This document shows positions 1 to 64,000 of a stretch of 64,000 bases of DNA, piece after piece. Positions within the stretch are counted from its first letter, which is position 1. The number at the start of each line of letters is the position of its first letter. Origin of the DNA: Desulfolutivibrio sulfoxidireducens (GTDB lineage Bacteria; Desulfobacterota; Desulfovibrionia; Desulfovibrionales; Desulfovibrionaceae); contig NZ_CP045508.1 in assembly GCF_013376475.1 (NCBI RefSeq), positions 3,694,001-3,758,000 of the forward strand, given 5' to 3'. Both the position numbers and the translations under genes were made by a program. The notes under the pieces were generated by a model. The model worked only from the letters and a program-made list of their open reading frames with translations. It was not told the origin of the DNA and ran no database searches.

Positions 1-2760
1 GAAGTCCAGGATGTCGTTGATGATGGACAGCAAAAGCTCTCCGGCCGACTGGAAGGAACTGACGTAGCGGCTCTGCCTGGGGCTTAAGCCCGATTCGGAC
101 AGAAGATCGGCCATGCCCATGATGATGTTGATGGGGGTCCGGATCTCGTGGCTCATGCGGGCCAGAAATTCGGACTTGGCCGTGGCCGCCTGCTCGGCCA
201 CGAACTTGGCCTCGCGCAGGCGTTCCTCGGCCCCCTTGCGCTCCTCGATCTCCCGGCGCAGGGCCAGGGTGCGCTCGTCCACCACGGCGGCCAGTTCCAG
301 GCGCTTGCGCTCCACCCGGGCTACCCGCCACCGGTAGAAAAACCAGGCCGAGCCCAGGACGACGGCCAGAAACAGCCCCCGAAACCAGGTGGTCTCCCAG
401 TACGGCGGCAGGACCCGGATGCGCAGGGTGGTCCCGGCGTCGTTCCAGATGCCGTCGTCGTTGGCGGCCCGCATCCTGAGCGCGTAGACCCCGGGGTCGA
501 GGTTGGTGTAGGTGGCGAAGCGCCGCGGGGAGGGCTTGGTCCAGTCGTGGTCGAAGCCCTCCAGGATGTGCGAATAGTGGTTCTTGGCCGGGTCCGCGAA
601 ATCCAGGGCCGCATAGGTCACGGTAAAGCCGCGGTCCCCGGGGGAGAGTTCTATTTCCCCCACGAAGTCCGTTGCGGTTTCCCCTGTGTAGGGGCGGTCG
701 GTGATGGACAGGGCGGTGACCACCACGGGCGGGGCATGGGAATTTTTCTCCACCTCTTTGGGAAAAAACCCGTTTAAGCCCTTTATTCCCCCGAAGAACA
801 TCTCACCCGTATAGGCGTCGCGGTAGGCCGCGTTGATCCAGAACTCCACGCCCTGCAGGCCGTCCTTGGCCGTATAGTTGCGAAATTCCCCGGCCACGGG
901 ATCGAAACGGCTTAAGCCCTTGAAGGTGCTCATCCACAGGGCTCCGGTCTCGTCGCGCAGGATGGCCTGAATGCCGTCGTTTTGCAGGCCGTCGGCCTTG
1001 GTGTAGCGGGTGAAGGTTCCGGTCCTGGGGTCGAAGCGGTTGAGGCCGCTGTCGGTGCCCACCCAGAGAAGCCCGTTTGGCATCTCCAGGATGGGGGTGA
1101 CCCGGTCGTTGGACAGGCTGTGGGGATTGTCCGGATCGTTTTCCCAGTGCCGGAAGGTCTCCGTGGCCCGGTCGAAGAGGTTCAGACCCTTGTTGGTGCC
1201 GATCCAAAGCCCCCCGTTGTGGGCCTCGACGATGTGCCGGACCCGGTCGTGGCTGATGCTTTTGGGATCGCCCGGATCATGCCGGTAGCGCCGGCATGCG
1301 CCCGTGGCCGGGTCGAGGCGGTTGAGTCCCCCCTTGCTGGTGCCCACCCACAGCATCCCGTCCCGGGTTTCGGCCACGTACCACACCTTGTCCTGGGAGA
1401 GGCTTTCCGGGTTGTCCGGATCGTGCCGGAAATGCCGCCAGGTTCCGCCGGCCTCGTCGAAGAGGTTGAGCCCCTTATCCGCGGTCCCGGCCCAGACCCG
1501 GCCGAAGCGGTCGCGCAGCAGGCAGGTGATCTCGTCCTGGGAGATGGACCCCGGATCGTCCGGATCGTGGCGGAACACCTTCCGGCCCCCGGTTCGCCGG
1601 TCGATGACCGTGATGCCGCCGTCGCGCGTGCCCACCCAGAGGCGGCCCCTGGAGTCCATGGTCACGGCGCTGACCTCGCCTCCCGACAGCCCCCGGGGAT
1701 CGCCGGTTTTCTTGCGGTAGAGGTCGAAGGCCCTGGTCTTGGGGGAGAGCTTGCTTATCCCGGCGGTGAAGCTGCCGAACCACAGGATGCCCGAGGCGTC
1801 CTCCATGACGCACCGGATGTCGTTGCCGCAGAGGCTCAAAGGGTCGCCGGCCTCGTGGACGTGCATGACGAAGGGCTTTTCCGGGCTCTCACGCTGGGCC
1901 AGACCGACGTCCGTGCCCACCCACAGGGTTCCCCGGGAGTCCCGGAACGTCGCGGCGATGGCCCGGCCCTCCAGGTGGCGGGTGATCCGGCCGCTTTCCA
2001 GGTCGATCTCGAAAAGCCCCTGCCACTCGGTGCCCGCGAAAAGAGTCCGTCCGTCCGCCGCGTACAGGCTGGAGACGATCATCGGGTTGCCGCCCCCGGG
2101 AGACGACTCCGGGCCCGGGTCCAGGGCCATGGGCGAAAAGGCCATGGTCCGAGGATCGAAGCGAAAAAGTCCGGCGTTCGTGCCCACGAAAAGGACGCCG
2201 TCCGGCCCGGCGGCCAGGGCCAGGATCTCGTCGGCGGCCCGCTCCAGGGTGCCGGCGCCCGCCTGGCGGTAGGTGACGAAGGTTCCGCCGGCCGGGTCCA
2301 GGGAGGCCAGCCCCCCGAAGGTGCCCACCCAGATGGTTCCCGCCTGGTCCCGGCACAGGGCCCGGACCTCGTCGTGGGGCAGGCTTTGGGGGGTGTCCGG
2401 GTCGTGCCGGTAGCGCACGAAACGATCCCGGCGGGCATCGAAAAAATTCAGGCCGCCGCTTTTGGTGCCGACCCACAGCGCGCCGTCGCCATCTGGCAAA
2501 ACGGCCCTGATGTTGCCGTCGGAGATAGTTTCCGGCCGGCCCGAGTCGGCGTGATAGGTCCGATATTCGTACCCGTCGTAGCGCACCAGCCCGTCGTAGG
2601 TCCCAAACCACAGAAACCCCCGGGTATCCATGGTGATGCTTAAGACCGAGGACTGGGGAAGGCCGTCCTCCACAGTGACGTGGTGGAACCGGGGCTGGGC
2701 CTGGACCGGCTTTGAGGAAAAACCGAGCCCGGCGGCAAGGGCAAAGGCGAAAACAAGCAT
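1..2760 (-). CDS. Propeller-type sensor histidine kinase (partial, 3' end outside window)
   Basis: Signal-transducing membrane kinase. The protein starts with a signal peptide ([15 protein letters not shown]), then carries more than ten two-component-propeller repeats, each with a LWVGT-like core, that build a periplasmic sensor. A Y_Y_Y-type domain (about residues 650-740), one transmembrane helix ([18 protein letters not shown]), a short coiled coil and a HisKA domain with the phospho-acceptor motif [10 protein letters not shown] follow. The frame is still open at base 1 (ending ..SIINDILDF), so the HATPase domain and any receiver lie outside. The start at 2760 is chosen because it gives a clean signal peptide; longer upstream readings are in other frames. 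The ligand is unknown. Confidence 0.93.
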
Positions 2761-3260
2761 CCCGGACGTGAAACGCGCCGCCCGAAGCGCGCCAGCCGGC
2801 CATGACCTCCACCCGGACCACGGTCCGGCCGAAGGCGCCTCCAGTATCCATCCCTGTCCGCCACCTGACGTCACGCGTCCTCCGCGTCCATCAATCCGTC
2901 ACATTTGAAAGTCCTTACGCCCTGACAATACGGATTTACGAAAAAAACACAATTCGGCACAAAGACTTTGCAAAAATATGCGGCGGAGGAAACCATCAGG
3001 GAGCCGAAGGGCCAGGCCCCTTGGCATCCCGCAGGGGCAAGACCCGCGGGCGGGGCAACGCGTCTGACAAAGGCATATTTTCTTTTTTCACAAGAACTTC
3101 GGCAAGGACATACCCGCGACGCCCTTCGGACGGGAATCCCGGCAAAAGCCGCTTCGCCCCGCTTCAAGGGCCATTCGCCCCCGGGGTCTCCGACTCCGGC
3201 CGCACGCCCGCCCCGGGAAGGCGGGAAACCTCCCCGGGACGCGAAAAGCCGATGCGCGGC
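2761..3260. other. Intergenic region with degenerate palindromic element
   Basis: About 500 bases without a supported gene between two leftward genes. Near 3010-3035 lies AAGGGCCAGGCCCCTTGG followed by CATCCC, which looks like a decayed copy of the dispersed palindromic repeat found intact at 6428, 15461, 20673 and 35276. The AT-rich stretch 2900-2990 probably holds the promoter of the sensor kinase, but no clear -35/-10 pair was identified. Confidence 0.4.
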
Positions 3261-4550
3261 CTAGTCGTCGAAGTTCCCCTGCGCTCCCTTGTCCGAGGAC
3301 AGGGTTTCGGCCCTTTTCCGGTACTTCTCCGGGGTCCATTCGGCCGGATCCTCGATTCGTTCGGCCTTGGGTCCGAGATCGTACGTCTCGGCGCCGGCCA
3401 GAAGCGCCCGGGCCACGGACCCGGTGCCGGCGGCATTGAACACCCGGGTCAAAAGCCCGTACACGAAGTCCTCCACGGCCTTTGCCATGCGTTCGCGGAC
3501 CTCGGCCGCCTGGCCCAGGATCTTGTTCTCGAAAACGATATTGAGTTTCTTGTAGTTGCCGCCCTTGATGCCGTGGGCGTCGGCATAGGCCTTCATCTCG
3601 GCCCACAGTTCCTCGGTCACGCCCTGGCCCGGGACCTTCACCAGGTCGCCGGCCGCGTCCAGGATGGCGTTGCCGTAGTCGTTGACCTGTATGCCCCAGG
3701 AAATCATCTGCAGGGCCGTGGCCACGTTGGCCTTGGTGGTGGCGGTCTTGGCCGCGATCTCGCGCAGGCGCTCGGAGGAATTGCCCGAGGTGCCGTGCTG
3801 GGCCCCGGAGATGCCGTATTTGGCCAGGGCGGCGTGGATCTCGGCGGTAAGCCCCACCTGGATGCCCGAGGAGCTTTCCTCGATGCCGTGGGTGGTGCCG
3901 TTATTGAGCGCGATCCAGTCGGGGTGGATGCCGTGGGCGTTTAAGCCGGCGATGAGAAACACGGCCTCGGCCGGGGTGGACAGGCCGGATTTCCCTTTGA
4001 TCTCGCCGACCTCGGTCTCGTAGCCGGCCCAGGTCGGGACGAATGGGGCCAGTTCGATGTTGGCCGCCAGGTTGTCGGCGTCGGGCAGGTGGGAGGCGTC
4101 GATGGCGATGGAGGTGACCCCGGCGTCGAACAGGGAGGGGATCTCCACCCTGGCCGCCTCCAGGTCCCTCGGGGCCTTGATGCCGTAGTGGTCGGCGTGG
4201 ATGGCCACGGGCACGGTGATTCCCAGTTCGTTCATGACCGCGTCGGCCTGGCGGGCCAGGTTCCACAGGCTCACCGGGCAGTAGGCGCTGGCCCCGCCCT
4301 CGGACCGGGCGATCTCCAGGATCACGGCCGCGTCGGCCTTCTGGGCGGCCCGCAGCACGCCGCGCAGGATCATGTGGCCGCGGCAGTTGGCGGCGATGGT
4401 CATGGCCCCGCCCTTGGCGGTCATGGCCCGGTCGATGGCCTTGCCGCTGACCAGCAGGGCCTTGGAATTGGGGAAAAGTTTGGCCACGTTGGGCGGGCGA
4501 CCCACGGCCAGGGCCTTTTCGAAATCCGGGGGGACGTCTTTCTCGGGCAT
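3261..4550 (-). CDS. fba: Class II fructose-bisphosphate aldolase
   Basis: A 429-residue zinc-dependent aldolase of the glycolytic/gluconeogenic pathway, cleaving fructose 1,6-bisphosphate to DHAP and glyceraldehyde 3-phosphate. The metal-binding motif HADHYG and later histidine motifs (LNNGTTHGIEE, GAQHGTSGN) are present. It is longer than the roughly 350 residues of the E. coli enzyme and belongs to the longer class II forms. The start at 4550 is preceded by AAGGAGAACCTCC, a strong ribosome binding site. It is a single gene, divergent from the DMT exporter. A related sugar-phosphate or ketose aldolase specificity is possible, but the family is clear. Confidence 0.9.
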   Translation of the reverse strand: MPEKDVPPDFEKALAVGRPPNVAKLFPNSKALLVSGKAIDRAMTAKGGAMTIAANCRGHMILRGVLRAAQKADAAVILEIARSEGGASAYCPVSLWNLARQADAVMNELGITVPVAIHADHYGIKAPRDLEAARVEIPSLFDAGVTSIAIDASHLPDADNLAANIELAPFVPTWAGYETEVGEIKGKSGLSTPAEAVFLIAGLNAHGIHPDWIALNNGTTHGIEESSSGIQVGLTAEIHAALAKYGISGAQHGTSGNSSERLREIAAKTATTKANVATALQMISWGIQVNDYGNAILDAAGDLVKVPGQGVTEELWAEMKAYADAHGIKGGNYKKLNIVFENKILGQAAEVRERMAKAVEDFVYGLLTRVFNAAGTGSVARALLAGAETYDLGPKAERIEDPAEWTPEKYRKRAETLSSDKGAQGNFDD

Positions 4551-4704
4551 GGAGGTTCTCCTTGGGGTATTTGTTTGCGGCCCGGCCCATGCGGGTCGGG
4601 CGCGGCGTTTCCGGCCGCATGTCGCGCGGCGGCGTGGGCGGTCCGAAACGGTCGGGACAAGACCGCCACGTCACCTGATAAGTTATATTTACACCTCCGT
4701 CCAT

Positions 4705-4796
4705 GGGACAGCCTCCGCCGCCCACAGGGAAATCGACGTTGATGGTCGATGCCGCCTGGAGCACGCGGGACAGCCCCCGCCGCCCACGGGGAAATC
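4705..4796. repeat. Pair of 30-bp direct repeats in a divergent promoter region
   Basis: Two near-identical 30-bp copies (4705-4734 and 4767-4796, two mismatches) of GGGACAGCCYCCGCCGCCCA continuing to ..GGGAAATC lie 62 bp apart in the 325-base gap between the aldolase and the DMT exporter. The rest of the gap (4551-4875) contains an AT-rich patch at 4676-4695 (ATAAGTTATATTTA) that may be a -10 region. The role of the repeats is unknown; an operator pair or a duplicated intergenic element are both possible. Confidence 0.6.
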
Positions 4797-4875
4797 CTTT
4801 TGCCGGCGGAACGGTTTCCTGGTAGGCATCCAACCTTCGCGCCGGGCGGCACGATCGCCCCGCGCCGGAGGAATC

Positions 4876-5784
4876 ATGGCTGTCGGATATGTGTATGTGC
4901 TGTGCGCCGCCGTCATGTGGGGGCTTATCGGACCGGCCTCCAAGCTGGCCTTCGCGGCCGGCATGGAGCCCCTGGAGGTGGCCTTCTGGCGCACGGTTCT
5001 GGCCTGGGCGCTTTTCGGGACCCAGGCCCTTTTGTCCGGGGATCTGCGGGTGGCCAGAAAAGACGTGCCCGCCGTGGCCGGTTTCGGGGTGTTCTGCATC
5101 GCCGGGCTGTTCGGGTCCTACGTCTACGCCGTGAAGCTCGGCGGCGCGGCCATGGCCTCGGTCCTTTTGTACACGGCCCCGGCCTGGGTGGCCCTGCTGT
5201 CGTTTCTTTTGCTCAAGGAGCGCATGGGGGCGTTCAAGATCGCGGCTGTGTGCGCCACCATCGCCGGCGTGGCCGGGATCAGCCTGGGACCGCGCCTGGC
5301 CGGGGACGTGGCGGGCAGCGTGCCCGTGACCGTGGCCTCGGTGCTGGTCGGGCTTCTGGCCGGGTTCACCTACGCCCTGTACTATATTTTCGGCAAACTG
5401 TATCTGTCGCGCTACAAGACCCCGACCATCTTTTTTTACGCCCTGCCCATCGGCGCACTGGCCCTTCTGCCTTTTTTCGAGCTGCGGCTTCCGAGTCTTT
5501 CGGGCCTGGCGGCCTGCGCCTTTTTGGCCCTGTGCTCCACCTACGGGGCCTACTCCATCTATTACGCCGGTCTGAGGACCCTGGAGGCCACCCGGGCGGC
5601 GGTGGTGGCCACCATCGAGCCGGTGGTGGCGGCGGGGCTGGCCTGGGTGATGTTCGGGGAGGTGTTCACGCCGGTGGGCTACGCCGGGAGCGCCCTGATC
5701 TTATTCGGGGTGCTTCTGGCCATCTGGGAGGGCGGCCGGCAGCGCCTGACGGTCCCGGCCTCGCTTCTTCCCAAAAAGCGGTGA
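4876..5784 (+). CDS. EamA-family DMT superfamily transporter
   Basis: A 302-residue inner-membrane protein with about ten hydrophobic segments arranged as two five-helix EamA repeats. The first begins YVYVLCAAVMWGLIGPASK; the second carries the conserved ETRAAVVATIEPVVAA-like stretch (LEATRAAVVATIEPVVAA). Family members export metabolites or amino acids; the substrate here cannot be read from sequence. The start at 4876 follows CGGAGGAATC, a good ribosome binding site, and removes a long unlikely N-terminal extension of the open frame. It stands alone, divergent from the aldolase. Confidence 0.88.
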   Translation: MAVGYVYVLCAAVMWGLIGPASKLAFAAGMEPLEVAFWRTVLAWALFGTQALLSGDLRVARKDVPAVAGFGVFCIAGLFGSYVYAVKLGGAAMASVLLYTAPAWVALLSFLLLKERMGAFKIAAVCATIAGVAGISLGPRLAGDVAGSVPVTVASVLVGLLAGFTYALYYIFGKLYLSRYKTPTIFFYALPIGALALLPFFELRLPSLSGLAACAFLALCSTYGAYSIYYAGLRTLEATRAAVVATIEPVVAAGLAWVMFGEVFTPVGYAGSALILFGVLLAIWEGGRQRLTVPASLLPKKR

Positions 5785-5943
5785 TTCCGGGTCCGCGCGG
5801 CGGCGCCCCGTGACGGGAAAACCCGCGCCAGGCCGGGATATTCAGGCCTCCCGCGCTAAAGAACGCCCCGGATGCGGCCGATAAGATGATCAAAAGGAGT
5901 CGCGTTTTGCAGCACGACGACCACAGCGGCCCAAGGATCGGCC

Positions 5944-6342
5944 ATGATGGACACCACCGAAAAGACCCTGGCCATGGCGGGCTGGGTTCAAGGATTGGAC
6001 GGCATCGCGACCGGCGCGACGCGCGACGGTCCGGGATCGTCCGCCAACCGAAACCACGCCCCGAATTCCCTTCTCTCCTGGCGTAGCGAGAACATCGCCG
6101 CGCCCGACGCGACGGACCAGGAACGCATCGAGAAGGCCCTCAGCGACCTCACGACCCGCCTGCGCACCGACACCACATCCCTGCAACTGCGTATTGACCA
6201 GGCCACGGGCGCGGTCCAGGCCGAAATCGTGGACGCCGCAAGCGGCAAGGTGATCCGCAAGATTCCCATGGACGAGTTGATGCGCCTGTCGCAGGGCGTC
6301 CAAAAGGGGGCCGCCGCCGTCATCTACGACGGCACGGCGTAA
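5944..6342 (+). CDS. flaG: FlaG family flagellar protein
   Basis: A 132-residue cytoplasmic or exported protein of the FlaG family, which influences flagellar filament length in other bacteria. The C-terminal half has the family pattern: LQLRIDQATGAVQAEIVDA followed by SGKVIRKIPMDELMRL. The N-terminal half is polar and poorly conserved, as usual for the family. Two adjacent ATGs (5944, 5947) could start it; AAGGATC lies 10 bases upstream. No flagellin or fliD gene is next to it, so it appears as an orphan here. It converges on the liv operon. Confidence 0.82.
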   Translation: MMDTTEKTLAMAGWVQGLDGIATGATRDGPGSSANRNHAPNSLLSWRSENIAAPDATDQERIEKALSDLTTRLRTDTTSLQLRIDQATGAVQAEIVDAASGKVIRKIPMDELMRLSQGVQKGAAAVIYDGTA

Positions 6343-6427
6343 GGGTCGGAAGGGAAAGCATGTTCAGGTTTTTCCGGAGGACCGGCGAGGCCGCGGGCGT
6401 GAGGGACGGAAAGAACGCGGAGAGGAT

Positions 6428-6466
6428 GCCTCCGGCGGCCAAGGGGCTTTAGCCCTTTGGAATCCC
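6428..6466. repeat. Dispersed palindromic repeat, probable bidirectional terminator (copy 1)
   Basis: GCCTCCGGCGGCCAAGGGGC continues through TTTAGCCCTTTGGAATCCC. The core AAGGGGCT-TT-AGCCCTTT folds into a hairpin. It lies in the convergent gap between flaG and livF, where it could stop transcription from both sides. Copies occur at 15461-15501, 20673-20710 and 35276-35313. Confidence 0.75.
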
Positions 6467-6516
6467 ATACCGGTTTCGCGGGGGGGCCAAACGGCCCAAT
6501 CCGGCCCGCTTCGCCG

Positions 6517-7236
6517 TCACCCCCCCAGATAGGCCTTGCGGATCTCGGGATTGGCCCGAAGCGCGGACGCCTTGTCCTCCATGACCACCCGGCCCGTCTC
6601 CAGGACGTAGCCCCGGTCGGCCAGGGACAGGGCGATGTTGGCGTTTTGCTCGACCAAAAGGATGGTCGTGCCCTGCTGCTCGTTGATGTCTTTTATGATC
6701 CGGAAGATGTGCTGGGAGATAAGCGGGGACAGCCCAAGCGAGGGCTCGTCGAGAAGCAGCATCGTGGGCCGGCTCATGAGCGCCCGGGCAATGGCCAGCA
6801 TCTGCTGCTCGCCCCCGGACAGGGTCCCGCCCTGCTGGCCCCGGCGCTCGTAAAGCACCGGGAAAAGCCGAAACACCAGCCCCATGTCCTTTTTGATCCC
6901 GTCCGCGTCGCGCCTGAAAAAGGCCCCCATCTCCAGGTTCTCGGCCACGGTCAGCCGGGGGAAGATGCGCCGGCCCTCGGGCACCTGGCACAGCCCCATG
7001 CCCGGAAGTTTATCCGGACTGGTGTCCCGGATGGATTTCCCCCGGTACAGGACGTCGCCGGCCGTGGCCTTGACGATGCCGCACACGGTCATCAGCGTGG
7101 TGGTCTTGCCCGCGCCGTTGGCCCCGATGATGCTGACGATCTCGCCCTCGTCCACGCGCAGGCTGACCTCGCGCAGCGACTGGATGCGGCCGTAGTGGGC
7201 GCTCACGCCCCGAAGCTCCAAAAGTGGCGCGCCCAC
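6517..7236 (-). CDS. livF: Branched-chain amino-acid ABC transporter ATP-binding protein LivF
   Basis: A 239-residue cytoplasmic ATPase that powers uptake of leucine, isoleucine and valine or related amides. Walker A (GANGAGKTT), the ABC signature (LSGGEQQMLAIARAL) and Walker B (MLLLDEPSLGLSP) are all intact, and the length is typical for LivF. The start is a GTG at 7236, two bases after the livM stop, which indicates translational coupling; longer readings run into livM in another frame. It is the last gene of livG-K-H-M-F and is followed by the palindromic repeat. Confidence 0.93.
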   Translation of the reverse strand: MGAPLLELRGVSAHYGRIQSLREVSLRVDEGEIVSIIGANGAGKTTTLMTVCGIVKATAGDVLYRGKSIRDTSPDKLPGMGLCQVPEGRRIFPRLTVAENLEMGAFFRRDADGIKKDMGLVFRLFPVLYERRGQQGGTLSGGEQQMLAIARALMSRPTMLLLDEPSLGLSPLISQHIFRIIKDINEQQGTTILLVEQNANIALSLADRGYVLETGRVVMEDKASALRANPEIRKAYLGG

Positions 7237-7238
7237 GT

Positions 7239-8462
7239 TTACCCCTCGTCGTCCGAGCGTTTGCCAAGGCGCGCCGCGGGCCACAGCCCGGCCGGGCGCA
7301 CCAGCATCATCACCGCCATGACCCCGCCAAAGACCAGCATGCGGTACAGCTCGAACTGGCGGAAGACCTCGGGCAAGGCCACCAGGGCCAAGGCCCCGAG
7401 GATGACCCCGGGAATGGACCCCAGGCCCCCCAGGACCACCATGGCCAGGACCATGGCCGATTCGATGAAGGTGAAGCTCTCCGGACTCACAAAGCGCATC
7501 CGGGCCGCGAAAAAGGCCCCGGCCAGCCCGCCGAACACCGCGCCCATGGCGTAGGCCAGCAGCTTGAAGCGAAAGGTGTTCACGCCCATGAGTTCGGCCG
7601 CGGTCTCGTCCTCCCGGATGGCCTCCCAGGCCCGGCCGATGCGCGAGAAGTTGAGCCTTCTCACGGCCACCACGGTGAACACGGCCAGGCCCAGGATGAT
7701 GTAGTACATCCAGAAGAGCTTGCGCATGACGATGGTCTCGAAGGTCAGCCCGCCGTCGCCGAAAACCGGCACGGTCAGGCTCGGCGGGGCGATGCCCAAA
7801 ATCCCGTTGGGGCCGTTGGTCAGGCTCATCCAGTTGTTCAAGATGATGCGCACGATCTCCCCGAACCCCAGGGTGACGATGGCCAGGTAGTCCCCGCGCA
7901 TGCGCAGGGTGGGATAGCCGATGACGCACCCGGCCACGGCCGCGAACGCGGCGCAGATGGGCAGGCACAGCCAGAACGACAGCCCGTAGTGGATGGAGAG
8001 CAGGGCGTAGGTGTAGGCCCCCACGCCGTAAAAGGCGATGTAGCCCAGGTCCAAAAGGCCGCACAGCCCGACCACCACGTTCAGGCCCAGGCCCAGGCAG
8101 ACGTAGACCAGCACGTTAACGGCCACGTCCTGGGCGTAGCGCTCGGTGAGAAAGGGATAGGCCAGGGCGAAGGCGCACAGCGGCGCGAGGAACATCCATT
8201 TGGGCCAGGCCGCGTACACCCGGCCCACGCCCCGAACCAGGCGGGCCAGGGGCCTTCCCGCGAAGTCGAAGACCCCGGCCCGGGACAGCCTGAAAAACGC
8301 GAAACCAATCAGGGCGGCCAGGGCGATCTTCCACCAGACCGCGAAGGTGTCGAGAAAGGTCAGGGTGCCGTCGGGCTTTATGCCCAGAAGCGGCCACAGA
8401 AGGAGGAACAGCCAGGCCATGGCCAGGCCGAAAAGGAGCCAGACCCTAGACCCGCGTGTCAT
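7239..8462 (-). CDS. livM: Branched-chain amino-acid ABC transporter permease LivM
   Basis: A 407-residue inner-membrane permease that pairs with LivH. About ten hydrophobic segments are visible, and the family core GLNVVVGLCGLLDLGYIAFY and RMRGDYLAIVTLGFGEIVRI is present, together with the cytoplasmic EAA-like loop GRAWEAIREDETAAELMGVN that contacts the ATPases. The extended N-terminus with extra helices resembles the longer E. coli type LivM. It overlaps the end of livH by 17 bases and ends two bases before the livF start. Confidence 0.94.
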   Translation of the reverse strand: MTRGSRVWLLFGLAMAWLFLLLWPLLGIKPDGTLTFLDTFAVWWKIALAALIGFAFFRLSRAGVFDFAGRPLARLVRGVGRVYAAWPKWMFLAPLCAFALAYPFLTERYAQDVAVNVLVYVCLGLGLNVVVGLCGLLDLGYIAFYGVGAYTYALLSIHYGLSFWLCLPICAAFAAVAGCVIGYPTLRMRGDYLAIVTLGFGEIVRIILNNWMSLTNGPNGILGIAPPSLTVPVFGDGGLTFETIVMRKLFWMYYIILGLAVFTVVAVRRLNFSRIGRAWEAIREDETAAELMGVNTFRFKLLAYAMGAVFGGLAGAFFAARMRFVSPESFTFIESAMVLAMVVLGGLGSIPGVILGALALVALPEVFRQFELYRMLVFGGVMAVMMLVRPAGLWPAARLGKRSDDEG

Positions 8463-9363
8463 CGACGTTCTCCCCCATGATGCCGGTGGGCATGAAATAC
8501 AGGACCAGGATCAGGATGACGAAGGCGAACACGTCCTTGTACTGGCCGCCCATGGGCAGGTAGGCGGCGGCCATGATCTCCACCATGCCGATGACCAGGC
8601 CGCCGACCATGGCCCCGGTGATGTTGCCGATGCCGCCCAACACGGCGGCGGCAAAGGCCTTGATGCCCGGCACGAAGCCCATGTCGTAGCGCACCGAGCC
8701 GTAGTACAGCCCGACCATGATCCCGGCGGCGGCGGCCAGACAGGCCCCGATGGCGAAGGTGACGCTGATGATCTTGTTGGAATTGATGCCCACCAGGGCG
8801 CTCATGACCTTGTCCTGGGCCGTGGCCCGCATGGCCTTGCCGATGCGGGTCTTAAACACCAGGGCGTTGAGGCCGAGAAGCAACAGGGTGGTCACGGCCA
8901 GGATGCCGATCTGCATGTAGCTTATGCGGATGGCCCCCACATCGAAGCCGCCATGGGTGAACTCGGCGGGATAGGCCTTGTCGTAGACGCCCTGGGTGAG
9001 CATGAGCCCGTTTTGGAGAAAGATGGACATGCCCAGGGCCGACAAGAGGACCGACAGCCGGGAGGACTGGCGTAGCGGCTTGTAGGCCACCTTTTCCACG
9101 GCCATAGCCAGCATGGCGCAATAGCCCATGGACAGGATCAGGGCCAAGCCGAGGCCCAGGCCGGGATGGTTCTCCATGACCCCGTTGGCGGTCAAAAAGC
9201 TTAAGAGGATGACCCCCATGTAGCCGCCGGCGGCGAAGATCTCGCCGTGGGCGAAGTTGATGAGCTGGATGATGCCGTAGACCATGGTATAGCCCAGGGC
9301 CACCAGGGCGTACACCCCGCCGAGCGTCAATCCGTTGATGACCTGCTGCGCGAAATAATCCAT
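8446..9363 (-). CDS. livH: Branched-chain amino-acid ABC transporter permease LivH
   Basis: A 305-residue inner-membrane permease. The N-terminus FAQQVINGLTLGGVYALVAL and GYTMVYGIIQLINFAHGEIF are classic LivH motifs, and the loop GKAMRATAQDKVMSALVGIN is the coupling segment. About eight transmembrane segments are visible. The start at 9363 has AAAAGGCGGAACGC upstream. It is separated from livK by 142 bases holding two strong hairpins and overlaps livM. Confidence 0.94.
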   Translation of the reverse strand: MDYFAQQVINGLTLGGVYALVALGYTMVYGIIQLINFAHGEIFAAGGYMGVILLSFLTANGVMENHPGLGLGLALILSMGYCAMLAMAVEKVAYKPLRQSSRLSVLLSALGMSIFLQNGLMLTQGVYDKAYPAEFTHGGFDVGAIRISYMQIGILAVTTLLLLGLNALVFKTRIGKAMRATAQDKVMSALVGINSNKIISVTFAIGACLAAAAGIMVGLYYGSVRYDMGFVPGIKAFAAAVLGGIGNITGAMVGGLVIGMVEIMAAAYLPMGGQYKDVFAFVILILVLYFMPTGIMGENVDDTRV

Positions 9364-9400
9364 GCGTTCCGCCTTTTGGCCGTCGGGGGCCTTCGCCCTC

Positions 9401-9493
9401 GGCCATGTCCGCCCGCGCCCGGCCGGCGGACATGGCCCAGGGCGAAACGTCCCTGGGGGGAATGCCGGGAGGGACCAAAGCCCCTCCCGGCAT
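9401..9493 (-). promoter_or_regulatory. Two strong hairpins between livK and livH
   Basis: Downstream of livK there is a perfect 12-bp stem (ATGCCGGGAGGG, 9462-9473, pairing with 9482-9493) and then a perfect 13-bp stem (GGCCATGTCCGCC, 9401-9413, pairing with 9425-9437). Neither has a U-tract. In other transporters such hairpins protect the binding-protein mRNA or attenuate readthrough, so that the periplasmic protein is made in excess; that role is inferred here. Confidence 0.65.
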
Positions 9494-9505
9494 CGTGATG
9501 CGGGC

Positions 9506-10636
9506 CTAGTACTTCTTGCCGGTCAGGGGATCCCAGTAGTTCTTGAACTGGCCGTCCTTGACCACCCGGATGATGTAGTTGGAACCGGAGTCGCCGTTTT
9601 CCTTGAACTTGATGTGCTTGGAGGCCCCGTCGGCATCGATCTTCATGATCGCGGCCTTGATCTTGGCCGGGTCCGTGGACCCGGCGGCCTTGATGGCCGA
9701 GAGCAGGGAATAGGCCGAATCATAGGCGTAGGCCGAATAGGCCCCGGGCTTGCCGTATTTCTCGTAGGCGGCCAGGAACTTCTTGTAGGCCGGGGTATCC
9801 TCGTCGATGAACCCGAACGTCAGGTACATGCCCTCAGCGGCGTCCTTGGCGATCTCCATGAGCTGGGGATGGTACACGGCGTCCTGGCCGATGATGGCGC
9901 AGTCGATGCCCATGCGCTTGGCCTGGATGAGCATGAGCGCGCCGGAGGAGGAGTTTTGCAGGCTCATGTAGAAGACGTCGGGCTTGGCGCTTTTGACCTT
10001 GGTCAGAACGGCCGAGAAGTCCTTGTCGCCCTGGTTGACGTGGTCGTGCTCGATGACCTTGACGCCCTTTTCATTGGCCAGCTTTTCCACGTTGTCGGCC
10101 AGGCCCTGGGAATAGGTGGTCTTGTCGTCCACGATGAACACGGTCTTGGCCTTAAGCTGGTCGAGCATGAACTTCATGGCCACCACGGACTGGTCGTCGT
10201 CGCGTCCGCAGACCCGAAACATGTAGGGCAGGCCGCGTTCGGTGACCTTCTCGGAGGTGGAGGCCGGGGTGAGCATGAGGATCTCGCCCTCGTTCAACAC
10301 TTCCGAGGCCGGGATGGTGGAACTGGAGCAGTAGGAGCCGACCACGCCGACCACCTTCTCGTTGAGAAGCTTGTTGGCGGCGGCCACGGCCTGGCGCGGG
10401 TCGCAGGCGTCGTCCTCGGCGAAAAGCTCGATTTTCTCGAAACCCGGGATGCCGCCCTCCTTGACGATGGCGTCAATGGCCGCGCGGGCGCCGTTGGCGA
10501 TGTCGTTGCCGTCGGCGGCGTAGGAGCCGGTCAGCGGGCTCTGGCTGCCGATTTTCAGCGTGGCCGCCTGGGCGACCGCGCCCATGGCCAGGCACAGGGC
10601 CAGGGTCAACACTCCGATCCGTTTGAAACCTTTCAT
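9506..10636 (-). CDS. livK: Branched-chain amino-acid ABC transporter substrate-binding protein LivK
   Basis: A 376-residue periplasmic binding protein of the Leu/Ile/Val type. A clear signal peptide (about residues 1-24, cleaved near AVAQA-AT) precedes the family opening LKIGSQSPLTGSYAADGNDI. Later motifs GVVGSYCSSSTIPASEVLN and RVCGRDDDQSVVAMKF fit the amino-acid binding cleft. The start at 10636 follows AAGGAGGATCGGGC and removes 44 residues of unlikely upstream frame. It lies after livG and before livH. The exact amino acid bound is not determined. Confidence 0.94.
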   Translation of the reverse strand: MKGFKRIGVLTLALCLAMGAVAQAATLKIGSQSPLTGSYAADGNDIANGARAAIDAIVKEGGIPGFEKIELFAEDDACDPRQAVAAANKLLNEKVVGVVGSYCSSSTIPASEVLNEGEILMLTPASTSEKVTERGLPYMFRVCGRDDDQSVVAMKFMLDQLKAKTVFIVDDKTTYSQGLADNVEKLANEKGVKVIEHDHVNQGDKDFSAVLTKVKSAKPDVFYMSLQNSSSGALMLIQAKRMGIDCAIIGQDAVYHPQLMEIAKDAAEGMYLTFGFIDEDTPAYKKFLAAYEKYGKPGAYSAYAYDSAYSLLSAIKAAGSTDPAKIKAAIMKIDADGASKHIKFKENGDSGSNYIIRVVKDGQFKNYWDPLTGKKY

Positions 10637-10775
10637 GCCCGATCCTCCTTGTGCTGGTTTGTTCCGTCCAGCCGTTTTCCCTCGCGCCACGCGCGCGGCA
10701 AAACGGGTCTTCGCCACTCTCGACGCGGCCGCCGCTCCCGGGACGCCGCCGGCAAAACCGGCGGGCATGGAGGCC

Positions 10776-11546
10776 CTACACGGCCGCCGCCTCCCCGCCC
10801 AGATAGGCCTCGATGACCGCCGGATCGCGGCGGACCTCGTCGGGCCGGCCCTGGCTTATGACCACGCCGTGGTCCAGGACCACCACCCGATGGCTCAAAT
10901 TCATGACCACGCTCATGTCGTGTTCGACCAGAAGGACGTTTATCCCGGACGCCGCGATGCGGGCGATGGTGTCCATGAGTTCCCGGCTCTCGGAGGGATT
11001 CAGGCCGGCGGCCGGCTCGTCCAGGAGGATGGTCTTGGGATCGGACCCCAGGGCCCGGGCGATCTCCAGGCGGCGTTGCAGGCCGTAGGCCAGATTCTTG
11101 GCGGCCACGTCCGCGAAGGCCGCAAGGCCCGCAAAGTCCAGGGCGGCCATGGCCCGCTCGCGCACCGCCCGCTCCTCGCGACGCTGGGAGGGCGAGCGCA
11201 GCACGGCGCCCACGACCGAGCTTTTCGTTCTACAGTGGCTGGCCACCATGACGTTTTCCAGGGCGGTCATGGCCGTAAAGAGCCGGATGTTCTGGAAGGT
11301 CCGGGCGATGCCCCGCTCGATGATGCGGTGGGGCCGAAGGCCGGCCAGGGGCTGGCCGTCGTAGACCACGGCCCCGCCGGAGAGGCGGTAGACGCCGGTG
11401 ATGACATTGAAAATAGTAGTTTTTCCGGCCCCGTTAGGGCCGATGAGACTCAGGATTTCTCCCGGAGTGAGATCGAAGCTGACTTCCGTCAGGGCCTGGA
11501 GCCCCCCGAAATGCACGCTCACGTCTTGCAGCGACAAATGTGCCAT
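10776..11546 (-). CDS. livG: Branched-chain amino-acid ABC transporter ATP-binding protein LivG
   Basis: A 256-residue ATPase, partner of LivF. Walker A (GPNGAGKTT), signature region (AYGLQRRLEIARALG, the LivG-type variant of LSGGQ) and Walker B (ILLDEPAAGLNPSE) are visible, and ERGIARTFQNIRLF is characteristic. The start MAHLSLQDVSVHFGG at 11546 matches family N-termini; an in-frame ATG at 11573 would add nine residues. Neither start has a good ribosome binding site. It is the first gene of the operon, so the promoter should lie in 11574-11872. Confidence 0.92.
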   Translation of the reverse strand: MAHLSLQDVSVHFGGLQALTEVSFDLTPGEILSLIGPNGAGKTTIFNVITGVYRLSGGAVVYDGQPLAGLRPHRIIERGIARTFQNIRLFTAMTALENVMVASHCRTKSSVVGAVLRSPSQRREERAVRERAMAALDFAGLAAFADVAAKNLAYGLQRRLEIARALGSDPKTILLDEPAAGLNPSESRELMDTIARIAASGINVLLVEHDMSVVMNLSHRVVVLDHGVVISQGRPDEVRRDPAVIEAYLGGEAAAV

Positions 11547-11872
11547 GGACACCAGGAGATACACGAAACCCATCGGAAAACAAAGCGCTAATTTGCCCAG
11601 CGCGGGCCAAAAATACGAAAAATGTCGAAACGAGAAGGGTTTGCAAACGCGACGGGCCGCGTTCTCGATGCCGGGGCCTCATGGTCGCGCCATGCCGCCC
11701 CGGCATCCGAAAGGGTATCGACCAGTCCCGCGGTGTCAAAGATCGGGCGAGCCCCCTTGCCCTCGGTCCAGACGCGTTTTCCCGGGGTACACGCACGCGG
11801 GGTGGACAAAACAAGAGGACGGGCACTTTTTTCCGACGATGCGGACGGCAACGGGCCGCGATCAGACCCCGG
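11547..11872. other. Intergenic region upstream of livG
   Basis: About 325 bases between livG and the small lipoprotein gene. No protein, RNA or repeat could be supported. It must contain the liv promoter. The AT-rich stretch at 11575-11630 is the most promoter-like part, but no convincing -35/-10 pair was found. Confidence 0.4.
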
Positions 11873-12064
11873 CTATTTCTTCTCGGTGCTTTCCGGTGTC
11901 GTTGTCGGGGTTTGCGCGGCCGGGGCGGCCGGGGCGGCTTTGGCGTCGGGCTTGACGGCCTCGGTCGGCGCGGCCGGGGTGGCTGCGGGTTTGGTGTCGT
12001 CGTTCGAGCAAGATACGGCCACGAAACTCAAACAAAGGGTCGCAATGAGAAGAAGTGCTTTCAT
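11873..12064 (-). CDS. Small Ala/Pro/Thr-rich lipoprotein
   Basis: A 63-residue predicted lipoprotein. It has a short charged and hydrophobic signal (MKALLLIATLCLSF), a lipobox-like AVSC with the cysteine at about residue 19, and then a low-complexity tail rich in Ala, Pro, Thr and Lys (TPAAPTEAVKPDAKAAPAAP). The ribosome binding site AAAAAAGGAGATTCTC before the ATG is excellent, which argues that it is a real gene despite the small size. It is expected to be membrane-anchored with a disordered, possibly wall-spanning tail. Similar entericidin-like or spacer lipoproteins are common; no specific function can be assigned. Confidence 0.72.
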   Translation of the reverse strand: MKALLLIATLCLSFVAVSCSNDDTKPAATPAAPTEAVKPDAKAAPAAPAAQTPTTTPESTEKK

Positions 12065-12509
12065 GAGAATCTCCTTTTTTCATCCCCGGGATGCGGTTCG
12101 ATTCTAAGCTTTTCAAAAAAACCAGGATTGTCAACCCTGGGACTCGAAATTCGTGCGAAGGCCCTTCGGCTCTCTCCCGCTTGCGCCGCATGGAATGCAT
12201 CAGACAGACAATACATCTTGTGACATAACGGACATGAAACAGACGCTTCCAGTCCGGATTTTCAGCGGCACAGGTTCCAGCCCGGGCCTTTCCCCGCCCA
12301 CGCGGTCCGGTTCGTCCCCGGTTGTTGACTTCCCCTTTTCCGGGGTATAGGTGGACGCTTTTTTCGATCTCGGACATGGCGCATCGTGCCCATGCGCCCA
12401 ACCCTCAACGCCCGCCGACGCCACGCCCCCCGGGCGTCCCGCCGGATGCCGCGCCAGGCGCCCCGCCGGATGTCGCTTCGGACGTCCCGCCGGTCAAGGC
12501 GCGCCGGAA
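12065..12509. other. Divergent intergenic region before the Ehr operon
   Basis: About 445 bases between the lipoprotein gene (leftward) and the six-gene hydrogenase-like operon (rightward). On the minus strand GGGTTGACAATCC (12123-12135) could be a -35 for the lipoprotein, though the spacing to TAGAAT is too long. An open frame runs through 12351-12509 ahead of the first Ehr gene, but its low-complexity Pro/Arg/Ala content suggests it is untranslated. Confidence 0.4.
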
Positions 12510-14528
12510 ATGCCGATGACCCTTTTCCTCGCGGCCCTTTTCGCGCTTCTCGCCTCGGGACTGGCCGCCCTTGTTCTCGGCCGGGGCAGGGCCGCCAATC
12601 TCGTGGGACCCTTGGGCTGCCTTGTGGGCTGTGCGTTGGGGCTGTTCGCCGCCGTATCCGCCCTGTTCGCCCCGGCCCCCCCGGCCCTGCGTCTGCCCTG
12701 GAGCGTCCCCTACGGGGCCATCTCCCTGACCATCGATCCCCTCTCGGCCCTGTTCCTGCTCCCGGCCTTCGCCCTCGGCGCGGCGGCCGCGCTCTACGGC
12801 CGGGGCTATCTGGCCGATCTGGCGGGCAAACGGAACCTGGGCGCGCACTGGTTCTTTTACTGCCTCATGGTCCTGGGCATGGCCCTGGCCGTATGCGCCA
12901 CAAACGCCGTGTTCTTCCTGGTGTCCTGGGAGATCATGTCCTTAAGTCCCTTTTTCCTGATCTGCCTCCACCACGAGGACGACACCGTGCGCGCCGCCGG
13001 CCGCACCTACCTGATCGCCGCCCACCTGGGGACGGCCTTTCTGATGGCCTTTTTCCTGATCCTGGGGAATCTGGCCGGATCCATGGAGTTTTCGGCCATG
13101 GCCCGCATCGCGCCGGAGACGGTCGGCCCCTTTGTCCCGGCCCTTTTCTGCCTGGCCCTGGCCGGGTTCGGGGTCAAGGCCGGCGTCTTTCCCCTGCACG
13201 TGTGGCTGCCCGAGGCCCATCCGGCCGCGCCCAGCCACGTCTCGGCCTTCATGTCCGGGGCCCTGATCAAGGCCGGCCTCTACGGCATCCTGCGCTGCCT
13301 GACCCTGCTTGGGCCGCTTGCCCCATGGATGGGCCAGACGCTCATCGTCCTTGGCCTGATCACGGGCATCCTGGGGCTTTTGACCGGCATCGGACAGGGT
13401 GAGATCAAACGTTTCCTGGCCTTCTCCAGCATCGAGAACATCGGCATCATGATCCTGGGCCTGGGCCTCGGGGTCCTGGCCGCGTCCACGGGCCATCCCG
13501 GCGCGGCCCTGCTGGCCTTTTCCGGCATGCTCCTGCACGTCATAAACCACGCCCTGCTCAAGGGCCTGCTCTTTTTCTCGGCCGGCTCCGTGCTGCACGC
13601 CGTGGGCCACGGATTCATGGAGCGCCTGGGCGGGCTCTCCAAACGCATGCCCATAACCGCCCTGGCCTTCACCCTGGCCGGCATGGCCATCTCCGGGCTG
13701 CCGCCGGGAAACGCCTTTTTCGGGGAACTGCTCATCTACGTGGGCGCGGGGCTCGCGGCCATGGACCTGCCCTTTCCCACAGCCGGGTACGCCTGGGCCG
13801 GCGTGGCCGGATTGGCCTTTCTCGGCGGGCTGTCGGTCATCGGCTTCACCCGGGCCGCCGGCATGGTCTTTTCCGGCGAGCCGCGCACGGACGACGCGAA
13901 AAACGCCCACGACCCAAATGTATCCATGCGCGCGGCCATGGTCCTTCTGGCCCTGGCCGCCCTGGGCGCGGCCCTGGCCTCCCCGGTCCTTTTCCGTGCC
14001 CTGCTTCCGGCCGTGCGTCCGCTTCTGGCCGGGCAGTCCCCGGATATGCCCGCCCCGGCCTCCTTCACCGTGGACCCCGAAGGCCTGCTCGAAACCGCCG
14101 TGTGGATCGCGGCCGGCGCGGCCCTCCTGGCCCTGGTCCTGGCCTTTTTGCGCGCGCGTCTCCTGTCCGGGCGCGGCGTGCGCGCGCACGGCACCTGGGA
14201 CTGCGGCTACATAAAGCCCACGGCCCGCATGCAATACACGGCCTCGTCCTATGCCGAGCCCATGACCGCGCTCTTTCGCCGGCTTGTGGGCGAAAAACGC
14301 CGGGTACGGCCCCCGGAAGGTCTTTTCCCCGCAAGCGGTTCGGCCGGTTTCGCCTCCACGACCCCGGACCGGATCAAGGACGGCCTTTTCGTGCCCCTTT
14401 TTAACGCCGTGGGTTCGGCCTGCGACGCGGTCAAGGGCTTCCAGCACGGCAACCTGAATCTGTACATCCTTTACGTGCTGGCTACCCTGGTGGTCCTTTT
14501 GGCCGTCAGCCTGGGGTTTTTCGCATGA
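12510..14528 (+). CDS. Hydrogenase-4 subunit B-like antiporter subunit (HyfB/NuoL family, Ehr complex)
   Basis: A 672-residue polytopic membrane protein of the proton-translocating NuoL/M/HyfB family. Conserved elements include NAVFFLVSWEIMSLSPFFLI (the helix-5 glutamate in SWE), GFGVKAGVFPLHVWLPEAHP (the lysine of helix 7 and the HxWLP motif), VSAFMSGALIKAGLYGILR and HVINHALLKGLLFFSAGSVL. A C-terminal extension ends in a DAVKGFQHGNLNLYILY helix as in HyfB. Start options are ATG 12510 or 12516; the earlier is used. It overlaps the next gene by four bases. The role is ion translocation in a membrane-bound oxidoreductase. Confidence 0.88.
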   Translation: MPMTLFLAALFALLASGLAALVLGRGRAANLVGPLGCLVGCALGLFAAVSALFAPAPPALRLPWSVPYGAISLTIDPLSALFLLPAFALGAAAALYGRGYLADLAGKRNLGAHWFFYCLMVLGMALAVCATNAVFFLVSWEIMSLSPFFLICLHHEDDTVRAAGRTYLIAAHLGTAFLMAFFLILGNLAGSMEFSAMARIAPETVGPFVPALFCLALAGFGVKAGVFPLHVWLPEAHPAAPSHVSAFMSGALIKAGLYGILRCLTLLGPLAPWMGQTLIVLGLITGILGLLTGIGQGEIKRFLAFSSIENIGIMILGLGLGVLAASTGHPGAALLAFSGMLLHVINHALLKGLLFFSAGSVLHAVGHGFMERLGGLSKRMPITALAFTLAGMAISGLPPGNAFFGELLIYVGAGLAAMDLPFPTAGYAWAGVAGLAFLGGLSVIGFTRAAGMVFSGEPRTDDAKNAHDPNVSMRAAMVLLALAALGAALASPVLFRALLPAVRPLLAGQSPDMPAPASFTVDPEGLLETAVWIAAGAALLALVLAFLRARLLSGRGVRAHGTWDCGYIKPTARMQYTASSYAEPMTALFRRLVGEKRRVRPPEGLFPASGSAGFASTTPDRIKDGLFVPLFNAVGSACDAVKGFQHGNLNLYILYVLATLVVLLAVSLGFFA

Positions 14529-15433
14529 CCGCGTCCGCCCTGTCCGTGATCCTGGCCCTTGTGCTGGCCCCCCTGGCCCTGGGCATCATCAACCGGGTCA
14601 AGGCCGTGTTCGGCGGCCGCCGGGGCAAGCCCCTGGCGCAGACCTACCTGGACATCATCAAATGCCTGGGCAAGGGCGCGACCATAAGCCGCACCACCAC
14701 GTGGCTTTTTCAGGCCGGACCGGCCGTCAACCTGGCGGCCACGGCCGCGGCCCTTTTGTTCGTGCCCCTTGGGAACCTGCCGGCCGTGATCTCCTTTCCC
14801 GGAGACATCTTCGTCTTCGCCTATCTCCTGGCCATGGGCCGTTTTTTCACGATCATGGCCGCCCTGGACACCGGATCGAGCTTCGAGGGCATGGGCGCCT
14901 CCCGGGAGGCGGTCTATTCCTGCCTGGCCGAACCCATGCTGTTTCTGGCCCTTTTGTCCCTGGCCCGCTATTCGGACAGCCTGTCGCTTTCGGGCATGCT
15001 CACGGCCGTGTCCTCGGGATCGTGGGTGTCCGGCGCACCGGTTCTGGCCCTGGTCACGGTGTCGCTTTTTCTGCTACTTCTTTCCGAAAACTGCCGGGTA
15101 CCCTTCGACGACCCGAACACCCACCTGGAACTGACCATGATCCACGAGGTCATGGTCCTGGACCACAGCGGCCCGGATCTGGCCTTCATCCAGTACGCCC
15201 AGTCCCTCAAGCTCTGGATTTTCGCGGCCATCACCGCAAGCCTGCTTCTGCCCGCCGCGTCCGCGTCCCCGCCCCGGGAGGCGATCTGGGGCCTTGCGGG
15301 GATTTTTCTGGCCGCCGTGGCCGTGGGCGTGACCGAATCGATCATGGCCCGGCTGCGCCTGACCCGGGTGCCGCCGCTTCTGGCGGCGGCCGGGGCCTTC
15401 GCCGCCCTGGCGCTCATTTTGGTGGGGAATTGA
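14525..15433 (+). CDS. Hydrogenase-4 subunit C-like membrane anchor (HyfC/NuoH family, Ehr complex)
   Basis: A 302-residue membrane protein of the NuoH/HycD/HyfC family that links the soluble module to the ion-pumping subunits. It contains the early KPLAQTYLDIIKCLGKGA segment, GMGASREAVYSCLAEP and the conserved ENCRVPFDDPNTHLELTMIHE loop, where the acidic residues at the quinone/hydrogenase interface are retained. About eight transmembrane segments are visible. Its ATG overlaps the end of the preceding gene, which indicates coupling. A copy of the dispersed palindromic repeat follows before the next gene. Confidence 0.9.
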   Translation: MTASALSVILALVLAPLALGIINRVKAVFGGRRGKPLAQTYLDIIKCLGKGATISRTTTWLFQAGPAVNLAATAAALLFVPLGNLPAVISFPGDIFVFAYLLAMGRFFTIMAALDTGSSFEGMGASREAVYSCLAEPMLFLALLSLARYSDSLSLSGMLTAVSSGSWVSGAPVLALVTVSLFLLLLSENCRVPFDDPNTHLELTMIHEVMVLDHSGPDLAFIQYAQSLKLWIFAAITASLLLPAASASPPREAIWGLAGIFLAAVAVGVTESIMARLRLTRVPPLLAAAGAFAALALILVGN

Positions 15434-15460
15434 TGGACGAGTTGGCCCGGGGAGTGAGAA

Positions 15461-15501
15461 GCCTCCGGCGGCCAAAGGGGGCGGGCTCCCTTTGGAATCC
15501 C
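15461..15501. repeat. Dispersed palindromic repeat (copy 2, inside an operon)
   Basis: GCCTCCGGCGGCCAAAGGGG continues through GCGGGCTCCCTTTGGAATCCC. The centre differs from the other copies (AAAGGGGGCGGGCTCCCTTT), which weakens the hairpin. Unlike the other three copies, which are in convergent gaps, this one lies between two genes of the same operon (28 bases after the HyfC-like gene). Confidence 0.7.
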
Positions 15502-15570
15502 CTGACGGATCCCCGGAAGGTACGGATTTTTCACCCGGAATCGGCTGGCGACAGGGAGGAAATATAGGAA

Positions 15571-16215
15571 ATGGACGCGCTCTTCCTGGCCCACGCGGCG
15601 GTGGTGCCGGTCATCCTGATCGACCTGGCCCTCCTGGCCTCGAGCCGACTGGTGACCTGCATCCGCCTGGCCGCCGCCCAGGGCGCGGTCATCAGCCTGA
15701 CCCCGCTGCTCTTTGAATCCGGTCCGCCGGCCGCGCACACGGTGATCCTGTGCGCCGTGGCCCTTGTGCTCAAGGCCGTGGTCTTTCCCCTGCTGCTGCA
15801 GCGCACCCTGCGCCGGGTGGTCGTGCGTCACGAGATCGAGCCGTACCTGGGCTATCCCCTGTCCATCCTGATGGGCATCCTGGGGCTTCTGGCCTCCATG
15901 TGGCTGGCCGGCCGGCTGGGCGTGCCCGCCGGGTCCTCCCAGGCCTTCTCCGCCTCCTTCGCCACCGTGCTGACCGGACTTTTGCTCATCGTCACCCGCA
16001 AAAAGGCCTTCACCCAGGTCATCGGCTACCTCACGGCGGAAAACGGCATCTTCCTCCTGACCTCGGCCCTGACCCCGGGAGGGCCGCTGTTCATCGAACT
16101 GACCATCCTGCTCGACGTGTTCGTGGCCGTCTTCGTCATGGGCATCGCCATCCACCACATCAGCCGGCAGTTCGACTGCATCGACACCGACCGGTTCTGT
16201 TCCCTCAAGGACTGA
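15571..16215 (+). CDS. Hydrogenase-4 subunit E-like membrane protein (HyfE, Ehr complex)
   Basis: A 214-residue membrane protein with about seven hydrophobic segments, similar to HyfE; its C-terminal half contains a NuoK-like three-helix unit. The stretch KKAFTQVIGYLTAENGIFLL carries the conserved acidic residue (TAEN) of NuoK-type helices, and ELTILLDVFVAVFVMGIAIH is the closing helix. The ATG at 15571 follows GGAGGAAATATAGGAA. It sits 137 bases after the HyfC-like gene and 105 bases before the HyfF-like gene, with a hairpin in the latter gap. Confidence 0.87.
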   Translation: MDALFLAHAAVVPVILIDLALLASSRLVTCIRLAAAQGAVISLTPLLFESGPPAAHTVILCAVALVLKAVVFPLLLQRTLRRVVVRHEIEPYLGYPLSILMGILGLLASMWLAGRLGVPAGSSQAFSASFATVLTGLLLIVTRKKAFTQVIGYLTAENGIFLLTSALTPGGPLFIELTILLDVFVAVFVMGIAIHHISRQFDCIDTDRFCSLKD

Positions 16216-16282
16216 TGCCGTGCCTGCAAAATTCGTGGACAGGACGTTTGAGGACGCTCCGCTGACAATACCAACTTTTTAT

Positions 16283-16304
16283 AAAAAATACCTTCGTATT
16301 TTTT
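16283..16304. terminator. AT-rich terminator-like hairpin inside the Ehr operon
   Basis: AAAAAATAC-CTTC-GTATTTTTT, a perfect 9-bp palindrome with A-run and T-run flanks, just before the ribosome binding site AAGGAA (16305-16310) of the HyfF-like gene. It is nearly identical to the hairpins at 54910-54932 and 55017-55038. It may attenuate transcription or occlude the ribosome binding site; complete termination would silence the downstream half of the operon. Confidence 0.6.
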
Positions 16305-16320
16305 AAGGAATGCGCTCGCC

Positions 16321-17793
16321 ATGCTCCTCGCCATCCTGGTCATCCTGCCCTTCGTCCTTGGCGGCGCGGTCTTTTTCATCCGCTCCTGTCCGGTCAGGCG
16401 GGGCCTGCTTCTGACCGGGGCCGGGGCGCACCTGATCCTTTCCGTGGCCGCGGTGTTCGGCCATCCCGCCCCCCTTTTCGGCGGGCTTCTCTGCCTCGAC
16501 GCCCTGGGCGGACTTTTTTTGCTGCTCACCAGCGTGCTTTTCGCCGCCGCCTCGGTCTACGCCCTGGGCTATCTGGCCCGGGAGGACCCTGACGAGCGCC
16601 GCGACTTCCAGGAGGGGGCCTTCTTCTCCAACGCCCCCCAGACCGTGTTCATCGCCTGCCTGTTCTTTTTTCTGGGCTCCATGACCGTGGTCACCGCCAC
16701 CCACCACCTGGGACTTTTGTGGGTGGGCATCGAGGCCACCACCCTGGCCTCGGCCCCGCTGATCTATTTCCACCGCCACCACCGTTCCCTGGAGGCGACC
16801 TGGAAATATCTGGTCATCTGTTCCGTGGGCATCGCCCTGGCCCTGATCGGCAACATCCTCCTGGCCGCCTCCTCCGGTCCGGGCGGGGAGGCCTCCCTGT
16901 ACCTGGACGATCTTCTGGCCCATGCCCCGTCCATGAATCCCATGTGGTTCAAGGCCGCCTTCGTGTTTCTGATCGTGGGCTACGGCACCAAGATGGGTCT
17001 GGCCCCCCTGCACACCTGGCTGCCGGACGCCCATAGCGAATCGCCCTCCCTGGTCTCGGCCCTGCTCTCGGGGGCGCTGCTCAACTGCGCCTTTCTAGGC
17101 ATCCTGCGCGGGCATCAGATCGGGGTGGCGGCCGGGCTTTCGGATTTCTGCTCCCCGGTCTTCGTGGCCCTGGGCCTTTTTTCCATGGCCGTGGCCGCGG
17201 CGTTCATCATCGGCCAGGGGGATTTCAAGCGCATCCTGGCCTATTCCAGCGTGGAGCACATGGGCATCCTGTCCCTGGCCGTGGGCCTGGGCGGTGCGGC
17301 GGCATTCGGGGGCATGCTGCACGCCGCCGCCCACTCCGTGACCAAGGCCATGCTCTTTCTTCTGGCCGGCAACATCCTGGCCGCCTTCCATACCAAATCC
17401 TCCCACGACGCCCGCGGCGTGATCCGGGCCCTGCCGGTGACCGGGGTGCTGTGGGTGGCGGGCTTTCTGGCCATCACCGGCTCGCCGCCCTTCGGGATAT
17501 TCGTAAGCGAACTGACCATTTTGAAGGCCGCCCTGGACGCCGGCGGATACGTCCTGGCCGCCGCTTATCTCGGCCTTCTGGGACTTATCTTCTGCGGCAT
17601 GGCCGTGCCCGTTTTGCGCATGGCCCAGGGCCGCCCCACGCCGCACATCGCGCCGGGGCCGCGCGGCGAGGACCCGTTTTCCGTGGCCCCTCCGCTGGTT
17701 TTGGCCGGGCTGTCCGCCCTTTTGGGCCTGTACCCGCCCCCGTTTTTCCAGGACCTTTTGCACCGGGCCGCGATCCTGGCCGCCGGGCTGTAG
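16321..17793 (+). CDS. Hydrogenase-4 subunit F-like antiporter subunit (HyfF/NuoN family, Ehr complex)
   Basis: A 490-residue polytopic protein, the second ion-pumping-type subunit of the complex. Motifs: HHLGLLWVGIEATTLASAPL (helix-5 glutamate), VGYGTKMGLAPLHTWLPDAH (helix-7 lysine), SLVSALLSGALLNCAFLGIL, GDFKRILAYSSVEHMGILSL and AAHSVTKAMLFLLAGNILAA. All charged residues thought to form the proton path are present, so ion translocation should be possible even though the hydrogenase site is lost. The ribosome binding site is AAGGAATGCGCTCGCC. Confidence 0.9.
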   Translation: MLLAILVILPFVLGGAVFFIRSCPVRRGLLLTGAGAHLILSVAAVFGHPAPLFGGLLCLDALGGLFLLLTSVLFAAASVYALGYLAREDPDERRDFQEGAFFSNAPQTVFIACLFFFLGSMTVVTATHHLGLLWVGIEATTLASAPLIYFHRHHRSLEATWKYLVICSVGIALALIGNILLAASSGPGGEASLYLDDLLAHAPSMNPMWFKAAFVFLIVGYGTKMGLAPLHTWLPDAHSESPSLVSALLSGALLNCAFLGILRGHQIGVAAGLSDFCSPVFVALGLFSMAVAAAFIIGQGDFKRILAYSSVEHMGILSLAVGLGGAAAFGGMLHAAAHSVTKAMLFLLAGNILAAFHTKSSHDARGVIRALPVTGVLWVAGFLAITGSPPFGIFVSELTILKAALDAGGYVLAAAYLGLLGLIFCGMAVPVLRMAQGRPTPHIAPGPRGEDPFSVAPPLVLAGLSALLGLYPPPFFQDLLHRAAILAAGL

Positions 17794-17804
17794 GAGGGAG
17801 GCAC

Positions 17805-19361
17805 GTGCAACCGGACCTGATCATGACCAACGCAGAGAGCGTCGCGCTTGGCGACGTCCCGGTTCTGGATTTCGAATCGCTCCGGAACTTTCTTGTCGGC
17901 GAGACGCGCGGCGGCGGACGCCTGGCGACCCTGTGCGGCATGCCCGGGCAGGCCGGCCCACACGGCGGGCTGCGCATCCTGGCCGTGGTGGCCCGGGACG
18001 GCGCGGGCATCCTGCGTCCGGTGCTGTCCGAGGTCGGGCCGCGCTACCCCGCGCTCACCCCGGACCTGCCCCAGGCCCACCTGTTCGAGCGGGAGATGGC
18101 CGAGCGCTTCGGGGTCGAGCCGGTGGGCCATCCGCGCCCCCGGCCCGTGCGCTACACGGTCCCGGGCAGCCTGGGCCCCAAGGCCCCGGCCAAGCCCCGG
18201 CCCCTGCCGGCGGACACGGATTTCTTCCGGATGTCCGGGGAGGAGGTCCACGAGGTGGCCGTGGGGCCGATCCACGCCGGGATCATCGAGCCCGGGCATT
18301 TCCGCTTCCAGTGCCACGGCGAGACCGTCTTTCACCTGGAGATCGCCCTGGGCTACCAGCACCGGGGCATCGAGGCCGCCCTGACCGGGCCGCTTTCCCG
18401 GGGCGGCCGGGGCTTCGGCCGCATCCCGCATTTCATGGCCACGGCCGCCGGGGACACCACCGTGGGCCACACCCTGGCCTGGTGCGGCACGGTCGAATCC
18501 CTGACCCGGACCGGGGTTCCCGAGCGGGCGGCGGCCTTCCGGCTGATCGCCCTCGAACTCGAACGCCTGGCCAACCACACCGGCGACCTGGGAGCCCTGG
18601 CCGGGGATGTGGCCTACCTGCCGACCATGTCCTTTTGCGGCCGGCTTCGCGGGGATTTTTTGAACATGACCGCGCTTTTGTGCGGCAACCGTTTCGGCCG
18701 AGGCCTTGTGGTCCCGGGCGGGGTGGGTTTCGACGCCGACGGAGCGCGCCTGGCCGAGCTTCGCGGCCGTTTCGAGTCCACCATGCGCGACGTGGAGGGC
18801 GCGGCGGACCTTTTATTCGAGACGCCCTCGGTGCGCGCCCGCTTCGAGCACACGGGCGCGATCACCCGGGAAACGGCCACGGCCCTGGGCCTGGTCGGTC
18901 CGGCGACCCGGGCCTGCGGTCTGGCCCGGGACGTCCGCGTGGACCATCCCTTCGGCGCGTACGGCCGCATCAGGGCCAGGGCCTCGACCTGGCCGTCAGG
19001 GGACGTCTTTGCCAGGGCCAATGTCCGCCGTCTGGAGATACGCGAGTCGGCCCGGCTCATCCGGACCGGACTGGACGCGCTTTCCACCCTGCCCGAGGGC
19101 GGGATTGCGGCCGACGGCCCGCCCTGGCCACGGCCCATGCCCCCGGACAGCCTGACCGTGTCCCTGGTCGAGGCCTGGCGCGGCGAGATCTGCCATGTGG
19201 CCGCCACCGGCCCGGACGGACGGCTCTCCTTTTACAAGATGACCGACCCCTCCTTCCACAACTGGGAGGGGTTGGCCATGGCCCTGCGTGGCGTGGCCGT
19301 CTCGGATTTCCCCTTGTGCAACAAGAGCTTCAACCTGTCCTACTGCGGACACGACCTGTGA
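17805..19361 (+). CDS. NuoCD/HyfG-like large subunit lacking [NiFe] ligands (Ehr complex)
   Basis: A 518-residue fusion of a NuoC-like domain (about 1-135, HLFEREMAERFGVEPVGHP) and a NuoD/large-subunit domain (about 140-518). GYQHRGIEAAL matches the YxHRGIE motif. Where [NiFe] hydrogenases have a CxxC (L1) the protein reads FMATAAGDTTVGH, and the C-terminal L2 region reads DFPLCNKSFNLSYCGHDL instead of DPCxxC. The active-site ligands are therefore missing, as in complex I and Ehr complexes. The GTG start at 17805 lies seven bases after AGGAGG (17792-17797); the ATG at 17823 is too far from it. The redox partner is unknown. Confidence 0.88.
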   Translation: MQPDLIMTNAESVALGDVPVLDFESLRNFLVGETRGGGRLATLCGMPGQAGPHGGLRILAVVARDGAGILRPVLSEVGPRYPALTPDLPQAHLFEREMAERFGVEPVGHPRPRPVRYTVPGSLGPKAPAKPRPLPADTDFFRMSGEEVHEVAVGPIHAGIIEPGHFRFQCHGETVFHLEIALGYQHRGIEAALTGPLSRGGRGFGRIPHFMATAAGDTTVGHTLAWCGTVESLTRTGVPERAAAFRLIALELERLANHTGDLGALAGDVAYLPTMSFCGRLRGDFLNMTALLCGNRFGRGLVVPGGVGFDADGARLAELRGRFESTMRDVEGAADLLFETPSVRARFEHTGAITRETATALGLVGPATRACGLARDVRVDHPFGAYGRIRARASTWPSGDVFARANVRRLEIRESARLIRTGLDALSTLPEGGIAADGPPWPRPMPPDSLTVSLVEAWRGEICHVAATGPDGRLSFYKMTDPSFHNWEGLAMALRGVAVSDFPLCNKSFNLSYCGHDL

Positions 19362-19436
19362 GAACCGCCATGAACGCGCCGATTTCGCCGTCCCGCCCGG
19401 CCACCCGGCCCGCGCCGCGAAAGGGGGCCTGACCCC

Positions 19437-20210
19437 GTGCTGCGCGCCGCCCTGGAACGCCTGCGCCAAAAGCGCCGCACCGTGGCCTTTCCGGCCGCGC
19501 CCCCGTCCCTGCCGGACCGTTTCCGGGGGCTGCCGGTCATTGACGCCGCGAAATGCCGGCCCGAGTGCCGCAAAGATCCGGCCTGCGCCGCGGCCTGTCC
19601 GGTGGGGGCCATCCGCCCGGGTCTGGGCGTGGCCGGAACGCCGGCCATCGACCTGGGCAAGTGCCTGTTCTGCACGGACTGCATGGCCGCCTGCCCCACC
19701 GGGGCGTTGACCTTTGGCCGCGACTACCGGCTGGCCGTACGCCAGCGCGAGCACCTGCTTGTGCGGGGGGAGGCCCTCAGGCTGGCCGAGGCCCTGGAGA
19801 GGCGGACCCGCCGGCTGTTCGGCCGGTCGCTGAAGCTGCGGCAGGTCAGCGCCGGGGGCTGCAACGCCTGCGAGGCGGATTTGAACGTGTTGACCACCAT
19901 CGTCTTCGATCTGGGGCGGTTCGGCATCGAGTTCGTGGCCTCGCCGCGCCATGCCGATGGGCTGATGATCACCGGGCCGGTGACCGAGAACATGCGGGAG
20001 GCGCTTCTGAAATGCCACGACGCGACGCCCGACCCCAAGATCGTGATCGCCTCGGGGTCCTGCGCCATCTCGGGCGGCCCGTTCGCCGGGATGCCGGAAT
20101 CCCACGACGGGGCCGACGCCCTTTTGCCGGTAGACCTGTACATACCCGGGTGCCCGCCGCATCCGATCACGGCCCTGGACGGGATGCTGCGGCTCTTGGG
20201 GAGAATATAA
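19437..20210 (+). CDS. HyfI/NuoB-like small subunit with N-terminal ferredoxin domain (Ehr complex)
   Basis: A 257-residue iron-sulfur protein. The N-terminal part (about 35-100) holds two cluster motifs, an atypical CRPECRKDPACAAACP and a canonical CLFCTDCMAACP, resembling a fusion of HyfH-type ferredoxin to the small subunit. The C-terminal part is NuoB-like, with the cluster ligands GGCNACEAD, GSCAISGG and GCPPHPITAL all kept. Electron transfer to the large subunit is therefore plausible. The start is GTG 19437 behind AAAGGGGG. The stop TAA overlaps the left arm of a terminator, and the last 60 bases are repeated four more times downstream. Confidence 0.88.
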   Translation: MLRAALERLRQKRRTVAFPAAPPSLPDRFRGLPVIDAAKCRPECRKDPACAAACPVGAIRPGLGVAGTPAIDLGKCLFCTDCMAACPTGALTFGRDYRLAVRQREHLLVRGEALRLAEALERRTRRLFGRSLKLRQVSAGGCNACEADLNVLTTIVFDLGRFGIEFVASPRHADGLMITGPVTENMREALLKCHDATPDPKIVIASGSCAISGGPFAGMPESHDGADALLPVDLYIPGCPPHPITALDGMLRLLGRI

Positions 20211-20602
20211 AAAGACGAAACGTCTTTTTATTGAGGGGGGTGCCCGCCGCATCCGATCACGGCCCTGGACGGGATGCCGCGTTTATTGGGGAGAATATAA
20301 AAAGACGAAACGTCTTTTTATTGAGGGGGGTGCCCGCCGCATCCGACCACGGCCCTGGACGGGATGCCGCGTTTATTGGGGAGAATATAAAAAGACGTAA
20401 ACATCTTTTTATTGAGGGGGGGTGCCCGCCGCATCCGATCACGGCCCTGGACGGGATGCCGCGTTTATTGGGGAGAATATAAAAAGACGAAACGTCTTTT
20501 TATTGAGGGGGGTGCCCGCCGCATCCGATCACGGCCCTGGACGGGATGTTGCGGCTCTTGGAGAGAATATAAAAAGACGTAAACGTTTTTTTATTGGAGG
20601 GC
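20151..20602 (+). repeat. Tandem array: five copies of a 90-bp gene-3'-end-plus-terminator unit
   Basis: Units begin at 20151, 20241, 20331, 20423 and 20513 (90, 90, 92, 90 and about 90 bases), with a decayed sixth start near 20601. Each unit carries the coding 3' end of the HyfI-like gene from the last cluster cysteine (TGCCCGCCGCATCCGATCAC), the stop region GAGAATATAA, the hairpin AAAAAGACG-AAA-CGTCTTTTT and a G-run. Only the first copy is part of the gene. Copies differ by a few substitutions (unit 3 hairpin AAAAAGACGTAAACATCTTT; unit 5 AAAAAGACGTAAACGTTTTT). Confidence 0.95.
20209..20229 (+). terminator. Terminator of the Ehr operon (first of five)
   Basis: AAAAAGACG-AAA-CGTCTTTTT forms a perfect 9-bp stem with a 3-base loop, starting inside the stop codon of the HyfI-like gene and ending in a T-run. 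The same hairpin recurs in each following repeat unit, so up to five terminators stand in series. Confidence 0.8.
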
Positions 20603-20612
20603 TGTCTGCCGC

Positions 20613-20640
20613 AAAAAAAAAGGCGCCTCTCCCAGGCGCC
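20613..20640 (-). terminator. Rho-independent terminator for the GGDEF-EAL gene
   Basis: On the minus strand GGCGCC-TGGGAGA-GGCGCC is followed by nine T (A-run 20613-20621 on the plus strand). It lies about 200 bases past the stop of the leftward GGDEF-EAL gene, beyond the minisatellite and palindromic repeat. Confidence 0.7.
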
Positions 20641-20672
20641 CGCGACCAGAAAGAACACACCGTAGCTGTTAC

Positions 20673-20710
20673 GGGATTCCAAAGGGCGAAGCCCTTTGGC
20701 CGCCGGAGGC
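20673..20710. repeat. Dispersed palindromic repeat, probable bidirectional terminator (copy 3)
   Basis: GGGATTCCAAAGGGCGAAGC continues through CCTTTGGCCGCCGGAGGC, the inverse orientation of copy 1. The core CCAAAGGGC-GAA-GCCCTTTGG is a perfect 9-bp stem. It sits in the convergent zone between the Ehr operon and the GGDEF-EAL gene. Confidence 0.8.
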
Positions 20711-20723
20711 CTCTCCCACTCCC

Positions 20724-20836
20724 AGCCTCCGTCTCCCAACCTCCGTCTCCCAACCTCCGTCTCCCAGCCTCCGTCTCCCAACCTCCGTCTCCCAACCTCC
20801 GTCTCCCAGCCTCCGTCTCCCAGCCTCCGTTCCCCG
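20724..20836. repeat. 14-bp minisatellite, eight units
   Basis: The unit CCTCCGTCTCCCAA/AG repeats with an exact 14-base period at 20726, 20740, 20754, 20768, 20782, 20796, 20810 and 20824, alternating mainly in the A/G at its end; the last unit is diverged. It directly abuts the stop codon (20837-20839) of the leftward GGDEF-EAL gene. Confidence 0.92.
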
Positions 20837-23053
20837 CTACGTCTTTCCCTCCCCGCCCAGCAGCTCTCCGGCGGCCTCCTCCTCCATGGCCGCGCCGAAG
20901 TAGTGGCCCTGGATCATGTCGCAGCCCATGTCCAACAGCCCCGCCGCCTCGTCCTTGCGTTCCACGCCCTCCACCACCACGTCCATATTCAGTGCGTGGG
21001 CCATGGCCACCATGAGCCGCACCAGTTCCCAGCCGCGCTCCTCGTCCAGGCCCCGGACAAAGGACTGATCGATCTTGATGGCCTCGGCGGGCAGGCGGCG
21101 CAGGACAGCCAGCGAGGAATAGCCCGTGCCGAAGTCGTCGATGAACACCGCCGCGCCCAGGCCCTTGAGCCGGGCAAGGGTCTCGGCGGCCGCGTCCGGG
21201 TGTTCCATAAGCACGCTCTCGGTGATCTCCAGCTTGAGCGCCCCGGCCGGAAGCCGCTCCCGGCGAAGCGCCTGCTCCACCTCGGCGGCCAGGTCCGCGT
21301 GCCGAAACTGGCATCCGGACACGTTGACGCTGACGAAAAAGGGTTTCCTGGGGAAACGGTCCAGCCAACCGCGCAGGGTGGCCGCGGCCCCGGCCAGGGC
21401 GAAACGTCCGATCTCCCCGATAAGGTTGGTCTGTTCGGCCACGGGAATGAACTCCCCCGGGGAGATCACCCCGAGCCGGGGATGCCGCCATCTGGCCAGG
21501 GCCTCGAATCCGGCCAGTCCGCCCGTGGCCGAATGCACCAGGGGCTGGTAGACCAGCCGCACCTCCCCCCGGGGAATGGCCTGGCGCAGGTGCGTGGCCA
21601 GTTGCAGACGGCGATCGGCCTCGCGGCGCATGGAGGCGTCAAAAAGGACATATCCGCCCTTGCCCCTGGCCTTGGCCCGGTACATGGCCGTATCCGCGTC
21701 GCGCAGGATGTCTTCGGGCAGTCGCACGCAGCCCCGCCCCCCCGTGGTCCCGGCCACGATCCCGGCCGAGGCCTGAATGAACAGGGTATGGCTGTCCACG
21801 CGCACTCCCCGCCGCAGGGTCGCGTTGACCCGGTCCACCACCTCCGGGGCCCGTCGCCCCTGGTCCCCGTCGTCCAAAAGGGCCACGAACTCGTCCCCGC
21901 CGAAACGGCCCAGCACGTCGCCGTCCCCGAGGCACCCGGCCAGGACGGCGGCCACCGCCACCAGGAGCCGGTCGCCCACAGCGTGGCCCAGGCTGTCGTT
22001 GACGTATTTGAAGTCGTCGAGGTCGAAAAAGATGGTGGAGAATGCGGCCCCCGGGTCCTGGATTGCTCGCTCCAGGCGGCGACGCAGCTCCTTAAGGACA
22101 AAGGTCCGGTTGAAAAGCCCGGTCAGGGCGTCGTGGGTGGCCTGGTGGCGCAGGGCCTTTTCGCGGCGCACCTCCTCGGTCACGTCCCGATAGACCGCCA
22201 GCACCCGTACGGTTTTTCCGGCGTCGTCGCGGATGACGTCCAGGGTCTGCGCCACCCACCGGACGCCCCCGTCCGGCCGCCTGGTCCGAAACCGGACCAT
22301 CCCGCACCGGCCATCCAAAAGACAGGCGTTCACCCCGGCCGAAAAAAGCGCCCGGTCCTCGGCCACGACCAGTTCGGCCAGATCCTCGATGCACGGCGGC
22401 ATGGCGCCTCCGGCAAGGGGAAACAGGTCGCCCGCGTCCCGCGACCAGCGAACCAGGCCATCGGCCAGGTTCCACTCCAGGCTGGCGATGCCGCCCACCC
22501 GGTGGGCCATGTCCGACATCTTTTCCCGGGAGAGCTTTTCCGCCAGGGCCTCCCGGATGATCGCCGCCAGCCTGTCCGTGGCAAAAGGCTTGGTCAGGAA
22601 CCGGAACACCCGGCCCTGGTTGATGCCCCGGATGGCGGCATCCAGGCTGGCCTCGCCCGTGAGCATGACGCCAATGACCGAGGGATGCCGCCTGGCGGTC
22701 TCGGCCAGGAGTTCGGAACCGCTCATGCCGGGCATCTTCTCGTCGGTGACCACCACGTCCACGCCCCGCCCGGCCGCGCCCCGGGCCAGGATGTCCAGGG
22801 CCAGGGCCGCCGAGGAGGCGGTCGCGACCGCGAAGGATTCCTGATGAAAGACCCGGCGAAAGGTCTCAAGCACCTGGGGCTCGTCGTCCACGAAGAGCAC
22901 CACGCCACCCAGGCCGGTTTTCCCGGCGCCCTCCCCCGCGCCCGGGGAGGGACAACGGGCCTGGCGCGCCGGACAGGACGTCGCATCAGGGGAGTCGGGG
23001 GCGGCCTGGGCCGCGCCGTCGGCTTCCGGCCACCCCGAAATGGTTTTTCCCAT
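20837..23053 (-). CDS. Response regulator with PAS, GGDEF and EAL domains
   Basis: A 738-residue c-di-GMP turnover protein. Order: a variable N-terminus; a receiver domain (about 50-170, VLFVDDEPQVLE with phospho-acceptor VVVTDEKMPGMSG and signature FLTKPFA); a PAS-like domain (VRWSRDAGDLFPL to VYRDVTEEV); a GGDEF domain with intact RFGGDEFVALL; an EAL domain with GFEALARWRHP, EITESVLME and FIDDFGTGYSSL. Both cyclase and phosphodiesterase motifs look complete, so either activity is possible. The start at 23053 (MGKTISGW) follows GGGGGTGGC; upstream frame is Pro/Ala-rich and unlikely to be translated. No partner kinase is adjacent. Confidence 0.9.
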   Translation of the reverse strand: MGKTISGWPEADGAAQAAPDSPDATSCPARQARCPSPGAGEGAGKTGLGGVVLFVDDEPQVLETFRRVFHQESFAVATASSAALALDILARGAAGRGVDVVVTDEKMPGMSGSELLAETARRHPSVIGVMLTGEASLDAAIRGINQGRVFRFLTKPFATDRLAAIIREALAEKLSREKMSDMAHRVGGIASLEWNLADGLVRWSRDAGDLFPLAGGAMPPCIEDLAELVVAEDRALFSAGVNACLLDGRCGMVRFRTRRPDGGVRWVAQTLDVIRDDAGKTVRVLAVYRDVTEEVRREKALRHQATHDALTGLFNRTFVLKELRRRLERAIQDPGAAFSTIFFDLDDFKYVNDSLGHAVGDRLLVAVAAVLAGCLGDGDVLGRFGGDEFVALLDDGDQGRRAPEVVDRVNATLRRGVRVDSHTLFIQASAGIVAGTTGGRGCVRLPEDILRDADTAMYRAKARGKGGYVLFDASMRREADRRLQLATHLRQAIPRGEVRLVYQPLVHSATGGLAGFEALARWRHPRLGVISPGEFIPVAEQTNLIGEIGRFALAGAAATLRGWLDRFPRKPFFVSVNVSGCQFRHADLAAEVEQALRRERLPAGALKLEITESVLMEHPDAAAETLARLKGLGAAVFIDDFGTGYSSLAVLRRLPAEAIKIDQSFVRGLDEERGWELVRLMVAMAHALNMDVVVEGVERKDEAAGLLDMGCDMIQGHYFGAAMEEEAAGELLGGEGKT

Positions 23054-23327
23054 GCCACCCCCTGTACTCCCACGCCCGGGCAAAGGCAACGCCGCCGGCG
23101 TGTTCGCCGGCGAACAGGCGAGGCGGGCGATCTTCCCGGCCGTCACAGCCTTGTCCCTTTTTTCGCAACGCCGACTTGTCGTTGAAAACTCCGCCGGATA
23201 GGCGTATCCACAAATTTGTCGATTGGCATGCGGCAAAATCCGATCCGCATTTTCGGCCGGCGCGGCCCCTCTCACGGACTGCCCCGACACCGGCCCGGCC
23301 CACCGGAAACCACACGGCGGCAGGCAC

Positions 23328-23927
23328 ATGCAGGCACATCACAAGGAACAGGGCGGGACCATCGTCACGGTCATGGACGATGTCAGCGTGGAATACCGCC
23401 GCCAGCCCAAGACGCCGCGTCGCGAGGCCTCCCGTCTCTTTTTGGCCGTGTCCGCGCTTTTGCGCTTCGTGCCCCTGTACGCCATGTGGCTGGCGCTTTC
23501 GGGTTTCTTCGATGTCTTCCACATGACCGTGGGCGTCGTGTGCTGCCTGGCCGTGGCCGTCTTCTCCCAGGCCATTCTGCCGCCGCGCCCGGCCTCCCCC
23601 TTTCCCCTGCGGCCGCTTCTTTTCATGCCCGGCTACTGCCTGTGGCTTTTATGGGAGATCGTCAAGGCCAACGTCTGGGTCCTCTATCTGGTCTTTCATC
23701 CCCGGATGATGGAAAAAATCGACCCCAGGCTTTTCACCTTCAAAAGCCGGCTGACCTCGCGGGTCGCCCTGACCGTATTCGCCAACTCCATCACCCTGAC
23801 CCCCGGGACCATCACCGTCAGCGTCAACGAGCGGGGGGATTTCCTGGTGCACGCCATCGACGGCAAGTCCGCCGGAGGGCTGCCCGGGGAGATGGAGAAA
23901 AAAATCGCGGCCACCTTCGGGGAATAG
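23328..23927 (+). CDS. mrpE: Mrp-type Na+/H+ antiporter subunit E
   Basis: A 199-residue MrpE/MnhE/MbhA-family protein. After a polar N-terminus it has hydrophobic segments (PLYAMWLALSGFFDVFHM, VGVVCCLAVAVFSQAIL, MPGYCLWLLWEIVKANVWVL) and the family signature RVALTVFANSITLTPGTITV followed by FLVHAIDG. The start is uncertain: ATG 23328 (weak GGCAGG) and ATG 23373 are both possible. It is the first gene of a ten-gene operon with almost no spacing; the next gene starts three bases after its stop. Confidence 0.88.
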   Translation: MQAHHKEQGGTIVTVMDDVSVEYRRQPKTPRREASRLFLAVSALLRFVPLYAMWLALSGFFDVFHMTVGVVCCLAVAVFSQAILPPRPASPFPLRPLLFMPGYCLWLLWEIVKANVWVLYLVFHPRMMEKIDPRLFTFKSRLTSRVALTVFANSITLTPGTITVSVNERGDFLVHAIDGKSAGGLPGEMEKKIAATFGE

Positions 23928-23930
23928 GCC

Positions 23931-24206
23931 ATGGAACGGATATTTTTGTATTCCGGCGTATATATCGCCCTGCTCATGCTGGTGTCGTTGTACCGCACGG
24001 CGGCCGGGCCGACCACGCTGGACCGGCTCATGGGGGCCAACGCCATGGGCTCCAAGACCACGGCATTGATCCTTTTTATGGGCGTGGCCTTCGACCGCCT
24101 GGACATGTTCGTGGACATCGCCCTGGCCTACGCCATGCTCAACTTCATCTCGGTCCTGGCCGCCTCGCGCTATGTCCTCAAGCGCGGCCTGGGCGACAAG
24201 TCATAG
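23931..24206 (+). CDS. mrpF: Mrp-type antiporter subunit F
   Basis: A 91-residue membrane protein with three hydrophobic segments, matching MrpF/MnhF/MbhB in size and in the motif RTAAGPTTLDRLMGANAMGSK, followed by VDIALAYAMLNFISVLAA. It is a structural part of the Mrp membrane complex. It begins three bases after mrpE and is followed by mrpG after 11 bases. Confidence 0.92.
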   Translation: MERIFLYSGVYIALLMLVSLYRTAAGPTTLDRLMGANAMGSKTTALILFMGVAFDRLDMFVDIALAYAMLNFISVLAASRYVLKRGLGDKS

Positions 24207-24217
24207 GGGACACGGAC

Positions 24218-24547
24218 ATGAACTTCCTGGTCTGCGCGCTTCTGGGGATCGGACTGATTTTTTTCACCGGCGGCACCCTGGGGCTGATCCGTCTGCCCGA
24301 CGTCTATTCCCGGCTGCACATGGCCGGCAAGATCGACACCATGGGCAGCATAAGCCTTATAGCCGCGCTTTTCCTGTACGAGATCACGATCTTCGACCTG
24401 GCCCACGTCCTGGTGGGCATAAAGATCCTGCTGGTCCTGTTCTTTGTGTTCCTGGCCTCGCCCACGGCCTGCCACGCCATGGTCGACGCCTGCCTGCGGG
24501 CCGGGCTGGCCCCGTGGGTCAAGGGCGGGCAAGGGGGCGACGCGTGA
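24218..24547 (+). CDS. mrpG: Mrp-type antiporter subunit G
   Basis: A 109-residue MrpG/MnhG/MbhC-family membrane protein with three helices. The family motif GLIRLPDVYSRLHMAGKIDT is clear, followed by FDLAHVLVGIKILLVLFFVF and the SPTACHAM segment typical of subunit G. The ATG at 24218 was chosen because it gives the usual short N-terminus. The stop overlaps the GTG start of the next gene. Confidence 0.92.
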   Translation: MNFLVCALLGIGLIFFTGGTLGLIRLPDVYSRLHMAGKIDTMGSISLIAALFLYEITIFDLAHVLVGIKILLVLFFVFLASPTACHAMVDACLRAGLAPWVKGGQGGDA

Positions 24548-24789
24548 TCCTGGAAATCAAAATCGCCATGCTGGTCCTGGTCATCGTGTGCGCCGTGGCC
24601 TCCATCACCATCAAGGATCTTCTGGGCGCGGCCGTGGTCTTTGGGACCTACAGTTTCATGATGTGCCTTCTGTGGACGGCCATGGCCGCCGTGGACGTGG
24701 CCTTCACCGAGGCCACCATCGGCGCGGGCATAAGCACGGTGCTCATGGTCGCGGCGGTGTTTCGCACCACCCGGAGGACCAAGGATTGA
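24544..24789 (+). CDS. DUF4040/MbhD-type antiporter subunit
   Basis: An 81-residue membrane protein with three helices, equivalent to MbhD or to the segment that is fused to the C-terminus of MrpA in canonical Mrp systems. ITIKDLLGAAVVFGTYSFMM and DVAFTEATIGAGISTVLMVA (with the conserved EA in FTEA) mark the family. It starts with GTG at 24544, overlapping the mrpG stop, and its own stop overlaps the TTG start of the next gene, so translation is probably coupled. Confidence 0.85.
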   Translation: MILEIKIAMLVLVIVCAVASITIKDLLGAAVVFGTYSFMMCLLWTAMAAVDVAFTEATIGAGISTVLMVAAVFRTTRRTKD

Positions 24790-25619
24790 AACGCCTGGCC
24801 CTTTTCGTGGTGCTCCTGGCCGGGGCGCTCTTCGCGGCCACGGCCTCGGACTTCCCCCGCCTGGGCGATCCGGACTCGGCCCCCTCGCGCCACGTCTCCC
24901 CGGCCTACATCCAGGGCTCCCTGGACCAGACCCACACCCCCAACTTCGTGACCTCGGTTCTGGCCGACTACCGGGGTTTCGACACCATGTTCGAGACCTC
25001 GGTGGTCTTTTTGGCCGGCATGTCCTGCTTTTTCATCCTGCGCGTCCTGCGCAAAAAAAGCCTCGCCGAGGTCTTCTACTACCGCCACAAGCCCACGGGC
25101 GTGGTTTTGGCCATGCTCGCCCCGCGCCGCATCCCCCGGCGCGCAAGCTGCTTCGAGCGCATCGACGCCGACTGGACGCCCCAGGACATGGTCGTGGAGA
25201 CCATGTGCCTGTTTATGGTCCCCTTCATCCAGGTCTTCGCCCTCTACGTCATCGCCCACGGCCACTACAGCCCGGGCGGGGGGTTCCAGGGCGGCGTGCT
25301 TTTGGCCGCAAGCTTCATCCTGGTCGGCCTCTCGCGCGACCTGCGCACCGTGGAACGGCTTCTGACCGAGAAAACCGCCATCCTGACGGCCGCAGCCGGG
25401 GTGTGCGTCTACGCCGGCACCGGGCTTTTGGCCCTTTTTTTCGGGAGCAACTTCCTCGACTACGGGGCCTTCGGCCAAGCCTTCGGGATCGCCGTCCCGG
25501 CGGCCCGGTCCCTGGGCATCCTGTGCGTGGAGATCGGCGTGGCCATGACCGTCATGGCCACCCTGGTGACCATCTACAAACTGATATCCTCCCAGGGAAC
25601 CGTGGAAGAGGGGCTCTAG
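24786..25619 (+). CDS. Fused MbhE/MrpB-type antiporter subunit
   Basis: A 277-residue membrane protein. The N-terminal part (1-115) is MbhE-like, with TPNFVTSVLADYRGFDTMFE; the C-terminal part (about 135-270) is MrpB/MnhB-like, with IAHGHYSPGGGFQGGVLLAA. The start is an unusual TTG at 24786 with GGAGG seven bases upstream, overlapping the previous stop. In canonical Mrp systems the MbhE region belongs to MrpA and MrpB is separate; here the two are joined. Confidence 0.85.
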   Translation: MKRLALFVVLLAGALFAATASDFPRLGDPDSAPSRHVSPAYIQGSLDQTHTPNFVTSVLADYRGFDTMFETSVVFLAGMSCFFILRVLRKKSLAEVFYYRHKPTGVVLAMLAPRRIPRRASCFERIDADWTPQDMVVETMCLFMVPFIQVFALYVIAHGHYSPGGGFQGGVLLAASFILVGLSRDLRTVERLLTEKTAILTAAAGVCVYAGTGLLALFFGSNFLDYGAFGQAFGIAVPAARSLGILCVEIGVAMTVMATLVTIYKLISSQGTVEEGL

Positions 25620-25622
25620 GCC

Positions 25623-26006
25623 ATGGCCGACCTGCTGACCCAGTTTGGATATAAATTCCACTATTACGCCTACTTCGCGATCATGATGATCGGGCTGTAC
25701 GCCATGATCGCCAAGACCAACCTGCTCAAAAAATGCATCGGCCTGGGCATCTTCCAGACGGCCATCATGCTTTTCTACGTGTCCATGGGGGCCAAGGACG
25801 GCGCGGGCATCCCCATCGTCAATCCGGCCACGGGCACGGCCGACCCGGCGGCCTACGCCAACCCCCTGCCCCAGGTGCTGATGCTGACGGCCATCGTGGT
25901 CTCGGTGGCCACCCTCGGGGTGGCCCTGGCGCTTATCCAGAACATCCACCGCGACCACGGCACCATCGAGGAGGACGAGATACTGAAGAGGCTGCGCGGC
26001 GAATGA
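25623..26006 (+). CDS. mrpC: Mrp-type antiporter subunit C (NuoK-like)
   Basis: A 127-residue NuoK-family protein with three transmembrane helices. IGLYAMIAKTNLLKKCIGLG and PQVLMLTAIVVSVATLGVAL match MrpC/MbhG. It has an inserted loop (KDGAGIPIVNPATGTADP) and a charged tail that are common in this subunit. It starts three bases after the MbhE/MrpB fusion and overlaps the next gene by four bases (ATGA). Confidence 0.91.
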   Translation: MADLLTQFGYKFHYYAYFAIMMIGLYAMIAKTNLLKKCIGLGIFQTAIMLFYVSMGAKDGAGIPIVNPATGTADPAAYANPLPQVLMLTAIVVSVATLGVALALIQNIHRDHGTIEEDEILKRLRGE

Positions 26007-27520
26007 CCGCCCAACTGCCCATTTTGACCGTGGCCCCGCTTCTCTTTGGGGCCTTCGCGGTGACCGCCGGGCGGTTCCTGTTCCGCCGGGCCAACTACGC
26101 CGTGGCCCTCCTGGCCCTCCTGGCATCGTTTGCGGCCTCGGTCCTTCTGGCCGTCCAGGTGTTCACCCATGGGGCGGTCACCTATTTCGTGGGCGGCTGG
26201 CCGCCGCCCATCGGCATCGTGTATGTGGCCGACCCCCTGTCCGCGCTGATGCTGGCCTGTGTCTCCGGCGCGGCCCTGTGCGTCTTTCTGGCCTCCAAGT
26301 CCGAGATCGAGACCAGCTATCCGCTCAAAAACTCTGCCTTCTTCGCCCTGTTCCTCCTGGCCGTGGCCGGGCACATGGGCATCGTCGCCACCGGCGACGC
26401 CTTCAACCTCTACGTGCTCGTCGAGGTCGCGGCCCTAAGCGGCTACGCCATCCTGGCCCAGGGCCAGGACCGGGCCATGCTCGCAAGCCTCAACTACCTC
26501 TTCGTGGGCTCGCTTGGGGCCTCGCTGTATCTGCTGGGCATCGGCTATTTGTACCTGATGACCGGATCGCTGAACATGGCCGACCTGTCCGCGATCATCG
26601 CCACACTGGGGGGAGTCACGGCCTCCACGGCCCTTGGCGCGGCCTTCGGGATCATCCTGGCCGGGCTGTGGGTCAAGATGGGCCTTTTCCCGTTCCATTC
26701 CTGGCTGCCGGCGGCCTACAGCTTCAGCGCGGCCCCGGCCGCCGCGCTTATCGCCCCCCTGACCACCAAGGTCATGGCCTACGTGCTGGTGCGCCTGATC
26801 ATAAGCGTCTTCACCCCGGTGACGGCCTGGTCCATCCCGGCCGTGAACACCCTGGCCGTGGGCCTGGCCACGGCGGCCATCCTGTACGGAAGCTTCCGCG
26901 CCCTGGGGGAGCGAACGCTTCGCCGGATGCTGTGCTTCATCCTTTTGTCCGAGGTCGGCTACATGGTCGGCGGGGCCTTTTTAGGCAACCGGGCCGGACT
27001 GACCGGGGCCATCTACCACATCTTCGCCGACCTGCTCATGACCCTGTGCCTGTTTCTGGCCGCGGCCAACGTGGAGCGGGCCACGGGCGGCCGTTTTTCG
27101 GACCTGGGCGGGCTTTTCCGGCGCATGCCCGCGACCTCGGCGGCCCTGGTCGCGGGCGGGCTGTCCATGATCGGCGTGCCGCCCTTTTGCGGCTTTTTCA
27201 GCAAGTGGTACCTGCTCTCCGGGGCCATCTCCACAGGAAGTTACTTCTTTGCCGGGGCGCTCGTTCTGTCGAGCCTGGTCAACGCCATCCTTTTCTTCCG
27301 CATCTTCGAAATCGGCTTTTTCCGGCCCGCGCCGGGCCAGGCCGAGGGCGGCCCTGACGGCCACGCCGGCCCGCCCGTTCCCCTTGGCCGGGACGAGATG
27401 CCGCTTGTGCGCCTGGCCCCCCTGGGCGTGGCCGCGCTGAGCCTTCTGGCCGCCGGTTTTCTGGCCGGGGAAATCGTCACCCGGGTGGCCGACGCGGTCA
27501 TGCCCCCGGGACTGGGATAA
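26003..27520 (+). CDS. Mrp-type antiporter subunit D (NuoN/MbhH-like), first of three
   Basis: A 505-residue polytopic protein of the NuoL/M/N family. Helix-5 glutamate (FNLYVLVEVAALSGYAIL), helix-7 lysine and HSWLP (LWVKMGLFPFHSWLPAAY) and the later TTKVMAYVLVRL lysine are present, as expected for an ion-pumping subunit. It overlaps mrpC by four bases. Together with the next two long subunits it forms a three-pump module without a recognisable MrpA. Confidence 0.9.
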   Translation: MTAQLPILTVAPLLFGAFAVTAGRFLFRRANYAVALLALLASFAASVLLAVQVFTHGAVTYFVGGWPPPIGIVYVADPLSALMLACVSGAALCVFLASKSEIETSYPLKNSAFFALFLLAVAGHMGIVATGDAFNLYVLVEVAALSGYAILAQGQDRAMLASLNYLFVGSLGASLYLLGIGYLYLMTGSLNMADLSAIIATLGGVTASTALGAAFGIILAGLWVKMGLFPFHSWLPAAYSFSAAPAAALIAPLTTKVMAYVLVRLIISVFTPVTAWSIPAVNTLAVGLATAAILYGSFRALGERTLRRMLCFILLSEVGYMVGGAFLGNRAGLTGAIYHIFADLLMTLCLFLAAANVERATGGRFSDLGGLFRRMPATSAALVAGGLSMIGVPPFCGFFSKWYLLSGAISTGSYFFAGALVLSSLVNAILFFRIFEIGFFRPAPGQAEGGPDGHAGPPVPLGRDEMPLVRLAPLGVAALSLLAAGFLAGEIVTRVADAVMPPGLG

Positions 27521-27536
27521 AGGACGTCCGCCGACC

Positions 27537-29075
27537 ATGGATACCACCGCCATCGCCACGGCCATTTTGCCGACGATCGGGTCCGTCGCCCCGCTTCTGG
27601 CCGTGTGCGCCCCGCTTGCGGCCGTGCCGGGCATCATCCTGGCCGGGGAGAGGTCCCCGAACCGCCGCGAGGCCTGGACCTTTCTGGCCGCCGTGACCGC
27701 CTTCCTCCTGGTTGTGGCCATGCTGCCCGCCGTGCTCTCTGGAATCCGCGTCCAGTACGTGGTGGCCGAGGTGCTTCCGGGCGCGGCCCTGGCGTTTTCC
27801 GTGGACGGGCCTGGGCTTTTGTTCGCCCTGGTGGCCTCGTTTTTGTGGATCGTGACCTCGATGTATTCCGTGGGCTACATGCGCGGGCTTTCCGAGCACG
27901 CCCAGACCCGCTATTTCGCGTTTTTCGCCGTGTCCGTAAGCGCGGCCCTGGGCGTGGCCCTGTCCGCAAACCTGTTCACCCTCTATCTGTTCTACGAGAT
28001 CCTGTCCTTCGCCACCTATCCCCTGGTCACCCACCACCAGGACGCCGAGGCCGTGGCCTCGGGCCGCACCTACCTGGCCTACATCGTGGGCGGCTCCATC
28101 GCCCTGGTCCTGCCGGCCATGATCGCCGTGGCCGTGCTCTCGGGCACCCTGGCCTTCACCCCCGGGGGAGTCCTGCCCCCGGATCTGGGCGCGCCGGTCG
28201 TGGGGCTTCTTCTGGTCGCCTTCGCCTTCGGTTTCGCCAAGGCCGCGCTCATGCCCATGCATGCCTGGCTTCCGGCGGCCATGGTCGCTCCCACGCCGGT
28301 CTCGGCGCTTCTGCACGCTGTGGCCGTGGTCAAGGTGGGCGTGTTCTCGGTCTACCGGGTGGTCACCGGCATCCTGGGGACCGGGTTTCTGTCCTCCCTG
28401 CATCTCGGGGACGTCCTGGTCTGGGCGGCCGTGGTCACCATGATCGCGGCCTCGCTGCTGGCCCTGACCCAGGACGGCCTGAAAAAGCGTCTGGCCTATT
28501 CCACAGTGGGCCAACTGGCCTACGTGGTCCTTGGGGCGGCCCTTTTGTGCCCCCGGGGGAATATGGGCGGGCTGTTGCACATCGCCATGCACGCCTGCGG
28601 CAAGATCACCCTGTTTTTCTGCGCCGGGGCCATCCTCGTGGCCACCGGGGAGAAATGCGTCAGCCGCCTGGGCGGGCTCGGACGGCGCATGCCCCTGACG
28701 TTTACGGCCTTTTTCGTGGGCGCCCTGTCCATCATCGGCGTGCCGCCAACGGCCGGGTTCGTCAGCAAGTGGCAGATCCTGCTTGGCGCGGCCGAAACCG
28801 GCCGCTACGCGGTGGTGGCGGCCCTGTGCGTGAGTTCGCTTTTAAGCGCGGCCTATTTCCTGCCCGTGGTCTTTGCGGCCTTTTTCGGCCAGCCCCCGAA
28901 GGACGCGGCCTGGGCCGGAGCGCAAAAAAAACCGGGCCAAAAGACCGCCACGACGGCCGGAGTGCGCGAGGCCCCGCTGTGGTGCGTCATCCCGCCGCTG
29001 GTCACGGCCGCGTGCGTGCTGGCCCTGTTCTGGTGGCCGGACGTGCTGGCGCGCCTGGCCGGGCTTGGCGAATGA
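27537..29075 (+). CDS. Mrp-type antiporter subunit D paralogue (NuoM-like), second of three
   Basis: A 512-residue polytopic protein. Motifs LFTLYLFYEILSFATYPLVT (helix-5 glutamate), FGFAKAALMPMHAWLPAAMV (helix-7 lysine) and LHAVAVVKVGVFSVYRVV are conserved, with DGLKKRLAYSTVGQLAYVVL further on. It is close to the MrpD-like subunits found in Mbh- and Mbs-type modules. A 16-base gap separates it from the previous gene; the 85-residue membrane protein follows after 19 bases. Confidence 0.9.
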   Translation: MDTTAIATAILPTIGSVAPLLAVCAPLAAVPGIILAGERSPNRREAWTFLAAVTAFLLVVAMLPAVLSGIRVQYVVAEVLPGAALAFSVDGPGLLFALVASFLWIVTSMYSVGYMRGLSEHAQTRYFAFFAVSVSAALGVALSANLFTLYLFYEILSFATYPLVTHHQDAEAVASGRTYLAYIVGGSIALVLPAMIAVAVLSGTLAFTPGGVLPPDLGAPVVGLLLVAFAFGFAKAALMPMHAWLPAAMVAPTPVSALLHAVAVVKVGVFSVYRVVTGILGTGFLSSLHLGDVLVWAAVVTMIAASLLALTQDGLKKRLAYSTVGQLAYVVLGAALLCPRGNMGGLLHIAMHACGKITLFFCAGAILVATGEKCVSRLGGLGRRMPLTFTAFFVGALSIIGVPPTAGFVSKWQILLGAAETGRYAVVAALCVSSLLSAAYFLPVVFAAFFGQPPKDAAWAGAQKKPGQKTATTAGVREAPLWCVIPPLVTAACVLALFWWPDVLARLAGLGE

Positions 29076-29094
29076 CCGGGGAGGAAAAAAGGCC

Positions 29095-29352
29095 ATGACC
29101 AAAAAACCGGTGTCCCCGCCGCCGCCCCCGTCTCCCGACCGGGGCCGGAAACTGGCCGTACGGACGGCCCTTTGCATAAGCGCCGCGAGTCTGGCCTTTG
29201 GCCTTGTGACCCACGGCCAGGACCGGTTCGGCTTCGACGGCCTGTTCGGGTTCCACGCCCTGCTCGGATTCGGGGCCGGCGCGGCCCTGGTGCTTTTGGC
29301 CGGCCTGGCCGGGGTCCTTCTCAAACGGGACGACGACTTCTATGACCGCTAG
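29095..29352 (+). CDS. Small membrane protein of the antiporter operon
   Basis: An 85-residue protein with a Pro-rich cytoplasmic start (KKPVSPPPPPSPDRG) and two hydrophobic segments (ALCISAASLAFGLVT and ALLGFGAGAALVLLAGLAGV), ending in a charged KRDDDFYDR. It has a strong ribosome binding site (GGGGAGGAAAAAAGGCC) and overlaps the next gene by 11 bases, so it is almost certainly translated. I do not recognise the family; position suggests an accessory subunit of the antiporter complex. Confidence 0.75.
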   Translation: MTKKPVSPPPPPSPDRGRKLAVRTALCISAASLAFGLVTHGQDRFGFDGLFGFHALLGFGAGAALVLLAGLAGVLLKRDDDFYDR

Positions 29353-31126
29353 CCTGCATCCCTGCCTGCCCCTTTTTGCCGGGGCCGCCCTGACGCCTTT
29401 TTTCGGCAAAAAGGCCGGGGGCGCGGTGTCCCTTCTGGCCGCCCTGGCGGGGCTTTTGGCCGTGGCCGGACTGCCCGCCGAGGCGTTCACCGCCTGGGGC
29501 CTGGACGCGGCCGGACTGACGCTGACCTTTTTGCGCGTCGACCGCCTCGCGGTGCTCTTCGCCTGGATCTTCACCATAAGCGCCGCCGCCGCCTGCCTTT
29601 TCGCCTTCGGCAGGCAGGCCCGGGCCGAGCGCGCCGCGACCCTGGCTTACGCGGGCGCGGCCCTTGGCGCGGTCTTCGCCGGGGATATGGTCACCCTGTA
29701 CGTCTTTTGGGAGGTCATGGCCCTGTCGGCGGTCTTCGTGATCCTGGCCGGAAACACGCCCAAGGCCCGGGGCGCGGCCTATCGCTACGCCCTGGTGCAT
29801 CTTTTCGGCGGGGTGTGCCTGATTTCGGGCATGGTGCTCGTGGCGGCCAAGACCGGGTCCACGGCCTTTGACGCGACGGCCCTGGCCGAAGGGGGGCCCG
29901 GGGCGCTTCTGATCCTGGCGGGTTTCCTGATCAATGCCTCGGCCTTTCCCCTCTCGGCCTGGCTTGCGGACAGCTATCCCGAGTCCACGGCCACGGGCGG
30001 GGTGTTTCTCTCGGCCTTCACCACCAAGACCGCCGTGTACGCGCTCATCCGGGGCTTTCCCGGGCAGGAGGGGCTCATCTACGCCGGGTGCCTGATGATC
30101 CTCTACGGTCTCGTCTACGCCATGCTCGAAAACGACCTGCGCCGCCTTCTGTCCTACAGCATCACCAACCAGGTCGGGTTCATGCTCGTGGGCGTGGGCC
30201 TGGGCACCCCACAGGCCTTAAACGGCGCGGCGGCCCTGGCCTTCTGCCATATTCTCTACAAGTCGCTTTTGTTCATGGGCGCCGGGTCGGTCATCGAGGC
30301 CACGGGAAAACGGAATCTGACCGAACTTGGCGGGCTTTTCCCGGCCATGCCCCTGACCTTTTTCCTGACGACCTTCGGCGCCATGTCCCTTTCGGCCCTG
30401 CCCGGGACCTGCGGCTTCGTGTCCAAGCCCATGGTGCTCGCGGCCACAGCCGACGCGCACCTGCCCCTGGTCTGGGTTTTCCTGGAGGCGGCCTCGGCCG
30501 GGACGCTTGTGTACGCGGGCCTGGCCATTCCCTATTTCGTCTTTTTCGGACCGCGCCGGGCAGCGCCGAAAATGGCCCCGCCCGGGCGCGAGGCCCCCGC
30601 GGCGGCGCTTGTGGGCATGGGGATCATGGCCCTTTTGTGCCTGGGGATCGGGGTGTACCCCGCCCCCCTCTTTGCCCTGCTGCCTTACCAAAGCCCGGCA
30701 TTCGCCCCGTTTACGCCCGCCAGGATCGCCGCTGTGCTGGAGCTTCTGGCCTTCGCGGCCCTGTTTTTCGTCCTGTACGCCCCGGTGTTGCGCCGCAAAG
30801 GCGGCATCACCCTGGACACGGACTGGTTCTACCGCAAAGGCGGCCAGGCCCTGTACCGGATCGCGGACACGGCCCTAAACGGCCTGGGCGCGTATCTCGC
30901 GACCCTGGCCGCCCGGACGGCCACAGCCCTGGACCGCTTCACCCGCCAGGGGCCGTCCCGCCTGGCGTCTTTGGCCGTGGGCCTTTTTTCGCCGCTTTTG
31001 GGCCGCGACGCCGACCGACTGCGCCAGGAGGCGGCCCTGGCCGCCACGACCTGGACGGCCCCGGTGGGCATCACCCTGGCCGCGGCCCTGGCCGGGCTGT
31101 GCCTGATCCTGGCCCTGGTCCTGTAA
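29342..31126 (+). CDS. Mrp-type antiporter subunit (NuoL/MrpD-like), third of three
   Basis: A 594-residue polytopic protein, the longest of the operon. VTLYVFWEVMALSAVFVILA holds the helix-5 glutamate; INASAFPLSAWLADSYPEST replaces the usual K-x-H-x-WLP with a variant lacking the typical lysine; TTKTAVYALIRGF and LENDLRRLLSYSITNQVGFM are conserved. A C-terminal extension reads GGITLDTDWFYRKGGQALYR, as in NuoL-like relatives. It is the last pump subunit, followed after 22 bases by the cyclic-nucleotide-binding protein gene. Confidence 0.88.
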   Translation: MTASLHPCLPLFAGAALTPFFGKKAGGAVSLLAALAGLLAVAGLPAEAFTAWGLDAAGLTLTFLRVDRLAVLFAWIFTISAAAACLFAFGRQARAERAATLAYAGAALGAVFAGDMVTLYVFWEVMALSAVFVILAGNTPKARGAAYRYALVHLFGGVCLISGMVLVAAKTGSTAFDATALAEGGPGALLILAGFLINASAFPLSAWLADSYPESTATGGVFLSAFTTKTAVYALIRGFPGQEGLIYAGCLMILYGLVYAMLENDLRRLLSYSITNQVGFMLVGVGLGTPQALNGAAALAFCHILYKSLLFMGAGSVIEATGKRNLTELGGLFPAMPLTFFLTTFGAMSLSALPGTCGFVSKPMVLAATADAHLPLVWVFLEAASAGTLVYAGLAIPYFVFFGPRRAAPKMAPPGREAPAAALVGMGIMALLCLGIGVYPAPLFALLPYQSPAFAPFTPARIAAVLELLAFAALFFVLYAPVLRRKGGITLDTDWFYRKGGQALYRIADTALNGLGAYLATLAARTATALDRFTRQGPSRLASLAVGLFSPLLGRDADRLRQEAALAATTWTAPVGITLAAALAGLCLILALVL

Positions 31127-31148
31127 CCCTCTTCGTGCCGGAGGCCCC

Positions 31149-31622
31149 ATGCCCACGCCCCCCGAACTTGTGAACTTCCGTTTTCTGGAGGGCATTCCCG
31201 ACGCGCTGTTGAAGGAATTCCTGGCCCTGGCCGCGCCCCGGGACTATGCCCCGGGCGAGACCATCCACGAGATGGACGCGCCGGCCACGCATTTTTATCT
31301 TCTTTTGGACGGCAAGGCCCTGCTCCAGGTGCGCATGCCGCCGGACATCATCGTCTCCCTCGGGTCGCTCAAACCAGGGTATTGCTTCGGCTTTTCCTCC
31401 CTGTGCCCCGGGGAGCGCCACGACCACACGGTGGTGGCGGACAGGGAGTGCCGCATCCTGGCCGTGCCCGGCGAGGGACTTGTCCGGTTTATCAAAAAGG
31501 AACCGGCCTTCGGGGTGCCCTTCCTGCTGGGCATGTACCGGCTGGTGAACGACCGCCTGACGCTTCGCACCTCGCAGTTTCTGACCCTCCTGACCCGCCA
31601 CCCGGACCTGCGGCCGGCCTGA
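31149..31622 (+). CDS. Cyclic-nucleotide-binding domain protein
   Basis: A 157-residue stand-alone cNMP-binding (CRP N-terminal type) domain with no DNA-binding region. It begins FRFLEGIPDALLKEFLALAA and continues with the beta-roll FYLLLDGKALLQV and the phosphate-binding-cassette region PGYCFGFSSLCPGERHDHTV, where the usual GE..AL..G..R pattern is altered. GGAGGCCCC precedes the ATG, 22 bases after the antiporter operon, so it is probably cotranscribed. It may act as a regulatory subunit or soluble sensor for the antiporter; that is inference. Confidence 0.82.
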   Translation: MPTPPELVNFRFLEGIPDALLKEFLALAAPRDYAPGETIHEMDAPATHFYLLLDGKALLQVRMPPDIIVSLGSLKPGYCFGFSSLCPGERHDHTVVADRECRILAVPGEGLVRFIKKEPAFGVPFLLGMYRLVNDRLTLRTSQFLTLLTRHPDLRPA

Positions 31623-31807
31623 GCCGGTCCGCCGCCCCGGGGTGTTCCCGGCCAACCCGGACGCGCGCGGAAACGATTTGATTTTCCACGGCAACCGCTC
31701 TATTCCATTTCATGGGCGCGGGAGAGGCCCACGCCCCGGCCGGGGCGGCGGCATTCCCCTCCCGGGCGGTCTTTATCCGCGCGCGGCATCCGAGGGCCGA
31801 AACGGAC

Positions 31808-33469
31808 ATGATGCGACAAGACGACTACAAACGGCTTCGTCTGAAGATCATCGCCACCACCCTGGCCTTTTCCTTTGTTCCCCTTCTGGTCTTGGGCGTG
31901 ACCATCTACCTCAAGACCGAGACCGCCTATGTGGGCAAGGTCTACGGCAACCTGCGCACCCTGGTGGAGAACAAAAAAAACACCGTTGACCTGTTTTTGA
32001 ACGAACGCATCTCCCAACTCACCACCCTGGCCTTCACCGAAACCCTTGGGCAGCTCTCCGACGAAACCTACCTGGAAAAGGTCTTTTCCATCCTGCAACT
32101 GCATTCCAAGTCCTTCCTCGACCTCCAGGTCATCGACCAGGATGGCAAGACCGTGGCCTACTGCGGGCCCTACCACTTAAAAGACGTCAATTACGGCCAG
32201 GAGGCCTGGTTCAGCATGGCCATGGCCCGGGGGCTTTTCGTCAGCGACGTCTTTTTGGGGTTTCGCAAATACCCCCACTTCATCATCGCCGTGACCCGGC
32301 GCGAGGGCGACCGGTCCTGGATCCTGCGGGCGGCCATCGATTCGGACATCTTCGATTCCCTGGTGCGCAGCGTCCATCTGGGCGCGACCGGGGACGCTTT
32401 TCTGCTCAACTCCGACAACGTATTGCAGACCAAACCGCGCTTTGACGACACCATCCTGGAGAAGATCGACTTCCCGCGTTTTTCCAAGTTCTCGGGCAGC
32501 CAGGTGGAGGAGTTCAAGGTCAAAGGCAAAACCAGCATCTACGCCCTGTCCTGGCTGGATAACAAGGACTGGCTGCTGGTCATCAAGGACGACCCCCGGG
32601 AGGAGCTTTTGCCCCTGTACCGGGCGCGTTGGCTCTTGGTCTTCATCCTCTTCGGGGGGATGCTGGTCATCATCGGCGGGGCGGTGTTCATCGCCAATTC
32701 CATGGTCGGCCAGTTGGTGCGTTCCGAACGGGAAAAGGCCTCCCTGGACGCCTCGCTGACCCAGTCGAGCAAGATGGCGGCCCTTGGCAAGCTGGCCGCC
32801 GGTGTGGCCCACGAGGTCAACAACCCCCTGGCGATCATCATGGAGAAGGCCGGGTGGATGCGCGACCTGTTAAGCGAGGAGGATGTCAAGGCCAGCCCCA
32901 ACTTCAGGGAATACGAGGACGCCCTCCAGAAGATCGAATTCCACGTGCGCCGGGCCAAGGACGTCACCCACCGGCTTCTGGGATTCGCCAGGCGCATGGA
33001 CCCCCTTCGCGACGACGTCAACGTGAACATCCTTCTGGATCAGACCAAGTCGTTTCTGGAAAACGAGGCCTCGTTCCGCAACATCAAGATCGTCACGGAA
33101 TACAGCAAGTGGACACCCTGCATCACCAGCGACGCCTCGCAGTTGCAGCAGGTCTTTTTGAACATCTTGGACAACGCCATCGACGCCATCGACAAGGACG
33201 GGGTCATCACCGTGGCCACCCGCCACGATTCGCAGGCGGACACGGTGGTCATCACCATCACGGACACGGGCAAGGGCATGCCCAAGGAAGTGGCGGACAA
33301 GATCTTCGACCCCTTTTTCACCACCAAGAAGGTCGGGGAGGGCACGGGCCTGGGGCTGACCATCAGCTACAGCATTATCGAAAAGCTTGGCGGCAAGATC
33401 GCCCTGCAAAGCGCCGAAGGCAAGGGCACCACCTTCACCATCACCCTCCCCGTGAAAAGCCGGACCTGA
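31808..33469 (+). CDS. Membrane sensor histidine kinase with extracytoplasmic Cache-type domain
   Basis: A 553-residue kinase. First transmembrane helix at about 13-34 (IIATTLAFSFVPLLVLGVTI), a periplasmic Cache-like sensor (about 40-280), second helix near 285-305 (WLLVFILFGGMLVIIGGAVF), then HisKA with LAAGVAHEVNNPLAII and HATPase with FLNILDNAIDAID and the G boxes DTGKGMP and GEGTGLGLTISY. The kinase core is complete. ATG 31808 (followed by a second ATG) is preferred over upstream frame. Its partner is probably the receiver 31 bases downstream. Confidence 0.92.
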   Translation: MMRQDDYKRLRLKIIATTLAFSFVPLLVLGVTIYLKTETAYVGKVYGNLRTLVENKKNTVDLFLNERISQLTTLAFTETLGQLSDETYLEKVFSILQLHSKSFLDLQVIDQDGKTVAYCGPYHLKDVNYGQEAWFSMAMARGLFVSDVFLGFRKYPHFIIAVTRREGDRSWILRAAIDSDIFDSLVRSVHLGATGDAFLLNSDNVLQTKPRFDDTILEKIDFPRFSKFSGSQVEEFKVKGKTSIYALSWLDNKDWLLVIKDDPREELLPLYRARWLLVFILFGGMLVIIGGAVFIANSMVGQLVRSEREKASLDASLTQSSKMAALGKLAAGVAHEVNNPLAIIMEKAGWMRDLLSEEDVKASPNFREYEDALQKIEFHVRRAKDVTHRLLGFARRMDPLRDDVNVNILLDQTKSFLENEASFRNIKIVTEYSKWTPCITSDASQLQQVFLNILDNAIDAIDKDGVITVATRHDSQADTVVITITDTGKGMPKEVADKIFDPFFTTKKVGEGTGLGLTISYSIIEKLGGKIALQSAEGKGTTFTITLPVKSRT

Positions 33470-33500
33470 TGGCGGCCCTTCCCGGGCAACGAGGTCGAGC

Positions 33501-33896
33501 ATGAGCATCAAGATTCTCATCGTGGACGACGAGCCCGATTTCATTGAAACCATGGTCAAGCGGTTCACGTTCCGCAAGATGCCGGTCACAGCCGCGAAAA
33601 GCGGCATCGAGGCCCTGACCATCCTGGAGACCGAGGCCTTTGACGTGGTCATCATGGACGTGCGCATGCCGGGCAAGGACGGCATCGAGACCCTCAAAGA
33701 GATCAAGAAACACCACCCGCTCACGGAGGTGATCATGCTCACCGGGCATGCCTCAGTGGAGTCGGGCATGCGCGGCATGTCGCTTGGAGCCTACGATTAT
33801 GTGCTCAAGCCCGTGGATTTCGACGAACTCCTGGACAAGGTGCGCAAGGCCCACGAGAGAAAGCAGCTCAATGAAGGACGACGCTCCGCGCAGTGA
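33501..33896 (+). CDS. Single-domain response regulator
   Basis: A 131-residue receiver domain without an output domain. Acidic pocket LIVDDEPDF, phospho-acceptor VVIMDVRMPGKDGIE, conserved Thr in MLTGHAS and Lys in VLKPVDF. It lies between two kinases and overlaps the start of the second by 26 bases. It could relay phosphate between kinases or act on an unlinked protein. Confidence 0.92.
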   Translation: MSIKILIVDDEPDFIETMVKRFTFRKMPVTAAKSGIEALTILETEAFDVVIMDVRMPGKDGIETLKEIKKHHPLTEVIMLTGHASVESGMRGMSLGAYDYVLKPVDFDELLDKVRKAHERKQLNEGRRSAQ

Positions 33897-34848
33897 CGAC
33901 GGGACGACGGCCGGGGGGGCGGATCCGGTCCCGTCCGCCTCGCCCAGGCCGGGAAAATCCCGCCCCCTGTGGCCGCACACCCTGGCCGTGCCCGGGTGTA
34001 CGGCCCTGGCCGTTCTCGCGGCCATGGTTCTCCCCGCCCCCCTGGCCGTGATCCTGGCCTTTTTCACCGGGAGCCTGTGCGCCTGGTCCGCCATGGAGAT
34101 GGCCTCGCGCATCCGCTCCTCGGAGCGGGAGCGGTGCGCCCTGGATGCCCAGCTCATCCAGTCCCAGAAACTGGCGGCCATTGGTGAGTTGTCCTCGGGC
34201 ATCGCCCACGAGATCAACAACCCCATGGCCATCATCGCCCAGGAAGCGGACTGGATGACCCACCTCATGGGCCGGCCCGAGCTTTCCCCGGAGAGTCTGG
34301 CCGAACTGCGCGATTCCCTGGCCGAGGTGGTGCGCCAGGTGGACCGCTGCAAGACCATCACCCACAATCTGCTCAATTTTTCGCGCAAGATGGAGCCCAT
34401 CCTCCAAGAGGAGCATCTGGAGCGGATCATGGAGGACATGGTCCTTTTGGTGGAGAAGGAGGCCCGGCAAAAGGGCGTGGCCATCGTGCGCGACTATGGC
34501 CCCGGCATCCCGGCCATACGCACCGACGTGCCCCTGGTGCGCCAGGTGATCCTGAACCTGCTTTTGAACGCCTTCCAGGCCATCGAGGGCCAGGGCGCGA
34601 TCACCGTGTCCACCCGGCGGGCCGGCGAGGGTCGGGTGGCCATTGCCGTGGCCGACACCGGGGTGGGCATCGCCCCGGAGAACCTGCAAAAGATCTTCAA
34701 TCCTTTTTTCACCACCAAGGCCCCGGGCAAGGGAACCGGGCTTGGGCTGTCCCTGTGCCACGGCATCGTGGACAGGCTGGGCGGCGCGATCACGGTGGAG
34801 AGCGAGGAGGGCCGGGGGTCCACCTTCACCGTGACCCTGCCCGGGTAA
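33871..34848 (+). CDS. Short membrane histidine kinase
   Basis: A 325-residue kinase. Two closely spaced hydrophobic segments (LAVPGCTALAVLAAMVL and APLAVILAFFTGSLCAWSAM) form a hairpin with almost no periplasmic loop, so it probably senses from the membrane or the cytoplasm. HisKA is LSSGIAHEINNPMAII; HATPase shows LNLLLNAFQAIEG, DTGVGIAPENLQKIF and GKGTGLGLSLCHGI. The ATG at 33871 lies inside the preceding receiver gene. Its HisKA sequence closely resembles that of the first kinase, which suggests duplication of a kinase-receiver pair. Confidence 0.9.
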   Translation: MKDDAPRSDDGTTAGGADPVPSASPRPGKSRPLWPHTLAVPGCTALAVLAAMVLPAPLAVILAFFTGSLCAWSAMEMASRIRSSERERCALDAQLIQSQKLAAIGELSSGIAHEINNPMAIIAQEADWMTHLMGRPELSPESLAELRDSLAEVVRQVDRCKTITHNLLNFSRKMEPILQEEHLERIMEDMVLLVEKEARQKGVAIVRDYGPGIPAIRTDVPLVRQVILNLLLNAFQAIEGQGAITVSTRRAGEGRVAIAVADTGVGIAPENLQKIFNPFFTTKAPGKGTGLGLSLCHGIVDRLGGAITVESEEGRGSTFTVTLPG

Positions 34849-34863
34849 CCAAAGGAGCGACAC

Positions 34864-35253
34864 ATGTCGGAACCCATCCGCGTCCTGGTCGTGGACGACG
34901 AGGACCGTTTCCGCACCACCCTGGTCAAGCTTCTGGGGGCCCAGGGGTTTCACGCCGAGGCGGCCCCGGACGGGGTCCAGGCCCTGGCGCTGCTCTCGGA
35001 AAAGCCCTTCGACGTGGTGCTTTTGGACGTCAAGATGCCGGGCTTAAGCGGCCAGGAGGTCCTGCCGCGCATCAAGGAGATCGCCCCCGATGTGGAGGTG
35101 TTGATCCTGACCGGGCACGCCTCGGTGGACATCGCGGCCCAGATGATCGCCGGGGGCGCGGCGGACTACCTGCTCAAGCCCTGCCCCCTGGACGAATTGG
35201 TGGGGTGCGTGCGGGCCGTGTACGACCGCCGCAAGGCCGTGGGGCCGAGGTAG
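34864..35253 (+). CDS. Single-domain response regulator
   Basis: A 129-residue receiver domain: VLVVDDEDRFRTT, phospho-acceptor VVLLDVKMPGLSGQE, LILTGHASVDIAAQM and YLLKPCPLDELVG. No output domain. It begins 15 bases after the second kinase behind AAAGGAGCGACAC. It is similar in length and sequence to the first receiver. It ends the cassette before the palindromic repeat and a convergent gene. Confidence 0.92.
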   Translation: MSEPIRVLVVDDEDRFRTTLVKLLGAQGFHAEAAPDGVQALALLSEKPFDVVLLDVKMPGLSGQEVLPRIKEIAPDVEVLILTGHASVDIAAQMIAGGAADYLLKPCPLDELVGCVRAVYDRRKAVGPR

Positions 35254-35275
35254 GGCCGAGGCTCGGGGCCGGCAT

Positions 35276-35313
35276 GGGATTCCAAAGGGCGAAGCCCTTT
35301 GGCCGCCGGAGGC
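35276..35313. repeat. Dispersed palindromic repeat, probable bidirectional terminator (copy 4)
   Basis: Identical to copy 3 over its whole 38 bases (GGGATTCCAAAGGGCGAAGC continuing to CCTTTGGCCGCCGGAGGC), with the same perfect 9-bp stem. It occupies the 88-base convergent gap between the receiver gene and the PEP-synthase-like gene. Confidence 0.8.
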
Positions 35314-35341
35314 ATATCCCTCCCTTCTCTTCCCATCCCGG

Positions 35342-37972
35342 TTATTCCCCCGCCCCCTCCCCGGTGAACTGGCAGGCTCCGGAAAAAAAGCAGTCGGCCA
35401 TGGCCGCGACGCTTTTCTCGTCCACCATGAGCATGTCCGTCTGCCGGGTGAACTGCAAAAGCCGCCCCATGGACACAAGCCGCTCCTCGATGACCGCCGG
35501 CTCGAACTTCTGGAACCGCCCGGCCACCCGGTCCCCGACCACCTCCACCGTGAACCCCAGCCGGGTCAGGATCAGGGCGATGCCCCGGGCCCGGCGCGAG
35601 CGCTTGACGTCGTCGGCCGCCCCGCCCTTGAACGAGAACGTGATGTAGTTCTTGTTCACGGTTTTGCCGCAATAGCAGTCGAGCACGCCGTAGTGGTAGC
35701 CCACCCGGGAGCTGAAATTGAGGTACTTGTCCGAGATGATCGCGTAGCTTTTGTCCCCGAACCGCTGCCCGCCAGACGTCGGCGAGGACAGCATCTGCTC
35801 GCCCAATACCGACATGAAGCCCTTAAGCTGCACCGGCCGGGGCGTGCGCACATGCTCCCGGTCCAGCACCAGGCCGTCAAGAAGGGCCAGAAACGGCCGG
35901 GACACGATCTCCTCCACCGCCACCTTTCCGCCCTTCCCCGCGCCCGGGGCAATGCCCCCGCCCAGGTCGATGACGTACAGGTCCAGGCCGGTCACGGCGG
36001 CAAGCCGCATGGCCATGCCGGCCTGGCCCGAGGCCATGTCGCTGATGCGGAACATCTCCGTGTACGACCACTCGTGCAAAAGCCGCATCACGTCGTGGAT
36101 GGTCGTGCACGAGGCCTCGCAAAAATCCTTGGACTTGGGGTCGAGCAGGTGCAGCGGAGCAATGAGCCCCATGACCCGGGTCAGGACCCCGTGCACCGGG
36201 GTGTCCTTCAGGAGGATCTCCCGGGGCGCGCCCAGTCCGGCCAGCTCCTCCACCCGGCCCCGGTAGATCGTCGCCGACCACGCGTCCACCGTGACCACCT
36301 CCCCCTCCGGCAGAAGCGAAAGCGCGTTCGGCACGCCAAGCAGGGTGGGCACGCCGAACTCACGGCACAGCGAGGCCATGTGCCCGGTGACGCTGCCGTG
36401 CTCGGCGACGATGGCCGCGCACCGGGGCATGACCACCATGTATTTCGGCGAGGAATGCCCGGCCACCAGCACCCCGCCCTGGGGAAAGCCCTCCAGGTCC
36501 TCGTCGCGAAGGACCCGGACCACCGGCCCCACGCCCACCCCGGACGAGGCCGGCTCCCCGCCTGTGGCCAGGACCTCGCGCCCCGTGACCCGGGGCATGT
36601 CCGGGCGGCCGCAGGCGCCCGCCATCTCCGCGCCCGGGGCCATGGCCAGAGGCCGCGACTGCAGGATCACCAGGCGTCCTTCAGGATCAAGGGCCCACTC
36701 CACGTCCTGGGGACACCCGTAGTGCCGCTCCAGGGAAAGCCCGTAGTCCGCCAGTTGCAGAATCCGGGCCTCGTCCAGGCAGGGCGCGGTGCGCAGCGCC
36801 TCGGGAACGGGTTTTTCCTCAAGCGTCCCATGGGCCGCGCCCACGAGCATCACCGGCTTCTCGCTGACCCGCGTCTCCAGCACGCCCGATCCGTCCTTGG
36901 CCACAACGTAGGTGTCCGGGTTGACCACCCCGTCCACGGCATACGGCCCAAGTCCCCATACGGCGTTGATGATCACCCGGTCCTGTTCCGGATGCAGGGG
37001 ATGGCGGGTGTACATGACCCCGGCGGCCCGGGATTCGACCATCTCCAGACAGGCCACGCTCATGGCCACGTCGTCGTCGGCGATGCCCTTGAGCACGCGA
37101 TAGGAGATGGCCCGGGGGGTGTACAGGCTGGCGGCCACGTACTTATAGGAGGATAAAAGCCGTTCGGCCGGGACGTTGAGGATCGACAGGTACTGTCCGG
37201 CGAAGGACAGCTCCCCGTCCTCGCCGATGGCGCTGGAGCGCATGGCCACCTTCAGGTCCTCGGGGGGGACGCCGGCCTTCCCGGCCATGTCCCGGTGGGC
37301 GTCCACGATGGCCCGGGCCACGGCCGGGGGCAGCTCGGCGCGCAGGATCAGGTGCTGGATGTCTTCGCTCACGGCCGCAAGCGAGGCCGGATCATCCAGG
37401 GCCAGGGTCAGCTTGAGCCGGGCGATCTCCTCGGGCAGGCCGGCGGCCTCGAAAAAGGCCCGGAACGCGGTCGTGGTCACGGCGAACCCCCGGGGCACGG
37501 GCAGGCCGACCCGGTTTCCCACCTCGCCCAGGTTGGCGCACTTGCCGCCCACGTCATCCACCATGGACGCGGTGACCTTGGACAGGGGCAGGGCGAAAGA
37601 CGTGTTTTCCTGGTCGCGCCGGGCCATCAGGGCCAGCTTGACCTCCTCGCGGATGCCTTCCACCAGGGTGTTCAGGACCGGACGGGGACGTCCGGACAGG
37701 CCCTCGAAGGCCCGGATCATGCGCATGGCGTGAAACACGGCCCGGCTGGACTGGGAGCGCACGTAGGCCATGCCGAAAAGCTCCCGGCCGTGCAGCTTGG
37801 TCTCCATGTCCGCGATGATTTTCAAAAGCTCGCTGTTGGACTCGAGGAGCTCCTGGAAAAAATTGTACTTGGCCCGGAAGGAGAGGCCCGCGTCCTGAAC
37901 CGTCGGGTCCCGGCCGAGGCCGTACTGCGTGGCCAGAAACCGCTTCAGCCGCGTGAGAAAGCCGCCGCTCAT
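35342..37972 (-). CDS. PEP synthase/PPDK-like protein with atypical C-terminal domain
   Basis: An 876-residue protein. A helical N-terminus (1-125) precedes a PPDK-type ATP-grasp domain (about 130-445; VGGKCANLGEVGNRVGLPVP, MRSSAIGEDGELSFAGQYLS, DVEWALDPEGRLVILQSRPL). The phosphohistidine swivel domain (about 455-580) keeps the catalytic His in EHGSVTGHMASLCREFGVP (His531). The usual PEP/pyruvate TIM barrel is not recognisable; residues 600-876 are a different domain (e.g. FGDKSYAIISDKYLNFSSRV, CYCGKTVNKNYITFSFKGG). It may phosphorylate a substrate other than pyruvate. The ATG at 37972 has AAAGGCGGGC upstream. It is a single-gene unit. Confidence 0.82.
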   Translation of the reverse strand: MSGGFLTRLKRFLATQYGLGRDPTVQDAGLSFRAKYNFFQELLESNSELLKIIADMETKLHGRELFGMAYVRSQSSRAVFHAMRMIRAFEGLSGRPRPVLNTLVEGIREEVKLALMARRDQENTSFALPLSKVTASMVDDVGGKCANLGEVGNRVGLPVPRGFAVTTTAFRAFFEAAGLPEEIARLKLTLALDDPASLAAVSEDIQHLILRAELPPAVARAIVDAHRDMAGKAGVPPEDLKVAMRSSAIGEDGELSFAGQYLSILNVPAERLLSSYKYVAASLYTPRAISYRVLKGIADDDVAMSVACLEMVESRAAGVMYTRHPLHPEQDRVIINAVWGLGPYAVDGVVNPDTYVVAKDGSGVLETRVSEKPVMLVGAAHGTLEEKPVPEALRTAPCLDEARILQLADYGLSLERHYGCPQDVEWALDPEGRLVILQSRPLAMAPGAEMAGACGRPDMPRVTGREVLATGGEPASSGVGVGPVVRVLRDEDLEGFPQGGVLVAGHSSPKYMVVMPRCAAIVAEHGSVTGHMASLCREFGVPTLLGVPNALSLLPEGEVVTVDAWSATIYRGRVEELAGLGAPREILLKDTPVHGVLTRVMGLIAPLHLLDPKSKDFCEASCTTIHDVMRLLHEWSYTEMFRISDMASGQAGMAMRLAAVTGLDLYVIDLGGGIAPGAGKGGKVAVEEIVSRPFLALLDGLVLDREHVRTPRPVQLKGFMSVLGEQMLSSPTSGGQRFGDKSYAIISDKYLNFSSRVGYHYGVLDCYCGKTVNKNYITFSFKGGAADDVKRSRRARGIALILTRLGFTVEVVGDRVAGRFQKFEPAVIEERLVSMGRLLQFTRQTDMLMVDEKSVAAMADCFFSGACQFTGEGAGE

Positions 37973-38644
37973 GGGTGTGCCCGCCTTTTGCCCGCATGAA
38001 GTGACGCGAACGGTCCGAGTCGCGGTATTCCGTCCGCTTCCGGAGTCAAATCTGGCCTTTTTCCCGACCAAAGGGAAGGCCCCGTCGCAATGTTCAGGGG
38101 ATCGACCTCAAACCCACGCGTACGGTGGCGCCAGGGAAAATCCACAAACATAGGGGACACTGGTTGCGCCACAGGCTCCCGCTCCACTCGATTCTTCCCG
38201 GAGAGTTGGGCGCGAAAAAGAGCTTTATCGACACGTTCGTGTAGAAAGCCGGCGCCGGGCATACAAAGACTTCCTGGCGAGACGAACTGTTCTTTGTAAG
38301 GACGTTTCGATTGCCATTCACCCTAGGACCTAGGAAGCGCAGGTGTTTGCGATCCTGAGCATCCCTTTCGTGGCCGGCGTGCTGAAAGCCAACCCTTCCG
38401 TATTCAGTATTCATTTTAATCCAGCGCACTTCTCCTCTGGACATTTGTGTGTTTTCAAGAGAATCTTTTTGTGCACAAGAAAATATAGCGCTGGTATTGA
38501 TACGACATAGAATGAGGAAACCAAAACTATTTCATACCATATTGATAAAATTCTCTTTTTAGCATAACAAGAGCAAAAATTTCTGACAATGCGATCATCG
38601 CCACGAATTAAAACCTTTGCGAAAATTCGCTTACGGATCGAGCC
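37973..38644. other. Intergenic region entering an AT-rich island
   Basis: About 670 bases. The first part is GC-rich and holds no supported gene; the motif CATAGGGGACACTGGTTG (about 38150) resembles sequences near IS ends, but no transposase fragment could be translated. After about 38400 the composition turns AT-rich towards the PilZ gene. Short minus-strand frames here have no family resemblance. Confidence 0.35.
38542..38570 (+). promoter_or_regulatory. Possible sigma70 promoter of the PilZ gene
   Basis: TTGATA (38542-38547), a 17-base spacer and TAACAA (38565-38570), about 70 bases upstream of the PilZ gene start. The -10 is weak, and AT-rich sequence gives such matches by chance. Confidence 0.35.
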
Positions 38645-39337
38645 ATGAAAGAAGATCTTCCTTTGCAAATTCTTGATAGTGAAGACATGCATGTGGTGAT
38701 CGGATCCAAGGCCATTGTCGAACCGCAGGGTGTCGGGGAACGATTCGTTTCGAAATTCATAGGATGGTCGGCAAAAAAATACCTTATCCTGCACCTTCCT
38801 TCCCATCTTGCCCTCCTCGAACATCTATACAACGAAAAAAAATTAATAATTCGCTATATATCTTGCGACGGAAAAGTGTGCGGATTCGAAACAAAAGTCC
38901 AGGGGCTTATCTTTACGCCTCAAAAAGTACTATTTGTGGATTTTCCAGAAAAAATCGTTGCCCACGGGATACGCAGTAGAAAGCGCATGAATGTATTCCT
39001 TGGAGGAGAAATATCTTTCAATAACATAAAATATCACTGTTACATTCTTAATCTATCTTCAACTGGCTGCAAATTAGTCATTGAAATCGATAACCATGAC
39101 ATAGTAACACCAAAAAATGGCGATACTCTTTATCTTAAATTCATACTTCCTGGAGTAAGTCCATCAGACTATTCCATTGAATGTTATATCGTTCGTATAT
39201 TCGAAAACAAAAAACGCGGGTTCAACCAATATGGAGTCAAGTTTGCGAATTCAAAGGAAAGCACTTTGACTTCCATAAATGATTATATCGCTCATTCGGA
39301 AAAATATATGGAAGAATCGTGTTCCCTCGACAATTGA
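38645..39337 (+). CDS. PilZ domain protein (c-di-GMP effector)
   Basis: A 230-residue protein with a YcgR-like plan: an N-terminal domain (about 1-105, VVIGSKAIVEPQGVGERFVS to VLFVDFPEKIVAHGI) and a C-terminal PilZ domain whose c-di-GMP motifs are RSRKRMN (RxxxR) and LNLSSTGCK (N/DxSxxG). It should bind c-di-GMP and adjust motility or surface behaviour. The gene is strikingly AT-rich compared with its neighbours, including Ile ATA and Lys AAA codons, which suggests acquisition. The ribosome binding site (GGATCGAG) is weak. Confidence 0.85.
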   Translation: MKEDLPLQILDSEDMHVVIGSKAIVEPQGVGERFVSKFIGWSAKKYLILHLPSHLALLEHLYNEKKLIIRYISCDGKVCGFETKVQGLIFTPQKVLFVDFPEKIVAHGIRSRKRMNVFLGGEISFNNIKYHCYILNLSSTGCKLVIEIDNHDIVTPKNGDTLYLKFILPGVSPSDYSIECYIVRIFENKKRGFNQYGVKFANSKESTLTSINDYIAHSEKYMEESCSLDN

Positions 39338-39630
39338 CCACAGATGTACAGAAATAGTATTCACCTGACAGTGTCGTCCCCGACGGGGTAGCGATTAGGC
39401 TGCTTCCATATCCCCATGCCGCGTGGAAGGAGTTCTCCCGCCTCTCTTGCCCCATAGCGGAGGGGATGGCGGGGTGGGCGCGTGACCTGCGCGTCTGGAG
39501 CGTCCTGTCTGGAGTGTCCTTGCACAGTATTGCGGACTCCGTTTGACTGGATACTCCAAACACTGTATTCCTCTTCATGAAGAGAGAATATGTGATTTTG
39601 GAAAAATGAATCCGTATTTGAAGACACGCC

Positions 39631-40542
39631 ATGCACATCAAGAAAATATTGCACAGATCCTTTTGGGCATTCTCCGTCGTCGCGACGCTCGCCTTGTTTG
39701 CCTGTCGCGCGGACAGGCTGCCCCTGTCGCCTGTCGAGGCGCGATCCATCGTCCTCGCCGACGGCGTGACCCTGGAGTATGGCCTCGTGGGAAGCGGCAG
39801 GCCGCTTCTTCTGTTGACCGGTTACGCCATGACCAGGGAGATGTGGGATTCCGGCTTCATACGGGAGTTGGCCCTCTCCCGGCGGGTGATTCTCATGGAC
39901 AACAGGGGGATGGGACAAACGCCCCTGGGCGATGCGGCCGAAATCTCCATCACCCGCATGGCCCGCGACGCCGTGGCGGTCCTGGAGGCCCTGGACCGAG
40001 GCCGGGCCGACGTGCTCGGCTGGTCCATGGGCGGCATGATCGCCCAGGAACTGGCCTTGGAACGTCCGGACATGGTCTGCTCCCTGGTCCTTCTGGCCAG
40101 CGCCTCGGATATCGCCCCGCTCGTTCCCGAACTGGAACGTCTCAATGCCATGAACAGTGAGGAAATCCGCCAGGCCATGTTCCCCCCGGGGTGGAGCGCC
40201 GCGCATCCGGAAGCCTATGACCGGGTCATGCCGCGCCCGAGGCCGCCGGACATGCGGGTTGTCGCGGCGCAGTACACGGCCATGCGGCAATGGACCGGAA
40301 CGTCCGGCCGCCTCGGGGATATTCGCGCGCCGGTGCTGCTTCTGGTCGGGGCCGAGGACCGGGTCTGTCCGCCCGGGGCGAGCCAGGCCATGTATGAACG
40401 CCTATCCGGGAGGGCCGACGCGCCTCTGGCGCTTGAGGTCGTCGCGCAGGGATCACACTGGATGATGCATCAATTTCCTGAGGAACTCGCCAGGATGGTG
40501 AACGCCTTCCTCCTTGCCCAGCACTGTGCTCCCGCGCGGTGA
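39631..40542 (+). CDS. Alpha/beta hydrolase, predicted lipoprotein
   Basis: A 303-residue alpha/beta-fold hydrolase. The N-terminus is a lipoprotein signal (SFWAFSVVATLALFAC, lipobox LFAC), so the enzyme is probably anchored at the periplasmic face. Nucleophile elbow GWSMGGMIAQ, acid GAEDRVCPPG and catalytic His in QGSHWMMHQF form a complete triad; the oxyanion region is LLTGYAMTREMWD. The substrate is unknown. The ATG at 39631 lacks a clear ribosome binding site. The 293 bases upstream (39338-39630) show no feature. Confidence 0.84.
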   Translation: MHIKKILHRSFWAFSVVATLALFACRADRLPLSPVEARSIVLADGVTLEYGLVGSGRPLLLLTGYAMTREMWDSGFIRELALSRRVILMDNRGMGQTPLGDAAEISITRMARDAVAVLEALDRGRADVLGWSMGGMIAQELALERPDMVCSLVLLASASDIAPLVPELERLNAMNSEEIRQAMFPPGWSAAHPEAYDRVMPRPRPPDMRVVAAQYTAMRQWTGTSGRLGDIRAPVLLLVGAEDRVCPPGASQAMYERLSGRADAPLALEVVAQGSHWMMHQFPEELARMVNAFLLAQHCAPAR

Positions 40543-40762
40543 ACATGCATGGTTTCAACGGTGGCATGGCATGACGCCTTGCGTTGGCAACGAAAGAGCA
40601 ATCAAGACTCGTCGTTGTGTCCAGAATGTCCTGAAACGTCCATTCCGGCATTCAAAAAGAGGGAGCCATTTTGCGTTGCCATCGTGACGTAATCCGGAAT
40701 GGATGTTGTTCCGAAACGGATGTCACCACATCTTTCACACTGTACACGCAGGGTGCGCCACA

Positions 40763-41536
40763 ATGATGCCTGAAGAATCCGGGAAGGAACGCCCGCCCGA
40801 TCCCGATGTGGAGATGCGGGAGGAGAAGGAATATCGGCGGCAGTTGCACCATTTCGTCACATCCTCCACGGAAAAGGGGATAGAACTGGTCAAGATCGGT
40901 GAGATCCTGAGCGGATTGCGCCATCGACGCACGTTTTTGGACATTGGGGCGGGTGGCGGCGACCTGACCATCCCGCTTTCCGGGTCGTTCAGGAAAACCA
41001 CGGTGGTGGAGCCCAATGCCCGCCAGGTTGCCTTCCTGCGCACACAGCGCCCGGAATTCGAGTGCATCCACGAATCCTGGGAGAAGGTCGCACTGGCGGA
41101 CCGGCGTTTTGATTTCATCCTCTGCTCCCATGTTCTGTACTACATAAGCCCGGGGAAGTGGTTGCCGACCGTGGCCAAGATGCATGCCCACCTGGAACCG
41201 GGCGGTCGTTTGGTCCTGGTCATCCAGTCCCCCATTGGCCAGGTTGCCGAGTTCTTCAACGCCTTCACCCGCTACGACGTTCCGATTCTGGATGTGTGGA
41301 AATCCCTCGGAGAGGCCTATGGGGAAGAAAACCTTGATGTACGGTATTTCTTGAATGATATTCGTACCAAGACCTTGGAGGGCATGGTCGATATCGGCCT
41401 TTTTCTGCTGTGCGACCCCAGCCTGCGACGGCGCCGGCCGGAGATTGCCGCCTATTTTCAGCAACGGCATCGGATTCCCGGAGGCTATCGCCTCGTTCAG
41501 GATGAAATCCTGCTGTCCGTGTCCAAAAGCGGATAG
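40763..41536 (+). CDS. Class I SAM-dependent methyltransferase
   Basis: A 257-residue cytoplasmic methyltransferase. Motif I TFLDIGAGGGDLTIPL, post-I acidic residue TTVVEPNARQ, motif IV-like FDFILCSHVLYYIS and post-motif LEPGGRLVLVIQSP fit the Rossmann-type fold. The N-terminal REEKEYRRQLHHFV helix is typical of small-molecule methyltransferases. ATG 40763 (MMPEES) with AGGGTG upstream is preferred to an in-frame ATG at 40703. The substrate is unknown, and no operon partner is evident. Confidence 0.83.
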   Translation: MMPEESGKERPPDPDVEMREEKEYRRQLHHFVTSSTEKGIELVKIGEILSGLRHRRTFLDIGAGGGDLTIPLSGSFRKTTVVEPNARQVAFLRTQRPEFECIHESWEKVALADRRFDFILCSHVLYYISPGKWLPTVAKMHAHLEPGGRLVLVIQSPIGQVAEFFNAFTRYDVPILDVWKSLGEAYGEENLDVRYFLNDIRTKTLEGMVDIGLFLLCDPSLRRRRPEIAAYFQQRHRIPGGYRLVQDEILLSVSKSG

Positions 41537-41655
41537 TCCCGTTCCGGGGCCATGGGGTTCCGCTTGCCCATGCGCCGCCCCCTTGTTTGCCATACGCGGC
41601 GGGAAACGCTAGATTTCCGGAAAAACGGGCCGATCGGCCCGAAAGGACGCGGCCC

Positions 41656-41745
41656 ATGGACCCCAATACGCTCATCGTCGCCGCCGTGATCGTCCTGGCC
41701 CTGGTCGTGGGCGCGGTCATCGGCGCCCGGCTGCGGCGCAAATAG
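41656..41745 (+). CDS. Putative 29-residue single-pass membrane protein
   Basis: MDPNTLIVAAVIVLALVVGA followed by VIGARLRRK: one continuous hydrophobic helix with a positively charged end. AAAGGA lies eight bases before the ATG, and the stop is 19 bases before the prepilin peptidase gene. Size and layout fit a small membrane protein made with the peptidase, but a sequence this short could also be chance. Confidence 0.45.
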   Translation: MDPNTLIVAAVIVLALVVGAVIGARLRRK

Positions 41746-41764
41746 ACCCGGCGGATACACGCCC

Positions 41765-42304
41765 ATGCCGACCTCCGGACCCGCCGCCCATGTTCTTTAC
41801 GGCCTGCTGGCCGCCGTGACTGTCTTGGCCGCGTGGCGGGACGCGCGCACGGGAAAGATCCCCAACGCCGTGACCTTCCCGGCCATGCTGATCTTCCTGA
41901 CCGGCCACGCCATCCTCGGCGGCCTGGACGGCCTGCTTTTCTCCCTGGCCGGGCTTGGCGCGGGCCTGACCTTCCTGCTCATCCCGCACCTGTTCGGCTA
42001 CCTGGGCGCGGGCGACGTCAAGCTCATGGCCGTGGTCGGCGCGGCCCTCGGGATTTCCGCCCTGCTCACGGTCTTTTTGTTCACCAGCATCGCCGGGGGC
42101 GGGCTCATCCTGTTGCACCTCTTCCTTCCCCGCCGCCCGGTCGCGACGGATGCCGCGACTCCCGGGCCGGCCCCCGACGCGGCCCCGAAAAAGCCCCCCC
42201 GCACCGGCGCGCGACGGGTGCGCTACGGGGTGGCCATCGCCCTGGGGACCGTGGCCGCCATGGCCTGGCGGCTGTCCGGCCGGGACTACATCGCCTTTTT
42301 CTGA
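41765..42304 (+). CDS. A24 family prepilin peptidase (CpaA/TadV-like)
   Basis: A 179-residue membrane protease that cleaves type IV prepilin leaders. Both catalytic aspartates are visible: AAWRDARTGKIPNAVT and YLGAGDVKLMAVVG (the GxGD motif). It has about five to six helices and lacks the N-terminal methylase domain of PilD, as in CpaA. A Pro/Ala-rich loop separates the last helix. No pilin or Tad secretion gene is nearby, so its substrate must be encoded elsewhere. Confidence 0.87.
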   Translation: MPTSGPAAHVLYGLLAAVTVLAAWRDARTGKIPNAVTFPAMLIFLTGHAILGGLDGLLFSLAGLGAGLTFLLIPHLFGYLGAGDVKLMAVVGAALGISALLTVFLFTSIAGGGLILLHLFLPRRPVATDAATPGPAPDAAPKKPPRTGARRVRYGVAIALGTVAAMAWRLSGRDYIAFF

Positions 42305-42494
42305 TCCCGGCCTTGCCGCCGATCCTTGAATTTTGTAGAAACAAACCAGGGAACAACGACGTTTCGCGGCACCAAAGCCTTGGCCGCACCGCCCCGGAGC
42401 CCCGCCTTTCTCCCTGGCGCAAGCGCCGTTTCCACCGCGGGCGCGCCGTCTTGGCGGACCACCCGCCTCCACCCCCGCGTCACAAGGAAACGCC

Positions 42495-44591
42495 ATGTCA
42501 GGTCCAGATAGCGGCCGGACTCGCCCTTTCCGATTCCTACGGCGCCTGCCGCGCCTGGCCTGGCTGGCCGTCCTCACCCTGTCCCTGGCGGCCCTGTTCG
42601 TGGTCCTGCGGGACCTCCCCACGGACACGGACCTGGGCGAGGCCCTTTTGGCCCGGCGCGACTACGCCGCCGCCCGGACGGCCTTCGAACGCGCGGCCCG
42701 GGGCGGCTCGGCCAAGGCCCTGTGGCGGCTGGGACGCATGGCCGAGGAGGGACTGGGAACGCCGCCGGACCTGGCAAAGGCCCTGGACTTCCATCTGCGC
42801 GCGGCGGCCTGGCGCAACCGCGACGCCCAGACCCGGGCGGCCGACCTGCTGTCCGCCCCCCGCGACGATGCGCCGGGATCGCCCACCGCCGCCGACCTGG
42901 CCCAGGCCGCCCGGTGGTACGCCACGGCCGGACAGCGCGGGGACAACGAGGCCCGCTACCGCGCGGGGCTGTGCCTGCGCGACGGCCGGGGCGCGCCCAA
43001 AGACCTGGACAAGGCCCTGACCTGGTTCACCCGGGCGGCGCGGCGCGGCCATGTCCGGGCCATGGTCGAGGCGGCCTCGGCGCATCTGGCCCGGGCCGAG
43101 GCGGGCCGCCCCGGGGATGACCGCGTCCTGGCCGGGCAGTGGCTTGAAAAGGCGGCCGGGGCCGGCGACATGGAGGCCATGTTCCGGCTGGGCGAGCTTT
43201 ACCAAAACGGGACATTTCCCGGCGCGCCCCCGCAAGAGGCCTGGAACTGGTTCGCCCGGGCCGCCGAGGCCGGCCACCCCCAGGCCCAATACCTCATGGC
43301 CCGCCGGCTGGACCTGGGCGATGGCGTGGCCGCCTTTCCCCTGGAGGCGGCCGGCTGGTACCGCCGGGCCGCCGCGCAGGGTCACGTGGCGGCCATGCTG
43401 CGCTTGGCGGACATGTATTTCAAGGGCCGGGGGGTCTTTCAGGACCACGCCGAGGCCCGACGCTGGCGGGAAGCGGCGGGAGAGGCCGAGGCCTCGGCCC
43501 GGGCCGTGCTGTGCCTTCTGTACGCCACCGGGGACCCGGCCGGGCGCGACGTAGCCGAGGCGGCCCGGTGGTGCGGCAGGGCCGCACAAGACGGTGACGC
43601 CGAGTCGCGCTACCTCTACGGTCTGTTGCTGGAACGGGGCCTTGGCGCGCCGCGCGACGAGCTGGGGAGCGCCAAGTGGCTGGCCGCGGCGGCCGAGCAG
43701 GGCATGGCCGAGGCCCAATACGCCCTGGCCCTGGTCTATCTCGGCGGCCGGGGGGTGATCCGGGACGCGGCCCAGGCCTTTTTCTGGTGCCGCAAGGCCG
43801 CCGAGCAGGGCCTGCCCGAGGCCCAGGCCCTTCTGGCCTCCATGTACGACGAGGAATTGCGCTCCTCGCGCAACTACGCCCAGGCCGTGCGCTGGTATCG
43901 CCGGGCGGCCGGGGCCGGCGAGGTGACGGCCCAGTTCAACCTGGGGTCCATGTTCGGCAAGGGCGTGGGCGTGCCCGTGGATCCGGTCCAGTCCCTGGAA
44001 TGGTTCACCCGGGCGGCCCGGGCCGGGGACCCCCGGGCGGCGTTCAACGTGGGGCTGATGCACCTGACCGGCACGGGCACGCCAAAAAACGAGGAGCAGG
44101 CCCTGGCCTGGTTTTTGCGCGCGGCCACGGAGGGGGACGCCCGGTCGCGGCAAAGCGCGGCGGTCATGTACCAGCTCGGCCAGGGAACGCCGAAAAATCC
44201 CCGCGAGGCCTTCCGGCTGGCCCGGCTGGCCGCGCACCAGGGCCTGCCTCAGGCCCAGGCCATGCTCGGAGCGGCCTATTTCGAGGGCAAGATCGTGGCC
44301 CGGGACCTGTCCGAGTCGCTTTTCTGGCTGGGTCTGGCCACCCGGGAACCCTCCACGGAATTTTCCCGCGACCAGGCCCTAGCGGCCAAGGCCCGGGTGG
44401 AGAAGCGGCTGTCCGCCGAGCAGGCGGCCCGGGTCCGGGAGCGGGTGGCGGCCTGGCGGCCGCGTCCGGCCGAGCCCTCGCGGGAAAACGACGGCCTGGC
44501 CGAGGTACGCTTTCTGGAGAGTCCGGCCAGGAACCAGGTTAAGGCGCAGGAGCCTTCCCCGGACGCGTCCGAGGTGTTCGGGCTCTTCTGA
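42495..44591 (+). CDS. Sel1-repeat (TPR-like) membrane-anchored protein
   Basis: A 698-residue protein. One N-terminal transmembrane helix (LAWLAVLTLSLAALFVVLRD) anchors a long array of a dozen or more Sel1-like repeats, with units such as AKALWRLGRMAEEGLGTP and AEAQYALALVYLGGRGV. These solenoids mediate protein-protein contacts, in this case probably in the periplasm. The C-terminus is charged and disordered. The ATG at 42495 follows AAGGAAACGCC. No enzyme domain is seen. The 190 bases before it hold no clear feature. Confidence 0.86.
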   Translation: MSGPDSGRTRPFRFLRRLPRLAWLAVLTLSLAALFVVLRDLPTDTDLGEALLARRDYAAARTAFERAARGGSAKALWRLGRMAEEGLGTPPDLAKALDFHLRAAAWRNRDAQTRAADLLSAPRDDAPGSPTAADLAQAARWYATAGQRGDNEARYRAGLCLRDGRGAPKDLDKALTWFTRAARRGHVRAMVEAASAHLARAEAGRPGDDRVLAGQWLEKAAGAGDMEAMFRLGELYQNGTFPGAPPQEAWNWFARAAEAGHPQAQYLMARRLDLGDGVAAFPLEAAGWYRRAAAQGHVAAMLRLADMYFKGRGVFQDHAEARRWREAAGEAEASARAVLCLLYATGDPAGRDVAEAARWCGRAAQDGDAESRYLYGLLLERGLGAPRDELGSAKWLAAAAEQGMAEAQYALALVYLGGRGVIRDAAQAFFWCRKAAEQGLPEAQALLASMYDEELRSSRNYAQAVRWYRRAAGAGEVTAQFNLGSMFGKGVGVPVDPVQSLEWFTRAARAGDPRAAFNVGLMHLTGTGTPKNEEQALAWFLRAATEGDARSRQSAAVMYQLGQGTPKNPREAFRLARLAAHQGLPQAQAMLGAAYFEGKIVARDLSESLFWLGLATREPSTEFSRDQALAAKARVEKRLSAEQAARVRERVAAWRPRPAEPSRENDGLAEVRFLESPARNQVKAQEPSPDASEVFGLF

Positions 44592-44745
44592 CATCGAGGC
44601 AACAGCGGCACAACCGGTCGCCCGACCGATGCAACAGGAAGGCAACATCTTGCGACCATGATCGCGGCCCTTGACAGAGCCGCCATTCTTTGGCCTTTTG
44701 CATCCGTCGTGGGGGCCATCCGGCCCTCGAAACCAAGGAGACCCC

Positions 44746-45360
44746 ATGAAACGTCTTTTCGTGTCCCTTTTCGTCCTGGCCGCCGTTTTTTCGGCTGTCA
44801 ACGCCTGGTGCGAGACGAAAATTCCAAGGGAAATCGCCGGTTTGATTCTCGGATCGGACGTCAAGGACAATGCGCAGCGCCTGGACATGTCCAAGGCCAT
44901 GCCCCTGTGGGACATGCCCTACCTGACACGGGCCAATATCCTGCCCACCAAGGGATTTCGCGGCGGCTACGTGCTTTTCGGCAACTGCGCCAATCCCGGA
45001 AAGATCGTGCGCATCAAGCTCAAGTACAAGGATAAGAACCCGGGATTCTTTCAGAAAACCGGCAAGACGCTGACCACCCGCTACGGCGATCCCAAGCCCA
45101 TGATTTCGGACCAGGGGGGCCTGTACCTGGGCATGGCCTGGAAGTTCGGCGACCACAAGACCGGCGTGACGGCGCTTTTGCTTGAGCACGCCGCTGGCGA
45201 CGACGCCGAGTCGTCCGAGGGCAATGCCATCCGGCTTACGGACAACGCCCTGCTGGCCCAGGAACAGGCGTGCTACGCGGCGGCCCGGAAAAAGGAACCC
45301 GAGGCGCAGCCGGCTTTTCCGCTGTTCGAGATCAACGACGAGTGGCTGCTGCCGAAATGA
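44746..45360 (+). CDS. Secreted protein of unknown function
   Basis: A 204-residue protein with a signal peptide (MKRLFVSLFVLAAVFSAVNA) that should be cleaved before WCETKIP. The mature part is soluble, with IPREIAGLILGSDVKDNAQR and GYVLFGNCANPGKIVRIKLK; I do not recognise the family. Its layout (small beta-rich protein with GL.LG.D near the N-terminus) resembles periplasmic proteins that compare ligand strength, but no function is claimed. AAGGAG precedes the ATG at 44746, and a strong terminator follows, so it is a single-gene unit. Confidence 0.75.
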   Translation: MKRLFVSLFVLAAVFSAVNAWCETKIPREIAGLILGSDVKDNAQRLDMSKAMPLWDMPYLTRANILPTKGFRGGYVLFGNCANPGKIVRIKLKYKDKNPGFFQKTGKTLTTRYGDPKPMISDQGGLYLGMAWKFGDHKTGVTALLLEHAAGDDAESSEGNAIRLTDNALLAQEQACYAAARKKEPEAQPAFPLFEINDEWLLPK

Positions 45361-45391
45361 TCTCCGTCCATCGGGGCGATTTTTTTGCCGG

Positions 45392-45430
45392 CGCATGCCG
45401 GGATGTTTTCATCCGGCATGCGTTTTTTTT
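45392..45430 (+). terminator. Rho-independent terminator
   Basis: CGCATGCCGGGATG-TTTT-CATCCGGCATGCG followed by eight T. A stem of about 13 bp with one bulge, 31 bases after the secreted-protein gene. Confidence 0.92.
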
Positions 45431-45478
45431 CGCAAATGAAAATTTCTATCGTGCGGACCCCAAGAAATCCCGGATTCA

Positions 45479-45508
45479 TTGACACAAAATCCGTTGCCGT
45501 TCTATAGA
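45479..45508 (+). promoter_or_regulatory. Sigma70-type promoter of gapA
   Basis: TTGACA (45479-45484), 18-base spacer, TATAGA (45503-45508). A near-consensus promoter giving a leader of about 110 bases before the GAPDH gene. The leader contains TTCGCCA..TGGCGAA (about 45550-45580), which can pair. Confidence 0.72.
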
Positions 45509-45623
45509 CGGCGGGTGCCCACCATGCCGGAGCGCGCCCCGCTTCTCCAGGTTCGCCACGTCTTTTTCTGGCGAAAAACCCGGCCGGCTGGCGTATGACC
45601 GTTACACTTCAGGAGGAAAATCC

Positions 45624-46610
45624 ATGTCCATTCGGATCGGCATCAACGGATTCGGTCGCATCGGCCGGTATCTGATCAGGCTCTTGAACCGCGACACCGA
45701 CGTCGAGGTGGTTGCGGTCAACGCCAGGGCGGACAATCCGCAGATGGCCCATCTTCTCAAATACGACTCGGTGCACGGCCATTTTCCCGGCGTGGTCGAG
45801 ACCACGCCGGACGGCCTGTCCATTGACGGCAAGCCGATCAGGATCACCCGCCACGGCGCCGGGGAGTGGCAGTGGGGGGAACTCGGCTGCGATCTGGTGG
45901 TCGAATCCACGGGCAAGTTCAACGACCGCGAGAGCTGTGAAAAGCACCTGGCCCGAGGGGCCAAGACCGTGGTCATCAGCGCCCCGGCCAAGGGCGAGGA
46001 CATCACCGTGGTCATGGGCGTCAACCAGCATCAGCTCAAACCGGAACACAAGATCATTTCCAACGCCTCCTGCACCACCAACTGTCTGGCCCCGGTGGTC
46101 AAGGTCCTGCACGAGACGTTCGGCATGAAGCATGGCATCATGACCACCATCCACTCCTACACCATGAGCCAACGCGTCCTGGACGGCTCCCACAAGGACT
46201 GGCGGCGGGGACGGGCCTGCGCCGTATCCATGATCCCCACCACCACCGGCGCGGCCCGGGCCGTGACCAAGGTCATGCCGGAACTGGCCGGGAAGCTCGA
46301 CGGCATGTCCATCCGGGTGCCCACGCCCAACGTCTCGGTGGTGGATCTTACGGCCGAACTGGAGAAACCCACGGACACGGCGGGCCTGCTGGCCGTGCTC
46401 AAGGCCGCGGCCAACGAGCACATGGGCTATACCGACGAACCCCTGGTGTCCGTGGATTTCATGGGCGACACCCACGGCGGCGTGGTGGACGCCGGGGCAT
46501 CCCAGGTTTTGGATGGCACCCTGGCCAAGGTTCTGGTGTGGTACGACAACGAGGCCGGGTTCACCAACCAGCTTTTGCGCCTGATCAAACTGGCCGGGTC
46601 CATGATGTAG
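45624..46610 (+). CDS. gapA: Glyceraldehyde-3-phosphate dehydrogenase, type I
   Basis: A 328-residue tetrameric cytoplasmic enzyme converting glyceraldehyde 3-phosphate, NAD and phosphate to 1,3-bisphosphoglycerate. NAD-binding GINGFGRIGRYLIRLL, catalytic cysteine in SNASCTTNCLAPVVK, HSYTMSQRVLDGSHKDWRRG and WYDNEAGFTNQ are all intact. An asparagine (NARAD) rather than the usual aspartate lies near the adenine-ribose site, which could loosen the NAD preference. The ribosome binding site is AGGAGGAAAATCC. It is flanked by its own promoter and terminator. Confidence 0.96.
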   Translation: MSIRIGINGFGRIGRYLIRLLNRDTDVEVVAVNARADNPQMAHLLKYDSVHGHFPGVVETTPDGLSIDGKPIRITRHGAGEWQWGELGCDLVVESTGKFNDRESCEKHLARGAKTVVISAPAKGEDITVVMGVNQHQLKPEHKIISNASCTTNCLAPVVKVLHETFGMKHGIMTTIHSYTMSQRVLDGSHKDWRRGRACAVSMIPTTTGAARAVTKVMPELAGKLDGMSIRVPTPNVSVVDLTAELEKPTDTAGLLAVLKAAANEHMGYTDEPLVSVDFMGDTHGGVVDAGASQVLDGTLAKVLVWYDNEAGFTNQLLRLIKLAGSMM

Positions 46611-46635
46611 CCCGATTTCGAACCGGTCCATCGTA

Positions 46636-46666
46636 CGCCGGGGGCATTGCCCCCGGCGTTTTTTTT
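46636..46666 (+). terminator. Rho-independent terminator of gapA
   Basis: CGCCGGGGGC-ATT-GCCCCCGGCG followed by eight T. A perfect 10-bp GC stem, 25 bases after the stop. Confidence 0.95.
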
Positions 46667-46785
46667 CGACGTGCCGCCCGGCTCTCACAGCGCCAGGGCC
46701 GCATCCTCGAAAGTGCCTTGACGCATGTATCCGCCGCACGTATTTTGCGGAATGCGGCTTGTTTCGTCGCCTAAACCCTCTTCCC

Positions 46786-47877
46786 ATGAAGCCCTTTTCC
46801 GCCATGCCCCATCGCATACTGGCCATTGACGACGAAAAATTGAACCTGCGGGTCCTCAGCGGCCTGTTGCGATCCCTGGGGTACGAGGCGGTCCTGGCCG
46901 ACAGCGGCGAAAAGGCCCTGGCGGCCCTGGACGCCAGCATCGACCTGATCCTTTTGGATGTCATGATGCCGGACATGGACGGATTCACCGTGGCCAGAAA
47001 GATCCGGGAACGCCCGGACGGGGCGGACGTGCCCATCATCATGGTCACGGCCCTGACCGGCAAGCAGGACCGGCTTTCGGCTGTGGAGGCCGGGGCCAAC
47101 GACTTCATCGCCAAGCCCATCGACATGACCGAGCTTCGGGTGCGCATGGGGTCCCTGCTCAAGATGAAGCAGTCCCAGGATCAGGTGAAGCGATACCAGG
47201 CGGAACTCGAGGCCATGGTGCGGATACGCACCCAGGCTCTGCGTCTGGCCCTGGAAAATCTGGAGGAATCCCAGAAGACCATCCTGACCGCCCACCGCGA
47301 GACGCTTCACCGCCTGGCGGCGGCGGCCGAGTTCAAGGACGCGGACACCGCCAACCACATCACCCGCATGAGCCGGTATTGCGCGGCCCTGGCCTCTTGG
47401 CTCGGCCTGCACGATGGAGAGACGGAACTGGTGGAACAGGCCAGTCCCATGCACGACATCGGCAAGATAGGCATCCCGGACTCGATCCTGCTCAAGCCCG
47501 GCGCGCTTACCCCCGAGGAATGGAAAGTGATGCAAAAGCACACCATCTTCGGGGCCCGCATCCTCGGTTCGTCGAGCTTCGAACTGTTGCGCGCCGGGGA
47601 GATCATCGCCCTGTCGCACCATGAAAAATGGGATGGCTCGGGCTATCCCTCGGGCCTTTCCGGAGAGGACATCCCCCTTTTCGGGCGCATCTGCGCCGTG
47701 GCCGACGTCTTCGACGCCCTGACCAGCCGGCGGCCCTACAAGGATGCCTTCAGCAACGAGGTCTCCCTGGACATCATGAAAACCGGCCGGGGCAGCCACT
47801 TCGATCCCCGCATCCTGGACCTTTTCCTGGAACACTTCGACGAGATCCTGGCCATCAAGGCCAGCTATGTCGATTGA
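46786..47877 (+). CDS. Response regulator with HD-GYP domain (c-di-GMP phosphodiesterase)
   Basis: A 363-residue two-domain regulator. The receiver (about 1-125) has ILAIDDEKLN, phospho-acceptor LILLDVMMPDMDGF and FIAKPIDM. A coiled coil joins it to the HD-GYP domain: HITRMSRYCAALASWLGL, MHDIGKIGIPDSIL (HD), HHEKWDGSGYPSGL (GYP) and VADVFDALTSRRPYK. All metal-binding histidines look intact, so c-di-GMP hydrolysis is likely. Start choices are 46786 (used) and 46804, both without a good ribosome binding site. It converges on the CRP/FNR regulator gene. Confidence 0.9.
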   Translation: MKPFSAMPHRILAIDDEKLNLRVLSGLLRSLGYEAVLADSGEKALAALDASIDLILLDVMMPDMDGFTVARKIRERPDGADVPIIMVTALTGKQDRLSAVEAGANDFIAKPIDMTELRVRMGSLLKMKQSQDQVKRYQAELEAMVRIRTQALRLALENLEESQKTILTAHRETLHRLAAAAEFKDADTANHITRMSRYCAALASWLGLHDGETELVEQASPMHDIGKIGIPDSILLKPGALTPEEWKVMQKHTIFGARILGSSSFELLRAGEIIALSHHEKWDGSGYPSGLSGEDIPLFGRICAVADVFDALTSRRPYKDAFSNEVSLDIMKTGRGSHFDPRILDLFLEHFDEILAIKASYVD

Positions 47878-47891
47878 AGCGGCGCAGGCCC

Positions 47892-48581
47892 CTACAGGAT
47901 ACTCGCCCCCGAGGCCACTTCCGCCAGGCGGTCCACGTCCCGAAGGATCACGGCCTGCCCGTCCAGGGTGATCAGGCCATCCTCGACCATCCGGCGCAGC
48001 ACCCGGGACAGGGTCTCGGGGATGGTGCCCAGATATCCGGCCAGTTGTCCCTTGGGCAGTTCCAGGTCCAAACGGCGCTTTTTCTGGGCCGCATGCAGCA
48101 AAAGCAGGTGGGCGGCGAGCCTGGCGGGCACCTCCTTGAGGCTTAGCTCCTCTATTTTTTGGACGAAAATGCGCAATCTCGAGGACAGAAGGGCCAGCAT
48201 GGCCATGGCCAGTTCCGGGTCGTCGCGCAAAAGAGCCAGAAACCCCTGGCGCGAGAAAAAAAGGAGCTCGCTGTCCTCCAGGGTCTGGGCGTCGGCCGGG
48301 AACACCCCGCCCTGGAAGACCACCACCTCGGCAAAGGCCTCGCCCGGCCCGAACACGTGCAGGATGTGCTCCTTGCCGGACGGCGAGGACCGGTAGATGC
48401 GCACCTTGCCCGCTGCCACGCCGTAAAACCCGTCGGCCGGCTCCCCGGTCCGAAAGAGCAGCCGGCCCTTTTCCCGGCGCCGCAGTTCGGCCACGGCCGC
48501 GAGCTTGGCCAGCTTGTCCGACGCAAGTCCCGAGAAAAGGCCCAATCCGGCCACGGCCGCCTGTTTGTCGATGCCCACCAT
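47892..48581 (-). CDS. CRP/FNR family transcriptional regulator (HcpR-like)
   Basis: A 229-residue regulator. The N-terminal effector domain (about 10-125; LLFRTGEPADGFYGVAAGKV, GPGEAFAEVVVFQGGVFPAD) is followed by the dimer helix and a winged helix-turn-helix whose recognition region reads GQLAGYLGTIPETLSRVLRR. FNR-type N-terminal cysteines are absent, so the sensor is not an FNR cluster; HcpR proteins bind heme. The start at 48581 follows CGGAAGGCC. A TTGAC-N4-GTCAA palindrome 22 bases upstream and a second one before hcp support assignment to the HcpR nitrosative-stress group; this is inference from context. Confidence 0.85.
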   Translation of the reverse strand: MVGIDKQAAVAGLGLFSGLASDKLAKLAAVAELRRREKGRLLFRTGEPADGFYGVAAGKVRIYRSSPSGKEHILHVFGPGEAFAEVVVFQGGVFPADAQTLEDSELLFFSRQGFLALLRDDPELAMAMLALLSSRLRIFVQKIEELSLKEVPARLAAHLLLLHAAQKKRRLDLELPKGQLAGYLGTIPETLSRVLRRMVEDGLITLDGQAVILRDVDRLAEVASGASIL

Positions 48582-48602
48582 GGCCTTCCGATTCCCGGTT
48601 TT

Positions 48603-48616
48603 TTGACCTACGTCAA
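48603..48616. promoter_or_regulatory. CRP/FNR-type operator TTGAC-CTAC-GTCAA
   Basis: A perfect inverted repeat between the regulator gene and the divergent iron-sulfur gene. Its centre (48609.5) would be at -41.5 for a rightward start near 48651, with an imperfect TATCTC around 48641 as -10. For the leftward regulator gene the site overlaps the promoter region and could mediate autoregulation. Confidence 0.75.
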
Positions 48617-48666
48617 GGCCGGCCCGGACCAGACCGGGCATATCTCCTCCACGAGGAACCACGCCC

Positions 48667-49404
48667 ATGTCCGATCCCTCCTTTCGCATCACGGCCTGCC
48701 GGGGCATCCCGGCCACGGCCGAACCGGCCCCCGAAGGCCCCGCCCGCCCCCACGCCCTGGCCATGCGGGGAGACACGTCCGCGCTTTTGGCCCGGACCCT
48801 CCATGACGCGGGCTGGCCGGATTTTTTGGCCGCCCGCGAACACACTGTCCGCCACCACCAGGCCCTCAAGATCGTGTTGGCCGGATGCCCCAACGCCTGT
48901 TCCGGTCCCCAGATCGCGGATTTCGGACTCATCCGGGCCTGCCGCCCGGCACGCGAGCCGGACCGCTGCACGGGCTGCGGGGCCTGCGTCGCGGCCTGTC
49001 CCGAGCAGGCCGTCACCCTCTCCCCCAAAGGCCCGGTCATCGACCGCAAAATCTGCCTGGGCTGCGGCCTGTGCGCCAGGGCCTGCCCCCACGATGCCCT
49101 GACGCCCGGCCGCATGGGCTGGCGGGTCATGGCCGGGGGCAGGCTCGGCCGGCATCCGGCCCTGGCCGTGGAATTGCCCGGACTTTTCACCGATGCCGAG
49201 GCCGCCGACCTCCTGGCCAGCCTCGTGGCCTTCGCGATGGCCCGCCTGAGCCCCGGGACGCGACTGGCCGCGCTTTTGCCCCGCGATCAGGCGGCCCTTG
49301 GCCGCATCCTGCGCGGCACGCCGACCGCCCCGTCGTCCGGCGCTTCCTCCGGCCCCCCATCCGAAAGGCCCGAACGCCGCGCGCCCCGAAAACACCGGAC
49401 ATGA
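48667..49404 (+). CDS. Iron-sulfur protein with partial sulfite/nitrite reductase motif and two ferredoxin clusters
   Basis: A 245-residue cytoplasmic protein. The segment VLAGCPNACSGPQIADFG matches the second half (CxxxC) of the siroheme/[4Fe-4S] binding signature of sulfite and nitrite reductases. The first half seems decayed: ITACRG is followed by RPHALAM where relatives have CPxAL. Two canonical 4Fe-4S motifs follow (CTGCGACVAACP and CLGCGLCARACP), so it can carry electrons. A disordered tail ends the protein. Its stop overlaps the ATG of the NapH-like gene, and it sits behind the CRP/FNR operator. A redox partner for Hcp or another NO-related enzyme is plausible but unproven. Confidence 0.75.
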   Translation: MSDPSFRITACRGIPATAEPAPEGPARPHALAMRGDTSALLARTLHDAGWPDFLAAREHTVRHHQALKIVLAGCPNACSGPQIADFGLIRACRPAREPDRCTGCGACVAACPEQAVTLSPKGPVIDRKICLGCGLCARACPHDALTPGRMGWRVMAGGRLGRHPALAVELPGLFTDAEAADLLASLVAFAMARLSPGTRLAALLPRDQAALGRILRGTPTAPSSGASSGPPSERPERRAPRKHRT

Positions 49405-50750
49405 CCATGGCCGCCCTGTTGTCCCTCCCCGCCGCCCTGGCCCTTCTCCTGCTCGCCGCCCACGGCCTGCGTTTCGGGGACATGGGCCTTTTGTGCGCCT
49501 GCCTGGGATGCGCGGCCCTGCTTTTTACCCGGTGGGCCTTCGCCCGGACCGTATGCCTTGTGGCCCTCGCGGCCGGGAGCCTCTTGTGGGTGGACACGGC
49601 CCTGACCCTTACGGCCGTGCGCCGGGGCATGGGCGAACCCTGGCTCAGGCTGGCCCTGATCCTCGGCGGAACGGCGGCCTTCACCCTGGCCTCGGGCCTG
49701 CTCCTGGCCACCCGCCGGGCAAGGGAACGATTCTCTCGAAACGCGGACGCCGCCCCGGTCCAGGTCGCGGCCTTCGTGACGGTCGTCGCGCTCCTGGAAC
49801 TGGCCAGGGCCATGGCCCCCCTTCCCGTCCTCCTCGTCGACCGCTTCCCGCCCGGATACGGCCGCCTGGAAATCTTCGCCCTGGCCCTGTACGCCGCGCT
49901 TCTCGCCGGGGCCATGCTCGATCCCACCCGGGCCGCCCGGCTTCGCCCCCGGTACTGGGGCCTTTTCTCGGCCGTCTTCTTCCTGCAACTCATCCTGGGA
50001 CTCTCGGGCCTGCCCGATTTCCTGATGACCGGAAGCCTCCATCTCCCCGTGCCCGCGCTCATCGTGGGCGGCCCCCTGTATAGGGGCGGTGGCTATTTCA
50101 TGCCTGTCCTGTACCTTTCCACCCTCCTCCTGGTCGGCCCGGCCTGGTGCTCGCACCTGTGCTACATCGGGGCCTGGGACGACGCCGCCTCCCGGCTCCC
50201 GTCCCGACTCCCGTCCCGGCCGCCCGGCCCACTGCCCCGCCATGCCTGGCCCACCCGATCCCTGGCCCTGGTCCTGGTCGTCCTGGCCGCTCTCACCTTC
50301 CGCCTCCTGGGCGTGCCCGGAACCGTCGCCGTCCTTTCGGCCGCCGCCTTCGGCCTGATCGGCGTGGGCATCATGCTCACCCTCTCCCGCCGCCGGGGCA
50401 TGATGGTCCACTGCACGGCCTATTGCCCCATCGGCCTTGTCGGCAACCTGCTGGGAAAACTCTCCCCCTTCCGCCTGCGCATGGACGCGGGCTGCGCCCG
50501 CTTCTCCCGTTGCGGGGCCTGCGCCCGGGCCTGCCGCTACGGGGCACTGTCCGAACGCGACGTGGCCCGGGGCCGGCCGGGCCTGACCTGCACCCTGTGC
50601 GGCGACTGCGTGGGCGTGTGCCCCATGAAAAATCCCTCCACCCACATGGGCTACCGCCTGTTCGCCCTGTCCCCCGAGACCTCGCGCCGCGTCTTCCTGG
50701 CCATCGTCATCTCCCTGCACGCCGTGTTCCTGGGCGTAGCCCGGATTTGA
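49401..50750 (+). CDS. NapH/CcoG-like membrane 4Fe-4S protein
   Basis: A 449-residue membrane protein with about ten hydrophobic segments and cysteine motifs typical of NapH/RnfB-like electron conduits: CSHLCYIGAWDD, CTAYCPIGLVG, then two clusters CARFSRCGACARACRYGAL (atypical spacing) and CTLCGDCVGVCPMKN. The last helix is at the C-terminus. It probably passes electrons between the quinone pool and soluble iron-sulfur partners, such as the upstream protein whose stop codon overlaps its start (ATGA). It is longer than NapH because of an N-terminal membrane domain of about 200 residues. Confidence 0.82.
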   Translation: MTMAALLSLPAALALLLLAAHGLRFGDMGLLCACLGCAALLFTRWAFARTVCLVALAAGSLLWVDTALTLTAVRRGMGEPWLRLALILGGTAAFTLASGLLLATRRARERFSRNADAAPVQVAAFVTVVALLELARAMAPLPVLLVDRFPPGYGRLEIFALALYAALLAGAMLDPTRAARLRPRYWGLFSAVFFLQLILGLSGLPDFLMTGSLHLPVPALIVGGPLYRGGGYFMPVLYLSTLLLVGPAWCSHLCYIGAWDDAASRLPSRLPSRPPGPLPRHAWPTRSLALVLVVLAALTFRLLGVPGTVAVLSAAAFGLIGVGIMLTLSRRRGMMVHCTAYCPIGLVGNLLGKLSPFRLRMDAGCARFSRCGACARACRYGALSERDVARGRPGLTCTLCGDCVGVCPMKNPSTHMGYRLFALSPETSRRVFLAIVISLHAVFLGVARI

Positions 50751-50771
50751 CAAGAAAAATATCCCTCCCGG

Positions 50772-50800
50772 TTGACACACATCGTATTCCCGGATAGCAT
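50772..50800 (+). promoter_or_regulatory. Sigma70-type promoter of the AT-rich island
   Basis: TTGACA (50772-50777), 17-base spacer, TAGCAT (50795-50800). It lies just after the NapH-like gene where the composition changes, and 45 bases before a 37-codon ORF. Confidence 0.62.
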
Positions 50801-50844
50801 GGCTACTTCTAAAGATAACTTATATTCTATCGCCAGGAGGCTTC

Positions 50845-50958
50845 ATGGAATTCCTCACAATTCCCACTTCCGCAATTGTGACCTGCTTTCTTTGGGCGAG
50901 ACTGGTCGAACCGTGGATCCATCGACGTCAAAAAAATGGTGCCTTTATCAAACCATAG
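50845..50958 (+). CDS. Putative 37-residue peptide or leader ORF
   Basis: Starts MEFLTIPTSAIVTCFLWARL and ends in VEPWIHRRQKNGAFIKP: a hydrophobic first half, a basic second half. The ribosome binding site AGGAGG (50835-50840) is four bases before the ATG and a promoter is positioned upstream, so translation is likely. A terminator hairpin begins 15 bases after the stop, before the 301-residue gene. It could be a small membrane peptide (toxin-like) or a leader peptide controlling the downstream gene; no homologue is recognised. Confidence 0.5.
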   Translation: MEFLTIPTSAIVTCFLWARLVEPWIHRRQKNGAFIKP

Positions 50959-50973
50959 TGCATGGTGGGCACG

Positions 50974-51000
50974 AAATGCTGGCTCGGCCAGCATTTTTAT
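50974..51000 (+). terminator. Terminator or attenuator between the small ORF and the 301-residue gene
   Basis: AAATGCTGGC-TCG-GCCAGCATTT, a perfect 10-bp stem with a 3-base loop followed by TTATTA. It sits between the 37-codon ORF and the next ATG (51026), so readthrough would be needed to express the larger gene from the upstream promoter. Confidence 0.72.
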
Positions 51001-51025
51001 TACCCCACCAGACAGGACAAGCTAT

Positions 51026-51931
51026 ATGGACAGTCCGAAATCAATTTCAAGATTTGAAGTTGCCAAACATCATTTCCTCGCTTTTGTCGCGCCGGCCAAC
51101 AACGCGATGACCCATCTGACGAGTGCTGGCATCGCGGCAGTGTTTGGTTTTATAGCACACTGGATATTAAAACATTGGACAGATTCGACTCTTGTCGAAT
51201 ACGCATCTATGACGGCAAAATTCATTGAAGACTACAGATCGCTAATAGATATCGCGAATACAGTTGTATTTTTTGTTGGCATTAAAGTTATCGCAATGAT
51301 TTATACTCATTGCAAAAAAGGAAGTGCAGCAGATGCAGCAGGGTTGTTTTTTTGCAGCCCAAACGGAAATATTAAGCAGATGGAAAAAAGCAACAGCTAT
51401 ATTTACATTATAAGTCAAAAATCTAGAAAGTTACATATTGCTGGTGCAACAGGATGGGAAACATTCGGGGATATACATTCGCCTCTTCACAAAGCAATAC
51501 ATGTATCAAGAGATATAAAAATATTACTTTTTAATCCAGTTAGCAAGGACCTTGCAAAAAGAGCTTCTGATGTCGGTCTTGATGCCAAAAAATACAAACA
51601 GGAAATTCTTGACAGTATCTCATTCCTGAAAACAATAAACGCCAGAAAAAAAATTCAACTCAAGTTCTACAATAATTATCCATTTTGGAAATATATATTT
51701 CTTGATGACTGTGCCTGGGTTTGGCAATATCCTCCAGATGCACATGTCAACACTTCGCCCTGCTACGCATTCAAAAAATCATCAGGAACCAACCTCGGGA
51801 TGTACGAACATATGCTCGCCCAGTTCGAGAAAAGATGGTCCAGCCACAGATTCTATGTCTACAACTTCGCAACCGGCCGGCTTGAGAAATTCGATTCCAA
51901 CGGAAAGCTCATAGGCAGCCTGGATATCTAA
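51026..51931 (+). CDS. AT-rich membrane-anchored protein of unknown function
   Basis: A 301-residue protein with two predicted transmembrane segments (LTSAGIAAVFGFIAHWIL and IDIANTVVFFVGIKVIAMIY) and a cytoplasmic domain (about 110-301). The latter contains SPLHKAIHVSRDIKILLFNP, KIQLKFYNNYPFWKYIFLDD and MYEHMLAQFEKRW, a pattern reminiscent of degenerate phospholipase-D-like domains in uncharacterised proteins, but no HKD motif is present. AGGACA precedes the ATG. Composition is far more AT-rich than the neighbours, and the gene splits a probable regulon, so it was probably acquired. A defence or stress role is speculation. Confidence 0.7.
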   Translation: MDSPKSISRFEVAKHHFLAFVAPANNAMTHLTSAGIAAVFGFIAHWILKHWTDSTLVEYASMTAKFIEDYRSLIDIANTVVFFVGIKVIAMIYTHCKKGSAADAAGLFFCSPNGNIKQMEKSNSYIYIISQKSRKLHIAGATGWETFGDIHSPLHKAIHVSRDIKILLFNPVSKDLAKRASDVGLDAKKYKQEILDSISFLKTINARKKIQLKFYNNYPFWKYIFLDDCAWVWQYPPDAHVNTSPCYAFKKSSGTNLGMYEHMLAQFEKRWSSHRFYVYNFATGRLEKFDSNGKLIGSLDI

Positions 51932-51985
51932 TTTCCCAATGATCTCTTCTGCCCCCTGCTTCCATTCCCTGACCATTTCCTCTCG

Positions 51986-52096
51986 CTCGTGTCGCGTCCT
52001 CGAAATCCGTATTTACGAATTGCAGAGACAATATTCTGGAATAATTTAATTTTTTCTCAAAATAATACTGACATATTTTTAGGGACGCGACACGAG
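51986..52096. repeat. 14-bp inverted repeat enclosing an AT-rich segment
   Basis: CTCGTGTCGCGTCC (51986-51999) and its exact complement (52083-52096) flank 83 AT-rich bases just after the 301-residue gene. It could be a long stem-loop or a short element with terminal inverted repeats. The rest of the 424-base gap to hcp shows only the operator and promoter listed separately. Confidence 0.7.
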
Positions 52097-52269
52097 GTCT
52101 CTATCCGGCTGGTTCTGGTTTCTCCCGTTCCAGAATCTTCTTGACCATTCTCCCGGGACACATTCAATAGTGGTATTCCCCTTCATCCCGCCAGACACGA
52201 CACAACGCCCCCGGCCTGTTTCGGGCGTCCTCGGCCGGCCAATCCGTTGTCCGAAAAACATCGCCCGTT

Positions 52270-52311
52270 TTGACTTACGTCAAAGGCCAGGCCGGCGGGA
52301 GATCGTATTTG
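52270..52311 (+). promoter_or_regulatory. hcp promoter with CRP/FNR-type operator
   Basis: Operator TTGAC-TTAC-GTCAA at 52270-52283; -10-like TATTTG at 52306-52311, implying a start near 52318. The operator centre (52276.5) is then exactly 41.5 bases upstream, the class II activator position of CRP/FNR proteins. The same palindrome occurs at 48603-48616 beside the regulator gene. Confidence 0.78.
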
Positions 52312-52355
52312 TGTTTCCGACGACAGGTACGCAAACCCCAAAAGGAGGACGTGAT

Positions 52356-53969
52356 ATGTTCTGTTACCAGTGCGAACAGACCGCCAAAGGCATCGGCTGC
52401 GACAAGCTCGGCGTGTGCGGCAAAAAACCCGAGGTCTCCGATCTCCAGGACCTGTTGGTCTACGCCCTGTGCGGGCTGTCCCAGGTGGCCCACGCCGCCA
52501 GGCAGAAGGGCGTGACCGACCCCGAGATCAACCATTTCACCATGGCCGCCATGTTCTCCACCCTGACCAACGTCAATTTCGATCCCGAGCGCTTTCCGGC
52601 CCTGATCGCAAAGGCCGTGGCCCTGCGCAAGGAACTGGCGGCCAAGGCCGGCGTGGCCGTTTCCGGCGGTCCGGCGGAGTATGAGCCGGCGGCGGACCTT
52701 GCGGGGCTGGAGGCCCAGGGGCACGAGCATGGCCTGAAAAACATCCCAGCTATGGACCCGGACGTGTTGTCCCTCAAGCACACGCTGATCTTCGGGCTCA
52801 AGGGCGTGGCCGCCTACGCCGACCACGCGGCCATCCTGGGGCATACGGACGACGCCGTGGCCGAGTTCACCCACAAGGCCCTGGCGGCGGTTTTCGACCC
52901 CTCCCTGGACCTGGCGGCCATGGTCGAGTTGGTGCTCGGCTGCGGCCAGGCCAACCTCAAGGCCATGGAGCTTCTCGACGCGGCCAACACCGGGACCTAC
53001 GGCCATCCCGTGCCCACCGAGGTGCCGCTGGGGGCCAAAAAGGGCAAGGCCATCCTGGTCTCTGGCCATGACCTCAAAGACCTGCACGACCTGTTGAAGC
53101 AGACCGAGGGCCAGGGAATATACATCTACACCCACGGCGAGATGCTGCCCTGCCACGGCTATCCGGAACTCAAAAAGTTCACGCACTTTTACGGCCACTA
53201 CGGCACGGCCTGGCAGAACCAGTTCAAGGAATTCGCGGCCTTCCCCGGGGCCATCCTCATGACCACCAACTGCATCCAGAAGCCGGCCGCCTCCTACCAC
53301 GACAACATCTTCACCACGGGTCTTGTGGGCTGGCCCGGCGTGACCCATGTCACAAACGGGGATTTCGGGCCGGTCATCGAAAGGGCCCTGGCCCTGCCCG
53401 GCTTTGCCGAGGACACGGACAAGGGCTCGGTCATGGTCGGTTTCGGCCACAACGCGGTATTGGGCGTGGCCGGCGCGGTCATCGACGCGGTCAAGGCCGG
53501 CAAGATCCGCCACTTCTTCCTGGTGGCCGGCTGCGACGGGGCCAAGCCCGGCCGCAACTACTACACCGAGTTCGTGGAAAAGGCCCCGGCCGACACCGTG
53601 ATCCTGACCCTGGCCTGCGGCAAGTTCCGCTTCTTCGACAAAAAGCTCGGGGACATCGGCGGCATCCCCCGCCTTCTGGACATGGGCCAGTGCAACGACG
53701 CCTATTCGGCCATCCAGGTGGCCGTGGCCCTGGCAGGGGCCTTCGGCTGCGGGGTCAATGACCTGCCCCTGTCCATGATCCTGTCCTGGTACGAGCAAAA
53801 GGCCGTGGCCATCCTTTTGACCCTTCTGTCCCTGGGCATCAAGAACATCCGGCTGGGACCGTCCCTGCCGGCCTTCCTGAGTCCCAACGTATTGAAATAC
53901 CTGGTGGACACCTACGACATCAAACCCATCACCACCCCGGACGAGGACCTGAAAGCCATCCTCGGATAG
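52356..53969 (+). CDS. hcp: Hybrid cluster protein (hydroxylamine reductase)
   Basis: A 537-residue cytoplasmic metalloprotein that reduces hydroxylamine and, in E. coli, NO, and protects from nitrosative stress. The N-terminal CYQCEQTAKGIGCDKLGVCG has the Cys3-Cys6-Cys15-Cys21 spacing of the short, Desulfovibrio-type enzyme. Hybrid-cluster ligand regions are kept: SGHDLKDLHD, THGEMLPCHGYPEL, TTNCIQKP, VAGCDGAKPGR, LTLACGKFRF and SWYEQKAV. The ATG at 52356 follows AAAGGAGGACGTGAT. It is the first gene of a unit with the ferredoxin below and is probably activated through the operator upstream. Confidence 0.97.
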   Translation: MFCYQCEQTAKGIGCDKLGVCGKKPEVSDLQDLLVYALCGLSQVAHAARQKGVTDPEINHFTMAAMFSTLTNVNFDPERFPALIAKAVALRKELAAKAGVAVSGGPAEYEPAADLAGLEAQGHEHGLKNIPAMDPDVLSLKHTLIFGLKGVAAYADHAAILGHTDDAVAEFTHKALAAVFDPSLDLAAMVELVLGCGQANLKAMELLDAANTGTYGHPVPTEVPLGAKKGKAILVSGHDLKDLHDLLKQTEGQGIYIYTHGEMLPCHGYPELKKFTHFYGHYGTAWQNQFKEFAAFPGAILMTTNCIQKPAASYHDNIFTTGLVGWPGVTHVTNGDFGPVIERALALPGFAEDTDKGSVMVGFGHNAVLGVAGAVIDAVKAGKIRHFFLVAGCDGAKPGRNYYTEFVEKAPADTVILTLACGKFRFFDKKLGDIGGIPRLLDMGQCNDAYSAIQVAVALAGAFGCGVNDLPLSMILSWYEQKAVAILLTLLSLGIKNIRLGPSLPAFLSPNVLKYLVDTYDIKPITTPDEDLKAILG

Positions 53970-54056
53970 CCGGGAACCACGCGAACGCCCTGACCGCTGG
54001 GGAGGCCGGACGGCGCGGGCCGGGGCCTCCCCGAATCCAGGGGCAAAGGATACGAC

Positions 54057-54848
54057 ATGAACGCCACGCGAAAGATCATCGAGATCGATGAGGAACTGTG
54101 CAACGGCTGCGGCCAGTGCGTCACGGGCTGCGCCGAGGGGGCGCTGCGCATCGTGGACGGCAAGGCGAAGCTCGTCGCCGACCGCTACTGCGACGGCCTG
54201 GGGGCCTGCATCGGCGAGTGCCCCACGGGCGCGCTCACAATCATCGAACGCCCGGGCGAGGCCTTTGACGAGGCGGCCGTGCACGAGATGCTGGCCGCGA
54301 AAAAGGCCGCGCCCATGGCCCGCGGCTGCCCGTCAACCACGGTCATGAGCCTTTCGCCCTGCGAGACGGCCAATATTCCGACCGCGCTCGCCGGATCGCA
54401 CGGGACGACAGGTCCGGCCCCGGCCAGGGAATCGGCCCTGTCCCACTGGCCCATCCAACTGCGGCTCATCCCGCCCGAGGCCCCGTTTCTTCGCGGCGCG
54501 AGCCTGCTTCTGGCCGCGGACTGCGTCCCGGCCGCGTTTCCGGGCTACCATGATTTTCTGGCCGGCCGGGTGGTGGCCATCGGCTGCCCCAAGTTCGACG
54601 ACGCCAAGGACTACGTGGCCAGGCTTGCGGCCATGATCCGGGTCTCGGGCATATCCGACATCACGGTCCTGGAGATGGAGGTGCCGTGTTGCTCCGGGAT
54701 GCACCGTCTGGCCACGGCGGCCGCGGCGGACGCCGGCATGAACCTGCCCATCCGGCGCATCGTGGTCTCGCGCCGGGGAGGGATCATGGCCCGGGAGTTG
54801 GTCGGCGGCGGGGCCAGGCCCCGGGGCGCCTGCGCCTGCATGGGATAG
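54057..54848 (+). CDS. Hcp-associated ferredoxin-like iron-sulfur protein
   Basis: A 263-residue protein that commonly follows hcp and probably supplies it with electrons. The first cluster motif is canonical (CNGCGQCVTGC). The second, CDGLGACIGECP, has Leu in place of the second cysteine, so it may bind a [3Fe-4S] cluster or use another ligand. A C-terminal domain (about 130-263) contains VVAIGCPKFDDAKDYVARLA and EMEVPCCSGMHRL, a thiol-rich site of unknown function. It lies 87 bases after hcp. The 3' end of the gene is duplicated immediately downstream. Confidence 0.86.
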   Translation: MNATRKIIEIDEELCNGCGQCVTGCAEGALRIVDGKAKLVADRYCDGLGACIGECPTGALTIIERPGEAFDEAAVHEMLAAKKAAPMARGCPSTTVMSLSPCETANIPTALAGSHGTTGPAPARESALSHWPIQLRLIPPEAPFLRGASLLLAADCVPAAFPGYHDFLAGRVVAIGCPKFDDAKDYVARLAAMIRVSGISDITVLEMEVPCCSGMHRLATAAAADAGMNLPIRRIVVSRRGGIMARELVGGGARPRGACACMG

Positions 54849-55060
54849 CTTCGTTTCCTGGAAATCCAGACCATGCGGCTCATGGAGGATACGGTAAGAT
54901 TGTTTTTTCAAAAAATACTTTCGTATTTTTTTCGGGAACGGATGCATGGGATAGCTTCGTTTCCTGGCAATCCAGGCCCATGCGGCTCAGAAAGGACGCT
55001 GTGAGATCGTTTGATCAAAAAATACTTTCGTATTCTTTGCGAGCACCAGGAATGCGCCTG
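54837..55060 (+). repeat. Tandem duplication of a gene 3' end plus terminator hairpin
   Basis: The end of the ferredoxin gene (TGCATGGGATAGCTTCGTTT) at 54837 recurs at 54943, and TGCGCCTGCATGGG recurs once more at 55053. Each full unit (106 and about 116 bases) includes an AT-rich palindrome: AAAAAATAC-TTTC-GTATTTTTTT at 54910-54932 and AAAAAATAC-TTTC-GTATTCTTT at 55017-55038. The first hairpin is a good terminator for the hcp unit; the second copy is slightly degenerate. Confidence 0.88.
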
Positions 55061-55145
55061 CATGGGTTGAGGCGGCACACCGCCGGCACGATCAAGGTTT
55101 CCGCACGGAAACGGTGCACGGCCGACACACCAGGGAGGACAAGCC

Positions 55146-55460
55146 ATGAGGAAGACGAACCTGTTCGAGGCGGGACCGTTTCGCGACACCGGCTTCGGCA
55201 AGCTTCTGGTACACGATTCGCCGTACTTCAAGATCATCAACTTCAACTTCGAGCCCGGCCAGGAACTGCCCATTCATTCCCACGACATCGAGGGCCAGCT
55301 TTCCATCGCGGTCATCGAGGGCCAGGGGGAATTTCTGGCCGAGGGCGGCGCCATGCCCGCCCGGGCCGGGGACGTGCTCACGGCGGACATCGCCGAGCCG
55401 CATGGAGTGCGGGCCATAACCCGCATGCGGGTCCTGGTGACCATCGCCCCGCCCATCTGA
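55146..55460 (+). CDS. Small cupin-domain protein
   Basis: A 104-residue single cupin fold. Motif 1 is FEPGQELPIHSHDIEGQLSI with two histidines and a glutamate as possible metal ligands; motif 2 is ARAGDVLTADIAEPHGVRA with another histidine. The function could be metal-dependent catalysis or small-molecule sensing. GGGAGGACAAGCC precedes the ATG at 55146. It stands alone after the hcp unit, with no operator of the TTGAC type upstream. Confidence 0.83.
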   Translation: MRKTNLFEAGPFRDTGFGKLLVHDSPYFKIINFNFEPGQELPIHSHDIEGQLSIAVIEGQGEFLAEGGAMPARAGDVLTADIAEPHGVRAITRMRVLVTIAPPI

Positions 55461-55538
55461 GCCGCGCCCGCGACGACGCGCAAGGCCCCGGGACGGCGCT
55501 TCAGGCCGGAACCGGCGATCGGGGACGGACGCGCGCCG

Positions 55539-56060
55539 TCAGGGCTTTTCCGGGTAAGGCGAACGACTGGGCGGCTTTCTGGAAAGATACCTCTGGATGC
55601 CGCCCAGAACGAGCCCGATGGCCGCGCCTGTCGGGATGGTCGCCCACCCGACGTAATACAGGCTGAAATAGCCGATTCCCACCGCAATCAGCATATTTTT
55701 AAGGAGCGATCCCGGCCCGATGCTCCCGCCGTGGAACACGCCCAACGCGTGATCCCCGACGATGACAAGCACGGCGCACACCACCGGGGCGAACACGCCC
55801 GTGGCCGCTCCGGCCGCGACCCCCCGCCAGAGGCCGGGCCGCCCGGCGACCACGGCGTGCCACAGCATATAGCCCACCACAAAGGCAGCCAGGGCCCCGT
55901 ACAGCCAAAACCTTCCCGCCGCGCCGCCCAGGACGACGCCGTCGGCCAAGGCCCCGACGACCAGTCCCGCCGCCGCGCTGGCCGCGGCCATGGCCAGACT
56001 CCGCCTGGCGAGAATCTTTCCGGGAATCGCCCGGGGCCTTTCCTGGGGTGTGGGCGGCAT
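55539..56060 (-). CDS. Membrane protein of unknown function
   Basis: A 173-residue protein with about four to five hydrophobic, Gly/Ala-rich segments (SAAAGLVVGALADGVVLGGA, LYGALAAFVVGYMLWHAVVA, GVFAPVVCAVLVIVG, MLIAVGIGYFSLYYVGWATI) and short charged ends. No family is recognised. It is read leftward and converges on the cupin gene. The 219 bases between it and the glycosyltransferase contain nothing distinctive. Confidence 0.62.
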   Translation of the reverse strand: MPPTPQERPRAIPGKILARRSLAMAAASAAAGLVVGALADGVVLGGAAGRFWLYGALAAFVVGYMLWHAVVAGRPGLWRGVAAGAATGVFAPVVCAVLVIVGDHALGVFHGGSIGPGSLLKNMLIAVGIGYFSLYYVGWATIPTGAAIGLVLGGIQRYLSRKPPSRSPYPEKP

Positions 56061-56279
56061 GTCTTCCTCTCCTCGCGCGGAGTTCGAAAGCCTGTTTCGG
56101 GGTGGGGAACGCTTCGCGGCATCGTGTCCGGATCGTGCCGGAATGAAAAACGACTACCCCTTTTTGAGGCCGCCGGTAAGAGCGCGGCCCCCGCATGGCC
56201 GCGCGCGTCACAGCGTGTCGCGGCCGAGCCCCCCGCCCCGACGCACTGGCCAGGGATGGATCCTTCGGTCCGCAGGGCC

Positions 56280-56960
56280 TCATTTTTTTGCGGGCTTCCC
56301 TTTCTGCCTCTCGTTCATCCCTTCCGGGTCCAGGCCGCGCCCGGCGTCGTAGACGCCGACCACGTCCTCCAGGATGACCCATGATCGCGCCCTTCGGAAG
56401 TACCTGCGGATGTTCAAAAAATCCGACTCGTAGCCGCCCTCCCCGCTCCAGCCGCGCCCGGGCCCGGTCACCAGTTCCCGGGAAAGACACAGGCACAGGG
56501 GGTCGATGTTTCCCTGGCGCACGGCGTCTTGCGCGTTTCCGGGGCGCGGCAGCAGGGGGATGTCGAAGGCCCGGCTCACGTCGATGCGGGCGATGACCAT
56601 CTCGGCGTCCATGTGCCCAAGAAAGCTGGTCAGGGCGTTGTCGGTCAGGGCGTTGTCGTCGTCCAGAAATAGCAGACGCGAGCCCGCGGCCAGTTTGATG
56701 AGGCTGTCCCGGATGCGGTTGCCGAAATTGCCGGACCTGGGGAAGTCAACGAACGTGGCCGGCGTGTCCACCTCGGGGCGAAGCCCCTTGACGCCATCGA
56801 ATCCCACCAGCCATTGGACCTGCCCAGGCCGGACGCGTCCCTGGGCCACGGCCCGGGCCACGGCCGCATCCAGGCTGCGTCCGGCCTGGGCCAGGGCCCG
56901 GGGCCTGTCGCCGCGACTGGGGGTGATGACGCTTGCCAGAATATCGGATGCGGCGGCCAC
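56280..56960 (-). CDS. GT-A fold glycosyltransferase (family 2-like)
   Basis: A 226-residue cytoplasmic glycosyltransferase domain. It opens ILASVITPSRGDRPRALAQA, the usual family-2 start, and has the metal-binding RLLFLDDDNALTDNA (DDD as DxD) and a later GWSGEGGYESDFLNI acceptor-side region. Transmembrane segments are absent. The sugar and acceptor are unknown, and no polysaccharide cluster surrounds it. No strong ribosome binding site precedes the start (GGAGGCGTC is four bases upstream, which is acceptable). Confidence 0.78.
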   Translation of the reverse strand: MAAASDILASVITPSRGDRPRALAQAGRSLDAAVARAVAQGRVRPGQVQWLVGFDGVKGLRPEVDTPATFVDFPRSGNFGNRIRDSLIKLAAGSRLLFLDDDNALTDNALTSFLGHMDAEMVIARIDVSRAFDIPLLPRPGNAQDAVRQGNIDPLCLCLSRELVTGPGRGWSGEGGYESDFLNIRRYFRRARSWVILEDVVGVYDAGRGLDPEGMNERQKGKPAKK

Positions 56961-57044
56961 GACGCCTCCTGTTCACCGGATGCCACGTTCACCGGATGCC
57001 GTATTCCTAAAGAACATGCGCCGCTTTTGCAAAGACCCGCCCGG

Positions 57045-57863
57045 CTATGTCCGGGCGAAGTAGCGTCCCGGCGTGACCCCCAGGGCCCGCCGGAACATGG
57101 CGATGAACGCGCTTTGGCTCTCGTAGCCCAGATCCAGGGCCACGGCCGTGACCGATTCCCCGGCGGCCAGTTTGCGCAACGCGACCAAAAGGGTGGCCTG
57201 CCTGCGCCAGATGCGGAAGGTCAGCCCGGTTTCCTTGAGAAAAAGCCGCAACAGGGTGCGATCGGCGGCCCCGACCCCGGCGGCCAACTCCGGCAGGGTG
57301 CGCCGGTCGCCGGGCTCGTCCAGAAGCCGCCGGCACAGCCCCGAAAGCCTGGGGTCCCGGGGCATGGGCAGGTACAACGGGGCCACGGGCAATACCCGCA
57401 TCTGGTCCAGGATCACGGCCATGACCCGGCCTTCGGGACCGCCCGGATCATAGTCCCGGGGAAAGGCGCAGGCGTGGACGATCAGTTCCCGCAGAAGCGG
57501 CGAGACCGGCACGACGCGGCAGGAAAGCGGCATGTGCGGCGCGGCCTCGGGCAGGATGTACAGGGTCTTGAGGGAAAGCCGGCCGTAGACGCGCACGTGG
57601 TGCAGGGTCATCGACGGCACCCACAGGGCCAGATGCGGCGGGGTGACCCAGATGCCGTCCGGGGTGGTGATGGTCATGACCCCGGCCGAGGCGTGCACCA
57701 GTTGCCCTCGGAAATGACAATGCGGCGGGCTTGGCCGGGACGGCGGGATCTCACGGGAATCGGCCAGGACCGGACGCAAAGGGTCGGGGTTGTCGCCCCG
57801 CGCGCTGGGAGGCGGGCCGGTTTCGGGGTGCGCTCCTGTCGGATTTGAGCTATTCTTCGTCAT
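57045..57863 (-). CDS. AraC family transcriptional regulator
   Basis: A 272-residue regulator. The N-terminal cupin-like effector domain (HCHFRGQLVHASAGVMTITT, WVPSMTLHHVRVYGRLSLKT) is followed by two helix-turn-helix motifs at the C-terminus (LPELAAGVGAADRTLLRLFL and VTAVALDLGYESQSAFIAMF) and the AraC signature ending VTPGRYFA. Start choice: ATG 57863 gives a normal N-terminus; a GTG at 57923 would add 20 residues. It is divergent from the MFS gene 95 bases away and probably controls it. Confidence 0.87.
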   Translation of the reverse strand: MTKNSSNPTGAHPETGPPPSARGDNPDPLRPVLADSREIPPSRPSPPHCHFRGQLVHASAGVMTITTPDGIWVTPPHLALWVPSMTLHHVRVYGRLSLKTLYILPEAAPHMPLSCRVVPVSPLLRELIVHACAFPRDYDPGGPEGRVMAVILDQMRVLPVAPLYLPMPRDPRLSGLCRRLLDEPGDRRTLPELAAGVGAADRTLLRLFLKETGLTFRIWRRQATLLVALRKLAAGESVTAVALDLGYESQSAFIAMFRRALGVTPGRYFART

Positions 57864-57958
57864 ATTGTCGAGACACACTAACGGCAAGTTGGGGTAGGAG
57901 CAAGGCCGTCGGGGCGAATACACGTCGGATCACTCAAGCCCCCGTAAAGAAGGACCGC

Positions 57959-59128
57959 ATGAATCGCCGTCAGATTTCCATGTTGACCCTGGCGCACATG
58001 TTTACGGACATCAACCAGGGGGCTCTGCCCGCCCTGTTGCCCCTTTTGATCCCCCGCCACGGCCTGTCCTACGCGGCGGCCGCCGCCGTGGTCTTCTCCT
58101 CCAACATCGCCTCCACCGTGGTCCAGCCGGCCTTCGGGTATCTGGCCGACAAGGTGTCCTGGCCGTGGCTGCCCTCGGCGGCCCTGGCCATGGCCTGCCT
58201 GGGACTGGGGTTGACCGGGCTGGCCCCGACGTATCCGCTGCTGCTTTTGTCGGCGATGGCCTGCGGCGTGGGCGTGGCCGCGTTCCATCCCGTGGGGGCC
58301 CAACTGGTCAACCTCCACGCCGGGCACCAGAAGGCCGGGGCCATGAGCATCTTCGGGGTGGGTGGGACCATGGGCTTCACCCTTGGTCCCATCCTGGCCG
58401 CCCTGTCCACGGGCCTTTGGGGCCTTGACGGAACGGCGGCCCTGGCCGGGCCGGGGTGCCTGATGGCCATGATCTCGGCCTGGGCCTTCACCCGCAAGCC
58501 GCGGCAGGCACCAGCCCAGGCCAGAACCAAGACAGGGGAAGACGTCGGCAAAGCGGCCTGGGGACCGTTCGCGCGACTCTCGGGCACGATCATCTGCCGA
58601 TCCATGCTCTTTTTCGGCTTCAACACGTTCATCCCCCTGTACTGGATCAACGTGCTGGGACAGTCGGAAAGCGCCGGGGCCACGGCCCTGACCGTGTTCG
58701 CGGCCTCCACGGTGGTGGGGTCGCTGTCCGGCGGGCGTCTGGCCGACCGGCACAGCAAGCCGCGCATCATCTTTTTCAGCTACATAGCGCTCATCCCCAT
58801 GATCCCTGTCTTTTTGTCCATGACCTCCCCCTTCGCGGCCCTGGCCATGCTCGTGCCCATGGGGCTTGGGCTGTCCGTGCCCTACAGCGCCATGATCGTC
58901 CTGGGGCAGAGCTATCTGCCTGGCCGGATAGGGCTTTCCTCGGGCGTAACCCTGGGCCTGGCCATCTCCATCGGCGGCATCGCCGCGCCGATTCTGGGCA
59001 TGGTGGCCGACGCCCACGGCCTGCATACCGCCATGGCCTCGACCATGGTCCTTCCGGTCCTAAGCGCGGCCATCGCCTGGACCCTGCCCCGCTCCAAGGC
59101 GGCCACGACCAGGGTGAAGGCCGCGTAA
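57959..59128 (+). CDS. MFS transporter, fosmidomycin-resistance (Fsr)-like
   Basis: A 389-residue inner-membrane exporter with about twelve helices. TLAHMFTDINQGALPALLPL, SAMACGVGVAAFHPVGAQLV and FGVGGTMGFTLGPILAAL are characteristic of the Fsr subfamily, which exports fosmidomycin and probably natural metabolites. AAGAAGGACCGC precedes the ATG at 57959. The divergent AraC regulator suggests inducible expression. The true substrate is unknown. Confidence 0.88.
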   Translation: MNRRQISMLTLAHMFTDINQGALPALLPLLIPRHGLSYAAAAAVVFSSNIASTVVQPAFGYLADKVSWPWLPSAALAMACLGLGLTGLAPTYPLLLLSAMACGVGVAAFHPVGAQLVNLHAGHQKAGAMSIFGVGGTMGFTLGPILAALSTGLWGLDGTAALAGPGCLMAMISAWAFTRKPRQAPAQARTKTGEDVGKAAWGPFARLSGTIICRSMLFFGFNTFIPLYWINVLGQSESAGATALTVFAASTVVGSLSGGRLADRHSKPRIIFFSYIALIPMIPVFLSMTSPFAALAMLVPMGLGLSVPYSAMIVLGQSYLPGRIGLSSGVTLGLAISIGGIAAPILGMVADAHGLHTAMASTMVLPVLSAAIAWTLPRSKAATTRVKAA

Positions 59129-59482
59129 GACACCGGGATCCCGAATCACCGATGCCTCGGAAACGCGAAAACCGCGAACAGGTCACGGCGTAGCCGTGCC
59201 GTCAGTGGACGGCTTTCGTGTCCTGCGTCTGTGGGCCTTGCCTTACGGGACAAGGCCCTCTATCCTGTGGTAAACAGTACGGGGGTCGTCCCGCGCGCCT
59301 GCCACCCCTGGCGAGGCGCGGCCCGACGGCCGCCCAGGGATCGCCATGCCCACGACGTCACCACCATCGGACCTTCCCGCCTCGGGCGACCCCGCCGTAC
59401 CCGGCGCGGCAGCGCGTCCGCCCCATGCCGCCACGCCCCTGAGCCATGTCCCCGGGTTCCCCAACCCCCCTGGAGGCCGGCG
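59129..59482 (+). other. Intergenic leader region with a perfect hairpin
   Basis: About 350 bases before the acyl-CoA-synthetase/acetyltransferase gene. GGGCCTTG (59233-59240) pairs exactly with CAAGGCCC (59251-59258). An open frame extends upstream of the gene through this region, but it is Arg/Pro-rich and lacks a ribosome binding site. No known riboswitch was recognised. Confidence 0.4.
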
Positions 59483-62176
59483 GTGAGCATAAGCAACCTC
59501 GATTCCCTGTTCAAACCGAACTCCGTGGCCGTCATCGGGGCCACCAACGAGCCCGGCCACGTTGGCGCGGTGCTCATGAAAAACCTTTTGGGCGGGAAAT
59601 TCCTGGGCCCGGTCATGCCGGTCAATCCCGGGCTCGACGCCGTGTCCGGTGTGCTCGCCTACAAGTCCGTGGACACCATGCCCCTGACCCCGGACCTGGG
59701 GGTCATCTGCACCCCGCCGGAGACCGCCCCGGAGTACCTCAAGGATCTGGGCAAGCGCGGCACCCGGGCCGCCGTGGTGCTTTCCCCGGGCTACCACAAG
59801 CTTTCCCGCCAGGACAAAAAGGGCCTTCAGACGCGCATGATCGAGGCCGCCGCGCCCTACGGGGTGCGCATCCTGGGGCCAAGCGGCCTGGGGCTGATCA
59901 TCCCGGGCATCGGGCTCAACTGCTCCCTGGCCGCCTCCGACGCCAAGCCCGGGCGCATCGCCTTTATCTCCCAGTCCGCCTCCCTTTTCACCGCCGTTCT
60001 GGACTGGGCCGGGACCAAGGGCATCGGCTTTTCCTACATCGTCTCCCTGGGCGACCGGGCGGATCTGACCTACGGGGACATCATCGACTACTTGAGCTCC
60101 GATCCGCACACCCGCTCCATCCTGCTCTACGTCGAGGCCGTGACCAACGCCCGGGCGTTCATGAGCGCGTCCCGGGCCGCGGCCCGCAACAAGCCCGTCC
60201 TGGTCATCAAACCCGGCCGCATGCTGTGGACCGTGACCCCTCCCGGCCCGGACGAGGGACGCGACGAGGTCTACGACGAGGCCTTCCGGCGGGGGGGCAT
60301 GCTTCGGGTCTTCGAGATCGACGCCCTGTTCGACGCGGCCCAGACCCTGGCCAGATCCCGGCCGCTTCGCGGCGACAGGCTGGCCATTTTGACCAACGGC
60401 GGCAGCGTGGGCATGATGGCCGCCGACGCCCTGCTCGCGGGCGGCGGCAAGCTGGCGGATTTTTCCGACGAGACGAAAAAGGCCCTGGATGACCTTTTAG
60501 GATCCAACTGGCTGCGCGACAGCATCATCGACATGAGCTTCGACGCCGAGGCCGGGCATTACGAAAAGGCCCTGCGCATCCTGCTCAAGGAGCCGGGCGT
60601 CAACGCCATCCTGATCATCCACGTGCCCTTCGCCAGCGTCTCGGGCCTGGAGGCGGCCAGGGCCGCGGCCACGGTCCTGGGCAAATCCAGTCGCACGGTC
60701 CTGGCCTGCTGGATGGGGTATGAACAGACCGGGGAGGAGGTGCGCGTGCTTTCCGAGGCGGGCATCCCCACCTACGACACCCCGGACAAGGCCGTGGGCG
60801 CCTTCGTGCACCTGGTGCGACACCGCCGCAACCAGGAACTGCTCATGGAGATGCCCGCCTCCCTGCCCACGGATTTCTATCCCGACCTGGACGCGGCCAA
60901 GGCCGTGGTGTCCCGGGCCCTGGCCGAGGGTCGGGAGGATTTGAGCGAACCCGAGGCCAAGGCCGTTTTGGCCGCCTACGGCGTGCCGGCCATCGCCTCC
61001 CGGGTGGCCCGGGACGCCGGGGACGCCGTGGCCCAGGCCACGGCCCTGGGATTTCCCGTGGCCATCAAGATTTTGTCCCCGGACATCCCCCAGCCCTTCG
61101 ACGTGGGCGGCATCGCCCTGGACCTGGAGACCCCCGAGGCCGTGCGCGAATCCGCCGAGTCCATCCTGGTCCGGGTGGCCGGGATCCGCCCCGACGCCCG
61201 GGTGGAGGGGTTCATCGTCCAGGAGATGGGCAGAAGGCTCGGGGCCAGGGAACTCTTCATCCAGGCCCGGGTGGATCCGGTCTTCGGCCCCTGCGTGGTC
61301 TTCGGCCAGGGCGGGCTTTCCGGCCGGACCACCCGGGACAAGGCCGTGGCCCTGCCGCCCCTGAACATGCCCCTGGCCAGGGATCTCATCTTCCGCACCC
61401 GGATATCGGCCTATCTGGCCGGAACCGAGGCCGATCCCGGGGTGGACATCGACGCCATCTGCCTGACGCTTATCCAGGTTTCCCAACTGATCACCGACGT
61501 GGACCGCATCTGCGCCATCGACGTCAACCCGCTTCTGGCCGACGCCAAAGGGGTTGTGGTCCTGGGGGCCCGGGTGCGCATCGACGTCTCGCGGGAGCCC
61601 GATCCCCACCGGCTGGCCATCCGGCCCTATCCCCGGGAACTCGAGGAGTGCACGGTCTTAAAAAACGGACGCAAGGTGCTTCTGCGGCCCATCCGTCCCG
61701 AGGACGAGCCGGCCCATTTCGAATTTTTCAAACGCCTGTCCCCCGAGGACCTGCGCTTCCGGTTTTTCGGGGTGGTGCGGGAACTCTCGCACATGGAGAT
61801 GGCCAGACTGACCCAGATCGACTACGAGCGGGAGATGGCCTTTATCGCCACCGCCCCCGGAGACGACGGCAAGCCCGAGACGCTCGGGGTGGTGCGGGCC
61901 TCGACCAAACCGGACAACTCCTCGGCCGAATTCGCCATCATCGTGCGTTCGGACCAGAAGGGCCACGGCCTTGGCCGCATGCTCATGGAAAAGATGGTGC
62001 GCTACTGCCGCGAACGCGGCACCAGGATTTTAAGCGGCCAGGCGCTTCTGGAAAACGCCGGGATGCAGGGGCTGGCCCACAAGCTGGGGTTCGACGTGTC
62101 CAAGAACTTCGACGAGGAAGTGGCCGAGATGATTCTGGACCTTCAGGCCCCCACGCCAAGCTTGCCCAGAACCTGA
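59483..62176 (+). CDS. Pat-like protein: ADP-forming acyl-CoA synthetase fused to GNAT acetyltransferase
   Basis: An 897-residue protein. Order: CoA-binding domain (SVAVIGATNEPGHVGAVLMK), succinyl-CoA-ligase-like domain (FISQSASLFTAVLDWAGTKG), ATP-grasp domain (about 490-710; LGFPVAIKILSPDIPQPFDV, EGFIVQEMGRRLGARELFIQ) and a C-terminal GNAT domain (about 740-890; FAIIVRSDQKGHGLGRMLME). Where active synthetases carry the phosphohistidine motif SHTG, this protein reads WTVTPPGPDEGRDE, so synthetase activity is probably lost and the protein acts as a lysine acetyltransferase. The start is GTG 59483 with GGAGG seven bases upstream. It overlaps the convergent receiver gene by 34 bases. Confidence 0.88.
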   Translation: MSISNLDSLFKPNSVAVIGATNEPGHVGAVLMKNLLGGKFLGPVMPVNPGLDAVSGVLAYKSVDTMPLTPDLGVICTPPETAPEYLKDLGKRGTRAAVVLSPGYHKLSRQDKKGLQTRMIEAAAPYGVRILGPSGLGLIIPGIGLNCSLAASDAKPGRIAFISQSASLFTAVLDWAGTKGIGFSYIVSLGDRADLTYGDIIDYLSSDPHTRSILLYVEAVTNARAFMSASRAAARNKPVLVIKPGRMLWTVTPPGPDEGRDEVYDEAFRRGGMLRVFEIDALFDAAQTLARSRPLRGDRLAILTNGGSVGMMAADALLAGGGKLADFSDETKKALDDLLGSNWLRDSIIDMSFDAEAGHYEKALRILLKEPGVNAILIIHVPFASVSGLEAARAAATVLGKSSRTVLACWMGYEQTGEEVRVLSEAGIPTYDTPDKAVGAFVHLVRHRRNQELLMEMPASLPTDFYPDLDAAKAVVSRALAEGREDLSEPEAKAVLAAYGVPAIASRVARDAGDAVAQATALGFPVAIKILSPDIPQPFDVGGIALDLETPEAVRESAESILVRVAGIRPDARVEGFIVQEMGRRLGARELFIQARVDPVFGPCVVFGQGGLSGRTTRDKAVALPPLNMPLARDLIFRTRISAYLAGTEADPGVDIDAICLTLIQVSQLITDVDRICAIDVNPLLADAKGVVVLGARVRIDVSREPDPHRLAIRPYPRELEECTVLKNGRKVLLRPIRPEDEPAHFEFFKRLSPEDLRFRFFGVVRELSHMEMARLTQIDYEREMAFIATAPGDDGKPETLGVVRASTKPDNSSAEFAIIVRSDQKGHGLGRMLMEKMVRYCRERGTRILSGQALLENAGMQGLAHKLGFDVSKNFDEEVAEMILDLQAPTPSLPRT

Positions 62177-62553
62177 AACAGATGATCGCGGTCGATGGGC
62201 TTGGGCACGTAGGCCGTGGCCCCGCCGCGATAAAAGGCCTCCACCACGTTTTTGGGATCGGAGAGGGCCGAAATCATCACCACCTTGGTCTCGACGCCCC
62301 CCAGGCCCCCCAGGCCCTCCGAGGCCTGGGCCTCCAGCCCCCGGATTCTCCGGAGTACCTCCTGCCCGTCCATGCGGGGCAAAAGGATGTCCAGGCAGAC
62401 CAGGTCATAGGGCTGTCCCGTGTCCATGGCCGCGCCGAAGACGCGCAGGGCCTCCTCCCCGTCGGCGGCCACGTCGCAGGGGCCGATTTCGGAGAGGATG
62501 GAAAAAAGCACCTCACGGCTGGTGGCGTCGTCTTCCACGACCAGAATCTTCAT
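62143..62553 (-). CDS. Single-domain response regulator (CheY-like)
   Basis: A 136-residue receiver domain: KILVVEDDATSREVLFSIL, phospho-acceptor LVCLDILLPRMDGQE, VVMISALSDPKNV and YVPKPIDRDHLFQVL. A Gly/Leu-rich loop (ASEGLGGLGGVETK) is inserted before beta-strand 4. ATG 62553 has GGAG seven bases upstream; ATG 62559 would add two residues. It follows the CheA-like gene by about 50 bases and overlaps the end of the convergent Pat-like gene by 34 bases, an unusual antisense overlap. Confidence 0.9.
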   Translation of the reverse strand: MKILVVEDDATSREVLFSILSEIGPCDVAADGEEALRVFGAAMDTGQPYDLVCLDILLPRMDGQEVLRRIRGLEAQASEGLGGLGGVETKVVMISALSDPKNVVEAFYRGGATAYVPKPIDRDHLFQVLGKLGVGA

Positions 62554-62606
62554 GCCCATGCTCCACCCGACGCCGCCTCGGGACGCATGGCGGCTTTTTC
62601 GGTTTC

Positions 62607-64000
62607 TCAGCTTGCGCTTCCGGCCCGCGAGGCCGCGAAGTCGACCAGTTTCGGGACATCCAGGATAAGCGAGATGCTGCCGTCGCCGTTTATGGTCGTC
62701 CCGGATATGAAGTTGACGTTTTTATAAATTTCGTCAAGGCTCTTTATCACCGCCTGCTGCCGTCCGACAACCCGATCCACGGCCAATCCGACCTCCATGC
62801 CGTCCACCGCCGCCACCACCACCCGCTCGTAGGCCGGGGCCCGCCCCCGTATCCCGAAAAGGGCCCGCAGGTTCAGGCACGGCAGCATCCGGCCCATGCG
62901 CTCGACCACGTCCACGGTCTTGCGGCCCGCGTCCCAGGCCCGTTCCTGGAAACCGCGCAGGGCCGTAAGCGGCACGATGTAGGAGCCCTGGCCGATGACC
63001 ACGTTGAAGCCGTCGATGATGGCCAGGGTCAGCGGCAGGCGGATGGTCAGGGTCGTGCCCCGGCCCTTTTCGCTTTCGAGGTCCACGCTGCCGCGCAGGG
63101 CGTCGATGGCCCGCCTGACCACATCCATGCCCACGCCCCGTCCGGACAGATCGGAAACCTGCCGGGCCGTGGAGAATCCCGGCTCGAAGATGAGGTTCAA
63201 AAGCTCCCGACGATCCGGATCGGCATCCGGGGGCAAAAGCCCTGTGGCCTGGGCCTTGCGCTTGATCTTTTCCGGATCGAGCCCCCCGCCGTCGTCGGTG
63301 ACCCGGATGACCACCTCCCCGCCCACGTGCCCGGCCCACAGCCGGACCTCGCCCCGGGGCGGCTTGCCCGCCCGTTCGCGCTCGGACGGCGTCTCGACCC
63401 CATGGTCCAGGCTGTTGCGCAGGATGTGCACCAGGGGGTCCTTCAGCCGCTCGATGACCGTCTTGTCCAGTTCCGTGTCCCCGCCCTCGGCCACAAAATC
63501 CACGTCCTTGCCAAGGCTGGCGCTCACATCATGCACCAACCGGCGCAGGTTGCCGTACACCGTGCCGATGGGCAGCATGCGCAGCCCCAGGGCGTTGTCG
63601 CGCATCTCGTCGGTAAGCCGCTCCAGGTCCTCGGCGATCTGGGCCAGGGCCCCCCGGTCCAGGGCCTGGTTCACGGCCTGGGACAGCCGGGACTGGATGA
63701 TGACCATCTCCCCGACCATGGTCACCAGCGTATCCAGACGCGACGAATCCACCCGGATGCTCGATGCGGCCGGAGCCCTGGGGGCCGCCTCCCTGGCCCC
63801 GCCGGTCTTGCGCATGGCCAGCTTTTCCTGGAGGAATCCACGTAAAAGCCCGGGCAGGGACCGCGGGTCGTCCGCGTGTTCCCTGGCGATGCCGGCCATA
63901 CGCTCCAAATCGCCGTCCCGGGGCCGGCCGTCGCCGACTTTCTCCACCCGCACGGCCTCGCCGTCGTCCACGAACACGAACACGCCCCGCACGGCATCCA
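62607..64000 (-). CDS. cheA: Chemotaxis histidine kinase CheA (partial, 5' end outside window)
   Basis: At least 461 residues of CheA, with the N-terminal Hpt part beyond base 64000. The dimerisation domain (SSRLDTLVTMVGEMVIIQSR), the kinase domain with N box HILRNSLDHGVETPSERERA and G box GRGVGMDVVRRAIDAL, and the CheW-like regulatory domain (GFNVVIGQGSYIVPLTALRG to ISLILDVPKLV) are complete. An upstream stretch with FVFVDDGEAVRVEKVGDGR may belong to a linker or P2 region. It probably phosphorylates the receiver encoded just downstream. Confidence 0.92.
   Translation of the reverse strand, partial: DAVRGVFVFVDDGEAVRVEKVGDGRPRDGDLERMAGIAREHADDPRSLPGLLRGFLQEKLAMRKTGGAREAAPRAPAASSIRVDSSRLDTLVTMVGEMVIIQSRLSQAVNQALDRGALAQIAEDLERLTDEMRDNALGLRMLPIGTVYGNLRRLVHDVSASLGKDVDFVAEGGDTELDKTVIERLKDPLVHILRNSLDHGVETPSERERAGKPPRGEVRLWAGHVGGEVVIRVTDDGGGLDPEKIKRKAQATGLLPPDADPDRRELLNLIFEPGFSTARQVSDLSGRGVGMDVVRRAIDALRGSVDLESEKGRGTTLTIRLPLTLAIIDGFNVVIGQGSYIVPLTALRGFQERAWDAGRKTVDVVERMGRMLPCLNLRALFGIRGRAPAYERVVVAAVDGMEVGLAVDRVVGRQQAVIKSLDEIYKNVNFISGTTINGDGSISLILDVPKLVDFAASRAGSAS

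Follow-up and report, generated by a model that had tools for sequence, protein, structure and literature searches.

Gene ends copied around a short AT-rich palindrome in Desulfolutivibrio: a tandem array behind a hydrogenase-like gene and loci of the same anatomy across the genus

The tandem gene-end copies behind a hydrogenase-like (hyf) gene in the window (the whole 64,000-nucleotide stretch of Desulfolutivibrio sulfoxidireducens DNA analyzed here) share their anatomy with loci at many unrelated genes of the genus. In these loci, direct copies of host sequence (T), most often a gene end, bracket a short AT-rich palindromic element of about 30-105 bp (H), made up of a hairpin and a variable flank. 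Besides recurring at many unrelated genes, the structure has alleles with neither H nor the duplication, and its copy number differs between species. The reading that we favor, to which we assign a probability of about 0.6, is that a small palindrome inserted with a long target duplication of variable length and that tandem amplification followed, the hyf array being one member of a genus-wide T-H-T family.

A preliminary description of this DNA had reported five tandem copies of the 3' end of the gene plus a hairpin, and both TRF and a search with the whole array confirmed this. The array occupies 20148-20601 (period 90, 5.0 copies, 94% matches), and TRF gave an additional row with a period of 182. 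The whole-array query had a single match in the window's genome, a single contig of 4,155,851 bases. The units are 90, 90, 92, 90, and 92 bp long in order and show 88-100% pairwise identity, copies 2 and 4 being identical. Each consists of the last 60 coding bases of the gene at 19437-20210, the stop codon, and an AT-rich hairpin, and the copied gene end past the first stop lies outside the HyfI-like reading frame. The unit opens with GGG TGC, which makes 20151 the Cys codon at which the unit had been said to start; across an alignment of 10 sequences this Cys (C239) does not vary, and it is presumably a cluster ligand. The hairpin had been called perfect, which does not hold for all copies: the stem has 9 bp in copies 1, 2, and 4, 9 bp with one G-U pair in copy 5, and 7 bp in copy 3. 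The corresponding RNA folding energies are -6.8 kcal/mol (copies 1, 2, and 4), -5.1 kcal/mol (copy 5), and -2.2 kcal/mol (copy 3), and the transcripts would carry a U tract after these hairpins of -2.2 to -6.8 kcal/mol, whereas a G+C-rich terminator-like hairpin on the opposite strand just past the array folds at -14.9 kcal/mol. The identity of copies 2 and 4, together with the 182-bp period, makes it likely that the array grew in more than one round, perhaps via copying of a dimer. The features of this region are as follows.

19437-20210, plus strand: HyfH/HyfI-like fused gene, 257 aa, with 4Fe-4S domains and Oxidored_q6; its last 60 coding bases lie within unit 1
20148-20237, plus strand: hyf unit 1, the gene 3' end (T) followed by a hairpin (20209-20229) and a short tail rich in G
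20238-20327, plus strand: hyf unit 2, identical to unit 4
20328-20419, plus strand: hyf unit 3, stem down to 7 bp
20420-20509, plus strand: hyf unit 4
20510-20601, plus strand: hyf unit 5, hairpin with one G-U pair
20599-20613, plus strand: degenerate 15-base start of a further unit (GGGCTGTCTGCCGCA), putatively the eroded last T of the array
20613-20641, minus strand: G+C-rich terminator-like hairpin with its T run on the minus strand, predicted from the sequence (-14.9 kcal/mol) to serve the convergent gene
20837-23329, minus strand: convergent response-regulator/PAS/GGDEF/EAL gene

Between the array and the convergent gene lies a 14-bp minisatellite (20719-20834; 8.4 copies, 95% matches), and just before it, at 20679-20699, is a REP-like palindrome, CCAAAGGGCGAAGCCCTTTGG, with a second occurrence at 35282-35302.

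Our sample of the genus comprised three genomes, G000 (the window's), G001, and G002; in each of them, the hyf gene is followed by copies of its end together with the hairpin. The preliminary description had suggested that copy number could vary among relatives, and it does: against five units in G000, we counted by eye about four of ~65 bp in G001 and about three of ~67 bp in G002. The arrays of G001 and G002 are more degenerate and have other unit boundaries than that of G000; TRF reports 3.0 copies at G001 hyf and none at G002 hyf, self-BLAST finds repeats in both, and the sequence immediately past the array differs among the genomes (by eye). The earlier proposal that the array arose by slippage or template switching at the hairpin holds in one respect: because unit and copy number differ between relatives, a mutational origin tied to the hairpin is likely. 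Slippage on a native terminator nevertheless does not account for the empty alleles described below, in which both the hairpin and the second copy are absent.

For homologues, the last 75 matched bases were compared with the downstream 310 at 98 loci, with 1000 cross-locus pairs as the null. The three genus members scored 100, 54, and 53 (null maximum, 26), whereas none of the 95 homologues outside the genus scored above the null maximum, the best equaling it at 26; many of these 95 outside matches stop at residue 245, so that the exact gene end was not always compared. We therefore rejected the array as a general trait of HyfI-like genes. Dispersal of the hyf unit itself was likewise rejected: it occurs at one place in G000, and its own hairpin pattern is found three times in G000, always in the array, and not at all in G001 or G002.

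A hairpin of the more general form AAAAA-N-AC-loop-GT-N'-TTTTT is dispersed in all three genomes of the genus. Whole-genome forward matches numbered 34 in G000 (two of which overlap), 32 in G001, and 22 in G002, and the reversed-pattern control gave 3, 0, and 1, respectively. Among these 88 hairpins, which include array members that are not independent of one another, the bases at the free stem position form a complementary pair in 74 and a G-U pair in 4 and do not pair in 10 (52% complementary expected under independence), and there are 54 different loops. We aligned the left with the right flank at 71 pooled hairpin loci, using a cut-off of 40 and 600 cross-locus pairs as the null. Direct repeats scoring at least 40 flank 22 of the 71 loci (2 in G000, 11 in G001, and 9 in G002), and the null maximum was 35. 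At least fifteen of the 22 are copies of the 3' end of a nameable gene, and L216 and L195 probably also lie over gene 3' ends. L192 shows the T-H-T anatomy at the 5' end of a gene, L201 consists of tandem copies of an element with terminal inverted repeats (TIR), and L218, L220, and L234 are counted without a gene assignment. Three further arrays lie beyond the 22: aroC in G000, which has four units and scored low since the test entered the array from the far end; dapB in G002 (score 34); and hyf in G001, where the hairpin has a shorter run. L193, whose score of 34 is inside the null range, was classed as T-H-T because its G001 orthologue, L206, is clear.

Altogether, the anatomy is found at eleven unrelated genes of the genus, encoding HyfI-like, ferredoxin-domain, chorismate synthase, DapB, AcrB-like, glycosyltransferase, ZnuA, branched-chain amino-acid ABC ATPase, protein kinase, Ppnp, and MrpF proteins, and so it does not appear peculiar to the end of a hydrogenase operon. 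The distance from stop to hairpin is 21-30 nt in 8 of 12 rows and 46 and 64 nt at two, and the stop is overlapped in two hyf rows; these rows are restricted to the intended gene, a wrong ORF or strand having been met at window position 54911, L191, L231, and mrpF, among others. Where measured at loci with a single hairpin (n = 7), the direct repeats align over 25-131 bp. TRF and a direct-repeat scan were also run over 850,780 bases (the window, 320 kb of G000, 435 kb of G002, and 31.8 kb of G001), a survey that was non-exhaustive in that the G002 hyf array escaped TRF and both arrays in L128 escaped the direct-repeat scan. It matched the same anatomy at window positions 54831-55066, in the mrpF/mrpG gap of G001 and G002, and at the kinase gene of G002. 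Long internal repeats (periods up to 318 bp) were also seen in G000 ORFs of 1414-1765 codons (L130:8134-10188, L138:4464-5382, and L139:9327-14220). Further features of the window that bear on the family are listed here.

16284-16303, unstranded: single hairpin of the family before a HyfF-like gene, with no flanking repeat (score 22)
24182-24220, plus strand: empty site, the end of mrpF (MrpF by Pfam) running into the start of mrpG; G001 and G002 have T-H-T-H-T there
51986-52096, unstranded: TIR-bearing MITE-like element with a decayed hairpin
54831-55066, plus strand: second T-H-T-H-t locus of the window, at the end of a ferredoxin-domain gene (54057-54848), with hairpin 54911-54930, second T 54943-54954, decayed hairpin 55017-55038, and last t 55053-55066

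Comparison of orthologous sites showed filled and empty alleles. Seven gene ends filled in G001 or G002 (ABC ATPase, znuA, dapB, glycosyltransferase, Ppnp, RND, and kinase) are all empty in G000, where the gene end is present once, with neither a duplication nor such a hairpin. With mrpF included, eight of eight tested gene ends filled in the relatives are empty in G000, a count that omits L192, L195/L216, L218, and L220/L234. Conversely, the aroC site is occupied in G000 alone, being empty in G001 and G002; for Ppnp the sole filled genome is G002, and for znuA it is G001. The numbers of hairpins in G000, G001, and G002, respectively, are 0, 4, and 1 at dapB; 0, 2, and 1 at the kinase gene; 0, 1, and 2 at RND; 0, 2, and 1 at the glycosyltransferase gene; and 0, 2, and 2 at mrpF. 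The ferredoxin gene has two hairpins in G000 and one, decayed, in G002, and is empty in G001, a pattern that needs either a loss in G001 or two gains.

Two filled/empty pairs allowed the event to be measured. At the ferredoxin gene, G002 differs from G001 by a duplication of 18 bp and a 105-bp insert; at znuA, G001 differs from G002 by a duplication of ~62-71 bp and a 52-60-bp insert, the ranges depending on where the diverged first copy is cut. At both, the second T continues into native sequence. Duplication lengths at Ppnp were left unused, the alignment there being spoiled by decay and a later insertion. The redundant gene-end copies decay: the second copy at the G002 ABC-ATPase gene (L227) is down to about a dozen bases, like the last hyf piece. 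Another family of gene-end repeats, REP-like (CCAAAGGGC...GCCCTTTGG), was seen behind znuA and Ppnp in G002 (L303 and L226).

Most of the hairpin loci that are not T-H-T loci prove, by eye, to be copies of a dispersed element of ~110 bp whose ends, (CTAG)TGTCGCGTCC...GGACGCGACAC, are inverted repeats and which carries the hairpin close to one of them. With its terminal inverted repeats, short length, and lack of a gene, it is MITE-like; G000 has four TIR pairs of such size. Among the 23 places of the exact 11-base TIR in that genome, no pair lay at the insertion-sequence distance that an autonomous partner would have, and such a partner with these exact ends was rejected. In G002, L201 (C1, about 1758290-1758640) is the TIR element itself in three tandem copies. 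The H of the T-H-T loci does not have this structure: at loci with direct-repeat scores of at least 40, the left flank against the reverse-complemented right flank scored 33 at most, and that value belongs to L201. Masked H segments (n = 25) compared with a model of the TIR element likewise gave a clear match at L201 only (E = 1e-6; next best, 0.047). The absence of the TIR from T-H-T loci led us to reject, as their source, a tandem duplication of that element together with its flank. The stem of the T-H-T hairpin does recur in the ~110-bp TIR element, both in this genus and in a related one, and the hairpin may be derived from that element.

A stricter pattern, AAAAATAC-N3-5-GTATTTTT, was searched in 149 genomes of the family and is present in 16 (control, one match in each of two genomes). 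It occurs in all three genomes of this genus (17, 23, and 14 matches), in all eight searched of genus g26 (2-45 each), in G029 of g28 (7), and once or twice each in four other genomes. Flanking direct repeats were found at none of 37 loci from other genera (20 of 34 in G027, 13 of 13 in G104, and one each in G120 and G083, all of g26, and two in G028 of g27); the best score was 25 against a null maximum of 44, which is itself above the cut-off of 40 used for the 71 loci. Most g26 loci lie, by eye, inside the TIR element.

On the reading that we favor, H would enter its target via long staggered ends or an equivalent repair event, and the target would be copied on both sides. The first T would keep the gene end readable, and only such events would survive, so that survivors would be found at gene ends because the first T leaves them readable. 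Recombination or slippage between Ts would then add or remove T+H units, up to five at hyf. Differences between species in filled and empty sites are as expected of insertions. At hyf, the insertion step would be drawn by analogy, because all three genomes of the genus are filled and no empty allele is present. Several results count against this reading: the ferredoxin gene, filled in G000 and G002 and empty in G001, requires a loss or two gains; the structure is seen at 0 of 37 loci in other genera; masked H segments clearly match the TIR element at L201 only; and neither RVT_1 nor Y1_Tnp was found in G001 or G002. The aroC array, moreover, ends in H and not T, which fits duplication of an existing T+H better. 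This last point belongs to a rival in which a hairpin already behind the gene (a native terminator or an old MITE remnant) provoked an upstream template switch that duplicated gene end and hairpin, with no insertion. Such duplication would also suit the breakpoint that tandem units share just 3' of the hairpin, the identity of hyf copies 2 and 4 with its 182-bp period, and a hyf locus that has no empty allele, and a simple duplication of a native hairpin is possible at hyf itself. It is at odds with znuA and the ferredoxin gene, where the last T continues as native sequence and H is missing from the empty allele too, and with the eight of eight tested G000 sites that have neither hairpin nor duplication; we consider it an unlikely, if serious, explanation of the family.

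Selection for serial terminators, in which stacked hairpins would block readthrough toward the convergent gene or protect the end of the mRNA, was the role envisaged in the preliminary description, and it appears distinctly unlikely from the sequence features. The hairpins are followed by T5 and commonly stand 21-30 nt past the stop (8 of 12 rows), and hyf arrays occur in three of three genomes of the genus; against this, the RNA hairpins are weak and one is broken, a stronger G+C-rich hairpin adjoins the array, the same arrays lie between mrpF and mrpG and at one gene 5' end, and relatives have empty sites. Weak termination is possible as a by-product of the hairpins, and any terminator effect would be just that under insertion with target duplication. 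Duplications of varying length (25-131 bp at seven single-hairpin loci; 18 bp at the ferredoxin gene) and a T' that starts close behind the hairpin recall target-primed reverse transcription, in which, as with LINE/SINE insertions, one end (here the hairpin) would be constant, the other variable, and the target duplications long. Little beyond the hairpin is common to the H segments, and neither RVT_1 nor Y1_Tnp domains were found in G001 or G002. A retro-inserted element was rejected for want of RVT_1 in G001 and G002, home to most of the loci (G000 has two strong matches), and retro-insertion is highly improbable; a REP/RAYT system was rejected for want of Y1_Tnp in G001 and G002 (G000 has two fragments). 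The two G000 reverse-transcriptase matches, L311 (C1:2827885-2828505) and L312 (C1:3934491-3935111), have equal scores and 566-aa frames and are perhaps two copies of one element. Short tandem repeats are prone to mis-assembly, and an artefact of that kind is scarcely credible here: the units differ from each other within a single-contig genome, and two further genomes have diverged arrays of their own.

The nearest known system that we found is YPAL/RU-2 of Yersinia, which is described as 168 bp long, not A+T-rich, and flanked by target duplications of 3-26 bp (PMC2229807). It resembles T-H-T loci in being a small palindrome with internal inverted repeats and variable target duplications, in its filled and empty sites between close species, and in targets at or beside dyad symmetry (PMC2229807). 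In line with this, our two filled/empty pairs have a palindromic insert with a target duplication of variable length (18 and ~62-71 bp); the 3-26 bp range, however, is exceeded by one of the two exact pairs and six of the seven single-hairpin loci. Unlike YPAL/RU-2, T-H-T loci have duplications of 18 to ~131 bp, copied gene ends, and tandem arrays. Bacterial MITEs are likewise short, AT-rich, dispersed, and at gene ends (PMC10969869), and the TIR element has the same hairpin stem, but T-H-T loci show long direct repeats on either side and no detectable TIR. SPRITE of Streptococcus pneumoniae, which resembles a rho-independent terminator, is also a dispersed terminator-like hairpin, although no copies of host gene ends are described for it in the available portion of the source (PMC10969869). 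Quasipalindrome-associated template switching, in the partial accounts available, shares the idea of hairpin DNA as a seat of replication error; it differs in that it homogenizes arms or inverts spacers, whereas insertion of a hairpin along with a copy of a gene end is not part of it. In the literature searched, whose coverage was partial, we found no account of gene-end copies around a hairpin, which is weak evidence of absence.

We tentatively suggest, as a proposal that we regard as possible and still somewhat doubtful, that these loci represent a new kind of mobile palindrome, one that copies a gene end and does not break it, with target duplications of tens of bases to ~130, and that seeds species-variable arrays of gene end plus hairpin, being active in one genus while in a related genus this hairpin is part of an ordinary TIR element. 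With orthologous sites available in both filled and empty form, the proposed process is directly testable. If it is right, a housekeeping gene such as aroC or dapB can receive a mobile palindrome at its end and stay unbroken, the target being copied. This would give genes a way to acquire new 3' ends, stop codons, and possible terminators, and would also be a way for short tandem arrays to arise.
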